Assembly (NCBI GenBank): GCA_022796475.1
Contig: JAAWIS010000002.1
Location: 30,720-94,719 of the forward strand
Length of the DNA: 64,000 nucleotides
Origin: Lachnospiraceae bacterium
GTDB taxonomy: Bacteria; Bacillota; Clostridia; Lachnospirales; Lachnospiraceae
Direction: 5' to 3'
Within the stretch, counting starts at the first letter, position 1, and each line of letters begins with the position of its first letter. The position numbers were made by a program, and so were the translations under genes. Below, piece by piece: positions 1-64,000 of this stretch. The notes under the pieces are model-generated. The model was not told the origin of the DNA, did not search any database, and was given only the letters and a program-made list of their open reading frames with translations.

Positions 1-3
1 TAT

Positions 4-480
4 TTAATGAATGTTTCCATCCTCTTCCACATCTTCTTCCCGTATGATCTGTTCCTTTTCCCGAAATACGGTAATCTGCCCTTCCTGAAACCGGATATGA
101 ATTCCAAAAAATTCCTGCTCCCAGCTATCTTCCCTTAAACTGCCGGCTGAAACCTCCTGTTTTCTCCTGCTTTGTTCCCAATCAAAAACTATGGGATCCA
201 GATTTGCTTCTGTTTCAAACACTTGCTTTTTTCCGGTATACAAGACAATACAGCCGCTTCCCGCTACTGTCATCACCCCCAAAATAAGCCAAATAATAAC
301 TCCTGCCCCTTTCGATAACGGTTCTTTTTGATAACGTGCTGACTTTAAACAGCGAAAATACTGAAAAAACCATATCCCTTTTGCTCGTTTCGCTTTCCGG
401 ATAAACCTTCTCCGTCTTTTTTCCTCAGCTGTTTTTAAAGCTGTCCCGTAAGGAGCCGTGAACGCTCTTTGTTCTGCCAT
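4..480 (-). CDS. hypothetical membrane protein (one predicted TM segment)
   Basis: 158-aa ORF, basic N-terminus then hydrophobic segment GVIIWLILGVMTVAGSGCIVLY; no family recognised. Confidence 0.6.
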   Translation of the reverse strand: MAEQRAFTAPYGTALKTAEEKRRRRFIRKAKRAKGIWFFQYFRCLKSARYQKEPLSKGAGVIIWLILGVMTVAGSGCIVLYTGKKQVFETEANLDPIVFDWEQSRRKQEVSAGSLREDSWEQEFFGIHIRFQEGQITVFREKEQIIREEDVEEDGNIH

Positions 481-726
481 ATAATCCGCCTTTTCCTCTC
501 ATATTCCACGTATCCGTCAGTTTGATTTACATATTTTTCCATATTATTATAGCAAATTCTTGCTTTTCCTGCAAGAAAAAAAGAAGATACCGGGTTAACG
601 ATACCTTCTTTCTATCAATGAGCGGGGAATGGTCCATCCTCATATTTCATTTCATACAACTATTTTCTATTTCATTTATACAACTATTTTATTTCACCCA
701 ATGATTTCCTGCTGCTTTCCAGTCTG

Positions 727-1092
727 TTACCTTCCGGAATTTTCGCTGCCAGCAGAAGAATTTGCAGCTCCAGGGCCTTCATAATTCTTATTTTCTGCAT
801 CATTGGTCAAATCATCCACTCCGTCTTCTACATCTCGGATCAAATCATCGATCACTCCTGTTTCCCCTTCTGTACTTCCGGTACTTCCGGCTCCGGGATT
901 TTCGTCATTATCTGTGTCGCTGTCTGCAGAAGAATTTCGGTTTCCTCCGGAAGTTTCTGAGGACGTAGTGCTGTTGGTTGTGCTCTGGCTGGTAGCATTC
1001 TGGTCATCAGAATTTCTGTCAGAACAGCCGGCTGCCCACAGGGCAAATGTTGCCGCAGTCAGGCAGACCATCAAATATTTCGCTTTTTTCAT
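727..1092 (-). CDS. putative lipoprotein, Ser/Thr/Asn/Asp-rich low complexity
   Basis: Lipobox-like MKKAKYLMVCLTAATFALWAAGC; AAAGGAGATG RBS about 10 nt before ATG at 1092. Confidence 0.65.
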   Translation of the reverse strand: MKKAKYLMVCLTAATFALWAAGCSDRNSDDQNATSQSTTNSTTSSETSGGNRNSSADSDTDNDENPGAGSTGSTEGETGVIDDLIRDVEDGVDDLTNDAENKNYEGPGAANSSAGSENSGR

Positions 1093-1179
1093 AATTTCCA
1101 TCTCCTTTCATACGATTTGCCTGGCAGCTATTCTGCCGGCAGATTTTAAAAATCAGGCAAAACTGCTGCTATGGCAACT

Positions 1180-1359
1180 AAAGCGTGTCAAAATATTCAT
1201 TCCCCCTATCAGCACGCCTCACTTTGCCATATATTTGCCCCAAATTCACTTAACGCAGCTTGCTGCCGCCTGTTCATTTGAACCAAATCTCCCAAATCCT
1301 GCCCTTTGGGTACAAAGTGTGGCTTGCTTTTGGTAAAAAACGATATTCAGACACGCTTT
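1180..1359. mobile_element. MITE-like element, family A copy 1 (about 180 bp)
   Basis: Perfect 10-bp terminal inverted repeats AAAGCGTGTC (1180-1189) / GACACGCTTT (1350-1359); interior homologous to 57614-57772 on the opposite strand. Confidence 0.7.
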
Positions 1360-1399
1360 ATTATATACAGAAGACTAAAATTTATAAGCAAATTTCATT

Positions 1400-2158
1400 T
1401 TATGAGTTAATTACATCTGCCATGGTATAAAGACCAGGTGCTTTTCCTGCCAAAAATTTGGCAGCTTCCACAGCGCCTTTTGCAAAAATTGCTTTTGAAT
1501 ATGCTGTGTGGCTAAACGTTACCACTTCATCCTTTCCAGCAAAAATCACATCATGCTCTCCTACGATGGAACCGCCCCGGACTGCACTGATTCCAATTTC
1601 CTTTGAATCCCGCTTTTCTCTCTTTGTGGTTCTGTCATAAACATAATGGCAGGAGCCTTCTAAAGCATGATTTACAGAATCTGCCAAAGCCAGAGCCGTA
1701 CCGCTGGGAGAATCCATTTTCTGATTATGATGCTTTTCCACAATCTCCACATCAAAACCGGCTGCTGCCAGCGTTTTTGCGGCCTCCGCCACCAGCTTTA
1801 ATAATGTGTTGACTCCTAAGGACATATTGGCAGAACGCAGCAGCGCCGCTGACTGAGCTGTTTCCTCCGCCTTTTTAAGCTGCTCCTCACTCAGCCCTGT
1901 GGTGCACAGCACCAAGGGGATTTTCTTCTCTCTGCAAAAATCCAAAAGCCCGTCTGCTGCACTGGCTGAAGCAAAATCGATTATCACATCTGCCTCTTCC
2001 TTTACTTCCATTAAAGAAGCGTATACCGGAAAATCCTGTTTCTGCCGGGCATTTAAATCCACCCCGGCTGCAATCTTAATTTCCGGATCCTGACCGGCAA
2101 TTTGAACAATCACCTGTCCCATGGCTCCATTGCAGCCATGCAATATCAGTCTGGTCAT
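1400..2158 (-). CDS. dapB: 4-hydroxy-tetrahydrodipicolinate reductase
   Basis: N-terminal GCNGAMGQ, VEKHHNQKMDSPSGTA motif typical of DapB; next to dapA. Confidence 0.96.
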   Translation of the reverse strand: MTRLILHGCNGAMGQVIVQIAGQDPEIKIAAGVDLNARQKQDFPVYASLMEVKEEADVIIDFASASAADGLLDFCREKKIPLVLCTTGLSEEQLKKAEETAQSAALLRSANMSLGVNTLLKLVAEAAKTLAAAGFDVEIVEKHHNQKMDSPSGTALALADSVNHALEGSCHYVYDRTTKREKRDSKEIGISAVRGGSIVGEHDVIFAGKDEVVTFSHTAYSKAIFAKGAVEAAKFLAGKAPGLYTMADVINS

Positions 2159-2170
2159 TGGGCCGCCTCC

Positions 2171-3055
2171 TTATCCTAGCTGGTATGCTTCCATCGCATT
2201 TTTCAGAAGTTTCTGGTTTTCAGGTTCCATTTCTGTAAGCGGCATCCGCAAAGGCCCTACTTCTTTGCCCATAATGTTCATAGCAGCTTTCACCGGAATG
2301 GGATTCACCTCCCGGAACAGCTCGTTAATCAAAGGAATTGCCTGTATCTGCAGTTCCATGCTCCTCTTTACATCTCCTTCAAAATAAGAGGCACAGATAT
2401 CATGTACCTTCCCGGGCGCAATATTAGATAAAACGGAAATTACACCTTTTCCGCCTAAAGAAAGAAGGGGTACAATCTGGTCGTCATTGCCAGAGTACAC
2501 ATCCACACAGCCCTCTGCCAGATTCATCAAGGTTGCAATTGCAGAAAAATTGCTGCTGGCTTCCTTTACACCTACAATATTTTCTACATTCCGGCAAAGT
2601 TCTACAATGGTCTGAGGCTGAATAGTTACTCCTGTGCGTCCCGGAATGTTGTATAAGATGACCGGAATCGAAATAGCATTGGCAATGGCCGTAAAGTGGG
2701 CAGCCAGGCCCTTCTGGGTAGCCTTATTATAGTAAGGAGATACTACCAGTACACCATCTGCACCTGCTTTTTCTGCCTCCCGGGATAAATAAATGGCAGT
2801 TTCTGTACAGTTGGATCCGGTTCCGGCAATTACCGGTATCCGACCGGCTACTGTCTTGCAGGTATGACGGATCACATCCAGATGCTCTTCATGGGTCAGG
2901 GTAGATGCCTCCCCAGTTGTGCCGCATGCAATGATGGCATCTGTGCCGCCTGCAATCTGTTCTTCTAATATTTCTTCCAGCTTTTCGTAATTCACTTCCC
3001 CATTTGGTTTCATCGGGGTAACCAACGCCACGCCTGCACCTTCAAATACTGACAT
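2171..3055 (-). CDS. dapA: 4-hydroxy-tetrahydrodipicolinate synthase
   Basis: GTTGEASTLTHEEH, YYNKATQKGL, YNIPGRTG and GVKEAS motifs; AAGGAGG RBS. Confidence 0.97.
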   Translation of the reverse strand: MSVFEGAGVALVTPMKPNGEVNYEKLEEILEEQIAGGTDAIIACGTTGEASTLTHEEHLDVIRHTCKTVAGRIPVIAGTGSNCTETAIYLSREAEKAGADGVLVVSPYYNKATQKGLAAHFTAIANAISIPVILYNIPGRTGVTIQPQTIVELCRNVENIVGVKEASSNFSAIATLMNLAEGCVDVYSGNDDQIVPLLSLGGKGVISVLSNIAPGKVHDICASYFEGDVKRSMELQIQAIPLINELFREVNPIPVKAAMNIMGKEVGPLRMPLTEMEPENQKLLKNAMEAYQLG

Positions 3056-3068
3056 ATTTTTTCCTCCT

Positions 3069-3099
3069 TAAAAAATAGGGCTGACAAATTGTCAGCCCT
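3069..3099 (-). terminator. intrinsic terminator of the lysine riboswitch expression platform
   Basis: minus strand AGGGCTGAC AATTT GTCAGCCCT followed by ATTTTTT, just before the dapA RBS. Confidence 0.85.
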
Positions 3100-3124
3100 T
3101 AAAGTTTGAATCTCTTTTCTCTTC

Positions 3125-3296
3125 TTTAAGTAGCTCCCCATCTTGCCAGATGACAGTCATATAGTTCTTTGCCATATGCCCAGGTAAGAAAATCCGGCCT
3201 TTTCCTGCCTTCGGCGCTTTTTCCTTTCCACTGCCATCCCCTGTGCCCGTCACATCCGGCAGCATACTCATAATCAGCGCAACCTCTACTTTTCCG
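3125..3296 (-). ncRNA. lysine riboswitch (L-box) aptamer
   Basis: minus strand AAAAGTAGAGGTTGCGCTG..GAGTATGC..GGGGATGG..AAAGCGCCGAAGGC..CTGGGCATATGG..GACTGTCATCTGGC..GGGGAGCTACTT; P1 AAGTAG/CTACTT; conserved L-box blocks. Confidence 0.93.
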
Positions 3297-3331
3297 TATT
3301 CATTTACAGCTTTGCTGTTCCTTATATAGTA

Positions 3332-3841
3332 TCATTCTTCCATGTTCTTGTCAACTTTAACATTCTCAATAACAGAAATGGAATCTACATACGGTTCCAG
3401 CCCTTTTGGAAACACTTTTCCGGTTAAAACCACCGACATTTCCTTTTCTTTTGCTTCCAGTGTATGGATCAATTCCTCTAATGTCATAATTTTACAGTCC
3501 ACAATCCCTAATATCTCGTCTAAAACCAGCAAATCGCATTCTCCTGTAGCGATTACCTTTTTAGCGAAATTCAGTCCGTTGCGGATATTCCGGTTCTCTT
3601 CTGCTTTTTCTTCCTCGGAAAGATTTTCATAGAAAGCAGAGGCTTTTTCAAAGCGGAATACCTTCAGTTCCGGCTCGTAGCGGGCAAGAATATCTTTTTT
3701 TCTTTCCCCCTGGCTCCCCTTCAAAAACTGAATGATAATCACTGTTTTATTTTCTGCCAGCGTATTCATGGCTTTTCCAACAGCCGCATCGCTTTTCCCT
3801 CTGCCGGATCCGCAGATAACCTGAATCGTTCCGTTTTTCAT
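3332..3841 (-). CDS. cob(I)alamin adenosyltransferase (CobA/CobO/BtuR-like) P-loop protein
   Basis: N-terminal IQVICGSGRGKSDAAVGKAM P-loop, IIQFLKG, DLLVLDEI motif. Confidence 0.8.
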   Translation of the reverse strand: MKNGTIQVICGSGRGKSDAAVGKAMNTLAENKTVIIIQFLKGSQGERKKDILARYEPELKVFRFEKASAFYENLSEEEKAEENRNIRNGLNFAKKVIATGECDLLVLDEILGIVDCKIMTLEELIHTLEAKEKEMSVVLTGKVFPKGLEPYVDSISVIENVKVDKNMEE

Positions 3842-3961
3842 CTGAATACCTCTTTTAACGATGTTAGCACAGCAACTGCCTGCAGGCTTCCAAGTTTATT
3901 AACTATTAACGAAACTTATCATATCACATTTTAGTCCAATTTGCAAATAAAACGGATCCTT

Positions 3962-4588
3962 TCATTCCCCGCATTCCAGTTTGCTGACGGAAACCTCATA
4001 GGCAACTCTCTTCTCGCATTCTGTTTCACTGAGTTTTTTCGTGTATTCCCGGCTTTGAACCCGGCCCCAAACCTTTACTCTGGAACCTACCTCAAATCCG
4101 GAAGCAAACCTGGCATTCCTTCCCCAGGCAATACAGGGTATGTAATCCGATTTCCCATAAGGCCGGTTTACTGCCAGCAAAAGATCTGCAATCTCTCTTC
4201 CAAGAGGCGTTTTCCGATATACCGGAGGTTTGCAGATATAACCATCCAGGAAAATCTGGTTCGTCTTCGTATAGTCTGTAAATTCCTCCATAAAATGGAT
4301 TTCACGGACAAACACGGAAAGCACCAGCTTATTTTTCGTTCCTTCATGGCGGTTATAAGAGCGGAATTGTCCTACTGCTTCTACGGTGCAGCCCAGATAA
4401 TCCTCCTCCACCTTAATTAACCGGTTTGATATCATAAGCGGTATGATATCCGCCTGCTCACTGAGCCGGTTGACTTCCAAATCTACCATGTAAAAGCCTT
4501 CTCCAAATACCTCATGGCTAAAAGTAAATCCGGATACAATCTTACCAATCACGCTCACTTTGTTGTTTTCAATCATTTTTTCTGACAT
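3962..4588 (-). CDS. single-stranded DNA-binding (OB-fold) protein, apparently tandem OB-folds
   Basis: NNKVSVIGKIVSGFTF..FYMVDLEVNRLS and NQIFLDGYICKPPVYRKTPLGREIADLLLAVNRPYGKSDYIPCIAWG resemble SSB/PriB-like OB domains. Confidence 0.75.
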   Translation of the reverse strand: MSEKMIENNKVSVIGKIVSGFTFSHEVFGEGFYMVDLEVNRLSEQADIIPLMISNRLIKVEEDYLGCTVEAVGQFRSYNRHEGTKNKLVLSVFVREIHFMEEFTDYTKTNQIFLDGYICKPPVYRKTPLGREIADLLLAVNRPYGKSDYIPCIAWGRNARFASGFEVGSRVKVWGRVQSREYTKKLSETECEKRVAYEVSVSKLECGE

Positions 4589-4712
4589 AGTATCTTCTCC
4601 TCTTCCCTTTCAATTCGCCACAGCAGAGCCTGAGGCAGGTTCCTTTTCCCTTCCGCCAGACATCCGAACTGCTGCACATAAAAAGTTTATGCTCCAAAGT
4701 TTTGGAATATGA

Positions 4713-4766
4713 CGCAAAAAAAGGAAATCCGGACAAATCTTCTCGACAGGATTTCCTCTTTTTTGC
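4713..4766. terminator. bidirectional hairpin between typA and the ssb-like gene
   Basis: GCAAAAAAAGGAAATCC ... GGATTTCCTCTTTTTTGC. Confidence 0.75.
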
Positions 4767-4816
4767 ATCACCCTCCTGCGTGCCGGCAACTATCCGTTTG
4801 CAGCATTTTTTGCTGT

Positions 4817-6649
4817 CTACTTATTTTTAAACGATGCACGCTTCCTGAGGGTTGGATCTAAAATTTTCTTCCGTATCCGCAGAGAAACCGGCGTAATCTC
4901 TAGCAGCTCATCTGTATCAATAAATTCCAGACATTGCTCTAAGCTCATCTGTTTCGGCGGAACCAGCCGCAGGGCCTCGTCAGCACTGGAAGAACGGGTA
5001 TTGGTAAGCTTCTTTGTTTTGCATACATTTACCTCAATATCTTCTGCTTTGGGGTTCTGCCCAATTACCATTCCAGAATAAACCTTAATCCCCGGACCGA
5101 TAAACAGGATCCCTCTTTCCTGGGCATTAAACAGACCGTATGTGATGGACTCCCCTGATTCATACGCAATCAGGGAACCAGTTGGCCGGTATGATAAATC
5201 TCCCTTATAAGGACCATAGCCGTCAAACATAGTATTTAAAATACCATTGCCTTTCGTATCGGTCATAAAGGCGCCCCGGTATCCGATTAAGCCTCTGGAA
5301 GGAATGTTAAATTCCAGGCGTGTATACCCTCTGGCAATAGGACTCATCCCCATTAACTCGCCTTTTCTGGAAGTCAGCTTTTGAATAATCGCACCGGTAA
5401 ATTCCTCCGGAACATCCACATAGGCAATTTCCATAGGTTCCTGTTTCTGGTTCCGCTCATTGTAATGATAAATTACTTCTGCCTTGCTGACTGCAAATTC
5501 AAACCCTTCTCTGCGCATATTCTCAATTAATACAGATAAATGCAGCTCGCCCCGGCCTGAAACCTTAAAACAATCGGCAGAATCGGTTTCTTCTACCCGA
5601 AGGCTTACATCGGTATTCAGTTCACGGAACAAACGGTCACGGATGTGGCGCGATGTAATATATTTGCCTTCCTGTCCTGCCAGCGGACTGTCATTCACCA
5701 TAAAATACATGGAGATTGTAGGTTCTGAAATCTTTTGGAAGGGAATGGGATCCGGGCTGTCAGAGGAACAGATCGTATCACCGATATGGAGATCCGTAAT
5801 TCCGGACATTGCCACAATGGAGCCGATTTTTGCTTCCTGAACTTCCACCCGCTTTAAACCGTCAAACTCATACAGCTTGCCGATTTTGATTTTCCGGAAC
5901 TTGTCCGGCTCATGGTGGTTAACCAGGACACATTCCTGATTCACCTTTAATGCCCCGTTATCCACCTTACCGATACCAATTCTGCCCACATATTCGTTAT
6001 AGTCAATGGTACTTACTAGCACCTGGGCAGGAGCCTGGGGATCTCCCTGGGGAGCCGGGATATGGCCGATAATTGTTTCAAAAAGGGGAACCATATTCTC
6101 TTCCGGATCCTCCAGATTTTTCTTCGCAAATCCGGCCTTGGCAGACGCATATACAAACGGGCAGTCCAACTGCTCATCTGACGCATCCAGATCCATAAAA
6201 AGCTCCAGAACTTCGTCCACTACTTCATTGGGACGAGCCTCCGGGCGGTCAATCTTATTAATGCAGCAAATTACCGGAAGATCCATTTCCAAAGCCTTCT
6301 GCAGCACAAAACGGGTCTGGGGCATGGCGCCTTCAAATGCATCCACTACCAAGATCACTCCGTTTACCATCTTCAGCACACGTTCTACTTCTCCTCCGAA
6401 ATCTGCATGGCCTGGGGTGTCAATAATATTAATTTTTATCCCCTGATAAAATACGGCAGTATTCTTTGCCAAGATCGTAATTCCCCGCTCACGCTCAATA
6501 TCATTGGAATCCATTACCCGCTCTGCCACTTCCTGATTGGCCCGGAACACACCGCTCTGCTTTAATAATTCATCCACCAAGGTGGTTTTGCCGTGATCCA
6601 CGTGGGCAATGATAGCAATATTTCTTACATCTTCTCTGGTCGTTTTCAT
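4817..6649 (-). CDS. typA: translational GTPase TypA/BipA
   Basis: NIAIIAHVDHGKTTLVDELLKQSG, RERGITILAKN, DTPGHADFGGEVER; full-length 610 aa. Confidence 0.98.
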   Translation of the reverse strand: MKTTREDVRNIAIIAHVDHGKTTLVDELLKQSGVFRANQEVAERVMDSNDIERERGITILAKNTAVFYQGIKINIIDTPGHADFGGEVERVLKMVNGVILVVDAFEGAMPQTRFVLQKALEMDLPVICCINKIDRPEARPNEVVDEVLELFMDLDASDEQLDCPFVYASAKAGFAKKNLEDPEENMVPLFETIIGHIPAPQGDPQAPAQVLVSTIDYNEYVGRIGIGKVDNGALKVNQECVLVNHHEPDKFRKIKIGKLYEFDGLKRVEVQEAKIGSIVAMSGITDLHIGDTICSSDSPDPIPFQKISEPTISMYFMVNDSPLAGQEGKYITSRHIRDRLFRELNTDVSLRVEETDSADCFKVSGRGELHLSVLIENMRREGFEFAVSKAEVIYHYNERNQKQEPMEIAYVDVPEEFTGAIIQKLTSRKGELMGMSPIARGYTRLEFNIPSRGLIGYRGAFMTDTKGNGILNTMFDGYGPYKGDLSYRPTGSLIAYESGESITYGLFNAQERGILFIGPGIKVYSGMVIGQNPKAEDIEVNVCKTKKLTNTRSSSADEALRLVPPKQMSLEQCLEFIDTDELLEITPVSLRIRKKILDPTLRKRASFKNK

Positions 6650-6737
6650 AAGTATATACTCTTCTTTCCCTTGATTCTATATTTGGCTTTCTGCAGACTT
6701 TAATATAGCATCCGAATTCCAGGTTTTCAAGGGGATT

Positions 6738-7388
6738 TTAAAAAAGTACCAGCTCTTTTCCGTTTATTCCGTAATAAAAAGGTTCTGAATATTCCATCTG
6801 AACCCCTCCGCTGGTTGCCTCTGTTATCTTGGCAGCTGCTTCATCCTTCTGCTGTTCCGGCACCAAAAGGACGGTTACAACCTGGTCCGTATACACACTG
6901 TCTAATATGGCAAGCCCCATCTGTCCTGCCAGGTATTGGAGTTTGCCCACAGCCGTATAGTCTGATGTAATCGTCAGTTTCCTTCCGGAACATTTTTCTA
7001 ATATCTTGCTGTTTCTCAGCCCTTCCTTTACTGCCTGGGAATAAGCACGGACTAAACCTCCGGTGCCTAAAAGAGTCCCTCCGAAGTATCTGGTTACCAC
7101 AACACAGATATCATGAACCCCTTCCCCAAGCAGTACATCCAGCATAGGCCTTCCTGCTGTCTGGCTGGGTTCCCCGTCATCGCTGCATTTCATCTTTTGG
7201 TTTTGATCCCCGCAGGTATAGGCATAACAATTATGGCTGGCGTCCCAATATTTCTTTTTTGTTTCTTCAATAAAGGCAACTGCCTCTTCTTCTGTCTTTA
7301 CCGGACAGACAGATGCAAGAAACCTGGATTTTTTTTCCACAATCTCCCCCTGTCCTCCCTGATAACAAACGCCATAGGCCTCCTTCAT
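6738..7388 (-). CDS. YigZ/IMPACT family protein
   Basis: KKSRFLASVCPVKTEEEAVAFIEETKKKYWDASHNCYAY, DDGEPSQTAGRPML; start at ATG 7388 preceded by GGAGGAGCTT (track ORF extends to 7490). Confidence 0.9.
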   Translation of the reverse strand: MKEAYGVCYQGGQGEIVEKKSRFLASVCPVKTEEEAVAFIEETKKKYWDASHNCYAYTCGDQNQKMKCSDDGEPSQTAGRPMLDVLLGEGVHDICVVVTRYFGGTLLGTGGLVRAYSQAVKEGLRNSKILEKCSGRKLTITSDYTAVGKLQYLAGQMGLAILDSVYTDQVVTVLLVPEQQKDEAAAKITEATSGGVQMEYSEPFYYGINGKELVLF

Positions 7389-7656
7389 AAGCTCCTCCTT
7401 TGTTTTATAACGATATGAAGCAGCAGATTCCTTCAATTCCTCTGTAAATTCCCCTAATCTGTACTGTCTGATATCACGCAGACCATACATGAGTTTCTGC
7501 CAATTTTATATTTTTAGTTTATCAAAGAGGCAGATAAAATGCAAGCCTGCCCTTATGGACAAGGCTGATCCGTTAAAAGCGGGGCATGGGAGTTATAGAA
7601 ACATCATGTGCAGACAGCAGCGTACTTCATTAATCCTTACAAATTTTAATATCAAT

Positions 7657-7690
7657 TGAATTGATTTCAAATTTTTGGTATACTACACTC
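7657..7690 (+). promoter_or_regulatory. candidate sigma-A promoter for the PBP1A gene
   Basis: TTGAAT-17-TATACT upstream of 7802 start. Confidence 0.5.
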
Positions 7691-7693
7691 TAT

Positions 7694-7780
7694 AGTGTGT
7701 CTGGGCACCTGTCTTTTGCAGTATTCTCCAATTTTAAGCCTTTTGCTTTTTGCATGCAGAAATGGATTTTCAGACATACT
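7694..7780. mobile_element. short family-A-like inverted-repeat element (degenerate)
   Basis: AGTGTGTCTG (7694-7703) / CAGACATACT (7771-7780), right end ATTTTCAGACATACTTT matches family-A termini; interior not homologous. Confidence 0.4.
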
Positions 7781-7801
7781 TTAGGGAAAGGAGGAACTTT
7801 T

Positions 7802-10498
7802 ATGAATTCATATCACTACGGAATGGCTGCCACCAGGCAGAAAATTGAAAACTCCCATTCCAAAAGCCGCAAATATATCAGCCGGCTATTTTTGAATCTG
7901 TTTAAGTTTTTCTTTGTTGTGCTATTATTTCTTCTGCTGACCGGAATTGGAATTGGTGCAGGTATTATTAAAGGGATTATTGATACGGCGCCAGATGTAG
8001 ATCCCTTAAGTTTCGGGCCAAGCAATTTCGCCACAAAGGTTTATGACAGCCAGGGAAATTTAACGGATACTCTGGTTATGTCTGGATCAAACCGGGAAGC
8101 TGCCACTTATGAAGAGCTGCCTCAGGATTTAATTGATGCCTTTGTTGCAATTGAAGATTCCCGGTTCTGGAGCCATAACGGGATTGACATCCGCTCCATT
8201 GCCCGTGCGGCAGTGGGTCTTTTAACGGACGACTATGCTGGCGGCGGTTCTACTATAACCCAGCAGCTAATTAAAAATAATGTTTTCGAGGGCGGCCGGG
8301 AAACCAGTTTAGGCGCCCGCCTGGAAAGAAAATTTCAGGAGCAGTATCTGGCTGTGAAGCTGGAATTAACGCTTACTGAGATGAAAAAAAGCAGCAAAGA
8401 AGCAAAAAAGCAGATAATGACCGACTATTTAAATACGATTAACCTTGGCAATAATACCTTAGGTGTTAAAGTTGCCGCCAAACGCTATTTTGATAAAGAA
8501 GTTTCTGATTTAACTTTGTCAGAATGTGCGGTGATCGCAGGCATTACCCAGAATCCGGCCCACTTAAATCCCATATCTGGCCGGGAACGAAATGAGGAAA
8601 AGCGAAAAGTCATTCTTCAGTACATGTATGAGCAGGGATTTATTGAAAAAGCGGAACAGGAAGAGGCCCTGGCTGATAATGTATATGAGCGGATTCAGAA
8701 TGTAGATTTAATGACCCGGGACACTTCGTCACCTTACAGCTATTTTACTGACGAGCTGGTCAAGCAGGTGATGAATGCTTTGGTGAACCAGCTTGGTTAT
8801 ACGGAAACCCAGGCTCATAACCTGCTGTACGGCGGCGGCCTTTCCATCCATACCACCCAGGATCCGGAAATTCAGTCAATTGTAGATGAGGAGGTAAATA
8901 ACCCGGCCCATTATGATACGGTAAAATATTCCCTGGAATACCGGCTTTCTGTTACCCATGCAGACGGAACTACGGAGCATTTTTCAGAAAAAAATCTGGA
9001 AACCTTCCACTCTTCTGTGCTTCATGACCAGTATGACGGCCTGTACCCTTCCCAGGAGGCGGCAGCGGCAGACGTGGAACAGTTTAAAGCATACCTTTTA
9101 TTGGAAACTGATACCATACTGGCAGAACATGTCCAGTATATTCTCCAGCCTCAGTTATCCTTTGTGATTATGGATCAGACCACGGGGCAGGTAAAAGCTA
9201 TCTGCGGCGGGCGTGGTGAAAAAACTGCCAGTCTGACCTTAAACCGTGCCACCAATACCCCCCGTCAGCCAGGCTCTACTTTTAAAGTTCTCTCCTGCTT
9301 TGCCCCGGCGCTGGATGCCTGCGGCGCTACCTTAGGCACAGTCTACTATGACGGGCCTTATACAGTAGAGCGGAAAACCTTTCGGAACTGGTGGAGCCAG
9401 GGATTTTTAGGATACTCCAGTATTCGGGACGGCATTGTTTACTCCATGAATATTGTTGCGGTGCGGTGCCTGATGGATACGGTAAGGCCTCAGCTTGGGG
9501 TGGAATACGCGCAAAACATGGGCATTACCACATTAACTAATACTGACTTTAATGCTGCCACTGCTTTAGGCGGACTAACTGACGGTGTTACAAATCTGGA
9601 TTTAACCACTGCCTTTGCCACGATCGCTAATAACGGAACTTACATGCAGCCTCAGTTTTTTACTAAAATTGAAGATCATAACGGCAAAGTGCTGCTTCAG
9701 TCCATGCCCATTACCCGCCGTGCCTTAAAAGACTCCACTGCTTTCCTCTTAACCGATGCTATGTCAGCATCGATGCAAAGCAACCGAAAATTTGCCCGGC
9801 CAGGAATCAGCATCAACTCCACCAGCACCCGTGCCGCCCTTTCTAATATGTCCTGCTCCGGAAAAAGCGGAACCACAACAGCTAATAATGATATCTGGTT
9901 TGTAGGATTTACGCCCTACTATACTGCCGGAGTGTGGGGCGGCTGTGATAATAACCAGAAACTGGAAAACACCTCCTTTCACAAAGATGTGTGGCGCACA
10001 ATTATGGAGCGGGTTCATGAGGGACTTTCGGATCCTGGCTTTCCTGTGCCTGCCAGTATTGAAACGGCAGTAATCTGCCGGAAATCAGGCAAATTGGCAG
10101 TAAACGGCGTATGTGATCACGATCCAAGAGGAGATGCTACTTATACGGAATATTTTGCAAAAGGTACTGTGCCGACGGAAGTATGTGATAAACATGTGGT
10201 GGTTACCGTTTGTTCCGCCTCCGGCCAAAAGCCAACTGCTTTCTGTCCAGACAAGCAAACGAAAGTCTGCATTGCGCTGCCTTTAAATGAAACAGGTGAA
10301 ACCGATGATTCTGTATTTGGAATTCCTGGGGACTGTACCATTCACAATGGAATCTCCACAATTATCGATCCCTTTGATGAGGATCCGGAAACACCTTCCA
10401 GCAGTGCCGATCCCGGCCCTACGGTGAATCCTTATCTGGGACCTGGATACGTGCCCCAGGCGCCGATATCAGACTCTGGAAGAGGCCCTGGAACGTAA
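7802..10498 (+). CDS. class A penicillin-binding protein (PBP1A-type transglycosylase/transpeptidase)
   Basis: EDSRFWSHNGIDIRSIARA, GGSTITQQLIKN, RQPGSTFKV, KSGTTTANND; start at ATG 7802 with AAAGGAGGAAC RBS (track ORF begins upstream at 7661). Confidence 0.95.
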   Translation: MNSYHYGMAATRQKIENSHSKSRKYISRLFLNLFKFFFVVLLFLLLTGIGIGAGIIKGIIDTAPDVDPLSFGPSNFATKVYDSQGNLTDTLVMSGSNREAATYEELPQDLIDAFVAIEDSRFWSHNGIDIRSIARAAVGLLTDDYAGGGSTITQQLIKNNVFEGGRETSLGARLERKFQEQYLAVKLELTLTEMKKSSKEAKKQIMTDYLNTINLGNNTLGVKVAAKRYFDKEVSDLTLSECAVIAGITQNPAHLNPISGRERNEEKRKVILQYMYEQGFIEKAEQEEALADNVYERIQNVDLMTRDTSSPYSYFTDELVKQVMNALVNQLGYTETQAHNLLYGGGLSIHTTQDPEIQSIVDEEVNNPAHYDTVKYSLEYRLSVTHADGTTEHFSEKNLETFHSSVLHDQYDGLYPSQEAAAADVEQFKAYLLLETDTILAEHVQYILQPQLSFVIMDQTTGQVKAICGGRGEKTASLTLNRATNTPRQPGSTFKVLSCFAPALDACGATLGTVYYDGPYTVERKTFRNWWSQGFLGYSSIRDGIVYSMNIVAVRCLMDTVRPQLGVEYAQNMGITTLTNTDFNAATALGGLTDGVTNLDLTTAFATIANNGTYMQPQFFTKIEDHNGKVLLQSMPITRRALKDSTAFLLTDAMSASMQSNRKFARPGISINSTSTRAALSNMSCSGKSGTTTANNDIWFVGFTPYYTAGVWGGCDNNQKLENTSFHKDVWRTIMERVHEGLSDPGFPVPASIETAVICRKSGKLAVNGVCDHDPRGDATYTEYFAKGTVPTEVCDKHVVVTVCSASGQKPTAFCPDKQTKVCIALPLNETGETDDSVFGIPGDCTIHNGISTIIDPFDEDPETPSSSADPGPTVNPYLGPGYVPQAPISDSGRGPGT

Positions 10499-10557
10499 TC
10501 GTAATAAACACAACAAAGTTTATTGCCTGCTATTCCTTCCAGATCCATTCCTGTTCT

Positions 10558-10715
10558 TCACAGTAACCCCCATGCCCTGCTTAAGGCGCCACCATAAATG
10601 AAAGGGGTTCCTGTGAACCCTCCGGGAGGATGTGCAGAAAATGGGAGTGGAAGTTGCCGCTTCGCGGCCCCGTTTTCCCACAGCTCAGCGGCAGGGCGCC
10701 CGGCTGTCACAGTAA
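10558..10715. repeat. intergenic multi-hairpin element flanked by 9-bp direct repeats
   Basis: TCACAGTAA at 10558-10566 and 10707-10715; closing pair GCCCTGC/GCAGGGC; GGGTTC-ctgt-GAACCC; GAAAATGGG/CCCGTTTTC; CCGC-ttc-GCGG. Confidence 0.45.
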
Positions 10716-10734
10716 ATAAAAACTATACCCATAA

Positions 10735-10803
10735 AAAGGCAGACAGAACACTAGTACTTCTCTGCATTAATCTTGAAGTACTGGTATACTGGCTGCCTTT
10801 TCT
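10735..10803. terminator. bidirectional terminator between convergent PBP1A and add
   Basis: AAAAGGCAG...CTAGTACTTC...GAAGTACTGG...CTGCCTTTT. Confidence 0.8.
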
Positions 10804-10820
10804 ATGCGTATCTTTTATGC

Positions 10821-11807
10821 TTATTTTTTAAAACGGCTTAATATTTCTGTTTTCAGTTCCTGTTTTTCTTCCTCTGAGAGAAAAGCTCCTTCTGCCCCAT
10901 TTAAAAGCAAACGCATTTCTTCTTCTTTGGTCATTCCTTTTTTTCTTAAGTATTCAAATTCATCTGCAAGCGTTGTATTGCATACGGTCATATCATCTGT
11001 ATTGACCGTAACCGCAGCTCCCTGTCTGAGAAGTTTCAGGATAGGGTGAATCTGTCCTTCCAAAACAGCTTTGGTCTGGTAGTTGCTGGTAACACAAATT
11101 TCCAGTGTGATTTGTTTGTCTATGATTTCCTGCATCAGTTTTGGATCTTCTGCTCCCCGTACTCCATGACCGATACGGCTTGCGCCCATAGCCAGAGCAG
11201 CCCTTACACTGTCCGGCCCGTCTGCTTCCCCGGCGTGGATGGTTATGGGAACATGGTTTTCTCTTGCAGAGGCAAAAAGACTTTCATAGTCTTTCGTCGG
11301 ATACAAGGCTTCTGCCCCTGCCAGATCTGCTCCGCAGACACCCTTTCCCAAAAATAAGGCTGCCAGGCGGATGGTTTCCATGTTTTCTTTCTCATTATCC
11401 TTTCCTCTCATACAGCAGAGAATCAGCCCGGTTTTCAGATCCCTTTCTTCTTTTCCTGCTTCCATTCCCGAAATTACAGCTTCTACTGCCTGCTTTTGTG
11501 TAAGACCCTTTCTCTGATGAAGCTGTGGGGCAAAACGGATTTCTGCATACCGCAGTCCTTGGTCAGCTAATTCTTTTACCAGCCCCCATGCTGCCTCCTT
11601 TAATGTCTGTTCCGACTGCATACAGGAAACGGGAAGATCAAATTTTTGTAAAAATTCATTTAAGCTTCGGCAATTCTTCGGTACGCTTATATAAGGCGCT
11701 AATTCGTTCAGATTATTCGAAGGAAGAAGCACACCTTCTAATTCTGCAAGACGAATCAGCAGTGCAGGCGGCAGGGAACCATCTAAATGAAGATGCAAAT
11801 CTATCAT
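10821..11807 (-). CDS. add: adenosine deaminase
   Basis: MIDLHLHLDGSL, ITIHAGEADGPDSVRAAL, RIGHGVR, VTVNTDDM. Confidence 0.95.
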   Translation of the reverse strand: MIDLHLHLDGSLPPALLIRLAELEGVLLPSNNLNELAPYISVPKNCRSLNEFLQKFDLPVSCMQSEQTLKEAAWGLVKELADQGLRYAEIRFAPQLHQRKGLTQKQAVEAVISGMEAGKEERDLKTGLILCCMRGKDNEKENMETIRLAALFLGKGVCGADLAGAEALYPTKDYESLFASARENHVPITIHAGEADGPDSVRAALAMGASRIGHGVRGAEDPKLMQEIIDKQITLEICVTSNYQTKAVLEGQIHPILKLLRQGAAVTVNTDDMTVCNTTLADEFEYLRKKGMTKEEEMRLLLNGAEGAFLSEEEKQELKTEILSRFKK

Positions 11808-11844
11808 AAGTCTTCCTCTCCTTTTCTTCTATCAGGCTTTTTCT

Positions 11845-12261
11845 TTACTCTTTCAGATTATTTGGCCCAAATCCCAGAGGCAAAAGTTCTTCCAAAGCAA
11901 ATTCCTCATAATCCTCTTCTGATTTTGCCAGCAGAATCCGAAAGGTTTTGGGATTACAAAATTCCATCATTACCTGGCGGCACACACCGCATGGAGCGCA
12001 GAGGGTCAGCGTTTCTGCATCCTCAGGGCCTCCTGCTATGGCAATTGCCTGAAACTTATAATTTCCGTCGCTTACTGCTTTAAAAAAGGCAGTTCTCTCG
12101 GCACAGTTTGTTGGGGAATATGCCGCATTTTCAATATTGCATCCAGTATAAATGATTCCGCTGGCTGTTAACAGAGCCGCCCCCACCTGAAATTTCGAAT
12201 AAGGGCTGTAAGAACGTTTTCTGGCCTCCAATGCAGCACGTATTAATTCTTTTTCATTCAT
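11845..12261 (-). CDS. cdd: cytidine deaminase
   Basis: YSPYSKFQVGAALLT, GCNIENAAYSPTNCAERTA, PCGVCRQVMMEF. Confidence 0.96.
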   Translation of the reverse strand: MNEKELIRAALEARKRSYSPYSKFQVGAALLTASGIIYTGCNIENAAYSPTNCAERTAFFKAVSDGNYKFQAIAIAGGPEDAETLTLCAPCGVCRQVMMEFCNPKTFRILLAKSEEDYEEFALEELLPLGFGPNNLKE

Positions 12262-12294
12262 AGCATTCCTCCTCGTTTTTCATCTTGGACAGCC

Positions 12295-13503
12295 TTACTG
12301 GCAGTATCCTTCGAAATTGTAACCATTGCCGTAAGCTGCCTCAAATTCATCTTCTGTATCCGGAACAGTGATTTCACCTGTTTTAAGCCTTTCCTTCACA
12401 GTCTGCAGCACTTGCTTTAATTCTTCTGGAACATATTCTTCATTTAAGAAAAAATCGGTTCCCTGGTTTCCCATGTCGCACAAAACCGTTCCTCTTTCCC
12501 ATTTTCCCTCTGCTAAATCTTTTATCTGTTCGTATACCATGGGCTGAATCTGGCTGGCGGCAGAGGCAAAATACGGTTCCGATCCAAGAAGGAAGACATT
12601 CACATCCGTTCCAATCACACGGATTCCTGCCTTTTGACAGTGACATGCAAGTTCTTCCCCCGCAATGCCTGCTCCATAATAAATTACATCAACACCTTTT
12701 TCTTTCATATCAGATACAATCTGGCTGGCTTCTTCCTGATCCGTTAAATCAGAAGAGCAAAAGCTTAAGACTACTTCTCCATTGGGGTTTCCATCAATCA
12801 CGCCTGCACAGTATCCATACCCGGCAGATTTTTCATCTTCATAATCTTGCCGGAGGATTAATCCTGCCTGGTTGGTTTTCGTCAGAATTCCTGCTCCCAC
12901 ACCGGCAAGATAGGAAACTTCCTCCCGTTCAAACTTTAAGCAGGCTGTATTTTCCAAATTTTTCTCAGTGCCGTGACCTATTAAAACAAATTTAACCTTT
13001 GGATACAACTGTGCTGCCTTACCTGCCAGATCAGCCATTTCCCTGCCAGGTAAAATAATCAGTCCGCAATTTTCATTTACCAAAATTTCCAAGTTTTTCT
13101 CATAGTCATCCCGGCTGGCCGATTCCAGGTATATGGTTTCCACAATCAGTTCTTCTGACGCTTTGGCAAAAGCATCTGTTATCTGCCGGTTAAAAAAAGA
13201 ATCCTCCCTGGTTCCAGCTTCTGCCACTGCACCTGCCCGCAAGACAGGGCCGGACGGCTCTGTTTTCGATGGTTCCAGCTTCCCTTCTTCCTGGTTTTTA
13301 GAAGTTTCCTCATGAATCTTTTGTTCCTGCTGATCCTTGGAAGTTTCCTCTGTTTCTGCAGCAGAAGCGAAAGCTGCCGCCTCACTGCCTTCATCCAATC
13401 GGCCCTGAAACCAACGGCATCCCCCAAGCAGAATAACAACAGCAAATACCAGTACAGATAACATCCATTTTTGAATACACACCTGTTTTTTTACGTCTTT
13501 CAT
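12295..13503 (-). CDS. BMP-family (BmpA/Med-like) substrate-binding lipoprotein
   Basis: Start at MKDVKKQVCIQKWMLSVLVFAVVILLGGC; DVIYYGAGIAGEEL, VIGTDVNVFLLG typical of the BMP family; track ORF extends upstream of the likely start. Confidence 0.8.
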   Translation of the reverse strand: MKDVKKQVCIQKWMLSVLVFAVVILLGGCRWFQGRLDEGSEAAAFASAAETEETSKDQQEQKIHEETSKNQEEGKLEPSKTEPSGPVLRAGAVAEAGTREDSFFNRQITDAFAKASEELIVETIYLESASRDDYEKNLEILVNENCGLIILPGREMADLAGKAAQLYPKVKFVLIGHGTEKNLENTACLKFEREEVSYLAGVGAGILTKTNQAGLILRQDYEDEKSAGYGYCAGVIDGNPNGEVVLSFCSSDLTDQEEASQIVSDMKEKGVDVIYYGAGIAGEELACHCQKAGIRVIGTDVNVFLLGSEPYFASAASQIQPMVYEQIKDLAEGKWERGTVLCDMGNQGTDFFLNEEYVPEELKQVLQTVKERLKTGEITVPDTEDEFEAAYGNGYNFEGYCQ

Positions 13504-13582
13504 GCCAGTCCCTTTCAGCCTGTAACATCCGAAGCATCCGCTCTTTTTGAACCTTTGCTCCTTATTAAAAGCACATGAGAAA

Positions 13583-13624
13583 ATACAAAAGAAGCCCCCT
13601 GGTTCCAAGAAGCTTCTTTTGTAT
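13583..13624. terminator. terminator downstream of glgD
   Basis: perfect 13-bp stem ATACAAAAGAAGC / GCTTCTTTTGTAT with T-rich flank. Confidence 0.8.
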
Positions 13625-13714
13625 CTGTTTTGTTAACCGGCTGCACCTGAAGCGTGTTTTTAAATTCATTTCCGCCATTTGCACGTCTTAATCCAGTCAG
13701 TTAATCCTGATATG

Positions 13715-14863
13715 CTATACTACTTTATTTTTTGCCACAAATACCTGATAACTGTCTGTTCCTTTTACTTCTTTTCCGGCAGTAATCGTAGCTTTCTTAT
13801 CTGTGATCACATATTCAACCACTGCTCCTGCTTCGATCACAGTATCCTGCATCAGAACACAGTTTTTCACCTTAGCGCCTTTTCCTACCTTAACGCCTCT
13901 GAATAAAATGCTGTTTTCCACTTCGCCTTCAATCAGGCAGCCGTCAGCCGTCATTGTATTCTTTGCACTGGCTCCTGAAATATATCTGGTAGGATTATCA
14001 TCACGAATCTTGGTATAAATTGGATTCTCTGCAAAAAGCCTATCCAGGTTCTCATCATCCAAAAGCTTCATATTCTCATCAAAGTAGCTCTTCATGCTAG
14101 TAATCTGTGCAAAATAGCCATCATACTTATACGCCCGCACATTTAATTTATCCAACTGGTGAGCCAATACATCCCGCTCAAAATAGATATATCCGTGAAC
14201 ATATGCTGTGCCGATCTGATCAATCAAAAGCTCCCGATCCATAATACAGATATTCATAGCCATATTCTGGATCCCTTCTTTTTTATTGTTAATGCGGATT
14301 CGGTTAACACGGGCGCTGTCCTCATCTAAGTCAAGGGTGTAATACATCTCACGGCTTTCTGTAGGAGCCTCGATAAGGGCAACTGGAATCTCCTGCTCAG
14401 CATAAACCATGGTTACATCTGCACCGCTTTCTACATGGGCATCAATTAAGGAATTAAAATCAAAATTTGCGGCAATGTTTGCGTCAACCATTACCACATA
14501 TTTTTCCTTCTGGGATTTTAAAAAGGTCAAAAGGCTGGCTAATGCTTCTACACGGCCATCGAAAATCTTTACTGATTTCTCTGCATAAGGTGGAACAATG
14601 TTCAATCCGCCATTTTTACGTGTTAAATCCCACTCACGTCCGGAACCTAAGTGATCCATCAGGGAATGGTAATTCTTGCGGACAATCAGAGAAATATTAC
14701 TAATCCCGCAGTTTACCATACTGGAAAGCATAAAATCAACCATACGATAACGGCCTGCAAAAGGAATCGAAGCCATTAAGCGTTCCGTAACCAGATCCGG
14801 CACCAAACTATCATAGGTGTTTGGGAATATAATACCTAATGCATTTACGTTGGAATTAATCAT
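13715..14863 (-). CDS. glgD: glucose-1-phosphate adenylyltransferase subunit GlgD
   Basis: Degenerate nucleotidyltransferase N-terminus with hexapeptide-repeat C-terminus; overlaps glgC. Confidence 0.93.
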
Positions 14864-16065
14864 TGTACCTCACCACCTTTTACATTATTATAAACCATAG
14901 CATTGGGACCTATTTTGGCGCCTTCTCCGATGTAAACCCCTGGTCCCACAGTTGCTACGCCTTTTTCCGTATCTGTAGGCATGGCGCCAACTACTGCATT
15001 CTCGCCAATCACTGCATTTTCTGCAACTATACAATGTTTTACTACAGCGCCGGCCTTGATTACGGTTCCGCCCATTACGACAGCATCTTCTACCACAGCG
15101 CCTGCTTCTACCTGTACGCCTGCAAATAAAATGGAATGCTTAACTTCTCCTGCAATCCGGCATCCGTCGGTAATCATTGCATTCTCAACTATTGCATCAG
15201 CGCTGATCCGATGTCCGGCCATACCGCTGTTCCGGCTGTAAATCTTCCAGCTTTCATCAAATAAATTGATTCCGCTGTGCTCCGGATCCAGCACTTCCAT
15301 ATTTGCTTCCCAAAGGGAAGAAATGGTTCCTACATCTTTCCAGTATCCGTCAAAATGGTACGCGTACATCTTGCGCTGATCCCGAAGCAGGTTGGGGATA
15401 ATATTGTTGCCGAAGTCATTTTCTGAATTCGGATCTTCTTCATCTTCCACTAAATACTTGCGCAAAATATCCCAGTTAAAGATATAAATTCCCATGGAGG
15501 CCAGGTTCGACTTTGGATTCTTTGGCTTCTCCTGGAATTCAGTAATCTTATCGTTCTCGTCAGCTACCATCAGTCCAAACCGGGATGCCTCATCCCACGG
15601 AACTTCCATAACTGCTACGCTGAATTCTGCGCCTTTCTCCTTATGGAACCGCAGGAAATCACTGTAATCCTGCTTGCAGATTTGATCGCCGGAAAGGATA
15701 ATAACATACTGCGGGTTATAACGCTCAATAAAAGAAATATTCTGGTAAATCGCATTGGCTGTTCCCTTATACCAATCAGAGCCGGATGCCTGCTGATACG
15801 GCGGAAGTACATGAACCCCTCCATAAAGACGGTCTAAATCCCATGGCTGCCCGTTCCCTATGTATTCATTCAGCACCAGCGGCTGATACTGGGTTAAAAT
15901 ACCTACTGTATCGATGCCGGAATTTACGCAGTTGGATAACGGGAAATCAATGATACGGTATTTCCCGCCAAAAGGAACTGCAGGTTTTGCCAGCTTTTGG
16001 GTCAATGCATACAGACGCGACCCCTGACCGCCGGCAAGAAGCATTGCAATCATCTCTTTTGCCAT
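14860..16065 (-). CDS. glgC: glucose-1-phosphate adenylyltransferase
   Basis: [40 protein letters not shown]. Confidence 0.97.
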
Positions 16066-16244
16066 AATATTGCCCCCTAATTGATTTATTAATTTCTTTG
16101 TTGGATTATATCATAAAATGCCAAAAAATAACAGTCTTTTGTATGTTTTTTTCTAATTTCAGATATTTGACAACACAATCTTTACAAATCCTTTTCTTTT
16201 CAAAGGCATATTATGCAAATGTTACAATACATCCCCATTTTTTG

Positions 16245-16568
16245 TTAATAATGGCATCCGTGATGGGAATTAGAACTGCAATTTGTCCCATAATCTCCAC
16301 AAGATCCGTCACAATATCCGCTGCTGTGGCGGTAACCGCAGTACGTGGATCCATCATGGATATGCCATCCTGTTTCTTCACATCCTTCTAAGCAGCAAAC
16401 AGGATACTGGTATGTTTCCTGGACAGCCGGCTGCGTCTGCTCTATTCTCCGATGATGGCTGCGTCCATGGCCGTGAGCCCACGCCGGAACCGCAAAAAGG
16501 GCTGCTGCCAGGCAGCCTGCCATTGCTGCCGCTGTAAGTTTCCTTCTGATCGTTGTTTGAATCTTCAT
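16245..16568 (-). CDS. small secreted His/Cys-rich protein
   Basis: Signal peptide AAAMAGCLAAALFAVPAWA then CCLEGCEETGWHIHDGSTYCGYRHSSGYCDGSCGD..HHGCHY. Confidence 0.7.
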   Translation of the reverse strand: MKIQTTIRRKLTAAAMAGCLAAALFAVPAWAHGHGRSHHRRIEQTQPAVQETYQYPVCCLEGCEETGWHIHDGSTYCGYRHSSGYCDGSCGDYGTNCSSNSHHGCHY

Positions 16569-16719
16569 AATCTCATGCTCCTTTCATTTCCTGAACCATT
16601 TCGGTCTGTCTGTTCTTCTGGTGCTCTATGCCATATATTCGTGTCTTTCTCATATATAGGCAGCACTCTAATATATAGTTGATATCGGCAGAACCAGAAA
16701 AAGAATAACCAAATTGCTT

Positions 16720-18120
16720 TTACCAATCAATAAAAATATTTCCCAGGCGCCGTATAGCCTCTTTCATTGCCGCTTCATCCAAATCAGAGTAATTTAACAC
16801 CAAGACATGCTGGTAATCCGGCTTAACTTCACTGCAGAATTCAGATAAGCAGGAAATCTGAAGGTTCTGCTGCTTAGCCGCCCACTTGATTTCCGTATCT
16901 GTCATAGACGTATCTACCTTAACTAACAAATGGGTTCCGCATTCCCCTCCAAGCACCTTCACAGCAGGAAGCAGAACAGACTGTTTGATATTCCGGATCA
17001 GACGTTCCCCCTGAATCCGGTAATACTTTTTCATCCGGCTTAAATGTCTTTCAAAATATCCCTCCCGGATAAATTTAGCCAGGGCATACTGCTCACAGCT
17101 TGAAGCAGTGTTGGAATAAAAATTAGCCCGATTAATATAACGGATCATCAGCTTTTCCGGCAGAATCATATAACTGATCCGGATAGCAGGGGCCAAAGTT
17201 TTGCTGAAGGTATTCATATAAATAATCCGATGATTCCGATCCATAACCTGCAGGGGGGCAATTGGTCTGGAATAATACCGGAATTCACCATCATAGTCGT
17301 CCTCAATGATATAACGCTCCGTTTCCCTGGCTGCCCAATTTAACAATTCCTGCCTGCGGGCTACTGACATCACCGTGCCAAGAGGATAATGATGCTCCGG
17401 GGAAACATGCACTACACTGACTTGGCTTTTCGTTAAGCTTTCAATGCTGATGCCCTGGTCATTCATATCCAGATATTCCCAATTCAGGCTGTATTCTTCA
17501 TAAATGCGGGGAATTTTTTTATAGCCCGGATTTTCTACCCCATAAACAGCATCCCGGGGCAGGATCTGAATCAGCCGGCCATATAAATATTCTATGCTGG
17601 CACCGATAACGATGCATTCCGGGGAAACTATCATTCTCCTGGAGCGGTAAAGATAATCTGCAATGGCTTCCCGAAGTTCCTTTACTCCTAAAAAGTGAGC
17701 CCGCTGCACCAGTTCCAAATCATATTCGGTCAGCACCTGGCGCATCACCTTTCTCCACATGGAAAAAGGGAATTTTTCGTAAACCGCATTATTGGCCGTA
17801 AAATCGGCAAACCAATTATCCTCTACATAAATTTGTGGATGCTCTGCCCGCTCTGGATGGTATTTTGGCACGGCTTCCACCCCAGCCACAAAATACCCGC
17901 TTTTTTCCCTGGAAACTAAATATCCTTCCACTAAAAGCTGATCATAGGCGTTCATTACCGTTTTTACGCTAACCCCATTATCTCTTGCCAATTCCCGCTT
18001 TGAAGGAAGTTTCGTATGTGCCTTAAGGCGCCCTCTTTGAATATCCTCTTTCAGACATTCATATAAAAATTCATACAAGGGCTGCCCTTTCTCTCTTAAC
18101 GCAAAATCATACCGCAGCAT
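16720..18120 (-). CDS. MocR-type GntR/aminotransferase fusion transcriptional regulator
   Basis: N-terminal wHTH (LPSKRELARDNGVSVKTVMNAYDQLLVEGYL) plus fold-type I aminotransferase domain (EDDYDGEFRY, NTFSKTLAPAIRI). Confidence 0.95.
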   Translation of the reverse strand: MLRYDFALREKGQPLYEFLYECLKEDIQRGRLKAHTKLPSKRELARDNGVSVKTVMNAYDQLLVEGYLVSREKSGYFVAGVEAVPKYHPERAEHPQIYVEDNWFADFTANNAVYEKFPFSMWRKVMRQVLTEYDLELVQRAHFLGVKELREAIADYLYRSRRMIVSPECIVIGASIEYLYGRLIQILPRDAVYGVENPGYKKIPRIYEEYSLNWEYLDMNDQGISIESLTKSQVSVVHVSPEHHYPLGTVMSVARRQELLNWAARETERYIIEDDYDGEFRYYSRPIAPLQVMDRNHRIIYMNTFSKTLAPAIRISYMILPEKLMIRYINRANFYSNTASSCEQYALAKFIREGYFERHLSRMKKYYRIQGERLIRNIKQSVLLPAVKVLGGECGTHLLVKVDTSMTDTEIKWAAKQQNLQISCLSEFCSEVKPDYQHVLVLNYSDLDEAAMKEAIRRLGNIFIDW

Positions 18121-18306
18121 AATCTGGTATCCTCATTTAATTCTAATTTGGTTATTTCTTTGGTATCAGTTTTGATTATAATATATAGATATCAAGTTTG
18201 TAAAGCATAAAAGACTTTTTAAATCCATTGGATATCTGCTTTTCAAACAAAATAGATTGACTTTCAAAGCTGCAGTCAGAAAGCCCGAAAAACAGGAGGA
18301 AACAAT

Positions 18307-19098
18307 ATGGGGGTATACGCAATTACTGGAGGTTCCAGCGGAATCGGCGCAAAAACAGTAGAACAGTTAAAAGCAAACGGACATGATGTAATTAATATTG
18401 ACCTGCAAAAATGTGATATTGAAGCAGACTTAGCTTCCGTGGAAGGGCGGCAGAAAGCAATTGATGCGCTGCACAAGATGCATCCGGAAGGACTGGACGG
18501 GCTGGTTTGCTGTGCCGGAGTTTCCGGTGCATGCGGGAATCTAAAGTTAATCATTTCCCTGAACTTTTTTGGAACCATTTCCATTGTAAAAGGAGTGTAT
18601 GATTTACTTAAGAAAAAAAGCGGAACCTGTGTGATGATCACTTCCAATACCATTTCCCAGGGAGCTGCCCGAATGGATATTGCCGATCTTTTGAACAATA
18701 ACAATGATGACGAACAGCGGATCCTAAACCTGGTTTCTAAAATGGACGGAACCAATTTAAGTGTAGGAAACAGTATTTATGTGGCCACAAAATACGCTGT
18801 AGCCAGGTGGATGCGCCGCCATTCTGCCACATATGCTGCAAACAAAGTGCGGATCAATGCAGTTGCTCCTGGTAACGTTCATACGGCTATGACGGCTACC
18901 ATGTCTGCCAACGCAAAAATGGCTTTAAATGCGCTTCCCATCCCCACAAAATACGGAACGGAAACTTTGATGGATGCAGAGGAAATCGCCTCTGCCATCG
19001 TATTTCTGTCCTCACATGAAGCCAGGGGAATCAACGGAGTGATTCTTTTTGTAGACGGCGGAACAGATGCCCTGCTAAATACAGAAAAAGTATATTAA
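18307..19098 (+). CDS. SDR-family oxidoreductase resembling Comamonas-type 3-alpha-hydroxysteroid dehydrogenase
   Basis: TGGSSGIGAKT, DGLVCCAG, YVATK active site; IEADLASVEGRQKAIDALHKMHPEGLDGLVCCAGVSG and C-terminal VDGGTDALLNTEKVY recall 3a-HSDH layout; AGGAGGAAACAAT RBS. Confidence 0.85.
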   Translation: MGVYAITGGSSGIGAKTVEQLKANGHDVINIDLQKCDIEADLASVEGRQKAIDALHKMHPEGLDGLVCCAGVSGACGNLKLIISLNFFGTISIVKGVYDLLKKKSGTCVMITSNTISQGAARMDIADLLNNNNDDEQRILNLVSKMDGTNLSVGNSIYVATKYAVARWMRRHSATYAANKVRINAVAPGNVHTAMTATMSANAKMALNALPIPTKYGTETLMDAEEIASAIVFLSSHEARGINGVILFVDGGTDALLNTEKVY

Positions 19099-19131
19099 TA
19101 AAGAACCCGCAAAAACCAGGAGGAATTGCAG

Positions 19132-19464
19132 ATGAAACCAATTGAAACTTTTATTGAAATGATCGAAAACAAAGATTTTACTGCCCTTGGGGAATTATTT
19201 ACAGAGGACGGCCATTATTGCGACTACTGCCCGAATGGAACTGCACAGCACGAATATCACTTATATGGCCGGGAGGCAATTTCCATGTTCTTTCGGAATA
19301 AATTCCTGTTCCGCCAATATTCCATTATGGAATCTGTTATCTTAAGTGACAAACGTGCCGAATTTATCGCTTCTTTCGGAGGATATCATATTATGGCCAT
19401 TGCTACCTTACAGCAGCTTTCCGGGGATGGTCATATTAAAAGGCTCACCGTCCGCCCAAAATAG
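19132..19464 (+). CDS. NTF2/SnoaL-like (ketosteroid-isomerase superfamily) protein
   Basis: MKPIETFIEMIENKDFTALGELFTEDGHYCDYCPNG; RBS AGGAGGAATTGCAG; co-directional with SDR. Confidence 0.75.
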   Translation: MKPIETFIEMIENKDFTALGELFTEDGHYCDYCPNGTAQHEYHLYGREAISMFFRNKFLFRQYSIMESVILSDKRAEFIASFGGYHIMAIATLQQLSGDGHIKRLTVRPK

Positions 19465-19473
19465 CTTTTTCAC

Positions 19474-19518
19474 ACAGAAGGTGTGCTGTCCAAAATTTAC
19501 AGGCAGCACACCTTCTGT
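19474..19518. terminator. bidirectional terminator between NTF2-like gene and transaldolase-like gene
   Basis: perfect 15-bp stem ACAGAAGGTGTGCTG / CAGCACACCTTCTGT followed by TTTGTT. Confidence 0.9.
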
Positions 19519-19532
19519 TTTGTTATAATTGG

Positions 19533-20186
19533 TTATTCTCCGAATACAGCCTTGTAGTCTGCCTGGAATTTTTCAATTCCTGCAGTGGTTAAGGGATGTT
19601 TTGTCATCTGCTCAATCACTTTATAAGGAACAGTTGCAATATCAGCTCCTGCTTTTGCACAGTCCACAACATGGATTGCATGGCGGATGCTGGCTGCAAT
19701 GATCTGGGTTTCGATTCCATGGATCTGGAAAATCTGAGTAATCTCTTCAATCAGCGCGATTCCTGACATGGAAATATCATCTAACCGTCCAAGGAATGGG
19801 GAAACATACGTCGCGCCTGCTCTGGCCGCCAAAAGTGCCTGAGCTGCGGTAAAAATCAGGGTAACATTCGTCTTCACACCTTCTGCTGCCAAAACCTTTA
19901 CTGCCTTTAAGCCTTCTACCGTCATAGGGATTTTTACTACCATATTAGGATGAATGGCAGCAATCTCACGGCCCTCTTTTATCATTCCTTCTGCATCCGT
20001 AGTGGTTGCCTTTACTTCTCCGCTGATTGGTCCGTCTACAATAGAAGTAATCTCTTTAATGACCTCATTAAAATCCCGGCCTTCCTTTGCAATCAGAGAA
20101 GGATTTGTGGTAACACCGCAAATAACTCCCATATCATTGGCTTTCCGGATGTCTTCTACATTGGCAGTATCTACAAAAAATCTCAT
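19533..20186 (-). CDS. transaldolase-like/fructose-6-phosphate aldolase
   Basis: [53 protein letters not shown]; about 217-aa FSA/TalC class. Confidence 0.93.
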
Positions 20187-20273
20187 AATTCTTTCCTTTC
20201 TTTAAAGCCAGGACAGTTGATTACCAACTGTCTGTCTGACAGCTTGGCCAATTATATGCCTAATTACAGTTCT

Positions 20274-21758
20274 TTATGCAAATGGGTTTTCTGTCTTATA
20301 AAGCATGCCCTTTGGCTGGTTAAAGCCGATTTCTTCTACATCTACCCCAATATATTTAAAGATCTCATACAGCGCTTTTCCAAAGTGTCCGAAAGCAACT
20401 GCTCCATGGTGGGGGAAGTTCTTTTCGATCAGAACATGGCGGTAAAAACGGTTCATTTCCGGGATTGCAAAAATACCGATGGAACCGAAGGAACGGGTAG
20501 CAACCGGAAGCACCTCGCCATGGGCGATATAGGCACGCAGTATATTGTCTGCTGTGCTCTGTAAGCGGAAGAATGTGATATCGCCCGGGGCAATATCGCC
20601 TTCTAACGTTCCCTGTGTTACTTCTTCCGGAAGGGATCTTGCCATAATTAACTGATACTTCATCTCGCAGAATGACAGCTTTTTGGAGCTGGTGTTGCCA
20701 CAGTGGAAGCCCATAAAAGTTTCCTTCTGTGCATACTCATAATTTCCTTTAATATCTTCCTGGTATAAGTCAGCAGGAACGGAATTGTTAATATCCAAAA
20801 GCGTTACAGCATCGTTGCTTACGCAGGTTCCGATAAATTCGCTCAAAGCGCCGTAAATATCAACCTCACAGGATACGGGAATTCCCCGTCCTGCCAAACG
20901 GCTGTTTACGTAGCAGGGAACGAAACCGAACTGAGTCTGGAATGCAGGCCAGCATTTTCCGGCAATCGCCACATATTTGCGGTAGCCTTTATGAGCCTCG
21001 ATCCAGTCAAGGAGCGTCAGTTCATACTGGGCAAGCTTTTCTAAGATCTCCGGCTTCTTATTCCCGGCGCCAAGTTCTGACTCCATATCTTTTACTACTT
21101 CCGGAATCCTGGCATCACCTGCATGGTTGTTAAATGCTTCAAATAAATCCAGCTCTGAGTTTTCCTCAATCTCCACGCCTAAGTTATAAAGCTGCTTAAT
21201 GGGCGCATTGCAGGCAAGGAAGTTTAACGGCCTTGGTCCGAAGCTTATAATTTTAAGCTGAGAAAGGCCGATGATTCCCCGGGCAATCGGTACGAATTCC
21301 TCAATCATATCGGCGCACTCCTGGGCTGTTCCTACCGGATATTCCGGAATGTACGCTTTAATGTTGCGCAGCTTTAAGTTGTAGCTTGCATTTAACATAC
21401 CACAGTAAGCATCTCCCCGTCCCTGGATTAAGTTATTTCCGCTTTCCTCTGCCGCAGCAATAAACATGGCAGGGCCGTCAAAATGCTTTGCCAGCAGCGT
21501 TTCTGATATTTCTGGCCCGAAATTCCCCAGATATACCACTAAAGCGTTGCATCCGGCAGCTTTTATATCTTCTAATGCCTGAACCATATGGATTTCGCTT
21601 TCCACGATGCAGACAGGGCACTCATAAATATTCTTTTCATCATACTTTGCCTTGTAAGCCTCCACCAAAGCTTTTCTCCGGTTCACGGAAAGGCTTTCCG
21701 GGAAACAGTCGCGGCTTACTGCCACGATGCCGATTTTTACTTCTGGCATGTTCATCAT
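20274..21758 (-). CDS. L-fucose/L-arabinose isomerase family protein
   Basis: 494 aa, VKIGIVAVSRDCFPESLSVNRR, CEVDIYGALSEFIGT, isomerase-fold motifs; sugar cluster context. Confidence 0.8.
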   Translation of the reverse strand: MMNMPEVKIGIVAVSRDCFPESLSVNRRKALVEAYKAKYDEKNIYECPVCIVESEIHMVQALEDIKAAGCNALVVYLGNFGPEISETLLAKHFDGPAMFIAAAEESGNNLIQGRGDAYCGMLNASYNLKLRNIKAYIPEYPVGTAQECADMIEEFVPIARGIIGLSQLKIISFGPRPLNFLACNAPIKQLYNLGVEIEENSELDLFEAFNNHAGDARIPEVVKDMESELGAGNKKPEILEKLAQYELTLLDWIEAHKGYRKYVAIAGKCWPAFQTQFGFVPCYVNSRLAGRGIPVSCEVDIYGALSEFIGTCVSNDAVTLLDINNSVPADLYQEDIKGNYEYAQKETFMGFHCGNTSSKKLSFCEMKYQLIMARSLPEEVTQGTLEGDIAPGDITFFRLQSTADNILRAYIAHGEVLPVATRSFGSIGIFAIPEMNRFYRHVLIEKNFPHHGAVAFGHFGKALYEIFKYIGVDVEEIGFNQPKGMLYKTENPFA

Positions 21759-21820
21759 AGTATTGTCCTCCTGTTTTCACTATTTATTTTTATTTCATTC
21801 CCTGCTCTTAGCGGCAGGTT

Positions 21821-22444
21821 TTATTCCAAGGTAATATTTTCCCCTGTAAGGCCAAACCAGGCATAATCCGGAAGTCCGCCTTCTCTGTGGCCAACCAGCC
21901 ACTTATTTTTTGCAAACAGCAACTTATCCTCTGTATTATGTTCTTTTTCAATGGCTTTTAGCTCTTCATTGGTTCCCTTTGGAAGAACTACTACACAGCG
22001 AAATCCCTCTTCTGCCGCATGACAGGGCGCATAGTGAAGGGTAGTGGCATAAACTTCAATCAAAGTTCCTGCCGGTACAAAAAAGGCTTCCACTAAACTG
22101 GTATCATACGTGTAATCTTCCGTTATATCCTGCTGCTTTCCGATTAAAAGAACCAAATCCGTTACTGCCAGATTCACTTCTGAATCCCTGTGATATTCCA
22201 GGGCATTTAATTTTTTATTATGGCCATTGCAGTATCCAATCTGAATTGGCATCTGACCATAAATTCCGTCTGCAAACTCCGCCGCTATGGGCAAAGCTTC
22301 CAGTTCTGGCACAGACGCCACATACACCACATCTTCCGGAAGAGGAGTGTGAAGCATAGCTTCTGTCAGGGCTGCTGTATCATACCCTTTAACTACACGT
22401 CCATAGGCAGTAAATTCCGGTTCATATACTGTTCTTATTTTCAT
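21821..22444 (-). CDS. DUF4867-family protein
   Basis: MKIRTVYEPEFTAYGRVVKGY, cupin-like FFVPAGTLIEVYATTLHYAPC; RBS AAAAAAGGAG before ATG 22444. Confidence 0.75.
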   Translation of the reverse strand: MKIRTVYEPEFTAYGRVVKGYDTAALTEAMLHTPLPEDVVYVASVPELEALPIAAEFADGIYGQMPIQIGYCNGHNKKLNALEYHRDSEVNLAVTDLVLLIGKQQDITEDYTYDTSLVEAFFVPAGTLIEVYATTLHYAPCHAAEEGFRCVVVLPKGTNEELKAIEKEHNTEDKLLFAKNKWLVGHREGGLPDYAWFGLTGENITLE

Positions 22445-22478
22445 TACAAGATTCTCCTTTTTTTGCTGCAGGTACTTG

Positions 22479-23999
22479 TTACAGCTTTGCCAGTTTTTTA
22501 TAATCATCTTTCAGGCTGTGGTACAGACTCTGATAAACTTTATGATAAGCTTCATAAGTCTTTACCCTTTCTTCCATTGGTTCCGTGCTGTTTTCCTCCC
22601 GGATAATCTTATCACAGGCTTCCTCAACGGAAGGATAAATTCCACATCCCACACCGGCTAAAATCGCTGCTCCCAAAGCCGGGCCTTCAGACTGCTTCAC
22701 TGTCTTTACTGTACAATTATATAAGTCAGCCAGCATCTGACGCCAGTTCGGGCTTTTTCCGCCGCCGCCACATGCCATCATCTGGGTAACTTCAACTCCC
22801 ATTTCCTTTAAAATTTGGTTGCAGTCACACAGGGAGTAAGACACTCCTTCCATCACTGCACGGAGCATATGGGCTTTTGTGTGGATTGCTGACAGACCAA
22901 AGAATACACCGCGGCAGTCCGGATCTAAATGAGGCGTTCTTTCCCCCATAAGATAAGGCAGATAAATCAGACGTTCGCTTCCTGCAGGAATCTTGTTTAC
23001 ATCCTCATTAATTAAATCATATACATCTTTTCCAGATTCCTCCGCCTGGGCTGCGTAGTCCTGGCAAAGCTGATCCTTAAACCATTTTAAAGAAAGGCCA
23101 GCCCCCTGGGTTACTCCCATAATATGCCAGGCCCCCGGCACTGCACAGCAGCAGGTATGTACTCTGCCTTTGGGATCGATCGATACTTTGCTGCTGTGGG
23201 CAAATACGACGCCAGAGGTCCCTATGGTGGTAAATGCTGTCCTATCCCTTACAATTCCTGTTCCTACTGCCGCCGCCGCATTATCTCCGGCTCCCCCTAC
23301 TACCTTAACTTCACAAGTTAAACCGGTTTTCTCTGCAATCTCAGGAAGGAGGGTTCCTGTTACCTCACAGGACTCATAAACCCTCCCAAGAAGTGAGGGA
23401 TCAATCGAAAGGGCATCCAGCACTTCCTTAGACCAGCACCGTCCCGGCACATCCAGAAGCTGCATTCCGCTGGCGTCGGAAACTTCTGTGGCAAATTCTC
23501 CGGTTAAAATATAGCGGATATAATCTTTAGGCAGAAGGATATGCCTACATCGTTTATAATTTTCCGGTTCATTCTTTCTTACCCAGAGAATCTTTGCCGC
23601 AGTCCAGCCTGTAAGAGGAGGATTTGCCGTAATTTCAATCCACCGCTTTCTTGGCATAATCTCAAGCATATCCTCCACTTCTTTTCCGGTTCTCTGGTCA
23701 CACCAGATAATCGAAGGACGGATGACCTGGCCCGCCTCATCCAGCATTACCAGTCCGTGCATCTGTCCGGATAAGCCGATTCCTTTAATGTCTTCCTTGT
23801 TTTCAACTGCTTCTGCCACTGTCTTTAAAGTAGCAAGCACTCCGTTTCTCCAGTCTTCCGGCTTCTGCTCTGCCCAGCCGTTTTCCGGCTGATACATGGG
23901 ATATTCGCTGGATGCCGTTGCCACCACATTTCCGGCTTCATCAAACAAAACTGTTTTTGTTGCCGATGTCCCCACATCAATACCAATTAAATAGTTCAT
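22479..23999 (-). CDS. xylB: xylulokinase (FGGY family)
   Basis: MNYLIGIDVGTSATKTVLFDEAGNVV, GWAEQKPEDWW-like block, GLSGQMHGLVMLD; start MNYLIG at 23999. Confidence 0.9.
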   Translation of the reverse strand: MNYLIGIDVGTSATKTVLFDEAGNVVATASSEYPMYQPENGWAEQKPEDWRNGVLATLKTVAEAVENKEDIKGIGLSGQMHGLVMLDEAGQVIRPSIIWCDQRTGKEVEDMLEIMPRKRWIEITANPPLTGWTAAKILWVRKNEPENYKRCRHILLPKDYIRYILTGEFATEVSDASGMQLLDVPGRCWSKEVLDALSIDPSLLGRVYESCEVTGTLLPEIAEKTGLTCEVKVVGGAGDNAAAAVGTGIVRDRTAFTTIGTSGVVFAHSSKVSIDPKGRVHTCCCAVPGAWHIMGVTQGAGLSLKWFKDQLCQDYAAQAEESGKDVYDLINEDVNKIPAGSERLIYLPYLMGERTPHLDPDCRGVFFGLSAIHTKAHMLRAVMEGVSYSLCDCNQILKEMGVEVTQMMACGGGGKSPNWRQMLADLYNCTVKTVKQSEGPALGAAILAGVGCGIYPSVEEACDKIIREENSTEPMEERVKTYEAYHKVYQSLYHSLKDDYKKLAKL

Positions 24000-24154
24000 C
24001 TTCCGGCCCCTTTCTAAGTCGCTATGCCGCCTTTCAGGCGGCGGATTTTCATAATAATTACAGCACAAATTACTGTTGTTATGAGTATATCTTGCTTTTA
24101 TGTCACTTTCTATACCAAAACTTAAGGATTTCCTGCTATTTTCTTATCTCCCTG

Positions 24155-24985
24155 TTAATTCCCCATCTTTTTCCTGTACTCACTGGGAAGACATCCATAG
24201 CGGTTTGCAAAAGCCTTTGCAAAGGCACGGCTGTTAGGAAATCCATTATTAATCGCCACATCATTTAAACTGTGATCTGTGTTCATCATCTCCCGAAAGC
24301 CATATTCTGTCCGAAGGTTCAGCAAATACGTTTTATAGCTTACATCTGCATACCGCTTAAACATCCGCGACAAATAGGTTGGCGAAAATCCGAATTCATC
24401 TGCCACACTTTCCAGGGTAATATTCTGGTCATAATTTTTTTTCATGTAGGAAGTGATTTTTGACAGTCTGTCTAAATTCCGCTTCTGACGGATGCTCCCC
24501 TGATCATCTTCCGCCTTCATAAATTTTGTAATCAGCAGATATAGAAGTTCATAAAACAGTCCATGAACCTTTAATTCATATGCAAATGCTTTTTCCTGAT
24601 AGGCATGAAACATTTGGGAAATCACAATGGCAAGCTGCCGGTTATCTTCCTCCTGCTGTTTGGAAAACACCGCATAATCGTCTTCCCGCAGATACCCGGT
24701 AAAACAATTTAGCGGGATCTGAACTACAATGGTCTGATTGGGCTTTGGCGATTCCACAGAATGAATTTCATTTGGATTCACGATTACAAAATCTGCCGCC
24801 TTTAAAGGAAGGCGGGTATCATTTACAAAAAACTCAAGCTCCCCCTCCAGCACTAAAAAAATTTCAATAGATCGGTGCCAGTGCTTCGCTCTTCGGTAAT
24901 TTCCGTCTTTCCCCTCAAACAAGAACAGTTTAAAAGGCAAATCTTTGTTCGGTATAATTAATTCATGTTTGAAATCTGTACTCAT
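24155..24985 (-). CDS. AraC-family transcriptional regulator
   Basis: cupin N-terminus plus ITLESVADEFGFSPTYLSRMFKRYADVSYKTYL HTH. Confidence 0.95.
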   Translation of the reverse strand: MSTDFKHELIIPNKDLPFKLFLFEGKDGNYRRAKHWHRSIEIFLVLEGELEFFVNDTRLPLKAADFVIVNPNEIHSVESPKPNQTIVVQIPLNCFTGYLREDDYAVFSKQQEEDNRQLAIVISQMFHAYQEKAFAYELKVHGLFYELLYLLITKFMKAEDDQGSIRQKRNLDRLSKITSYMKKNYDQNITLESVADEFGFSPTYLSRMFKRYADVSYKTYLLNLRTEYGFREMMNTDHSLNDVAINNGFPNSRAFAKAFANRYGCLPSEYRKKMGN

Positions 24986-25019
24986 AAGAAACCTTCTGCA
25001 AATGCCCTGTTGCGGCTGC

Positions 25020-27008
25020 TTATAAAATCCCTTTTACCGTTTCTGCCACATGTTCTGGTGTAAATCCAAATTTTTTAAACAGCAAACCTGCAGGAGCTGA
25101 CGCTCCAAAGCCCTGCATTGTTACATAGGCGCCGTCAAGCCCTACATATTTTCCCCATCCAAAATCGGACAATGCTTCTACTGCTACGCGCCTGCGCACA
25201 TCTTTTGGCAGAACACTCTCCCGGTATGCTTCACTTTGCTGTTCAAAAACATCCATAGACGGCATACTTACTACCCGCACATCAATCCCTTCTGCTGCCA
25301 GCATCTTTTTCGCTTCTGCTGCCAGAAATACCTCAGAGCCGCTTGCGATTAAAATTGCATCTGGAACTTCCTTTTCTGAATCCTCCAGAATATAACCGCC
25401 TTTTAGCGCTTCTTTCCCGGATCCGGAAAGCTGAGGCAGATTCTGACGAGTCAGTACCAGGGCTGTAGGGGCATCCGTTGCAGTTGCCGCATAATACCAG
25501 GCTGCTGCCGTTTCTGTAGCATCTGCCGGACGGAATACGTTAAAGTTAGGCATAGAGCGAAGCATAGCAAGCTGTTCAATCGGTTCATGAGTAGGCCCGT
25601 CCTCCCCTACTCCAATACTGTCATGGGTAAAGACATACGTTACCGGAAGCTTCATCAGTGCAGCAAGCCTTGCCATAGGTTTTGTATAGTCGCTAAACAC
25701 AAAGAATGTGGATACAAAAGGCCGCAGGCCGCCGTGAAGAGCCAGTCCATTTGCAATTGCTGACATGGCCAGCTCCCGGACTCCGAAATGGAGATTCTTT
25801 CCAGAGTAATCGGACTTTGAGAAATCTCCCTCATCTTTCATATACGTTTTTGTAGAAGGAGCTAAATCGGCTGCCCCACCGATAAAACCGGGGATTCGTT
25901 CCTTTAACCGGTTAATCATCACGCCGGATAAGTTTCTGGTAGCCTGTGGTTTATCTTCATAAGCCCAGTAAGCCTCATCATCATAAGCCTTCTTTGCAAT
26001 ATCTTTATCATGGTACTGATCCCAAAGAGCCTTCATTTCCGGATATGCTTTTTCATAATCTTCAAAAAGCTGGTTCCACTGATCTTCCTTTTCTTTCCCC
26101 TGCTCTCCAAGACTCTTATAGTTTTCATAAACTGCTTGTGGCACATAGAATGGATCCATGCTTTCCCATCCTAAATTTTCTTTTAGTGCCGCCACATTCT
26201 CTGCTCCCAAGGGTTCTCCATGGGCGCTGGCCTTTCCCTGTTTCCCGGGACAGCCATAACCGATCTTGGTCTTTACTGTAATAAATGAAGGACGGGTCTT
26301 TTCCTCCTTTGCCTCTTGGATGGCCTTTCCAATTTCAATGGTATCATTTCCATCTTCTACGGTTAAAGTCTGGAATCCAAATGCCTCCATTCTCTTTTCA
26401 ACGTTTTCTGTAAATGCGATTTCTGTGCTTCCTTCGATGGAAATCTGGTTGGAATCATACAGCACAATTAGTTTTCCAAGTCCCAGAGTACCTGCCAGAG
26501 AAAAAGCTTCTGAGGAAATTCCTTCCATCATGCAGCCATCTCCGCCCAGTACATATGTATAATGATCCACAACAGGATAATCCGGCTTATTAAATACGGA
26601 TGCTAAATGGGCTTCTGCCATAGCCATTCCTACTGCCATGCCCATTCCTGCTCCTAAGGGGCCTGTGGTGGCTTCCACACCTGCCGTATGACCGTATTCC
26701 GGATGCCCTGGAGTCAGGGAATCTGCCTGGCGGAAATTAGCTAAATCCTCCACAGTCAGGCCGTAACCGAATAAATGAAGCAGAGAATACAAAAGTGTAG
26801 AACCATGGCCTCCTGATAAAATAAAACGATCCCGGTTTGCCCACTGGGGATTTGCCGGGTTATGGCTCATATGATGTGCCCACAGCTCATAAGCCATTGC
26901 CGCCGCACCCAAAGGCAGCCCCGGATGACCGGAATTTGCCTTCTGCACTGCATCTGCTGCCAGAATCCGAATTGCGTTAACTGATTGCTGTTCCATGTTC
27001 TGATTCAT
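25020..27008 (-). CDS. tkt: transketolase
   Basis: ANSGHPGLPLGAAAMAYELW, GDGCMMEGISSEA, DSIGVGEDGPTHEPIEQLAMLR; 662 aa. Confidence 0.98.
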   Translation of the reverse strand: MNQNMEQQSVNAIRILAADAVQKANSGHPGLPLGAAAMAYELWAHHMSHNPANPQWANRDRFILSGGHGSTLLYSLLHLFGYGLTVEDLANFRQADSLTPGHPEYGHTAGVEATTGPLGAGMGMAVGMAMAEAHLASVFNKPDYPVVDHYTYVLGGDGCMMEGISSEAFSLAGTLGLGKLIVLYDSNQISIEGSTEIAFTENVEKRMEAFGFQTLTVEDGNDTIEIGKAIQEAKEEKTRPSFITVKTKIGYGCPGKQGKASAHGEPLGAENVAALKENLGWESMDPFYVPQAVYENYKSLGEQGKEKEDQWNQLFEDYEKAYPEMKALWDQYHDKDIAKKAYDDEAYWAYEDKPQATRNLSGVMINRLKERIPGFIGGAADLAPSTKTYMKDEGDFSKSDYSGKNLHFGVRELAMSAIANGLALHGGLRPFVSTFFVFSDYTKPMARLAALMKLPVTYVFTHDSIGVGEDGPTHEPIEQLAMLRSMPNFNVFRPADATETAAAWYYAATATDAPTALVLTRQNLPQLSGSGKEALKGGYILEDSEKEVPDAILIASGSEVFLAAEAKKMLAAEGIDVRVVSMPSMDVFEQQSEAYRESVLPKDVRRRVAVEALSDFGWGKYVGLDGAYVTMQGFGASAPAGLLFKKFGFTPEHVAETVKGIL

Positions 27009-27264
27009 ACATACCTCCTTGGTTTCGTATATAGGTTGCTTTATTGTTTCCTTTCTGATTTCATGATATAGATTTTACAGGTTCTTCGGATCAATTCTCT
27101 TATATCCAGATTATACCTTTTTTCAGGGGATTCTTACTAGTAGCTTACTTATCTAATCAATAGCACTTTCTTGACCATTTGTACAATTTTATTCTAATTT
27201 CCAGCTTATTTCCTCCCGTGTTTTTATTATATTCCTTTTTCCAATCTTTTGCAACCGTAAAAGA

Positions 27265-27339
27265 CTCTCGCGCTGGAGCGCGTCAGCGCCAGCAGACAGT
27301 TTCCTCAGGCGCGAAGAGCACATCCCCCAGCGTTTTTTT
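27265..27339 (+). other. GC-rich structured intergenic sequence ending in T7 (candidate sRNA 3' end or terminator)
   Basis: CTCTCGCGC/GCGCGaAGAG and CGCTGG/CCAGCG followed by TTTTTTT on plus strand. Confidence 0.35.
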
Positions 27340-27363
27340 CTTTATAGGAAGTAATTTCCTATA

Positions 27364-27403
27364 AAAAATGCCCTGATACCAGCCTTAAAACTGATTTCAG
27401 GGC
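27364..27403 (-). terminator. terminator of the LtaS-like gene
   Basis: minus strand GCCCTGA...TCAGGGC followed by ATTTTTT. Confidence 0.8.
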
Positions 27404-27482
27404 AGACACACTTAACGTTTAATCACCGGCCACTCCTTACGCGTATCTTCGGCACCCTTTTGACAAACTAATGTGCTTCTTT

Positions 27483-29384
27483 TTATGGAAGAGAAAACAG
27501 CTCAGTGACTGTCCGGCTATCTAAACTATGGTTATAAACCAGGTACTCATATTCCAACACCAGTTCCTGATAAGGACACTGAGGAGATTCTGCCTCCTGC
27601 CAGCTGTAATAAGTTCCGTCTGGCTGAAATAGGCCGATGGGATGAACGACCGGAAGATGTCCGGACATTTCCAAAAGAAAATTATGATATGGCGTCAATT
27701 CAAGGCCAGCCAGCTTAAGCATATAGGAAGAAAGATAAACGGCTCCCAGTTTCCCCATATCCTTAGAAGGCTGTTTGTAATTGGTCCAGATAACAAAAGG
27801 TGTCTGATACCATATCAACTGTTCCGGCGCCGTTAACTGGCTGCTTGGCCTGCCGGCAACCGCGTCAAAAAATTCATTTTCAATCCCAGGCTGATGGTCG
27901 CCAAACATCACAATCATTGTAGGCTCACTGCAGGCTTCAAAATATTCCACCAAATACTTTAACGCCTCATCAGACCGTTTCATCAGGGATAAATACTGAT
28001 CCGCCTTGGGATATTTCCCCTGATTAGATCCGGTCAGATAAACATCCTGGGAAAAGTCATCATATACAGGGTCATATCCTCCGTGATTCTGCATCGTAAC
28101 ATTAAAAACAAAGAGCCGGTTCTCTGGACTTTCCTTATTTTCCACAGCATCGATAATTTTCTGATAGTCTGACAAATCGCTTACGTAATTTCGGATCAGC
28201 TGGCTGTCGCTATAGGAATCATAGTCCAGAAACTCATCAAATCCCATATTTTGATAACATTGGTCCCGATTCCAGTTTTCTCTGGGAAAGGGGTGCATTG
28301 CAACGGAATAATAGCCCTGATCCTTTAGCGTACTGACCAGAGAACAGACTCCCGGCTTTACGTAAAACTGATATGCTATGGTGCCGGAAGGCAGCATAGC
28401 CATAGAATCCCCTAACAGAAACTCAAATTCTGTATTGCTGGTCATTGAACCAAATACAGGAACACAAAGGCTCCCTTTTACCGTGTTTTCCTCCAGGCTG
28501 TTCAAAAAAGAAAAATACTCCTGATTCGTGGTAAAATCACCTGCCACCTTTAATTCAGACAGGCTTTCATTCATAATACAGATTAAATTAACTGGCGAAA
28601 CTAAGGGTGCTTCAAAGGCAGCTTCTTCCTCTCCCTCTTTCTCTTCTTTGCCTTCTTTCATCCGGCTGTAAATGTCATTAAGCTTTGCTGTGGAATAACC
28701 TTGGGGAGGCCGTTTGATCACATATTTCAAAGAAACCGCTGTGGAAAGAATATATCCGTACTGCTGATACGTATCGCTCATAGCCCACATATTAATTCCA
28801 AGATTTTTAGAGGGTATCATCCCAATAAAAAAGTATATCCCAAAACAAACTGCCAGGCCCATGCTGACAGCTCCTGCTAATATCCGTTTTTTCCATCCTT
28901 TTACACGAACAGGAAAAAACCATAACAGCAGGTTCAGGATTAAGAGCAAAGTTCCGGCATATTTCATTTCTTCCGAAATCTCAAACACATAATTTCCCGC
29001 TACTGTCATGGCTGTAGAAAATGCCAGGACCTCCCAAATCATAATGGGAGTTCCTCTAAATGAAATCACAAAGGTTTCTGCCAGCGAAACCACAAACAGC
29101 AGCCCGGAAGCCAGAGGACATGCAATTCGGGTGGTTTGGAAGATAGAAAATATTACCAGATATAAAACAGCCATCCATAAAATATTCAAAACAGCCATGT
29201 CAGCGGATATCAAAGGCAGGTTTCCTGTAACTGATTCAAATGCAACAAAAGAGCACACCGGCATCAGCAAAAATGCCAGGATATTTATGATTTTTCCCAG
29301 ATACGTTCCATACTTTTTCACATTTTCCCTGGCTTCTGCTCTTCTCACCTTTTCTCTCCTTAATAAGATTCTTACCCTCAGCAC
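27483..29384 (-). CDS. LTA synthase-family (phosphoglycerol transferase-like) sulfatase-fold membrane protein
   Basis: N-terminal TM segments, then NLICIMNESLSELKV, NQEYFSFL, TNTEFEFLLGDSMA-type motifs, MFGDHQPG; actual start may be GTG at about 29348 after AAGGAG. Confidence 0.9.
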   Translation of the reverse strand: MLRVRILLRREKVRRAEARENVKKYGTYLGKIINILAFLLMPVCSFVAFESVTGNLPLISADMAVLNILWMAVLYLVIFSIFQTTRIACPLASGLLFVVSLAETFVISFRGTPIMIWEVLAFSTAMTVAGNYVFEISEEMKYAGTLLLILNLLLWFFPVRVKGWKKRILAGAVSMGLAVCFGIYFFIGMIPSKNLGINMWAMSDTYQQYGYILSTAVSLKYVIKRPPQGYSTAKLNDIYSRMKEGKEEKEGEEEAAFEAPLVSPVNLICIMNESLSELKVAGDFTTNQEYFSFLNSLEENTVKGSLCVPVFGSMTSNTEFEFLLGDSMAMLPSGTIAYQFYVKPGVCSLVSTLKDQGYYSVAMHPFPRENWNRDQCYQNMGFDEFLDYDSYSDSQLIRNYVSDLSDYQKIIDAVENKESPENRLFVFNVTMQNHGGYDPVYDDFSQDVYLTGSNQGKYPKADQYLSLMKRSDEALKYLVEYFEACSEPTMIVMFGDHQPGIENEFFDAVAGRPSSQLTAPEQLIWYQTPFVIWTNYKQPSKDMGKLGAVYLSSYMLKLAGLELTPYHNFLLEMSGHLPVVHPIGLFQPDGTYYSWQEAESPQCPYQELVLEYEYLVYNHSLDSRTVTELFSLP

Positions 29385-29521
29385 ATTAGTGAGCTGAGGG
29401 TATGTTTTCTTAAAAATAGTATTAACATCTTATCATAAATTCATCCTCACTTCTATGACTTTTGAGAAAAAAACCGACGAAATTTGTGATTTTTTTGTGA
29501 ATTTTGGCACTATTTTGCCTG

Positions 29522-30229
29522 TCAGATCATGATATCCTGCCGGGCTTGATAAATCAGCGCATTGACAATGGCAGCCGCAACATTGCTTCCCCCTTTTCTT
29601 CCTTTGGATACGATATAGGGAACTTGATTTTGACTGAGAATCTGTTCTTTTGACCAAACTACATTTACAAAACCAACTGGAACGCCAATAATCAAATCAG
29701 GGAGAAAGCTTCCCTCCTGAATAAACTGACAAAGAACAGCAAGAGCAGTGGGCGCATTTCCTACCGCCACAATAACAGGCATCCGTTTAGGAACTTTATT
29801 TTCAGAAACAGCCTCTTTCGTTTCTCCGAATAATCTGGCTGCCTTTTCCATACTGGCTGCCGCTCTGGTGCAGCCCTTTTCCTTTGCAGATACCGCCACA
29901 TCTTCATCTGCCATAAAGCAGAAAGCCTGCCCTCCTCCAATTTCTTTTAACTGCCTGCTATTGATTCCAGATTTCGCCATATTCGTATCAGTTATAATCA
30001 TGGCCCCCTGCCGGATGGCTTCCATCCCCACAGCAGCAGCTCCTGGTGAAAATACAAGACTAGAGGCGTAATCAAAATCTGCCGTGGTATGGATCGCACG
30101 CTTGACTACGAAAGCTTCCTCCGGTTTCAGGCTTATCCCCATTTCTTTTAATTCTTCATCAATTATTTCAAAGCTTTTCTCTTCAATCTGATGAGGAAGC
30201 AGCTGCTGAAATTCCATTTTATTTTCCAT
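29522..30229 (-). CDS. cbiC: precorrin-8X methylmutase
   Basis: [50 protein letters not shown]. Confidence 0.95.
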
Positions 30230-31823
30230 CTTCTCCCTCCTCTAAAATCTGATATATCATTTCCATATTCAGACTTTCCCGCAGTCCGCTGGCCAGACGG
30301 TCGTACTGGCTTTCTTTATAATCTCTATAGTCCTTCTGTCCTTCTGTAGGGTGAGGCAGCCCCTTTTCCTTGCGGAGAGCATTTAATATCCCATCTGCAA
30401 TCCCGGGATTATCGAAAATGCCGTGAACATAGCTGCCATACACATTCCCCCTGCTTAACCCTGCTTCCTCCATCTTCTTTGACTGGCTGTTTCCATCCAT
30501 CACATAAGAAAGCGGACGGCAGATCGTAAGCTTTCCTCCAAAAAACCGGGCCGTATCAGCAAGGCCCCCTTCCCGGTTTATTTCTGTTTTCCCCATGTGG
30601 ATTTCATACCCGGAAAAGACTTTTCCTGAAATATCTTCAAACAGACCTTCCACCAGGCAAAAAGCTCCTTCTGTCTGAGTTTTCCTCTTTTCTGCATCAA
30701 ACACGGTCCGGGTTGGCAAAAGCCCCATCCCGGAAACTTTTGTGCCTGGTTTTCCTTCTACTCCTAAAGGATCTTCCAGAGATTCTCCCAAAATCTGGTA
30801 ACCTCCGCAGATTCCCCACACAGGAATCTGTTTTTCTGCCAGCTTTAATATGGCGGCTTCCAAACCATTCTGACGCATCCATAACAGATCACTTATGGTA
30901 TTTTTCGTTCCTGGCAGGATTATAAAATCTGGCTTTCCTAAACGGGATACCCGGTCCACATACCGTACCGTTACATCCGGAAGGGAAGAAAACACAGAAA
31001 CATCCGTAAAATTTGAAATTCTTGGGAATCGAATCACAGCAATTTCCAGTCCTTGTCCTCCGTGTTCCTGGCTTTTTGCTGCTTTTTCCCAGTTTTCTGC
31101 CAATGAATCTCCCAAACTGTCTTCGTCATCAATTGCCACATCCATAAAAGGTACGGTTCCCACTACTGGAAGGCCGCAAAGAGTTTCCATCTGCCGAATA
31201 CCAGGTTCTAAAATGGAGCGATCCCCCCGGAATTTATTCACAATTAACCCTTTTATCCGATTTCGCTCCTCAGGCTCTAAAAGAGCTACCGTTCCGTAAA
31301 GCTGAGCAAACACGCCGCCTCTGTCAATATCTCCCACCAAAAGCACCGGAGCCTTAGCAATACGGGCCATGCCCATATTTACGATATCATCCTTCTTTAA
31401 ATTAATTTCTGCCGGACTGCCTGCCCCTTCTATCAGAATCACATCATACTCCTGGTTCAGTTTTTCATACGCTTTCTTAATTTCCGGAATCAGCTTCCGT
31501 TTATAGGCAAAATAGTCCTTTGCTTTCATGTTTCCCACTACGTTCCCGTTTACAATTACCTGGGACCCTGCATCTGTGGTAGGTTTTAACAAAATGGGAT
31601 TCATTGCCACATCTGGCTGGATCCCTGCCGCTTCCGCCTGGACCGCCTGGGCTCTTCCCATCTCCATCCCATCCTTTGTAATGTAAGAGTTCAGCGCCAT
31701 ATTCTGGGATTTAAAGGGCGCTACCCGATATCCGTCCTGTTTTAAAATCCGGCACAATCCTGCTGTGATAAGGCTTTTGCCAACATTAGACATGGTGCCC
31801 TGTATCATTAATGCTTTTGCCAT
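30219..31823 (-). CDS. cobQ: cobyric acid synthase
   Basis: [59 protein letters not shown] at 31823 is the canonical start, track ORF extends to 31865. Confidence 0.96.
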
Positions 31824-31850
31824 CGCTATCTCTCTTTTCCTGACTGATTC

Positions 31851-31892
31851 TTCATTCTGTGTCATTAAGCTGAAAATAAATGTGTCAGAACA
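31851..31892. repeat. 42-bp dispersed repeat (family C end), near-identical to 63857-63898
   Basis: TTCATTCTGTGTCATTaaGCTGAAAaTAAATGTGTCAGAACA versus TTCATTCTGTGTCATTtgGCTGAAAgTAAATGTGTCAGAACA, 39/42. Confidence 0.85.
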
Positions 31893-31902
31893 TTAGTTAC
31901 AG

Positions 31903-31943
31903 AAAACCCCGCTGTATCTCATACTGAAATACAACGGGGTTTT
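31903..31943. terminator. terminator downstream of rplT
   Basis: AAAACCCCGCTGTAT ... ATACAACGGGGTTTT. Confidence 0.85.
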
Positions 31944-32002
31944 TCCAGCCTGATAAATCCCAGCAGTTTAAAACCGCATAAGAACCAAGCAAATAATCAA
32001 AT

Positions 32003-32359
32003 TTATGCAAGTTTTCCCTTTGCCAGCTCAGCCAGCTTTGCAAAACCTTCTGCATCGTTAATCGCCATATCAGACAGCATCTTACGATTCATCTCTACGC
32101 CGGCTAACTTTAAGCCATGCATTAACTTGCTGTAAGATAAGCCGTTAATCCGTGCAGCAGCATTAATTCTTGCAATCCATAACCGGCGGAACTGTCTTTT
32201 CCTCTCCTTACGGCCTGCATAGGAGCTGGTCAAAGCTCTCATTACAGACTGCTTTGCAATACGGTACTGTTTGGAACGGGCGCCTCTGTAGCCCTTAGCC
32301 ATCTTTAATACTCTGTTATGTTTCTTTCTTGCGTTTAATCCGCCTTTCACTCTTGCCAT
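32003..32359 (-). CDS. rplT: 50S ribosomal protein L20
   Basis: [37 protein letters not shown]. Confidence 0.99.
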
Positions 32360-32393
32360 GGGTAATTCCTCCTTCTCTTAACTTGTTCAAAAT

Positions 32394-32591
32394 CTACAGA
32401 TATGGTAAAATCTTCTTCATTACCTTGCTGTTTGTTGCATCAGTAACGATATCTTTTCTAAGATTTCTCTTTCTCTTGGCAGATTTCTTAGTTAAGATGT
32501 GGGACTTGTATGCTTTGTTTCTTACTAACTTTCCAGTTCCAGTCATTTTGAAACGTTTTGCTGCGGCTTTTTTTGTTTTTAATTTCGGCAT
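32394..32591 (-). CDS. rpmI: 50S ribosomal protein L35
   Basis: [33 protein letters not shown]. Confidence 0.99.
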
Positions 32592-32621
32592 AGTAGTTTC
32601 CTCCTTAAAATCTTCTATTCT

Positions 32622-33128
32622 TTAACGTTTTGGGGTTAAAAACATAACCATAGTTCTTCCTTCCACCTTAGAAGGCTTGTCGATAACAGCAATATCGGCC
32701 AATTTCTCAGCGAAGTCATCCAGAATATATTTTGACTGATTCATATGGGCCATCTCACGACCGCGGAAACGCAATGTAATTTTTACCTTATTTCCTTTTT
32801 CCAGAAATTTTCTGGCAGCCGAGGTTTTGGTATTTAAGTCATTGGTATCAATATTCGGGGATAAACGAACTTCCTTTATTTCGATTACCTTTTGCTTTTT
32901 CTTGGCCTCCTTCTCTTTTCTGAGAAGCTCATAACGGTATTTGCCATAGTCGATAATCTTACATACCGGCGGCTTTGCTGTCGGAGCAATTTTTACCAAG
33001 TCAAGCTCTGCTTCCTGGGCCATCTTATAGGCATCCCTGGCAGACATAATTCCTACTTTTTCTCCGTGTTCGCCAATCAGAAGAACTTCCTTATCTCTGA
33101 TTTGTTCGTTAATCATTAACTCGCTAAT
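32622..33128 (-). CDS. infC: translation initiation factor IF-3, probable AUU start
   Basis: INEQIRDKEVLLIGEHGEKVG..KPPVCKIIDYGKYRYE; in-frame ATT at 33126-33128 sits 8 nt after AGGAGGT, encoding (M/I)SELMINEQIR. Confidence 0.93.
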   Translation of the reverse strand: MSELMINEQIRDKEVLLIGEHGEKVGIMSARDAYKMAQEAELDLVKIAPTAKPPVCKIIDYGKYRYELLRKEKEAKKKQKVIEIKEVRLSPNIDTNDLNTKTSAARKFLEKGNKVKITLRFRGREMAHMNQSKYILDDFAEKLADIAVIDKPSKVEGRTMVMFLTPKR

Positions 33129-33151
33129 AGTCGTACACCTCCTGGTTTTTA

Positions 33152-33355
33152 ATAGAAAAAAGAAAAGTGGACAGACAAGCCATCCACTTCATTTAAGCAA
33201 TCCTATCTGATTTTCGTCATGCAGACAGCCTGCCTGCAGACAAAGTAAATCATCTTTCCTTAAATATGAACCCGGGTCGCCGCAAAAGAGGGTTGCTTAT
33301 CTGCATAAGCGCCAAGGTGAGGTGGATACCTGCTTTCCTGTAGTTGTTTCCACAA
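33152..33355 (-). promoter_or_regulatory. infC-rpmI-rplT leader, probable L20-type autoregulatory leader with terminator
   Basis: long structured leader ending in AAGTGGATGGCTTGTCTGTCCACTTTTCTTTTTTC terminator (33152-33189) just before infC RBS. Confidence 0.6.
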
Positions 33356-33469
33356 CCTTAAATACTTTATCACAGCTGCCATAGATTGTCAACTGTTATT
33401 TTCCAAATTCTGCTCCCTTGAAATTCTGTAGAAATTCTGTCCGCTAATTCTATTTCAGCCTCCCGCCTT

Positions 33470-34255
33470 TTACCCTAATGCTACATCTAAAATCATCATT
33501 ATTAAAAAGCCCGCCGCAAACCCTATCGTTCCGATATGAGAATGAGGTTCTCTGGAAGCTTCCGGAATCAGTTCTTCCACTACCACATAAACCATGGCCC
33601 CTGCTGCAAATGCAAGAAGATACGGAAGAATGGGAGTAATATAGGCAGAAAGCAGCAGAGTCAAAAACGCTCCAACAGGCTCTACAATTCCGGAAGCTGC
33701 GCCTCCAAGAAAGGCTCTGCTTTTTCGGCTGCCCTGCCCTTTTAAAGGCATGGATACAATCGCCCCTTCCGGAAAATTCTGAACTGCAATTCCTGCTGCC
33801 AGGGCAAATGCATCTGCCATTGTGATTCCCGCACTGCCGGATAATACTCCGGCAAAAATCACCCCTACAGCCATCCCTTCCGGAATGTTGTGAATGGTTA
33901 CTGCCAAAATCAGCATGGCGGTTTTCGATAAAGACGTTCTTTTACCGCAGTGATCCTCCTGCTTTAAATAGATTTCCGGTACAATCCAGTCTAATATAAG
34001 CATAGCCATTATCCCTGCAAAAAAACCGGAAGCTGCCGGAAAAAAGGCGAATTTCCCCATCCATTGTGCCATATTGATTGATGGGATCAAAAGGGACCAG
34101 ACGGAAGCTGCCATCATTACGCCGGAAGCAAACCCCAACAGTGTCTTCTGCACATTCTGCCTCATCTGGCCAGCCATAAAAAAGACACAGGCTGCCCCGG
34201 CTGTTGTACCGATAAATGGAATCATAATTCCTAATACCACATTCATATTCAGCAT
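33470..34255 (-). CDS. ZIP-family metal transporter
   Basis: multi-TM; VTIHNIPEGMAVGVIFAG and AAGIAVQNFPEGAIVSMPL metal-binding motifs. Confidence 0.95.
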   Translation of the reverse strand: MLNMNVVLGIMIPFIGTTAGAACVFFMAGQMRQNVQKTLLGFASGVMMAASVWSLLIPSINMAQWMGKFAFFPAASGFFAGIMAMLILDWIVPEIYLKQEDHCGKRTSLSKTAMLILAVTIHNIPEGMAVGVIFAGVLSGSAGITMADAFALAAGIAVQNFPEGAIVSMPLKGQGSRKSRAFLGGAASGIVEPVGAFLTLLLSAYITPILPYLLAFAAGAMVYVVVEELIPEASREPHSHIGTIGFAAGFLIMMILDVALG

Positions 34256-34320
34256 CTCTCCAACATACTCAATACTTTAAATTATGAGAGTATTTGGAAA
34301 ATGTTCGCCGGAATCAAAGG

Positions 34321-35994
34321 CTATTCTTCTTTCCAGGCATAAGACCAAACCCGGTTAACACCTATGGTAAAAAACTGTGCCCCTTTTACCTTACTTTTTA
34401 GCAGAATTCCGTTTGCTTTCTCACAAACCGGAAACACTGCCGCCTGCTCCATCAGTCTTGCCTCTGCCTGATGAAGAACCTGCCACCGCTTTTCTGGCTC
34501 CAGAGCCAGAGGCTCTGTTTTGGCCGACTGAATCATCTGATCGTATTCTTTATCTGACCACCCTCCATAATTAAAATAGGAATCTGTGATCCACATATCT
34601 AAAAATGCAAGGGGATCGCTGTAATCCGCCCCCCACCTGGACAGTCCCAGTTCATAGTCGCCTTTTGCCATCCGCTCCAGCCGGATCTTTTTTGGAACCG
34701 ATTCCAGCCTTATGGTAACACCAGGAAGAGTATTTTTAATCTCCTCCTGTAAAAACTGACCCAGATTTCTGGCTCCCTCCGTATCTTCAATCAGCAGTGT
34801 AAACGAAAACTCCTGCTTTCCAAGTTCTTTTTTAGCCTGCTGGAAATATTCTCTGGCCAGCGCCTGATCCTGCCTCCAATATTCTTTGGCTCCATCCCGG
34901 AAATCTTCCCTATTTGGCCCATACATGGATCCAGAAGGAACTGCACCGTAAGCAGCTTTCGATCCATCTTTTAAAACCAGGGAAACTGCCGTTTCCTTAT
35001 CGTAAGAAAGAGCTATGGCTTTTCTCATGTTTTCATTTTCAAGTCCGGGAACATTAAGATTAGGGGAAAGATACCACAAGGAACCCAGCAGCACAGAGTG
35101 AAATTCTTCCGATTCCCCATATTGCTCTGCCTGTTCTCCTGACAAAAGAGCCATATCTAAAATCCCCTGTTCATAAAGCATAATAGCCTGCTGAGAATCC
35201 TTCACAACCTGATAATACAGGCCGGAAAGCTTCACTTGTTCCTGATTCCAGTAGTCCTGATTTTTTGTGAACCCAATCTCCTGACAGGCCGGCTGGTACT
35301 GCTCCAGGCAAAAAGGGCCGTTTGCTAAAACCGTTTCCGGAGAAGTCCCATACTGCCCGCCGCAGCTTTCATAAAAGTCCTGATTCATGGGATAAAAAGC
35401 AGGCAGTGCAAGCATAGAAAGAAAAAAGGGGACTGGACAGCGAAGGCGTACTTCTAATGTCCGATCATCCAGCGCGCTGATTCCAAGGCTTTCCGGCTCC
35501 ATATCCCCGGAAAGGATTTCCTCAGCGCCCCAAATCCCGGCAATTTGAAAAAGGGCGGCATTTTCATTTCCGTTTTCCGGATCAATCCCTCTTTGCCATC
35601 CATATACAAAATCCGCTGACGTTACCGGCCTGCCGTCAGACCACCTTGCTTCCCGCAAAAAAAAGCGGTACGTTTTCCCGTCTTCTGAAATTTCCGCCTT
35701 CTCTGCCATCCCGAAGACAGGAAAACCATCCTTACCTATGGTATAAAGGCCTTCTGTCATACAGGCAATTATTTCAAAAGAAGCACTGTCTACTGCTGCC
35801 TGTGGATCTAACGTTGAAATTTCAGCATCAAGCTGCAAATTTAACACCTGATCCGGATTTTCTTTTTCCTGTTCCATTGAAGTTCCACTGCTTCCCATTC
35901 TGCATCCATTCAGAGAAAGGACCACAGCGCAAAATAGGGCAACTGCCGTTTTTCCCCACGGTTTCCAATTTTTATTTCTCATTTTTTCAGTCAT
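34321..35994 (-). CDS. peptide ABC transporter substrate-binding lipoprotein (OppA-like)
   Basis: lipobox LSLNGC; LDAEISTLDPQAAVDSASFEI, WSDGRPVTSADFVYGWQR. Confidence 0.93.
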   Translation of the reverse strand: MTEKMRNKNWKPWGKTAVALFCAVVLSLNGCRMGSSGTSMEQEKENPDQVLNLQLDAEISTLDPQAAVDSASFEIIACMTEGLYTIGKDGFPVFGMAEKAEISEDGKTYRFFLREARWSDGRPVTSADFVYGWQRGIDPENGNENAALFQIAGIWGAEEILSGDMEPESLGISALDDRTLEVRLRCPVPFFLSMLALPAFYPMNQDFYESCGGQYGTSPETVLANGPFCLEQYQPACQEIGFTKNQDYWNQEQVKLSGLYYQVVKDSQQAIMLYEQGILDMALLSGEQAEQYGESEEFHSVLLGSLWYLSPNLNVPGLENENMRKAIALSYDKETAVSLVLKDGSKAAYGAVPSGSMYGPNREDFRDGAKEYWRQDQALAREYFQQAKKELGKQEFSFTLLIEDTEGARNLGQFLQEEIKNTLPGVTIRLESVPKKIRLERMAKGDYELGLSRWGADYSDPLAFLDMWITDSYFNYGGWSDKEYDQMIQSAKTEPLALEPEKRWQVLHQAEARLMEQAAVFPVCEKANGILLKSKVKGAQFFTIGVNRVWSYAWKEE

Positions 35995-36965
35995 ATCGTT
36001 CCGTTATCATTCTGCTTTTCGAATCCTTTTGTCAGCCAAACAATCGAATCCAGCAGCCGCTCCTTCATGTCGATCAGTCCTATTTTCCAATCCAGCTCCC
36101 CCCTATCCATAGCTTGCTTCGTAAAATCTTCCATCTTTTTTACCATCTGCCGGATCTCTTCTATTTTAGGATTGGAATTCAGCATCGCTTCCCCTTCCTT
36201 TAAGCAAGCGGCTGCCTCTTCCTTCCATATATCTCTTTCCTGATTTTTCCAGCACTCCCGGCTGCATTCTGCTGTCATAATCCTGACATTAGCCTTTAGG
36301 CTGTATTCGTTTCTCTCCGGAAAATGCATTTGAAAGTAATGTTCCAGCAAAGGAGAATCACATGCATAGCAGAAAATTATGCCCCCTTTCTTTGCCAATT
36401 GCTCTGCTTCCCTTATGACAGCTTCCGGATTATGGAAAAGTACCGTTCCGTTTATCACAACGATATCAAAATGATTCTCTGCCAACTGGGTATCATCGTA
36501 GTCGGACGCCATCATGGAAAGCTTGGGAACTTCGGCCGCCAATGTGATTTTGTCAAGCCATTGATTGCCGCTGCTGTTACCGATTACATCCGATACGCAG
36601 CAAAGGGAGGAATCCGGATGAAAGTGGCCTAATACCGAAGCCAGATAATAGCTCATAATCCCATTGGTACAGCCAAGCTCTGCCACTTTAACCGGAAGGG
36701 AAGTGGGAATTAATAGGGATATCAGCAGGATAATAAGCAGCAGGTATTCCTGTTCATTTCCTGATTCATCTATACTGCCGGCTATTTCCTGGTGGTTCTC
36801 CATCAACCGGATGATAAAATCCTGCATAACTGGTTTATCGTTTGTTAATGCATGCATAGAAACCCTGCTTTTATTGTCCAGAAAACGTTTAAAATTTAAA
36901 AGCACTTGCGTATGTCCATTTTCTGTATAGGAAATTACATTATCTTTAAAATTCAGCTCTCCCAT
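35991..36965 (-). CDS. class I SAM-dependent methyltransferase-like protein
   Basis: VKVAELGCTNGIMSYYLASVLG motif I, HFDIVVINGTVLFHNPEAVIREAEQLAKKGGII. Confidence 0.7.
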   Translation of the reverse strand: MGELNFKDNVISYTENGHTQVLLNFKRFLDNKSRVSMHALTNDKPVMQDFIIRLMENHQEIAGSIDESGNEQEYLLLIILLISLLIPTSLPVKVAELGCTNGIMSYYLASVLGHFHPDSSLCCVSDVIGNSSGNQWLDKITLAAEVPKLSMMASDYDDTQLAENHFDIVVINGTVLFHNPEAVIREAEQLAKKGGIIFCYACDSPLLEHYFQMHFPERNEYSLKANVRIMTAECSRECWKNQERDIWKEEAAACLKEGEAMLNSNPKIEEIRQMVKKMEDFTKQAMDRGELDWKIGLIDMKERLLDSIVWLTKGFEKQNDNGTI

Positions 36966-36967
36966 TT

Positions 36968-38707
36968 TTAATTCCCCTCAAAAATCATCTCATTTATTCT
37001 GGCCACAATTTTTTCCATATCAAAATGTGCCCTTCCATATTGGCAGGCATGGCAGGACATTTCCTCAAGCCGGCTGCTTTGGCACAGGCTCAGCAGAATA
37101 TGAGAAAATCCCAGAACATCTCCCACATCCGCTGCCATGCCGCATCTGCCATTATCAATTGCTTCTGCATAGGCATCAAACCGGGATACTGCCAGGACAC
37201 AGCCGGCATGAAGGGCCTCCGCCACAACATTAGGCGTACCGCCTTCATAAATGGAGGGGAGGGCAAAAATTTTCGACTTTTTATACTGGGAAAACAGCCG
37301 ATCCCGATCCTGAATCGGGCCTTTTAAGCAAACTCTTTCTTTCAATTCCGGAAATCTCTCTAAATACTGCCGATAATAATCTTCAAAATTTGGTTCCGTC
37401 GATCCAACCATACAAAGCTTCCACTCCGGTACTTCTTTCGCAATCGCTGCAAACGCTTCTAATAAAATCTGGGTTGCCTTCTGAGGCGCTCCGATTCTTG
37501 CAACTGTAAGGATCTGGTTCTCTTTCTTCTCAAATTCCGGAACTTCCCTGGAAACTGTGCTGAAATTGTAGCAGCCGTTGGGAATCAATTCAATTTTCCA
37601 AGGCCATTTTTGATTCAGATAATTCTGCATTACTTTACATGATGTGGCAATCACATCACAGCAATCTAAAAATGTTGAAAACCAATCCTCATACCAGGGA
37701 ATCCGATCCATCCAGCCGCTGTTTGCATCCAGTCCAATATAAATCCGCCCCTCAGGATTATAGTGCTTATAATATTTGGCCACATCAATATTGGTAGGAT
37801 AGCAGCCTCTTAAAATCAGGCAGTCAATTTCCATGGCATTTTTTGCAATATAAGCCCATTTTTCTTCCTCACTGCCTTCTGGAAGAAATTCCATCTTAAC
37901 ACCTTTTATATATTTTTCCAAATATGGATAAGGGCCTCCATTAGCGCCTACCATCACAGCTTCGCATCCATGGTTTTTATAAAAAAGATACGGAATCAGC
38001 CCACAGTCTTTCACAAGCTCTACATTGCTCCATCCCCGCTCATAAGGCGCCATGGCTACTACCCGTTTCCTTCGCCCTGGCTTGAAAGCAGCAGTTGCAG
38101 TCTGTTTAACCGGAACGCCATAATAAGTAAAGGTTTGCTCCGGCAGGTTTTGGTGGCATCTGAGGTAAAACTGATAGTTAGGATTCATCCCGTATAACAG
38201 TCTGGGAATTTCCCAGAAATCACTGAAATTGCGGCCTGCACCGATAACCAGCCTTGGAGTTTCCTTTTCTATCAGGCTTTTTGCCTTTATTATAGCTGAG
38301 ATGCCATCTTCAAGGTTTAAAACAGAAACACAACAGCCCTCTTCATCCATATCATCAAAACGAAAAGGCGTTTCATCAACAGGTATTTGTTCCAAAAACA
38401 GGGGATCGGGAAGTACCTGGTACTGTGTCCTGCGTTCAAATATAACTTTTGAAGTTTCATCTGCCAACTGTTCAAACGACCAGTCATAAAATTCAATATT
38501 CTTTAAAACATCTTTTAAAACGTATTGATATGAAACAGCTTTTCCATCCTTTTTGCAGCTTGGCAGCGGAATTTGTTCCAACTCACCAGCCTGGATCGAA
38601 AACAACTTTGCAGCATGATTTAATATTTCCTCATAACTGTATTCCCTTGCCATAGAAGAAATTCCGGAATACCTGCTAATTAAATCTGTAAATACCTGAT
38701 CCTGCAT
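36968..38707 (-). CDS. GT4-type glycosyltransferase with FkbM-like N-terminal segment
   Basis: C-terminal ILTVARIGAPQKATQILLEAF, FALPSIYEGGTPNVVAEALHAGC; N-terminal IIKAKSLIEKETPRLVIGAGRNFSDFWEIPRLLYGMNPNYQFYLRCHQ resembles FkbM C-terminal part; ATG 38707 after GGAGGG. Confidence 0.85.
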   Translation of the reverse strand: MQDQVFTDLISRYSGISSMAREYSYEEILNHAAKLFSIQAGELEQIPLPSCKKDGKAVSYQYVLKDVLKNIEFYDWSFEQLADETSKVIFERRTQYQVLPDPLFLEQIPVDETPFRFDDMDEEGCCVSVLNLEDGISAIIKAKSLIEKETPRLVIGAGRNFSDFWEIPRLLYGMNPNYQFYLRCHQNLPEQTFTYYGVPVKQTATAAFKPGRRKRVVAMAPYERGWSNVELVKDCGLIPYLFYKNHGCEAVMVGANGGPYPYLEKYIKGVKMEFLPEGSEEEKWAYIAKNAMEIDCLILRGCYPTNIDVAKYYKHYNPEGRIYIGLDANSGWMDRIPWYEDWFSTFLDCCDVIATSCKVMQNYLNQKWPWKIELIPNGCYNFSTVSREVPEFEKKENQILTVARIGAPQKATQILLEAFAAIAKEVPEWKLCMVGSTEPNFEDYYRQYLERFPELKERVCLKGPIQDRDRLFSQYKKSKIFALPSIYEGGTPNVVAEALHAGCVLAVSRFDAYAEAIDNGRCGMAADVGDVLGFSHILLSLCQSSRLEEMSCHACQYGRAHFDMEKIVARINEMIFEGN

Positions 38708-38726
38708 TCTGGGCCCTCCATCACCA

Positions 38727-40067
38727 TCACTGTACATGCCTGGCTTCTGCATTCTGCAAAACCATTTGACAGACTTCCATATAGGGAAGCCCTGTTTCCC
38801 TGGATATCTGTACAACACTTTCATACTCCGGATAATACCGCCAGTTTCCGTCAATCTGGCATACTTTTACCTTTGCATCCCCTGCAGGAGTGGATACCGT
38901 TTCCTGTACCCGCTTTACAAGCGTCCGTTCCATGTCAACGCGGCGGATTCCAATGGTGGTAGTTTCCCGAAAGATAATCTGCTCCATTTTCTCCCGATCC
39001 TCTTTACAGCAAATCACATTTAACTGCCAGGCAGGACGGTTCTTTTTCATAAATACAGGAGTAAAATGGACATCCCTGGCGCCTGCCTCAAATAAACGCT
39101 CCATCACATATCCCATGGCTTCCCCTGTACAGTCATCAATATTGGTTTCTAATTTACAAATACTATCCCTTTCCCAAGACCCATCCAAAATCAGCATAGC
39201 CCTTAAAATTCCAGGCCGCTCATACTTGCGTTTCCCTGCTCCGATTCCAATTTTTTCAATGGAAAACTCTTTTGGAAGCTTCTGCCCCGTTTTGATGGCC
39301 GCAGCAATCGCCGCCCCTGTAGGCGTAACAAATTCTCCCTGAGCCTCTACAATCCGGATGGGAAGCTGGTGGGCCTGTACAATATTGGCAACTGCCGGAA
39401 CTGGGACCGGAAGGATTCCATGCTGGCAGCGGATCGTTCCCTGTCCCTCGCACAAAACTGGAATAATCGTTTCCGTTATATTCAAGTTATCAATGCAGAC
39501 AGCAGCGGCTATAATATCCACGATTGAATCTACGGCGCCAACTTCATGAAAATGCACCTCATCCTCCGGCACATTGTGGGCTTTTGCCTCTGCCTTTGCA
39601 AGGATTTCAATAATTTTAAGCGCCAGTTCTCTTGCACCATCTGTCATTTCCCCATGCTGAATAATCCTTCGGATTTCTTTCATCCCTCTGTGCTGATGGC
39701 TGTGAACATGGCCTTCCTTATCTTCACAGGCTGCCTCATGATTATGAGCCATGGTTTCTTCATGGCTGTGAGTATGGCCTTCTGTGTGGTTATGGCTGCT
39801 GCGATGTTCGTGAATATGGCCATGAAGATACTCCATGTCATGATCATGGTTTTCATGCTCAGCATCTAAAACCACATTAAAATCACAGGCATCAATTCCG
39901 GATTTTTTCACTCTGGAAATCTGGATTTGGAATCCCTTTATCTCAAGGCTGTCTAATGTTTTCCTGAGAATCTTTTGATCCGCTCCCAGATCAAGAAGAG
40001 AGGCTACCATCATATCTCCGCTGATCCCGGAATAACATTCTAAATACAATTTTCGTCCCATTTTCAT
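38727..40067 (-). CDS. larC: nickel-pincer cofactor biosynthesis protein LarC
   Basis: YLECYSGISGDMMVASLLDLGAD, His-rich loop, FHEVGAVDSIVDIIAAAVCI, LETNIDDCTGEAMGYVMERL. Confidence 0.96.
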   Translation of the reverse strand: MKMGRKLYLECYSGISGDMMVASLLDLGADQKILRKTLDSLEIKGFQIQISRVKKSGIDACDFNVVLDAEHENHDHDMEYLHGHIHEHRSSHNHTEGHTHSHEETMAHNHEAACEDKEGHVHSHQHRGMKEIRRIIQHGEMTDGARELALKIIEILAKAEAKAHNVPEDEVHFHEVGAVDSIVDIIAAAVCIDNLNITETIIPVLCEGQGTIRCQHGILPVPVPAVANIVQAHQLPIRIVEAQGEFVTPTGAAIAAAIKTGQKLPKEFSIEKIGIGAGKRKYERPGILRAMLILDGSWERDSICKLETNIDDCTGEAMGYVMERLFEAGARDVHFTPVFMKKNRPAWQLNVICCKEDREKMEQIIFRETTTIGIRRVDMERTLVKRVQETVSTPAGDAKVKVCQIDGNWRYYPEYESVVQISRETGLPYMEVCQMVLQNAEARHVQ

Positions 40068-40146
40068 CCTCCGTTATTTGAAAGGGTTCCCAGCCCGTCA
40101 CAAAAATCCCTGTTTTCCCGGCTGGATTTTCCCTCTGTAATTTTCT

Positions 40147-40893
40147 TTATTTTCCTGCTGCCAGGCGGTTTATTTGAGTAGCCATATAGCCGGCTCCGTA
40201 TCCGTTATCAATATTTACAACTGCAATTCCATTTGCACAGGAATTAACCATGGTTAAAAGTGCTGACAGTCCGTGGAAATTTGCACCGTATCCTACTGAT
40301 GTGGGAACTGCTATAACGGGGCGGCTTACCAGCCCTCCGATTACGCTGGCCAGTGCCCCTTCCATCCCTGCTACGGCAATCACACAATTTGCTTCCTGGA
40401 TCACATCCAGTTTTGCAAACAGCCGATGAAGCCCGCTGACACCTACATCGTAAATCCGTTCCACACAAGTTCCGAAATACTCTGCTGTCTGAGCCGCCTC
40501 CTCTGCCACTGAAATATCTGCTGTTCCTGCTGTACAGACTGCAACTTTTCCGACCTTTGCTTTCCCTTCTTTCTCGATTTTCAAAATTCTGGAAACGGGA
40601 TCGTACTGAACCATGGGAAAGCGGCTTCGAATCAGTTCATACTGTTCCCTTGAAGCTCTGGTTCCTAAAACTTCTCCCTCCTTTTCATAAAGCTGGCTGT
40701 ATATATGGAGCAAATGGGAATCTTCTTTTTTGCTGCAAAATACCACCTCTGCAAATCCGGTTCTTGTTTTTCTTCCAATATCCAGCTTTGCATATCCCAT
40801 TTCTTCAAATGTTCCCTGGTTGAAACGGGCTGCTGCTTCTTCTACTGTTAGAGCGCCGCATTTCACTTTTTCTAATATTTGAATAATATCCAT
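40147..40893 (-). CDS. larB: nickel-pincer cofactor biosynthesis protein LarB (AIR carboxylase-like)
   Basis: MDIIQILEKVKCGALTVEEAAARF, AVCTAGTADISVAEEAAQTAEYFG, VGVSGLHRLF, VAGMEGALASVIGGLV; ATG 40893 with AAAAGGAAA RBS. Confidence 0.95.
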   Translation of the reverse strand: MDIIQILEKVKCGALTVEEAAARFNQGTFEEMGYAKLDIGRKTRTGFAEVVFCSKKEDSHLLHIYSQLYEKEGEVLGTRASREQYELIRSRFPMVQYDPVSRILKIEKEGKAKVGKVAVCTAGTADISVAEEAAQTAEYFGTCVERIYDVGVSGLHRLFAKLDVIQEANCVIAVAGMEGALASVIGGLVSRPVIAVPTSVGYGANFHGLSALLTMVNSCANGIAVVNIDNGYGAGYMATQINRLAAGK

Positions 40894-40928
40894 GATGATT
40901 TCCTTTTGGCTGCTGCCGCTTAGAAGAC

Positions 40929-40985
40929 AAAAAGCTACCAAAACAATTCCCGCCTTCTGGCAGATCCATGCTTTCATAGCTTTTT
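40929..40985 (-). terminator. candidate attenuator terminator in larB leader
   Basis: minus strand AAAAAGCTA...CTGCC AGAA GGCGGG...TAGCTTTTT followed by GTCTTCT, 36 nt before larB ATG. Confidence 0.6.
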
Positions 40986-41017
40986 TGTTTTTATGTTCTA
41001 TAGATTCAAAATGCACC

Positions 41018-41125
41018 TGCACAGCTTCTGCTGACTAGTCTGCTTGTGCAGACACTACCCTCAGTGCACAAGGATCCAAAAGATGGCCCTTGGGGCGTGT
41101 ATCCCCTTGTCCACTGACGGTATGT
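41018..41125 (-). ncRNA. structured leader RNA upstream of larB (unassigned riboswitch-like)
   Basis: minus strand CCGTCAGTGGACAAGG...CCTTGTGCACTGAGGG long stem with complex apex, then GTCTGC-ACAA-GCAGAC and CAGC-AGAA-GCTG. Confidence 0.6.
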
Positions 41126-41129
41126 AAAA

Positions 41130-41157
41130 ACTTTACCATATTTTCTGCTAATGTCAA
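41130..41157 (-). promoter_or_regulatory. candidate promoter of the larB leader
   Basis: minus strand TTGACA-16-TAAAGT ending just upstream of the structured leader. Confidence 0.5.
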
Positions 41158-41295
41158 TATAACTGTGTAAAAAATTCAAAAAAGCAGTTCCAAAAACAGA
41201 ACCTTTGTTACTTTTTCTTCATAACCTATAATAATGCTTATCGGATTGATTGTCTTTTTGTTACTTTTGTTCAATTATTTAGAAAGGTTTTTTAA

Positions 41296-41499
41296 ATGAT
41301 TAAATATGATAAGCTATGGGATACTATGAAGGAAAAGGGAATTACAAAATATACCTTGTATAAAGAATACCATTTCAGCAAATCGCTGATTCACCGGCTG
41401 CAGCATAATGGCGGAGTCAATATGCACACCATCAATACCCTCTGCAATATTTTAGAGTGCAGAATTGAAGATATTGCAACTTACTTTAAAGATGAATAG
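41296..41499 (+). CDS. small XRE/Cro-type HTH regulator (67 aa)
   Basis: ITKYTLYKEYHFSKSLIHRLQHNGGVNMHTINTLCNILECRIEDIATY. Confidence 0.88.
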   Translation: MIKYDKLWDTMKEKGITKYTLYKEYHFSKSLIHRLQHNGGVNMHTINTLCNILECRIEDIATYFKDE

Positions 41500-41607
41500 A
41501 CAATTCCTCAATCCTGCCATATCTGTGCAGTTGGATCAAAAACTGCCTGCCTGATTCAAATTAAATGAAAGATCCGGCAGGCATAACGTTTCCGGTATAT
41601 TAGAGAT

Positions 41608-42582
41608 TCAGTTCTGCATCCGGATCTGTTCCTGGCATATCAGCGGATAATGGAACAGCCTTCTTTCATCTATATCCTCCCGATGCATATCAACTGCAGT
41701 GATCTGCCGGTTCTGATAGGTAGTATAATAATAAATTCCACTCTCTGCATTGCAGCAGGATGTATAGATTGTTTTTGCATACTGTCCCTCTCCTATCTCA
41801 CAGCAGCCATTTTGCTGTTCCACTGATCCAAGAATATGAAAAAACTGTCCCACACTCTCTTTCTCTGAATCACCTGACACAGAATTCATTTTTACAAATG
41901 AAGCCCTTACAAATCTTGACTGGGAAGACAAATCCCCTGGAAGTCCCAATGCCCCCATTCCCTGGCTGTAGGCTGTTAATGGAAGTCCCTGAGCAAAATG
42001 GTTCTTTGGGGGCTTTGGAGATAAATTCATGTAATTATTTAGCTGAAACATTTGTTTCGGAAAAACCGGATTATTGGTCAGCACTCCAACTGGATTGTCA
42101 TAAAGAAAAATCCCTTCTGCTACTGCTTCAAGGGTAACGGCTTCTTCCTTATCCGCTATGATCCAGTGAAGTTCCGGAACAGGAAGCGCGTCATTAAAAG
42201 GCGGATTTATAATATTTAGTTTGCTAATCTTTTTTCTGCATTCCTTTACTGTGGCGCAGCTTCCAAGAAGCCACGGAATCAGCTCAAAAACCGCAACATT
42301 CTCACGCCCATTCACGTATGGCCGGTAGCAGGCATTTCCCACAAAATTAAGACCTGCCATAGCCAGCCCCTTTTCATTCACCCCATCATAGTAGAGAGGA
42401 TAGCCCTGGGAAATATGCGCCATGCCAATAACTGCATAATGTCTGGCCATGCAGCCCATTTCACGAAAATAAAATGGATAATTGCGGGGGGTTACTGTAA
42501 CTTCCTCCCCATAAGAAAATTCATAGTCCAATGTTCTTCCAAAGTAAAAATTCCTGGTTTTATAAGTTGCTGCTGTACACAT
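41608..42582 (-). CDS. choloylglycine hydrolase family protein, probable bile salt hydrolase
   Basis: MCTAATYKTRNFYFGRTLDYEFSYGEEV (Cys2 nucleophile, Arg, Asp), GLNFVGNA, GVLTNNPVF, SSQSRFVRASF; start 42582 after GGAGG. Confidence 0.9.
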   Translation of the reverse strand: MCTAATYKTRNFYFGRTLDYEFSYGEEVTVTPRNYPFYFREMGCMARHYAVIGMAHISQGYPLYYDGVNEKGLAMAGLNFVGNACYRPYVNGRENVAVFELIPWLLGSCATVKECRKKISKLNIINPPFNDALPVPELHWIIADKEEAVTLEAVAEGIFLYDNPVGVLTNNPVFPKQMFQLNNYMNLSPKPPKNHFAQGLPLTAYSQGMGALGLPGDLSSQSRFVRASFVKMNSVSGDSEKESVGQFFHILGSVEQQNGCCEIGEGQYAKTIYTSCCNAESGIYYYTTYQNRQITAVDMHREDIDERRLFHYPLICQEQIRMQN

Positions 42583-42837
42583 AAAAATCCTCCATTTCTC
42601 CAGAGCATACTTCCAGAAACTTTTCAAAGATTGAAACGTTTTTATGCAGCAAAACAACCAATATGGCGAAGTTTCCGAATATGCCCGTCAATACTTTCTC
42701 TATTGAAAAGTATATCCGGAAACAGAAAAAAATATATTCCTTTAATTTTATTATCTCATTTTTTAAAAACATCAGCCACATGGATTGTCACCTTAATCAA
42801 TCTTTGCGTTCACATGGGGCCAGCGGCAACTCGGTTT

Positions 42838-43758
42838 TTACCGCTTCTTTACCATATATTTTCTTGCAAAGCCGATGGGATGATAGCTCATCTTTGCCTT
42901 TCTTAGTCCTTCCATACCTACATCATCCTCACGGTTTACTAAAACTGCCTCCGGAAATTCGTTAACCAAAAATTGCTGGTTGATAAACTGATATAAGCCT
43001 TTCACCTCCGAATTGGCCTTCTCGATGTGGATCACTGCCATATTTTCCAGTTCATTCAAACTGCCTATGGTAAATGCCTCCAGCCGTCCGTCCAGGTAGA
43101 CGCCTGCCATTCGTACATTCAGCCCGGTTAATATAGGACAGTTTTTGAGGATTTCATGGATCCCCCTTACCTCGTGATCCAGAGAATCTTCGATCTCTCC
43201 TGCCTCTGCTTTCTGCTGTTTCCACCGCTCCATAAACTGCCACACTTCTATGCGGTCATAGCAGTAAAGGCGGCGGTACTCATAGCGGCCTGCATATTCC
43301 TTCATAAAAGCATTTACCAAATTTTTCTTTTTATGCAGTTTCTTTCCTGCCAATGTCCGCAAGGCATTTCCATCATAGAGATAGTCTTTCAAATCTGCTT
43401 GTTCTGTCACCTCATAAACAGCAGGATCCAATTTCAAATATTCTACTGCTTCCTGATCTGCCAGTGAAATATAAAATGGCTTATGAAGATCCTGCTCAAA
43501 ATACTCTACTAATTTAGAAAAAAAGTAGGGAAGCTCCTCCTCCCTGCACATGGGCATGGCAGTGGAAATCCTCCCATCCTTTTCCATCAGCCACAATACA
43601 GCCTGATCTTCACTGACAGCACATTTGACATGGTAATAATCCTTCCATAAAAAGCAGTCAAGAAATACGCTGTCACAGGTTTTATTCGGTCTGAGTCCAT
43701 AAAATGGTCCAAGCCGTTCCATATCTTCAGCCGTTACCGGCTTAAACGTTAAATCCAT
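42838..43758 (-). CDS. DUF2156 (phosphatidylglycerol lysyltransferase C-terminal-like) protein
   Basis: MDLTFKPVTAEDMERLGPFY...KKNLVNAFMKEYAGRYEYRRL, AFTIGSLNELENMAVIHIEKAN. Confidence 0.85.
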   Translation of the reverse strand: MDLTFKPVTAEDMERLGPFYGLRPNKTCDSVFLDCFLWKDYYHVKCAVSEDQAVLWLMEKDGRISTAMPMCREEELPYFFSKLVEYFEQDLHKPFYISLADQEAVEYLKLDPAVYEVTEQADLKDYLYDGNALRTLAGKKLHKKKNLVNAFMKEYAGRYEYRRLYCYDRIEVWQFMERWKQQKAEAGEIEDSLDHEVRGIHEILKNCPILTGLNVRMAGVYLDGRLEAFTIGSLNELENMAVIHIEKANSEVKGLYQFINQQFLVNEFPEAVLVNREDDVGMEGLRKAKMSYHPIGFARKYMVKKR

Positions 43759-43922
43759 TGTATTTTCCCTCATTTTTTCAAACACGCTCTGGCACATAAA
43801 CTGCTGTAAATTCCCACTAATGCGTTACATTCTTTCCAGCCGCAAACAGGCCTGCGCAAATATGCGCAGACCTGTCAGACTGTTCAAGCCTTACTTTATG
43901 AATCGGTATCTGGCCACAATTT

Positions 43923-45347
43923 TTATTCTTTCTTTTCCCGTTTTTCCTGTATATTCAGGCTCATATCATTATAATCTGTTTCATTCAGGCTTCCCATATG
44001 TTTATCCACAACTAATGCGTTGGTCAGGGATCCGGTAACATTCAGCAAAGTTCTTGGCATATCAATAATTGGGTCAACAGCCAGGATTGGGCTTACCATT
44101 GCAAACTGGGAACCCATACCCACACCAGACAGACCTACAGAAGCTGCCATAGTTGCAGTACCTGGGATACCTGCAATTCCTAAAGAACCGATGGTTACAA
44201 CGAAAATCGTCATTACGATCATCGTAATATCAATAGGGGTTTCCGTTACATTACATACATAGATAATCAGCAGGGATGGGAATATTCCTGCACAGCCCTG
44301 CATACCGGCCGTTGTTCCAAATCCGGCTACAAAACTTGCAGTACCCTGATCCACTCCCAGTTTCTTGGTCAAAGTTTCAATGGTCATAGGAAGGCAGCCT
44401 ACGCTGGAACGTGAGGTAAATGCCAGCAGCATGGTTGCATATGCTTTCTTTATGTAAATCATCGGATTCAATCCATGTACAGCCAGCAAAGCTAACTGGA
44501 TGATAAACTGTACAACTGCTGCAAGATAGAGTGCAAGGATGAATTTACCAACTTCAAGAATAGAGGACAAACCTCTCTGAGCAATGGTATTTGCAAGCAG
44601 CGCCAGCACTGCCCAAGGCATATAGTCCAGAATCAGAAGAGCCATATTAATCATTGCCTTATGTCCTGTATTAATCAGATCATATAATGGTTTTGCAGTT
44701 TCTGCGCTCTCATAATTGATCCACCAGATCGCCAGGCCAAGGAAAGCGGAGAAAATAACCAAACCGATAATATTGCTGTCTACCATAGCGCCTACAATAT
44801 TATTCGGAATCAGGTTGCGGATAGTAGTAGCCACTGGAGTGATATCCTTTGCTGTAGCAGCCCCTTCCTCTACCAGGGATGCTCCCTTGCCAACACCAAA
44901 TACCATTCCGATTACAATTCCTGTTATGGCAGCGATGGCAACCATGCCCATGGTAACAATAATCGTCTTCCTTACCAGAAGTCCCATGGTCTTTCCCTGC
45001 TGCATGTTGATAATAACCTGCATAATGGAAAACATAACCAGCGGAACTACAATCATACGGATCAGGTTGATATAGCCATTGCCTACCATGGCGAACCATG
45101 TTGTAGTTTCAGCCACAAATGCAACCTCCATCGGGGCATCAGGGAATCCGGCAACCAGTTGAATTACCAGACCCATTACCAGGCCAAGGCCGGTTCCGAT
45201 CATTACTACTACTGCAAAATCCATATGTTTCTTATGGTACAAAATGTGGATCAAGTAGAAAAGAGCTACCAGAACTGCAAGAAAACCAATGGTTCTCACA
45301 TCACTGATCATCAAAAACTTTTGAAAAAATACATTTTCCATACCCAA
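43923..45347 (-). CDS. dicarboxylate/cation symporter family, probable L-cystine transporter (TcyP-like)
   Basis: multi-TM DAACS architecture, LAFTSRSSVGCLPMTIETL, GIAGIPGTATMAASVGLSGVGM. Confidence 0.85.
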   Translation of the reverse strand: MGMENVFFQKFLMISDVRTIGFLAVLVALFYLIHILYHKKHMDFAVVVMIGTGLGLVMGLVIQLVAGFPDAPMEVAFVAETTTWFAMVGNGYINLIRMIVVPLVMFSIMQVIINMQQGKTMGLLVRKTIIVTMGMVAIAAITGIVIGMVFGVGKGASLVEEGAATAKDITPVATTIRNLIPNNIVGAMVDSNIIGLVIFSAFLGLAIWWINYESAETAKPLYDLINTGHKAMINMALLILDYMPWAVLALLANTIAQRGLSSILEVGKFILALYLAAVVQFIIQLALLAVHGLNPMIYIKKAYATMLLAFTSRSSVGCLPMTIETLTKKLGVDQGTASFVAGFGTTAGMQGCAGIFPSLLIIYVCNVTETPIDITMIVMTIFVVTIGSLGIAGIPGTATMAASVGLSGVGMGSQFAMVSPILAVDPIIDMPRTLLNVTGSLTNALVVDKHMGSLNETDYNDMSLNIQEKREKKE

Positions 45348-45441
45348 ACTCCTTTTCTGTGGTCTGATTTTTAAACTGCGTTTCTATTTCCGTCACATTT
45401 TAAAGTGATAACATGATGTTGGGGACAATCGGGCCAGTCAC

Positions 45442-45481
45442 GGCATCTGCCTGGAAGATGCTTCTGGAAAAGGCAGATGCC
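45442..45481. terminator. strong hairpin downstream of CoADR gene
   Basis: perfect 10-bp stem GGCATCTGCC/GGCAGATGCC; poor T-tract. Confidence 0.4.
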
Positions 45482-45494
45482 TGCTGCTGGCTGA

Positions 45495-47192
45495 CTACAT
45501 AAAGTTATATTCTGTCAGTATTTTCTTCCGTCCGGTTATCACATCTGTAAAGTATTCATGATAGCTGATTCCCAAAAATGATCCGGAAATATTATAAAGA
45601 TTATCGAAGCCGCGCCCCACAAGAGCCATAATGGCATTGTAGCTTCTCTGGCTGGTCCGGCAGTGGAGGTACACTGGACGATCCTTTGGTATCTCTGAGG
45701 TTCTCTGCCTTAATTGTCCCAAAGGAATATTGACTGCGCCTGCAAGATGGCCCATCTCAAATTCTTCCGGCGTCCTCACATCGATAATGCAGGCGCCGCT
45801 TTCTACCAGTTCCCTTACGCTGCTTACAGGAACCTGGCGGAAAACGCCATGAAGCACATTCAGCCCTACCAGCGCTGCTAAATTCACCACATCGCGGGCA
45901 GTGCCGAACACAGGGGAATAACAAAGCTCCAGCTCCTTCAGATCCTCTAAGGTGCCATTCATAGCAATCAGAGTTGCAATCACATCAATCCGCTTATCCA
46001 CATTTCCTCGTCCGATGGCCTGAGCTCCCAGAATCTTCCCGGTAGGAACTTCAAATACAAGCTTAAAATGAATTGGAGCGCTGCCAGGCATCAGTCCAAC
46101 CTTATCCATTGCCATGGTATAAACACAATCACAGGCTATCTGGTTAAGCTTTGCCGTTTTTTCATTCAGCCCAGTTGCTGCTGCGTTCAGTCCGAATACC
46201 CGAACTGCACAGGATCCGATTACCCCGTTATTGGTTCCGCTTCTGCCGTACATAGCGTCAGCCGCCGTCCTTGCCTGGCGCAAAGCTGGTCCGGCAAGAG
46301 GAAGTCTAACTGGCTTGTGGGTCTGCCGGTTATAGACCTGGATTGCATCGCCAACCGCATAGATATGGGGATCGCTGGTGCAAAAGTCTGGTGTTACCAG
46401 AATTCCGCCAGTTTCACCGATTTCCAGTCCGGCATCCTTAGCCAGCGCCGTTTCCGGCAGCACACCGATGGCCAGCACCACAACATCTGCAGGAATCTCT
46501 TTTGCAGAGTTTAGAATCACCTTATCCTCTGTAATGGCCTTTACCCCATCTTCTAAGAATAACTCCACACCCTGATCATAAAGCTCTTTGTGCAGGATCT
46601 GTACCATATCATGATCAAATGGAGCCATTACCTGATCGGCTGCTTCTACTACAGTAACATGCTTACCAGCTTCTTTCAGATTCTCTGCCACCTCAAGGCC
46701 AATAAAGCCTCCTCCAACTACTACCACATCCTGGCAGCCTTCCCGATTCACATACTGATCCAGTTTCACAATATCGCTTACATTGCGCACGGTAAATACG
46801 TGCGGAAGGGATACCCCCTGGATAGAGCCTGGACGGATGGGCTTGGATCCCGGCGAAAGCACCAGTTCATCATAGATTTCCTCATATTCTTTGCCTGTAA
46901 CCAGATCCTTTACCTGGATCTTCTTCCCGGCAGGATCGATTCCTAACACCTCATGGCGAACCCGCACCTCAATATCATAGGAGGCCCGAAAACTCTCTGG
47001 AGTCATCAGCACAAGATAATCTGACTCTTCTACTGTTCTGCTTAAAAAATAAGGCAGGGCACAGTTGGAAAAGGATACATGCTCCCCTCTTTCAAATATA
47101 GTTATAGAAGCTTCTGCATCTAAACGCCTGATTCTGGCTGCGGCTGAAGCGCCGCCTGCAACTCCCCCTACAACAAGCACTCGTTTTCCCAT
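45495..47192 (-). CDS. CoA-disulfide reductase-like flavoprotein with C-terminal rhodanese domain
   Basis: VVGGVAGGASAAARIRRLD, SFSNCALPYFLS active Cys, C-terminal IIDVRTPEEFEMGHLAGAVNIPLGQLRQ..VYLHCRTSQRS. Confidence 0.94.
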   Translation of the reverse strand: MGKRVLVVGGVAGGASAAARIRRLDAEASITIFERGEHVSFSNCALPYFLSRTVEESDYLVLMTPESFRASYDIEVRVRHEVLGIDPAGKKIQVKDLVTGKEYEEIYDELVLSPGSKPIRPGSIQGVSLPHVFTVRNVSDIVKLDQYVNREGCQDVVVVGGGFIGLEVAENLKEAGKHVTVVEAADQVMAPFDHDMVQILHKELYDQGVELFLEDGVKAITEDKVILNSAKEIPADVVVLAIGVLPETALAKDAGLEIGETGGILVTPDFCTSDPHIYAVGDAIQVYNRQTHKPVRLPLAGPALRQARTAADAMYGRSGTNNGVIGSCAVRVFGLNAAATGLNEKTAKLNQIACDCVYTMAMDKVGLMPGSAPIHFKLVFEVPTGKILGAQAIGRGNVDKRIDVIATLIAMNGTLEDLKELELCYSPVFGTARDVVNLAALVGLNVLHGVFRQVPVSSVRELVESGACIIDVRTPEEFEMGHLAGAVNIPLGQLRQRTSEIPKDRPVYLHCRTSQRSYNAIMALVGRGFDNLYNISGSFLGISYHEYFTDVITGRKKILTEYNFM

Positions 47193-47257
47193 TTCTTCAC
47201 TCCCTCTGCAATCCGGTTATTTTACTAAAAGCAGCAGATAGCCATCTTTCGCTATCT

Positions 47258-48439
47258 TCAGCTCTTAATATTTGTAATAATACGTTCCACTGCTGTCTTA
47301 ATATTCTTTGTATCTGTGGCAAGATTAATACGGACAAAACCATGTCCTGTGAAACTGAACCATTCTCCTACATCGCAGGCAAGACGGCATTTCTTCTGGA
47401 TAAAGTCTGCTACCTCTTCTCCTGACATATAGCCTCTCAGATCGATCCAGGAAAGATAGGTTCCTTCAAGAGGAGTCACTACAATGTTTGGAAGCTCTCT
47501 GGCAAATTCCTGCTTCATGTAGTTATAATTATGCTGGATCAGAGCCTTAACGTCTGCAAACCATTCTTCACCTCCGCGGTATGCAGCCTCCATGCCGGTA
47601 ACACCCATCAGATTCACCTCAGGAGATCCTATGCTCTTAATATAAGCATCATACGTTTCCATCAGCTTTTCATTGTAAATAATCACATGAGAATGGATCA
47701 GTCCGGCTAAATTAAAGGTTTTGGATCCGGAATTTAAAAGAATCAGGTTATCCCGGTATTTTCCACCCTTTACCATAGAAGAAGAAACAAAGGGATTCTC
47801 CTCATATGCAAAATCCTGGTGAATTTCATCCGATACCACCAGTACCCCGTGTTTCTTGCAGATCTCCATCATAGCTGCCAGCTCTTCCTCTGTCCATACG
47901 CGGCAGACTGGATTGTGGGGGGAACAAAGGATAAACATTTCTGCCTGGTTATCTGTGATGGCTTTCTCGAACTTCTCCATATCCAACTGGTAATGGCCTT
48001 CATGATTGTCCAGCTCACAAGTCACTAGCTTTCTCCCGGTATTTAGTATGGCATCATAAAATGGATAATAAACAGGCGGGCAGATAACAACAGATGCATT
48101 CTCTTTCGTATATGCCCGTACAGCCGCATACAGAGAACCTACCACTCCTGTAGCAAACCGAACGTTCTCCTTAGCCAAATCCATACCATGATGCTTCTTC
48201 TGCCAGGCAAAAAAAGCCTCAAAATAAGAATCTTCAACCTTACCATACCCAAAAACGCCATGTTCTACCCGCTTTTTCAGTGCCTCCCTCACTGACTCCG
48301 GGGACTGGATTTCCATATCCGCAACCCACAAAGGCAGCAAATCAGCATCTCCAAAAACTTCCTGGAGGGAATCCCACTTTAGTGTTCCAGTACCTTTTCG
48401 TTCCACGCAGTGCTCCTCACAAAATTTCTCAAAATCCAT
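47258..48439 (-). CDS. MalY/PatB-family PLP-dependent C-S lyase/aminotransferase
   Basis: LPLWVADMEIQSPESVREALKKRVEHGVFGY, SDEIHQDFAY, NSGSKTFNLAGL. Confidence 0.94.
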   Translation of the reverse strand: MDFEKFCEEHCVERKGTGTLKWDSLQEVFGDADLLPLWVADMEIQSPESVREALKKRVEHGVFGYGKVEDSYFEAFFAWQKKHHGMDLAKENVRFATGVVGSLYAAVRAYTKENASVVICPPVYYPFYDAILNTGRKLVTCELDNHEGHYQLDMEKFEKAITDNQAEMFILCSPHNPVCRVWTEEELAAMMEICKKHGVLVVSDEIHQDFAYEENPFVSSSMVKGGKYRDNLILLNSGSKTFNLAGLIHSHVIIYNEKLMETYDAYIKSIGSPEVNLMGVTGMEAAYRGGEEWFADVKALIQHNYNYMKQEFARELPNIVVTPLEGTYLSWIDLRGYMSGEEVADFIQKKCRLACDVGEWFSFTGHGFVRINLATDTKNIKTAVERIITNIKS

Positions 48440-48495
48440 ACAAATTGCCCCTTTCTTTTATATATTTTAAATCATTTGATTTTTGTTTTGTAACT

Positions 48496-48512
48496 AAACT
48501 ATAGTATAGTTT
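48496..48512. promoter_or_regulatory. 17-bp perfect palindrome, candidate MarR operator overlapping the patB -10
   Basis: AAACTATAGTATAGTTT. Confidence 0.65.
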
Positions 48513-48531
48513 ATATTATATATTTTGTCAA
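48503..48531 (-). promoter_or_regulatory. sigma-A promoter for the PatB/MalY gene
   Basis: minus strand TTGACA-17-TATACT. Confidence 0.8.
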
Positions 48532-48655
48532 TATTGTAATAGATAATTTTTCTTTTTTAGATATTTTACATAAAATTTTCTGCATTTTTTGCAAAAATAG
48601 TTTTACGAATTAACATTTTTTACTGAAAAAATTCAAATTGCACGTATTTAAATTC

Positions 48656-48684
48656 TTGCGGTGAAAATTCAGATATGTTATGAT
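48656..48684 (+). promoter_or_regulatory. candidate promoter of the MarR gene
   Basis: TTGCGG-17-TATGAT. Confidence 0.55.
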
Positions 48685-48734
48685 AGTTTAATATAGAAAT
48701 CAAAATGATAACACAAACATAGGAGTGTAGCTAA

Positions 48735-49211
48735 ATGACTTATTTTTCAGACATTGACAACGCCTATCGCAAGGTATCTGCCAAAGCCAATATGCTGTAT
48801 GAATTTGTTATGTTATATCATAACTATATTTACGCCCAGCATACTTATGAGGCCGAAAACTGCAATATGATGGAGATACACACCCTTACCTATATCGACG
48901 ACAGCCCTGGCATCACGGCTACCCAGTTAGCAAAAATCTGGCACAAAAGCAAGAGCGCTATCTCTCAAACTATTAAAAAGCTGGTTGAATCCGGATATGT
49001 AGAAAAGTGTTATATGAAAAATAATGAAAAAACAGCCTGCTTGTACGTAACAGAAAAAGGAAAACTTCTTTCCAACGTACACAAGGCCTATGATGTAGCA
49101 GATATTGCACAAACTACAGCCTATCTTGTAGAACACTGCAGCGAAGCGGATCTGGATGCTTTTTATCGAATTATAGAACAATACAATAAACTTCTAAAAT
49201 CAGAACCGTAA
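48735..49211 (+). CDS. MarR-family transcriptional regulator
   Basis: wHTH: GITATQLAKIWHKSKSAISQTIKKLVESGYVEKCYMKNNEKTACLYVTEKG. Confidence 0.94.
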   Translation: MTYFSDIDNAYRKVSAKANMLYEFVMLYHNYIYAQHTYEAENCNMMEIHTLTYIDDSPGITATQLAKIWHKSKSAISQTIKKLVESGYVEKCYMKNNEKTACLYVTEKGKLLSNVHKAYDVADIAQTTAYLVEHCSEADLDAFYRIIEQYNKLLKSEP

Positions 49212-49291
49212 GCTTTGTGCAAAAGTCGATGCAAGAAAAGCCTGGAGTTTCTTAAAAAATTGTTTCTACAGCGCTAAGAGTGTAAAATTTT

Positions 49292-49396
49292 CAAGGGGTT
49301 GTCGCAACATTCGGCATTTCCGCAATATATAGTAAAAATCATGCCACATTTAAACTATATATTGTGTATCTTTGCCCTTTTTGCGACAACCCCTTG
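49292..49396. mobile_element. MITE-like element (family B), 105 bp
   Basis: perfect 16-bp TIRs CAAGGGGTTGTCGCAA (49292-49307)/TTGCGACAACCCCTTG (49381-49396) plus nested perfect 11-bp IR CAATATATAGT/ACTATATATTG. Confidence 0.7.
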
Positions 49397-49507
49397 CTAT
49401 ATGTTTGTTAAAATTTCTATCAATGCGCCATGTGACGCCAAATCCCCGAAACAGGAAAAACCGGGCACTTGATGACAGCCTTTGCACAGCAGCTTTCCAG
49501 TCTTTCG

Positions 49508-50272
49508 CTACGCCCGAATGATCACGGTAGGATACCCATAGCTCCTTAGCGTCTGTTCCATATGAACAGCATTGTCCAGATTCAAAAAAGCGCCTACTCT
49601 CACCTTATACCACCCATCTTCATAAACTAAAAATACCGGAAATCCCTGGCTTTGAAGCTGATTTTCCATCTGCTCCGCCAGTTCACGATTCTGATATGCG
49701 GCTGTTTGGATTTGATAATAGACAGGTTTCTCCATTTCCCGGAAAAAAGCAATCACTGCATCCCCAATGCCATCTGCGATTTTTTCAAAGTTTTCATCAA
49801 AAATACGGTTGTCTTTCTTATTATCAATAAATCCCGTTTCTATCAAAACCGCCGGCATTCTGGTCCGTCCAAGAACAGCCAGCCCGGGCCGCTCCTGAAT
49901 TCCTAAATCTGCAAAGCCACTGTCTGTAAGAGCTTTTTGAATATTCTGAGCCAGTTTATCCGCTTCACTGCCTTTTTCATAAACCAAGGTCATAGCCCCT
50001 GAACCGCTTCCGGGAATTGGCATTGCATTTCGATGGAAGGAAAGAAAAAAATCGGCATCGGATCGGTTTCCAATTTTAGCCTTTTCCAGCGGAGTCTGTG
50101 TCACATCCGTAGTCCGGGTATAGAGAGTTCGGATACCTGCATTTTCTAAACGATCCCCTACAGCCAAAGCAAGTCTTAAATTATCATCTTTTTCCTTTCT
50201 TCCTTCATAAACAGCTCCCGGTTCCTGTCCTCCGTGGCCAGCATCTATAATTACAGTAGGCATACCATCCAT
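49508..50272 (-). CDS. N-acetylmuramoyl-L-alanine amidase with C-terminal SPOR-like domain
   Basis: VIIDAGHGGQEPGAVYEGRKEKDDNL, FFLSFHRNA, LIETGFIDN; C-terminal YYQIQTAAYQNRELAEQMENQLQSQGFPVFL. Confidence 0.95.
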   Translation of the reverse strand: MDGMPTVIIDAGHGGQEPGAVYEGRKEKDDNLRLALAVGDRLENAGIRTLYTRTTDVTQTPLEKAKIGNRSDADFFLSFHRNAMPIPGSGSGAMTLVYEKGSEADKLAQNIQKALTDSGFADLGIQERPGLAVLGRTRMPAVLIETGFIDNKKDNRIFDENFEKIADGIGDAVIAFFREMEKPVYYQIQTAAYQNRELAEQMENQLQSQGFPVFLVYEDGWYKVRVGAFLNLDNAVHMEQTLRSYGYPTVIIRA

Positions 50273-50485
50273 TCTGCACTTCCAAATTATTTCTTTATAA
50301 GAAGGATATGCAGCACTTCTCTTTCTGTTTCCTGTTTTTTGGTAATTTTCAAATGCTTGTGTCCCGACTGCTTGACGCTAAGATCAATTATGGGTGGGAA
50401 TTTACGCAACGGGATTTAAAAGGCAGAGAAGGACAGACAGGTGATCTGCCGTATGGTCAGAGGAGCCTATCTTAATATTACTATA

Positions 50486-50923
50486 TTAATGATCCACATT
50501 TACGCCTCTTGGGCCTACATGGGTGGAAAATACAATTTGGGTACTGGTTTTCCCATACTTCTGAAGCTGGCCGATAAAATCGTCCAGCTCTGCTGTACTG
50601 CAAAATGCCACTTTTAACAGCATGGAATATTCTCCTGTTACGCTGCTGCATTCCAATACATTTGGCACTGATCCTGCATAGGAATAAAAATTTTCTTTAT
50701 CGTCTGCTACTACATTTAAGTTAATATATGCAATGATATGGTATCCAAGTTTTATGGGATCAACAGCAGCGTGATAGCCAGACAGAATTCCTTCGTTTTC
50801 CAGTTTCTCAATCCGCGCTGATACAGCCGGAGATGACAAAAAAGTTTTTTCAGCAATGGCTTTTAATGACATCCTTGCATTTTCCTGCAGCAGTTTTAAA
50901 ATTCTGCGGTCAATATCATCCAT
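50486..50923 (-). CDS. Lrp/AsnC-family regulator
   Basis: MDDIDRRILKLLQENARMSLKAIAEKTFLSSPAVSARIEKLENEGI. Confidence 0.95.
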   Translation of the reverse strand: MDDIDRRILKLLQENARMSLKAIAEKTFLSSPAVSARIEKLENEGILSGYHAAVDPIKLGYHIIAYINLNVVADDKENFYSYAGSVPNVLECSSVTGEYSMLLKVAFCSTAELDDFIGQLQKYGKTSTQIVFSTHVGPRGVNVDH

Positions 50924-50959
50924 TTTTTCCTCTTTCTATCCGATTCAGGCACATGGCTT

Positions 50960-52177
50960 TTACAGCCTTTTTAGCCGTTTCATACGTTCTACTGCCCTTA
51001 TGGTATTTTCATAAGTTCCAAACCCCGTAAGCCTGAAATAATGTTCCCCGCTGGGGCCAAATCCGCTTCCCGGAGTTCCGACTACACAGGCCTTCTCCAA
51101 CAGTTGATCAAAAAACTCCCATGAAGTAAGCTTGCCTGTATGAAGCCATACATAGGGGGAATTTATTCCGCCCACAGCCTCATATCCTGCTTCTGTCAAG
51201 CCGTCATAAATAGCTCTGGCATTTCTCAAATAATAGGACACCTGTTCTTTCACTTCCCGCTGCCCTTCTTCGCTGTATACGGCCAGTCCGGCTTTCTGCT
51301 GGATATAGGGAGCGCCGTTATATTTTGTTCCATGGCGCCGTGCCCACATATCATGGAGGGACATCCCTTTCGAAGTAATATCTTTGGGAACTACGGTGAA
51401 ACCAAGCCGCATCCCAGTAAACCCTGCATTTTTGGAAAAGGATCGGAATTCCACGGCACAACTTCTGGCACCGTCCACTTCATAGATGCTGTGAGGCACA
51501 TCCGGATCGGTAATATAAGCTTCATAGGCAGCATCATATAAAATCACTGCTTCCATGGAATTTGCATAATCCACCCACACTTTTAACTGTTCTTTCGTCA
51601 AAGTCGTTCCTGTAGGGTTGCTTGGATTGCAAAGGTAAATCATATCCGGCCTTTTCTTGGGAAGCGCCGGAATAAAATGGTTTTCCCCGGTACAGGGCAG
51701 GTAAATCACATTGGACCAAGTGCCGGATATGGGATCATATTCCCCTGCCCTCCCTGCCATCACATTTGAATCCACATAAACCGGATAAACCGGATCACAT
51801 ACGGCAATAACTGCGTCATTTGCAAACAGCTCCTGAATATTGCCGCAGTCAGATTTTGCTCCGTCTGATATAAAAATCTCATCTGCTTCCACGGAACAGT
51901 TTCTTTTCTGATAGTCTTCCCTTGCTATAGTTTCCCGCAAAAAAGAATAACCTAAGTCCGGAGCGTAGCCGTGAAATGTAGCTCCATTCCCCATTTCCTC
52001 TACCGCTTCGTGAATCGCTTTTATTATAACAGGGGCTATCGGCAGCGTTACATCTCCGATTCCCAGACGGATCATATCTGCCTCAGGATTCTTCTCCTGA
52101 AATTCCTTTACTTTTTTAGCAATAGTAGAAAACAAATAACTGCCAGGCAGTTTTTGATAATACTCATTCAGTTTCAT
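50960..52177 (-). CDS. dapL: LL-diaminopimelate aminotransferase
   Basis: MIRLGIGDVTLPIAPVIIKAIHEAV, SDGAKSDCGNIQ, YLCNPSNPTGT, SFSKNAGFTGMRLG. Confidence 0.96.
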   Translation of the reverse strand: MKLNEYYQKLPGSYLFSTIAKKVKEFQEKNPEADMIRLGIGDVTLPIAPVIIKAIHEAVEEMGNGATFHGYAPDLGYSFLRETIAREDYQKRNCSVEADEIFISDGAKSDCGNIQELFANDAVIAVCDPVYPVYVDSNVMAGRAGEYDPISGTWSNVIYLPCTGENHFIPALPKKRPDMIYLCNPSNPTGTTLTKEQLKVWVDYANSMEAVILYDAAYEAYITDPDVPHSIYEVDGARSCAVEFRSFSKNAGFTGMRLGFTVVPKDITSKGMSLHDMWARRHGTKYNGAPYIQQKAGLAVYSEEGQREVKEQVSYYLRNARAIYDGLTEAGYEAVGGINSPYVWLHTGKLTSWEFFDQLLEKACVVGTPGSGFGPSGEHYFRLTGFGTYENTIRAVERMKRLKRL

Positions 52178-52297
52178 AATTTTCCCCTTCCTTTCTGTAG
52201 CTGTTCCAATTGCCTGGTTGAAAGAAATTTTTTAGATTCTTCCTTTCAGACAAAGAGTATGACACTCATCTGACGAAAAGCAATTTTCAGATGCATT

Positions 52298-53137
52298 TTA
52301 GCGCTTTACTGCTGTTGTGGCTGAATCCGGTTTCTCTGGTACAAAAATCTCTCCTTCATAGACCTCCTGGGCAGGGCCTGTCATAAATACATGGCCGCTT
52401 TCCGGATCCCAAAATATAGAAAGTGTTCCTCCCAACAGTTGGACTTCCACCTTATTTTCCGTATAGCCCATTAAAATTGCAGCCACTGCACTGGCGGCAG
52501 CTCCCGTGCCACAGGCATAGGTTTCCCCGCTTCCCCGCTCCCAAACCCGCATTTTAATATGGTTCCGATCAAATATTTGAATAAATTCCGTATTGGTACG
52601 ATCCGGAAACCGTTTGTGATGTTCGAAGGCTGGTCCTATATCTTCTAAATTTAAAGAATCAATGGAATCCATAAAGTAAACGGCATGGGGATTTCCCATG
52701 GAAATCCCTACAAATTCGTATCCTTCCCCACTTACTGTAATTGGCTCCGGCACTTTGGATATCTGCTGCGGAATCCCCATATCTACAGTTACTGTCCCAA
52801 CCTTTCCTTCCTCTATCTGAAAAGATAAGGTTTTAATCCCTGATTTCGTTTCCACAGTCATAGGATTCTTCACTGCAATCCCATGATCGTAGGCATACTT
52901 GCCTACACATCGGATTCCATTTCCGCACATTGCCCCCTCTGATCCGTCAGCATTATACATAATCATCCGGCAGTCAGCAATTTTAGAAGGTGCAATCAAA
53001 ATCAGCCCGTCTGAACCAACTGCCGTTCTTCTGGGACTTATATACTGTGCTGTCCAGGAAGGATCCCTTACTGTTTCTTCAAAACAATTCACATATACAT
53101 AGTCATTGCTGATTCCATGCATTTTGGTAAATTTCAT
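52298..53137 (-). CDS. dapF: diaminopimelate epimerase
   Basis: MKFTKMHGISNDYVYVNCFE, YNADGSEGAMCGNGIRCVGKYAYD, ERGSGETYACGTGAAAS; start 53137 after GGAGG. Confidence 0.97.
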   Translation of the reverse strand: MKFTKMHGISNDYVYVNCFEETVRDPSWTAQYISPRRTAVGSDGLILIAPSKIADCRMIMYNADGSEGAMCGNGIRCVGKYAYDHGIAVKNPMTVETKSGIKTLSFQIEEGKVGTVTVDMGIPQQISKVPEPITVSGEGYEFVGISMGNPHAVYFMDSIDSLNLEDIGPAFEHHKRFPDRTNTEFIQIFDRNHIKMRVWERGSGETYACGTGAAASAVAAILMGYTENKVEVQLLGGTLSIFWDPESGHVFMTGPAQEVYEGEIFVPEKPDSATTAVKR

Positions 53138-53174
53138 ATTTTCCTCCGTTTTGTTGTACTTTATTACATGTGTT

Positions 53175-53345
53175 GGGGTCAAAAGGTGTTTTGACGTTCA
53201 CAGGTACCCTGTGAACGTAACCGCATATGCCCATTTAAAATCGCCTGGCGGCGATGGGGCATATGCTTTTCCCCCATAACCGTACTGGCTCATGACTAAT
53301 CAGCGTGGTGATTAGTCATGGTATAAACAGTAACGTTTTGACCCC
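53175..53345. repeat. 171-bp multi-hairpin inverted-repeat element upstream of dapF (family D)
   Basis: terminal IR GGGGTCAAAA/TTTTGACCCC; H1 ACGTTCACAGG-tac-CCTGTGAACGT; H2 GCATATGCCC/GGGCATATGC with inner ATCGCC-tggc-GGCGAT; H3 CATGACTAATCA-gcgtgg-TGATTAGTCATG. Confidence 0.8.
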
Positions 53346-53508
53346 TCTGATACCGGATTGCTCCGTACTTTGTACTCCCGCAATCCTCAAAAACATTCAA
53401 AATCCGCCCTGATCGGGCTGCTTTTTCAAGTTTTTGGCGGGTCCCAAGTTCAAAAATCCTCTTGCAGGCAAGCTTGCATCGGATTTAGACCTTTTGCCCC
53501 TGGTATCA

Positions 53509-54051
53509 TTACATTAAGCTTAATACCATCTGGGCCGTTTCCACCATATTCGTCCCGCTGTCCATACTGCATTTTTGTATATAACGGTGAGCTTCCGACT
53601 CTGTCATATTATTCCGTTCCATTAAAATAGCTTTTGCTTTCTCTATTAAAATTTTATCTTCTTCATTTCGTTTTCTGGGCTGAGATTTCCGACGCCTTTT
53701 TTTCTCCATCTGAGCCTGAACCATCATTTCAAGCGTATTTACTAAATCCCGCACTTTAAGGGGCATGGGCAGACAAAGGATCCCTCTTGGAACAGGGCGG
53801 CTCCAGCGGTCTGGAGATGAAATCAGCAGCATTTCCACAGCAGAAGGAAGACAGTCCCGCATTTCTTCATACATCATGTCAGCGAATCGAAAACCGCTGA
53901 CAACGATCCCATACTCCCAGTCACTGCAGGTATTTAGTACCTGAGAAGCTGTTGTGCAGACCGCCACTACCTGAAATCCGCTCCGCATCAAAATATTTTT
54001 AATACTTTTCCCATCATCTAATTTCGAAAATGCTACTACAATGTTCGTCAA
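53509..54051 (-). CDS. ANTAR-domain response-regulator-like RNA-binding protein
   Basis: C-terminal EEDKILIEKAKAILMERNNMTESEAHRYIQKCSMDSGTNMVETAQMVL is an ANTAR domain; pseudo-receiver N-terminus; TTG start. Confidence 0.93.
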   Translation of the reverse strand: MTNIVVAFSKLDDGKSIKNILMRSGFQVVAVCTTASQVLNTCSDWEYGIVVSGFRFADMMYEEMRDCLPSAVEMLLISSPDRWSRPVPRGILCLPMPLKVRDLVNTLEMMVQAQMEKKRRRKSQPRKRNEEDKILIEKAKAILMERNNMTESEAHRYIQKCSMDSGTNMVETAQMVLSLM

Positions 54052-54110
54052 TCAATCACCCCCAGGCAATTTCTGATTGTGTATCAAGCTGGTAACTGTT
54101 TATAGTATAA

Positions 54111-55454
54111 TTAATACTTATAAAGATACTGATTGATCTCCCAATCGGTAACCTGAGCACGGAACTGCTGCCATTCTTCCTTCTTTGCCTCCAAATATTT
54201 GCTGTAAATGTGTTCACCTAATACACGCCGGATAAAGGGATCTGCCTCATAAGCTTCAATGGCTTCTCCTAAGGTATCAGGAATTTGCACAAATCCCTTT
54301 GCCTTTCTTTCTTCTTCTGCCATCCGGTAAATATTGTGTGTCACCGGTTTTGAAAGCTCTGCAGGATGATGAATTCCATCCAATCCTGCCGCCAAGATTA
54401 CGGCGAATGTCAAATATGGATTCATTGCAGAATCCGGACTTCTTAATTCAATTCTGGTATTTTCTCCCCTGGCTGTTGGAATCCGAAGAACACAGCTTTT
54501 GCTGGCAGATGGCGTCCAAGCCTTATAAATAGGCGCATCATACCCTGGAACCAGGCGCTTATAAGAATTAACCAAAGGATTCGTAAGCAGCATCATCCCG
54601 TCTATGTGATTTAAAATACCGGCCATAAAGCGATATGCCGTTTTGCTTAATCCATATCCGTTGCTGTCTTTTTGATCTTCCAGTACGTTCATTCCATTTT
54701 CATCAAATAAAGACAGATTAATATGCATGCCGGAACCGTTAATCCCTTCCTTCGGCTTAGGCATAAACGTGGCATGAAGTCCATGGCGTTTGGCTATCAC
54801 TTTCACTGCCATCTTAAAAGTCATAATATTATCAGCCGTCATCAGCCCTTTATTATAGTGGAAATCAATTTCGTGCTGAGCCGGAGCAATTTCGTGATGG
54901 GACGCTTCCATTTCAAATCCCATCTCTTCTAAGTTTAATACAATATCACGTCTTACATTTTCTGCTAAATCCAAAGGCCCTACATCAAAATATCCTGCCT
55001 TTTCATGGGTTACTGTAGTGGGAAGGCCTTCATCGTTCAGATGAAACAGAAAGAATTCACACTCCGGCCCCACATAAAAATCGTATCCCATATCCTTTGC
55101 CTGCTTTAATACCTTTTTTAACACGTATCTGGGATCCCCTTCAAAGGGCGCCCCTCCCGGACGATGTACATCACATATCAGACGGGCCACTTTCCCCTGC
55201 TGAGGCCTCCACGGAAAAATCTCAAAGGTATCGAAATCCGGATGCAAATACATATCAGTTTCATCATCTCTTACAAATCCTTCTATAGAAGATCCGTCAA
55301 ACATACAGCGGTTATCTAAAGCCCGTTCTAACTGCCTGAAGGTAACTGCCACATTTTTCAACATTCCAAAAATATCTGTAAACTGCAGACGGATAAATTC
55401 CACATCCTCCTCTTTCGCCAGACTAAGGATATCTTCTTTGCTATATTTGCTCAT
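54111..55454 (-). CDS. glnA: glutamine synthetase (type I)
   Basis: FTDIFGMLKNVAVT, MFDGSSIEGFVR, PTARGENTRIELRSPDSAMNPYL. Confidence 0.98.
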   Translation of the reverse strand: MSKYSKEDILSLAKEEDVEFIRLQFTDIFGMLKNVAVTFRQLERALDNRCMFDGSSIEGFVRDDETDMYLHPDFDTFEIFPWRPQQGKVARLICDVHRPGGAPFEGDPRYVLKKVLKQAKDMGYDFYVGPECEFFLFHLNDEGLPTTVTHEKAGYFDVGPLDLAENVRRDIVLNLEEMGFEMEASHHEIAPAQHEIDFHYNKGLMTADNIMTFKMAVKVIAKRHGLHATFMPKPKEGINGSGMHINLSLFDENGMNVLEDQKDSNGYGLSKTAYRFMAGILNHIDGMMLLTNPLVNSYKRLVPGYDAPIYKAWTPSASKSCVLRIPTARGENTRIELRSPDSAMNPYLTFAVILAAGLDGIHHPAELSKPVTHNIYRMAEEERKAKGFVQIPDTLGEAIEAYEADPFIRRVLGEHIYSKYLEAKKEEWQQFRAQVTDWEINQYLYKY

Positions 55455-55514
55455 GTTTTCTCCTCCCGCTTTCTGGTGCCTCTTCGCTCTTTGGCGCCCC
55501 TTGTAAACATTAAA

Positions 55515-55543
55515 AATATATCAGTTCAGTTTTTATTTGTCAA
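55515..55543 (-). promoter_or_regulatory. sigma-A promoter of glnA
   Basis: minus strand TTGACA-17-TATATT. Confidence 0.75.
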
Positions 55544-55629
55544 CAATCTATCATTGCTTCACCAGCATTATTTCTGCCGCCCTGTGAAGGCTGACTCCTC
55601 TGCGCCACAGGGCTTTAGCTTTCTTTAAG

Positions 55630-55676
55630 AAAAAGCGCCGGAGCAGATTTCAGGCAATCTGGACTCCGACGCATTT
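55630..55676 (-). terminator. terminator of LCP gene
   Basis: minus strand GCGTCGGAGTCCAGAT...ATCTGCTCCGGCGC followed by TTTTTCTT. Confidence 0.85.
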
Positions 55677-55689
55677 GTCGTTTCTGTTT

Positions 55690-57441
55690 TCAGTTGTTAA
55701 AAAATCCAGGGCCGCCTTCAATTCCTGTGGTTTCTGGTTCCGTCATAATCGGCCTGGTGGTGTGTACCGTGCCTCCGCTTCCCGGTCCTGTGGAGGAACT
55801 GGTCGGGTTATTGTTTTTGCTGTTTCCGGGCCCTGCGCCGCTTCCTGCCGAACTGCTGCCTCCCGGTCCTGTTCCTACAGACGGCCCCTGGCCTTCACTG
55901 GAAGATGGGGCAGTCGGGCGAATTGGCGATGTGCCTCTTCCGCTTTCCGATTCTCTGGTTCCGGAAGTACTTCCCTCAGTTTCTCTTTGTCCCGGACTAT
56001 TGTCCCGCTCTGTTTCCCTGTTTCCCTGATTTCCGGATTCTGATTCCCTGGATCCGGAAGATTCCTCCGGCCTTCTTAATCCCGGATCATTTATTAACTG
56101 ATCCTCCGGTACGTATTCATCTGACTGTGTATTCGGATCTTCCCTGTCTTCTATGTGATTGCCATTCTCAGATTCTCTCACCGGATTCCCATCTTCATCG
56201 GTTTTTGCTTCCGCAGCCTTTGTTGTTTCCGATTTTGTGTTTTCTTCTGTCCGCTGGCTGCTGTCCTTGTTTCCGGCTTCTCTTGCTTCTGAGCTCATTT
56301 TCTCCATGTCTTCTTCATGCAGATTCTGCCCGGAATCAGCCTGCTTCGCACTGTTATATGCAATATCATTACTGATTCTTACCACATGTTCTGAGGGCTG
56401 GTAATTTTCCGTACCGAATAAGAATTGATGAAGCTTTATCACATTAGATTCCAATGTAACCGGAACCACACAGTCTAATTTTCCTATATCCTGCACTTTT
56501 AAATCAAAAGGAAAACCAGCCGTATCTCCCAAATAGTATCGGTTAATATTCTTTGCAGCCTCTAAAAGATCCTCCAGCTTAAAGCTGTGGGCAACCTGAG
56601 GCAGGCATACTCCTATCAATGCGTGAATTACCCGGATATCTGAGTTTTTAGCTTTCTCCAGACATTGGGAAATTACCGCTCTTTGCCTTTGGGTACGCTG
56701 AAAATCTGTATCCATTTTACGCAGACGGCAGTATGCCACAGCCTGTACACCATCTAAATGCTGGAATCCAGGAGCTTTTAAGTGCTGGGAATAAACACCT
56801 GTGTATTCCACTACGGATGTAATATAACCATTAATCTGCTGGAACTCTGCTTCTGTAATGTCAATATCAACACCGCCTAAATTGTTAATTGCGTCTGCTA
56901 CAGCTTTCCAGTTTACCGCCACAAAATCATCTACTGCAATATCCAAATTTTCACTTAATGCCTTTAAAGCCTGTTCCGGGCCGCCCCGGGCATACGCTTC
57001 ATTAATTTTGCGGTATGGATTTTTCTCGCCAACTTTCAAATACGTATCACGGTAAACACTGGACATTTTTATCTCTCCGGTTTCCCGGTTTACGCTGCAT
57101 ATAATGATAACATCTGAATTTGCGCCTCTCCCTAAATTCCCGTCTGTAGAGTCCACCCCAAACACTGCAATCTTCCAGAATCCCTTCTGTACAGTTTCCG
57201 TCTGAATGTCCAGGTTTGGGTTTACCTGAATCTCTTCCATATTTACATTCAGGTCTGCTGTCAAATTCCATAAATGATTCAAATAGCCTGCAAGAGCGCC
57301 AATACCAACCACAACCAGCACCACTACAGAAATCACAATCATTCTGGCCGCTGACAGCCCTTTTTTCCGCTTCTTTTTTACACGCCTTCTGCTTTGTTGC
57401 CTTATCTGTCTGGCAGCCCTGCTGTTTCTATCAATGCTCAT
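55690..57441 (-). CDS. LCP (LytR-CpsA-Psr) family protein with long low-complexity C-terminal tail
   Basis: IAVFGVDSTDGNLGRGANSDVIIICSVN, LDGVQAVAYCRLRKMDTDFQRTQRQRAVI; tail rich in SGSRESESGNQG.. Confidence 0.95.
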   Translation of the reverse strand: MSIDRNSRAARQIRQQSRRRVKKKRKKGLSAARMIVISVVVLVVVGIGALAGYLNHLWNLTADLNVNMEEIQVNPNLDIQTETVQKGFWKIAVFGVDSTDGNLGRGANSDVIIICSVNRETGEIKMSSVYRDTYLKVGEKNPYRKINEAYARGGPEQALKALSENLDIAVDDFVAVNWKAVADAINNLGGVDIDITEAEFQQINGYITSVVEYTGVYSQHLKAPGFQHLDGVQAVAYCRLRKMDTDFQRTQRQRAVISQCLEKAKNSDIRVIHALIGVCLPQVAHSFKLEDLLEAAKNINRYYLGDTAGFPFDLKVQDIGKLDCVVPVTLESNVIKLHQFLFGTENYQPSEHVVRISNDIAYNSAKQADSGQNLHEEDMEKMSSEAREAGNKDSSQRTEENTKSETTKAAEAKTDEDGNPVRESENGNHIEDREDPNTQSDEYVPEDQLINDPGLRRPEESSGSRESESGNQGNRETERDNSPGQRETEGSTSGTRESESGRGTSPIRPTAPSSSEGQGPSVGTGPGGSSSAGSGAGPGNSKNNNPTSSSTGPGSGGTVHTTRPIMTEPETTGIEGGPGFFNN

Positions 57442-57613
57442 AGGTGGCCCCCTGTTTTATGTCCTTCTTTTCTCCGTCATAAGAGTATTTCTTAGGAAGT
57501 GCACAGATATGCGCACAGCAAAATATTCCGTTTCCCATTATAGCAAAAGATTCCATTTAAATTATGACAATTTTCTTACAAATATATGTATTAATTATGA
57601 AAGGGAAGATCTG

Positions 57614-57772
57614 GAGTGTGTCTGAAAATTGCTTTCTGTCAGATGTACCTTCCACTTCGTGGGGGATTTGTGCCAAATAAAGGAGGCATAGCGGGTATGG
57701 TGACTGAATTTGGCACAAATATACCGCAAAGTGGAAGGTGCAGATGGCGGGAATGAATTTTCAGACATGCTC
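57614..57772. mobile_element. MITE-like element, family A copy 2 (159 bp)
   Basis: GAGTGTGTCTGAAAATT (57614-57630)/AATTTTCAGACATGCTC (57756-57772), nested ACCTTCCACTT/AAGTGGAAGGT and TTTGTGCCAAAT/ATTTGGCACAAA; interior homologous to 1180-1359. Confidence 0.75.
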
Positions 57773-60117
57773 TAACCTATGTTTGGCGGCGGATCTGGAA
57801 TCGCCACAGGAGCTGCTGGTATTTCTGGCTGTACAGGGGCTGGCGCCTCTGGGCTTGGGGCAGGCGCTGATGCTTCCGGACTCGGCGCAGGAGCTGGGGC
57901 TTCTGAACTTGGGGCAGGAGCCGGCACTTCCGGAGCTGGTGTTTCCGGACTGGGAGAAGGAGCCTGGGACGCTTCCGGACTCGGCGCAGGAGCTTCTGTT
58001 GGCTGCCAGCCTGGGCCATACTGAATCCACTGATTATCCTGGGCCTGAGTTCCTGATTCCTGAGAACCGGAGGATTCTCCAGAAGAAGGTTCCGCCTCTT
58101 CAGAAGGTATAATCACTGCATCCGATTCTGGTGTTACTGCAGGCACTACCTCCTGCGGAAGAGGCAGCGGCACTGGGGCAGGTGTCGGTTCCGGTGTAAC
58201 CACAAAGGGGCCTCCGCCTGAACCGGATGCTGCCGTACTCTTTTGGCTTCCAGTTCCATCCAGGTTATAGCAGATTACCGGCATTCCCGCATAAATATTC
58301 TCAAATAAAGTTTTGGCCGCCTGATATGGCATATTAATACAGCCATGGGAACCATTGCTTTTGTAAATACTTCCTCCAAACTGGTTTCTCCAGCTCGCAT
58401 CATGGAATCCGATTCCACCGTTAAAAGGCATCCAAAACTTAACCGGACTGGCATAACCTTGTCCCTTTAATACTGCATCTCTCTGCTTATAGGTAACGCC
58501 AAAAATACCTGGAGGCGTAGTATAGCCTCTGGCCGCATTGCCGGATACAAAATCCGATTCCAGAACCTTTTGCCCGTCTACATAAAGGAACATATGCTGA
58601 GCGGTTAAATTGACTTCTGCATAAGTATCCCCATAATCCTTGCCGTCATGGCTTGCTCCTGTCTGGGAATACTCCGGCTCCCTGGTCTGGCTCTCCCCAG
58701 CCATAATAGCTGCTGTTAATGCTTCCTCTTCTGCTTTCTGGTTAATCCTCCACCCATAAAAGCCGCTGACCTCTACCTCCGGGCCATAACTGGTCTGAAA
58801 CGTTCTGGTAGAATATGCCGTATTATATTTTTTAGCAAGCTCTGACACATAGTCGCTTACCATCGTTTCATCAACGGAAACCTGCATATTTTCATCAAAG
58901 GTAATCCATTTATGGATTTCATCTCCGTTTAATACCTCTTGTTTCTCCCCAAAGGTATAAGTAACACTCATAGTTGCATAACGATTCATATTATCTTTTA
59001 ATTCCACCAGAGAAGGATCCGGTTCCTGGCGCTCACGCACATAACATCCGGCATCTTCCAAAACAAGCTCCGGTTTTAAAGACAGCAGCGATTCCGAAAA
59101 TGCCTGTTCAAATACTTCCGGTTTCACAGCCGTTCCCGGCTCCTCTGGCACTATTTCATATCCTGTTCCCATAATATAGTCGGATAAATATGCTTCTTTA
59201 TAAGGAACTGCTTTGGCCGGATCAAGCAAATCCATCTGATCCACGTAATTTCTGAACATTGCATCATCATATGCAATCAATGCATCTACCTGAGAACTTT
59301 GACTTCCAAAGTAAGACATTCCCCATAAATAAGGGTTCTGCTCTTCCATTAGCCGCTCCAGCGTGCCATCAAATACAGTATGAAGTCCAATATCATCTTT
59401 AGACACTATCGTTTCGCTGCCATCCCGGCCAATCAGCCGTAAGCTGTACTGATCCAAAGAGGCGGACATTTGAGCCTTTACCTCTTCAATGGTCATTCCC
59501 TGAGCATTCAGACCATTAATGATCGTATTAGGGCAAAAGGCATCTTTATAACTATGAGCTTTTATCAAATATGCTCCTGCCGCTCCCAATCCACATGCAA
59601 GCAAGATACAGCCTGCCGCCATTTTTCCTTTTTTAGAAAAGGCTTTGCTGTCCTTTTCCGGTTTGCTTACTTTTCCTGTTTCTTTTCCATTCCGTTCTAA
59701 AGCACCCAACTCTTCTTCTACCCCTTTATCTTCATAATCTCTCTGGCTTTCTGCAAAGTCAGTCTGGTTCTTCTCTGTTCCTTGGTCCTGCCCCTGCTTT
59801 AAGGCTGTTAATCCAATGTTTTCTTCTTCATTTGTATCTGCTTTCTCATCCTGCTGTTCTTCAAAAAAGTCATCCACATCCAGCGCATCTGAAAAGCTGC
59901 TGTCATCATAGTCGTCATCCAAATAATACTCATCGTCTTCTATATAGCCGTCTTCCAGATAATCCCCATCGTCTTCGTAATCATCATCCAGATAGTCACA
60001 ATTTTCTGGTTCTTCTTCCGGCTCCTCCCGGATCGTCAGGGAATCCCCCCTATCCTCATCTGCCTCCCAGGCCTTTGGGGAGCTGGATTCACTCCCTCTG
60101 CTTCTATTTCTTTCCAT
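57772..60117 (-). CDS. L,D-transpeptidase (YkuD) with PG-binding region and Pro/Ala/Ser-rich C-terminal repeats
   Basis: VNLTAQHMFLYVDGQKVLESDFVSGNAARGYTTPPGIFGV, IGFHDASWRNQFGGSIYKSNGSHGCINMP; tail of APAPSPEA repeats; likely start ATG 60117. Confidence 0.94.
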   Translation of the reverse strand: MERNRSRGSESSSPKAWEADEDRGDSLTIREEPEEEPENCDYLDDDYEDDGDYLEDGYIEDDEYYLDDDYDDSSFSDALDVDDFFEEQQDEKADTNEEENIGLTALKQGQDQGTEKNQTDFAESQRDYEDKGVEEELGALERNGKETGKVSKPEKDSKAFSKKGKMAAGCILLACGLGAAGAYLIKAHSYKDAFCPNTIINGLNAQGMTIEEVKAQMSASLDQYSLRLIGRDGSETIVSKDDIGLHTVFDGTLERLMEEQNPYLWGMSYFGSQSSQVDALIAYDDAMFRNYVDQMDLLDPAKAVPYKEAYLSDYIMGTGYEIVPEEPGTAVKPEVFEQAFSESLLSLKPELVLEDAGCYVRERQEPDPSLVELKDNMNRYATMSVTYTFGEKQEVLNGDEIHKWITFDENMQVSVDETMVSDYVSELAKKYNTAYSTRTFQTSYGPEVEVSGFYGWRINQKAEEEALTAAIMAGESQTREPEYSQTGASHDGKDYGDTYAEVNLTAQHMFLYVDGQKVLESDFVSGNAARGYTTPPGIFGVTYKQRDAVLKGQGYASPVKFWMPFNGGIGFHDASWRNQFGGSIYKSNGSHGCINMPYQAAKTLFENIYAGMPVICYNLDGTGSQKSTAASGSGGGPFVVTPEPTPAPVPLPLPQEVVPAVTPESDAVIIPSEEAEPSSGESSGSQESGTQAQDNQWIQYGPGWQPTEAPAPSPEASQAPSPSPETPAPEVPAPAPSSEAPAPAPSPEASAPAPSPEAPAPVQPEIPAAPVAIPDPPPNIG

Positions 60118-60326
60118 AGCTAATACAAAACCTCTCTGTTTTTCTGTATCATACGGCATTATAACACATTTTCCCTTCCAGTTACAATGGATTTTGCAGG
60201 AATCCTTTTAAATCTTACGTTTTTCCGTAGAAATATTAATCCTTTTTTCAAGCTATTGCAAAATATATTTCCTCTGTGATAACATAAGTTCAGAAACAAA
60301 GGGTTTATCATTCGAGGAGGAGTTAT

Positions 60327-61397
60327 ATGAAAAAGAAAACAAAAGGTTCCACATGTTCTATTATTGCCGCCCTTCTTTTTGCAGCCGTCCTTTCCGGTTG
60401 CAGTGGGGGAGGCTCAAAATCCATGTATGCAGAAACTATGGCAGCAACCATGGATTCTGTTTCCTCAAATCAGACTATCGAAATGGAAGCTCCTGCCATG
60501 GGAGCCCTGGTGGAGGAAGGAAGCATTGATACTGCTTCCTCTGTGGATTCCGGCAGTCAGGAAGCAGCCTCTGGCATTGCCTCTCAGAACACCGAAACGC
60601 CTCAGATTTCAGGACGAAAATTAATCCGCAATATTGATATGAATGTGGAAACCACAAGCTTTGATGATCTAATTTCTTCTGTTCAGTCCAAGGTAACTCA
60701 ATTAGAAGGATACGTTGAGCAGTCTGATATTTCCGGAAACAGCATTACCAATTACGGCCGCCCGGCTTTAAAATATGCTCATCTGGTTCTCCGGATTCCG
60801 GCTGAACAGTTGAATACCTTTATCAGCCAGGTTGAAACAGACAGTAATGTAACTTATAAATCGGAAACCGTAAGCGATGTTACATTACAGTATTCAGATG
60901 TGGAAAGCCGCTTAAAAACGCTCCGGATGGAACAGGAACGGTTGTGGGAGCTGATGGCCTCTGCTGATTCAACAGAAGCCATTCTTGCATTAGAGCAGCG
61001 CCTTACAGATGTTTCAATTGAGATCGAAAGCAGTGAATCCCGGCTTCGCCATTTTGATAACTCCATTTTATACAGCACAGTAAACCTGAATATATCGGAA
61101 GTAAATTTAGAAAGCCCAACTCAGCCGGAAACTCCCTGGCAGCAGATACAGCGGGGATTTTCCCGAAACTTGATTTCACTGGGTGATTTCGTAACTGCTT
61201 TCCTGATCGGATTCCTGTCCGGAATTCCCACCATTTTATTCATACTTTTGCTGATTGTTCTGTTCTTTCTGGCTGTGAAAGCAACCCGAAAGAGAATCTG
61301 GCGCTTCAAACATAAAACGCCCGGGCAAAAGGAATCCTCCATTCCTTCCACTTCTTCACCAGAAACAGCCCCTGAAGAATCTGAAACAAAAGTCTGA
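60327..61397 (+). CDS. DUF4349-domain lipoprotein
   Basis: lipobox AVLSGCSGG; RKLIRNIDMNVETTSFDDLISSVQSKVTQLEGYVE, SEVNLESPTQPETPWQQIQRGF; C-terminal TM. Confidence 0.9.
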   Translation: MKKKTKGSTCSIIAALLFAAVLSGCSGGGSKSMYAETMAATMDSVSSNQTIEMEAPAMGALVEEGSIDTASSVDSGSQEAASGIASQNTETPQISGRKLIRNIDMNVETTSFDDLISSVQSKVTQLEGYVEQSDISGNSITNYGRPALKYAHLVLRIPAEQLNTFISQVETDSNVTYKSETVSDVTLQYSDVESRLKTLRMEQERLWELMASADSTEAILALEQRLTDVSIEIESSESRLRHFDNSILYSTVNLNISEVNLESPTQPETPWQQIQRGFSRNLISLGDFVTAFLIGFLSGIPTILFILLLIVLFFLAVKATRKRIWRFKHKTPGQKESSIPSTSSPETAPEESETKV

Positions 61398-61480
61398 AGC
61401 AATAATGAAGCAAAAACCTAAAACAAAACAGGAGTTAAAACTGTCTGCTGCAAAAAACAGCGGCAGGCAGTTTCAACTCC

Positions 61481-62614
61481 TTATTTTTTTTTATTTCCGT
61501 AACGAAAATCTCCAATTTCCTCCATCAAAAGTCTGGCATTTTCTACAATTCCCTGAAATGCTCCATGATGATAAAAGCTGGCAAATAAAAGCCCAACCGG
61601 TACTGCTAATATCATGCCGGCTATTCCTGCTGTCTTGAAACCTAAATATAACAAAAATAAAGTTGCCAGCGGAGGCAGTCCCATGGCATCTCCCACTATT
61701 TTAGGCTGAATAATCTGGCGGATTACCTGTGTCAGCAAATAAAGGAGAACCAGTCCTGCAGCAAAGGCATATTCCCCGGAAAACAGCTTTACCAAAGCCC
61801 AGGGCCCTAAGGCTGTTCCGGTTCCAAACATAGGAAGAAAGTCTAAAAAAGCAATTAAAAGGGCAAAAACCAGCCCATAGTCCACTCCCAGCACCAAAAA
61901 GCCGGCAGCCAGCACAGCCGCTACCACAAACATAATACGGAATTGAGCCAAAAAGTATCCGCCTATCAGCCGCTTCATATCTCCTTTTAAAAAGATGAAA
62001 TACCGTTTCATCCAATCCGGCACATATTTCTTCCCTTCTGCAATGATTCTGTCCTGGTCCACAATAAAAAAATACGCAGACAGCAGCATAATAATCAGAT
62101 TTACCATGGCTCCCGGAATCTGTCTGGCCACACTGCCTGCCACTGCCACTGTTGGCGGCGCAACTGCCTGCAGCAGACTGGTAACGTATTCCCCCAGATT
62201 ACTCCAAAACTGAGAAAAGAAATTCTGTACCCCTGCCGGAAAATATACAAATAAACGGCTTAAATTACCCCAGGCTGTAAATACCTCCGCCTTTGCCATT
62301 TCAAACAGCTCTGGTATGTCCTGGATTAAGCGGATACCGCCTGCCATTAACCGGGAAATTAACAGATAAAGCAGCCCTGTTACCAGAGCTAAAACCAGAA
62401 TAATAATGGCAGCAGAACTATGCTTTCGAACAATTTTTAAACGTTTTTCCAAAAAACGCACCAATGGATTGGCAACCAGTGCCAAAATCCATCCAATTAC
62501 AAATGGCATAAAAAATCTAAGAAGTTTCGGCCCCAGGACAATGAAACAAATCCATCCGCTGATTGGAATCAGGATATTCAGCAGATATCGAATTACCCGA
62601 ATCATGCGATCCAA
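61481..62614 (-). CDS. AI-2E family (PerM/YtvI-like) transporter
   Basis: polytopic, FVIGWILALVANPLVRFLEKR, FLDFLPMFGTGTALGPWALVKL, QPKIVGDAMGLPPLATLF. Confidence 0.93.
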   Translation of the reverse strand: MDRMIRVIRYLLNILIPISGWICFIVLGPKLLRFFMPFVIGWILALVANPLVRFLEKRLKIVRKHSSAAIIILVLALVTGLLYLLISRLMAGGIRLIQDIPELFEMAKAEVFTAWGNLSRLFVYFPAGVQNFFSQFWSNLGEYVTSLLQAVAPPTVAVAGSVARQIPGAMVNLIIMLLSAYFFIVDQDRIIAEGKKYVPDWMKRYFIFLKGDMKRLIGGYFLAQFRIMFVVAAVLAAGFLVLGVDYGLVFALLIAFLDFLPMFGTGTALGPWALVKLFSGEYAFAAGLVLLYLLTQVIRQIIQPKIVGDAMGLPPLATLFLLYLGFKTAGIAGMILAVPVGLLFASFYHHGAFQGIVENARLLMEEIGDFRYGNKKK

Positions 62615-62630
62615 GCCAGTCCCCCCTTTT

Positions 62631-63716
62631 TTAGCAGAATCTGTCAGTGTGCGATTTAATATTCAGATATGTTTCCAGGAATCTTCTTAAAACTGCCATT
62701 TCCTCATCCGTTCCGATTGTAATCCGAAGGCTGTTATCCAGCCTTGGGCTTTTAAAATACCGGACATAAATTTGTTCCTGCTTTAACGCTTCAAAAATCA
62801 TTTCTGCCTTTACCGTTTTATGAGTAGCCAAAAGGAAATTAGCCTGGGAATCCGGAAACGAAAATCCTAATTCCCTCATCCAGATCTTTGTTTCTTCCCT
62901 GGTCTTCTTAATTTTTTCCAGTGTCTGATAAAAATAAGGATCGTCCTTTAGCGCTTCCGTTCCAAGGATAATGGAAGGCATATTCATAGTATAGGAATTA
63001 TAAGAATATTTAACATCATTCAGTGCACGAATCAAATCCGGATGACCAATCCCATATCCAATCCGCATCCCCGCCATAGAGCGGGACTTGCTGAAGGTCT
63101 GAACTACAAGGAGATTTTCATATTTGGAAACCAGCGGCACAGCAGACTGAGCTCCAAAATCCACATAGGCTTCATCTATAATCACGACTACATCCTGATT
63201 ATCACAAATGATTTCCTCTATCTCCTCCAAACCCATAGCTATCCCGGTAGGTGCATTGGGATTTGGAAAAATCACGCCTCCATTTTCTCCCTGGTAGTCT
63301 TCTTTCCGTATCCGAAAATCACAATCCAGCTTTGGCATCTGGTAAGGAATTCCAAAAAGCTGTGCCCATACCGGATAAAAGGAATACGTTACATCCGGAA
63401 ACAGAACCGGCTTTTTGGAATTAAAAAAAGTTAAGAAGGCCATACCAATTACATCGTCAGAGCCAACTCCAACAAAAACCTGATCCGCTCCCACATGATA
63501 ACGCCTGGCTAATGCATCTGTTAACATATACGCCGATGGATCCGGATACTTCCGAAAAGCGTCTGCATCCATTTCACTTAAAGCTTTCTTCACTCCCGGT
63601 GCAGGCGGATACGGATTCTCATTCGTATTCAGTTTCACCAAACGATTTCCTGAAGGCTGCTCACCCGGCACATAAGGAACCACTTTTCTAATATTATTCT
63701 CCCAAGCCCTTTTCAT
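62631..63716 (-). CDS. hisC: histidinol-phosphate aminotransferase
   Basis: VKLNTNENPYPPAPGV, FPNPNAPTGIAM, IIDEAYVDFG, QTFSKSRSMAGMRIGYGI; start ATG 63716. Confidence 0.93.
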   Translation of the reverse strand: MKRAWENNIRKVVPYVPGEQPSGNRLVKLNTNENPYPPAPGVKKALSEMDADAFRKYPDPSAYMLTDALARRYHVGADQVFVGVGSDDVIGMAFLTFFNSKKPVLFPDVTYSFYPVWAQLFGIPYQMPKLDCDFRIRKEDYQGENGGVIFPNPNAPTGIAMGLEEIEEIICDNQDVVVIIDEAYVDFGAQSAVPLVSKYENLLVVQTFSKSRSMAGMRIGYGIGHPDLIRALNDVKYSYNSYTMNMPSIILGTEALKDDPYFYQTLEKIKKTREETKIWMRELGFSFPDSQANFLLATHKTVKAEMIFEALKQEQIYVRYFKSPRLDNSLRITIGTDEEMAVLRRFLETYLNIKSHTDRFC

Positions 63717-63738
63717 TCTTATCTCCCTTCTTCTGATT

Positions 63739-63902
63739 AGTGTGCTGACACGTTTACATTCTGGCAAATCTTCTTGTCTATTCGCCTGTCTGCTGCGTTG
63801 TTGTTGGAAGGTGATGCCACCGCATCGCCTCCCTCCGCCGCCTTGCAGAATGAACATTCATTCTGTGTCATTTGGCTGAAAGTAAATGTGTCAGAACACA
63901 CT
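63739..63902. mobile_element. MITE-like element (family C), 164 bp, immediately upstream of hisC
   Basis: imperfect TIRs AGTGTGCTGACACGTTTACATTC / AGTGTGttCTGACACATTTACTTTC, internal perfect hairpin CAGAATGAA-tg-TTCATTCTG; one end repeated at 31851-31892. Confidence 0.65.
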
Positions 63903-64000
63903 CTAGTGTTCTGTCTGGCTCATAGATAGGCAAACTTCCTTGCCTATTTTCCTGACAGCGCCACTCCCCAAGCCTCGACGTAGCAACCGCTACGCCTTCG

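Follow-up and report, generated by a model that had tools for sequence, protein, structure and literature searches.

A nested pair of MITEs, one of them an RF01699 element, in the ANTAR–dapF junction of a Lachnospiraceae bacterium

The junction between an ANTAR-type regulator gene and dapF in a Lachnospiraceae bacterium was analyzed within a 64,000-nucleotide stretch of contig JAAWIS010000002.1 (the window) and holds a nested pair of MITEs, a 193-bp RF01699 element interrupted by a 139-bp MITE, both ordinary in kind. The copies, TSDs and empty sites of these elements, and the ends that the MITE shares with IS66, were observed directly, and we are highly confident that this nesting, with probable mobilization in trans by an IS66-type transposase as part of the explanation, accounts for the locus. 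Two ordinary insertions, the order of which can be read from their nesting, replace the exotic-looking multi-junction element that an earlier note had described at 53175–53345.

The insertion site at the ANTAR–dapF junction

Both genes lie on the minus strand (coordinates from the list of open reading frames, names from the earlier note), the ANTAR-type regulator gene (53509–54051) upstream of the insertion and dapF (52298–53137) downstream, separated from the RF01699 element by 31 nt. The start codon of dapF, ATG at 53137–53135, is supported by the sequence and by an alignment of relatives and agrees with the 38-bp distance to the four-stem segment given earlier. In 7/7 same-genus relatives aligned, the ANTAR–dapF junction was found without either element, and a junction comparable to that of the relatives was left when both elements and one copy of each TSD, 345 bp in all, were cut from the window.

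In the proposed course of events, the RF01699 element would have entered the junction first, duplicating TGTAA and bringing in the palindrome GGGGTCAAAAGGTGTTTTGACCCC with its 3' end; the MITE would then have entered this palindrome, duplicating GTTTTGAC, so that the split palindrome would appear as a terminal inverted repeat around the three hairpins of the MITE itself. That RF01699 came first and the MITE second follows from the nesting. Since dapF closely follows the ANTAR gene when the junction is uninterrupted, the insertions may weaken co-transcription of the two genes, and may affect dapF.

The segment had also been considered a possible regulatory leader of dapF. A cis-regulatory RNA leader, or an intercistronic control element (attenuator or riboswitch-like) following the ANTAR gene, would be in keeping with the very stable fold, with a position between two same-strand genes and upstream of dapF, and with the listing of the neighboring RF01699 as a structured RNA. 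It was nevertheless rejected because of the empty sites in all seven relatives and is very improbable; the same sequences also occur at dozens of unrelated sites, no intrinsic terminator or terminator-like site was found, and a promoter/terminator scan gave nothing of note. Elsewhere in the window, a lysine riboswitch aptamer was matched at 3123–3296 on the minus strand (110.8 bits).

The four-stem fold and the split palindrome

The four-stem stretch folds far more stably than expected, with an RNA minimum free energy of -83.8 kcal/mol on the plus strand, where shuffled sequences averaged -51.7 (z -6.8, 0/200 shuffles), the same z of -6.8 for RNA of the minus strand, and a z of -7.9 when folded as DNA. 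The three arms described previously are all present, as supported by the fold and by alignment of copies. Hairpin 1 (53194–53218; 11-bp stem, loop TAC) is a TIR-derived palindrome, GTTCACAGG..CCTGTGAAC, whose outermost 2 bp on the left fall within the TSD; hairpin 2 (53223–53266) has 10 bp with an inner 6-bp stem; hairpin 3 (53291–53320) has 12 bp and a hexaloop and, in the window copy, includes a compensated pair relative to the consensus (G-C to T-A). The fourth stem is formed by a perfect 10-bp repeat, GGGGTCAAAA at 53175–53184 and TTTTGACCCC at 53336–53345, with no further exact match to the 10-mer in the window. The four stems are therefore real, but they belong to more than one element.

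This repeat, which had been read as the terminus of an element, is part of a target palindrome. Other RF01699 copies carry an uninterrupted GGGGTCAAAACACCTTTTGACCCC, as at G000:C100:12672-12707, which identifies both the apparent 10-bp terminal inverted repeat and the competing hairpin TCAAAA-ggtg-TTTTGA as halves of one older palindrome, GGGGTCAAAAGGTGTTTTGACCCC, opened by the MITE. In the window, the left part of this palindrome (GGGGTCAAAAGGT|GTTTTGACCCC, 53175–53187) belongs to the RF01699 3' end and is completed by 53335–53345. The sequence of the competing hairpin is present as the earlier note had it, but is not a separate feature. A single mobile unit spanning 53175–53345 and bounded by the 10-bp inverted repeat would explain why that repeat is perfect and closes the fold; with the palindrome intact in other RF01699 copies, such a unit is scarcely credible, and it is refuted by the copies elsewhere, which start and stop inside it (at about bases 27–165 of a 181-base query). 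The proposal of a folded mobile element was thus correct as to mobility, as seen from multiple copies, TSDs and empty sites, but not as to extent, the mobile unit being 53196–53334.

A multi-way-junction RNA, the remaining proposal, gained little compensatory support. Across 27 aligned MITE copies, 95.6% of cells were paired over 47 pairs, with 3 double changes, of which the window copy has one, and paired columns varied less than unpaired ones (0.035 vs 0.068). Such a pattern is expected anyway of young copies with long palindromes and does not count as evidence for an RNA role of the MITE.

The 139-bp MITE and its probable relation to IS66

The genome of the window (170 contigs, 3.77 Mb) was searched with 53170–53350, giving about 40 scored copies of 84–96% identity, so that the segment is not single-copy. 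Strong matches fell nearly all within query bases 25–170, and most spanned 27 to ~165 of 181, corresponding to the MITE at 53196–53334 (to which no strand is assigned). The terminal repeat has the consensus GTTACTGTTCACA(GG/CC) and is present at both ends of most copies; its pattern gave 84 matches against 1 for a reversed control pattern. Copies read with their flanks defined a full unit of ~145 bp, with GTTACTGTTCACAGG at one end and GTTACTGTTCACACC at the other. The 139-bp window copy lacks the first 6 bases, GTTACT, of its left end (plus orientation), where the TSD abuts the shortened end, and closes with CAGTAAC on the right.

An automatic boundary caller found a perfect 8-bp TSD in 14/28 MITE calls (a duplicate and a partial copy included) and 7/8 matching bases in 2 more, whereas flanks paired from different copies reached a maximum of 7/8, and this in 0.13% of pairs. 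The window copy is not among these calls, as its truncated end caused it to be missed; its two TSD copies, 8 bp GTTTTGAC at 53188–53195 and 53335–53342, were read by eye. A clean TSD was absent in nearly half of the called copies, which are either old or damaged, or reflect boundary-calling errors. The element is short, non-coding, multi-copy and dispersed over unrelated sites, with TIRs and a TSD of constant length, and shorter derivatives comprising barely more than the two ends also show 8-bp duplications. A 33-base exact pattern had no match in the genome collection.

Several variants of the MITE and of its ends were seen. Mini-elements of ~24–60 bp in the genome of the window (L061:1261, L062:2539, L066:1359, L080:591) consist almost only of the two IS66-type ends, and all four show an 8-bp or near-perfect duplication; one copy in the same genome (L019:1501-1647) has the loop of the third hairpin inverted, ACCACGCT for AGCGTGGT. 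Genome G009 of the same genus shows a large expansion, with ~173 exact copies of GTTACTGTTCAC some of them lying in another MITE family that has the same type of end, and some in minimal palindromes, GTTACTGTTCACACGTTCACAGTAAC.

The MITE could be related to IS66 through its ends. Scanning viral contigs for GTTACTGTTCACAG gave one complete element, a 2,272-bp IS66-family (ISBst12-like) element (L304:695-2966) whose ends, GTTACTGTTCACACC / GTTACTGTTCACAGG, are identical over 15 bp to both MITE ends. It is flanked on both sides by the 8-bp TSD TAAATGGA and encodes a 556-aa protein with a PF03050 (DDE_Tnp_IS66) match of 1.2e-13. The combination of identical 15-bp ends and an 8-bp TSD points to IS66 as the likely transposase family. 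The window MITE differs from this complete element in having no transposase, a length of 139 bp and three internal hairpins, and only the terminal ~15 bp are common to both. The host of the complete element is a large viral contig, IMGVR_UViG_3300024999_000040 (148.7 kb).

IS66-family transposase loci within the genus include one in genome G003 (L214) with ends GTTACCATTCAC / GTTACTATTCAC, and relatives of its protein in named Lachnospiraceae genomes (e.g. Schaedlerella arabinosiphila) carry GTTACTATTCACAG at either end, with 8-bp duplications such as CTATTTTA, CTTTTTTC and ATCAAAAA. No complete IS66 element with the exact MITE ends was found in the genome of the window or in the genus; the closest ends within the genus, those in G003, read GTTAC(C/T)ATTCAC. 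PF01609, PF00872, PF12762 and rve loci were also considered for an autonomous partner of the MITE and none fitted, the partner type being found through IS66. ISDge4, from the ISBst12 group of the IS66 family, has the ends GTGACTACTCAGCA / GTAACTGCTCAGCA and an 8-bp duplication (PMC12898284); the 8-bp target duplication and GTNACT-type ends are common to this group and the MITE, and the complete relatives found here carry a PF03050 transposase. Judging from these shared ends, the MITE is probably IS66-driven; most likely an ISBst12-type IS66-family transposase, which would recognize GTTACTGTTCACA(G/C) ends, mobilizes it in trans. Literature searches on the TIR sequence, on IS66 MITEs and on MITEs with Lachnospiraceae or Rfam returned nothing relevant; exact ends and a TSD are now given for this putatively IS66-driven MITE group.

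RF01699 copies as mobile elements

The RF01699 (Clostridiales-1) element occupies 53169–53508 on the minus strand and measures 193 bp after discounting a 147-bp insertion (the MITE plus one TSD). The Rfam covariance model matched 53348–53508 on the minus strand with 129.6 bits against a gathering threshold of 48, so that the Rfam comparison suggested earlier did return a match, but to another element directly beside the four-stem segment. The TIRs of the window copy are TGATACCAGGGGCAAAAGG (from 53508) and TGTGTTGGGGTCAAAAGG (from 53169), and the 5-bp TSD, TGTAA on the minus strand, lies at 53509–53513, where it includes the stop codon (TAA) of the ANTAR gene, and again at 53164–53168. Other copies in the same genome run beyond the Rfam model, with the uninterrupted palindrome followed by CAACATCA; copies with this tail extend from TGATACCAGGGTCAAAAGG to CCTTTTGACCCCAACATCA and have a TIR of about 19 bp (TGATNNNNGGGTCAAAAGG). 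The match to the window element is therefore direct, but the Rfam entry is an sRNA gene and its model omits the terminal palindrome, whereas here the matched part belongs to a longer mobile element with TIRs and TSDs.

A perfect 5-bp TSD, mostly TNNNA, was present in about 17 of ~21 RF01699 copies drawn from several genera (42 rows in total, as almost every copy was read on both strands), compared with 3% for mismatched flanks. Matches above the Rfam cut-off occurred in 24/60 genomes, sampled as one per genus of the family; several genomes had at least 30, and one had 38/38 scored candidates. The same ends with matching flanks were also found in an internally deleted copy, in end-to-end solo forms and with one unrelated filler. 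RF01699 thus behaves as a MITE, with TIRs, a constant TSD, dispersed copies and, for the window copy, empty sites. This is a new point, and no paper describing RF01699 as a MITE was found in the literature searched.

In its original catalog, RF01699 was listed as an sRNA and rated "probably" RNA (Weinberg et al. 2010, PMC2864571). An RNA role is possible, and this rating, together with high-scoring covariance-model matches to copies in many genera, would suit a genuine trans-acting sRNA gene riding on a mobile element, its structure kept for RNA function. TIRs and TSDs at the ends, their retention by internally deleted copies, and a copy number of dozens per genome make such a gene rather unlikely. 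Another candidate, which we put forward only tentatively, is a structured mobile family widespread in Lachnospiraceae that is not an sRNA gene and whose conserved fold would be kept since a folded single strand or transcript is needed for spread, by analogy with bcr1. The bcr1 and other repeats of B. cereus are 100–400 bp long, occur in dozens of copies per genome and show mobile-DNA features and a TTTAT motif (PMC6542083). They resemble the window elements in size class, copy number and mobile-DNA features, and the TTTAT motif parallels the 5-bp TNNNA duplication of RF01699; they differ in sequence and in host group.

The TIR, 5-bp TSD, empty sites and high copy number of RF01699 are the marks of a transposable element in what is annotated as an sRNA gene, and automatic annotation of gut Lachnospiraceae genomes therefore probably calls many transposon copies sRNA genes. 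Further evidence should probably be required before RF01699 is annotated as an sRNA gene.

An autonomous RF01699 partner was not found among the DDE_Tnp_1, IS256, rve, IS66 and IS1595 loci of the genus, or by TIR pairing in two genomes (G064, G053) and in viral contigs; this absence says little, as several families, including Tn7-like elements, were outside the search. End pairs 1.2–1.9 kb apart in G064 proved to belong to separate elements with ordinary genes lying between them, and RF01699-type end pairs on viral contigs had no TSD.

Some further arrangements of RF01699 sequences were noted. Apparent tandem arrays with constant spacing occur at G064:C4:37397-37842 (146 bp in G064), G013:C16:50363-50800 and G013:C26:11921-12356. 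Copies in two genomes (L107:699-924 in G003 and L159 in G008) contain an extra internal segment, ..CGACCG.A..GGAG.., possibly another nested repeat. In G009, a different filler of ~165 bp (L158:1130-1300) has RF01699-type ends and a TATTA duplication and represents a second MITE family with those ends.
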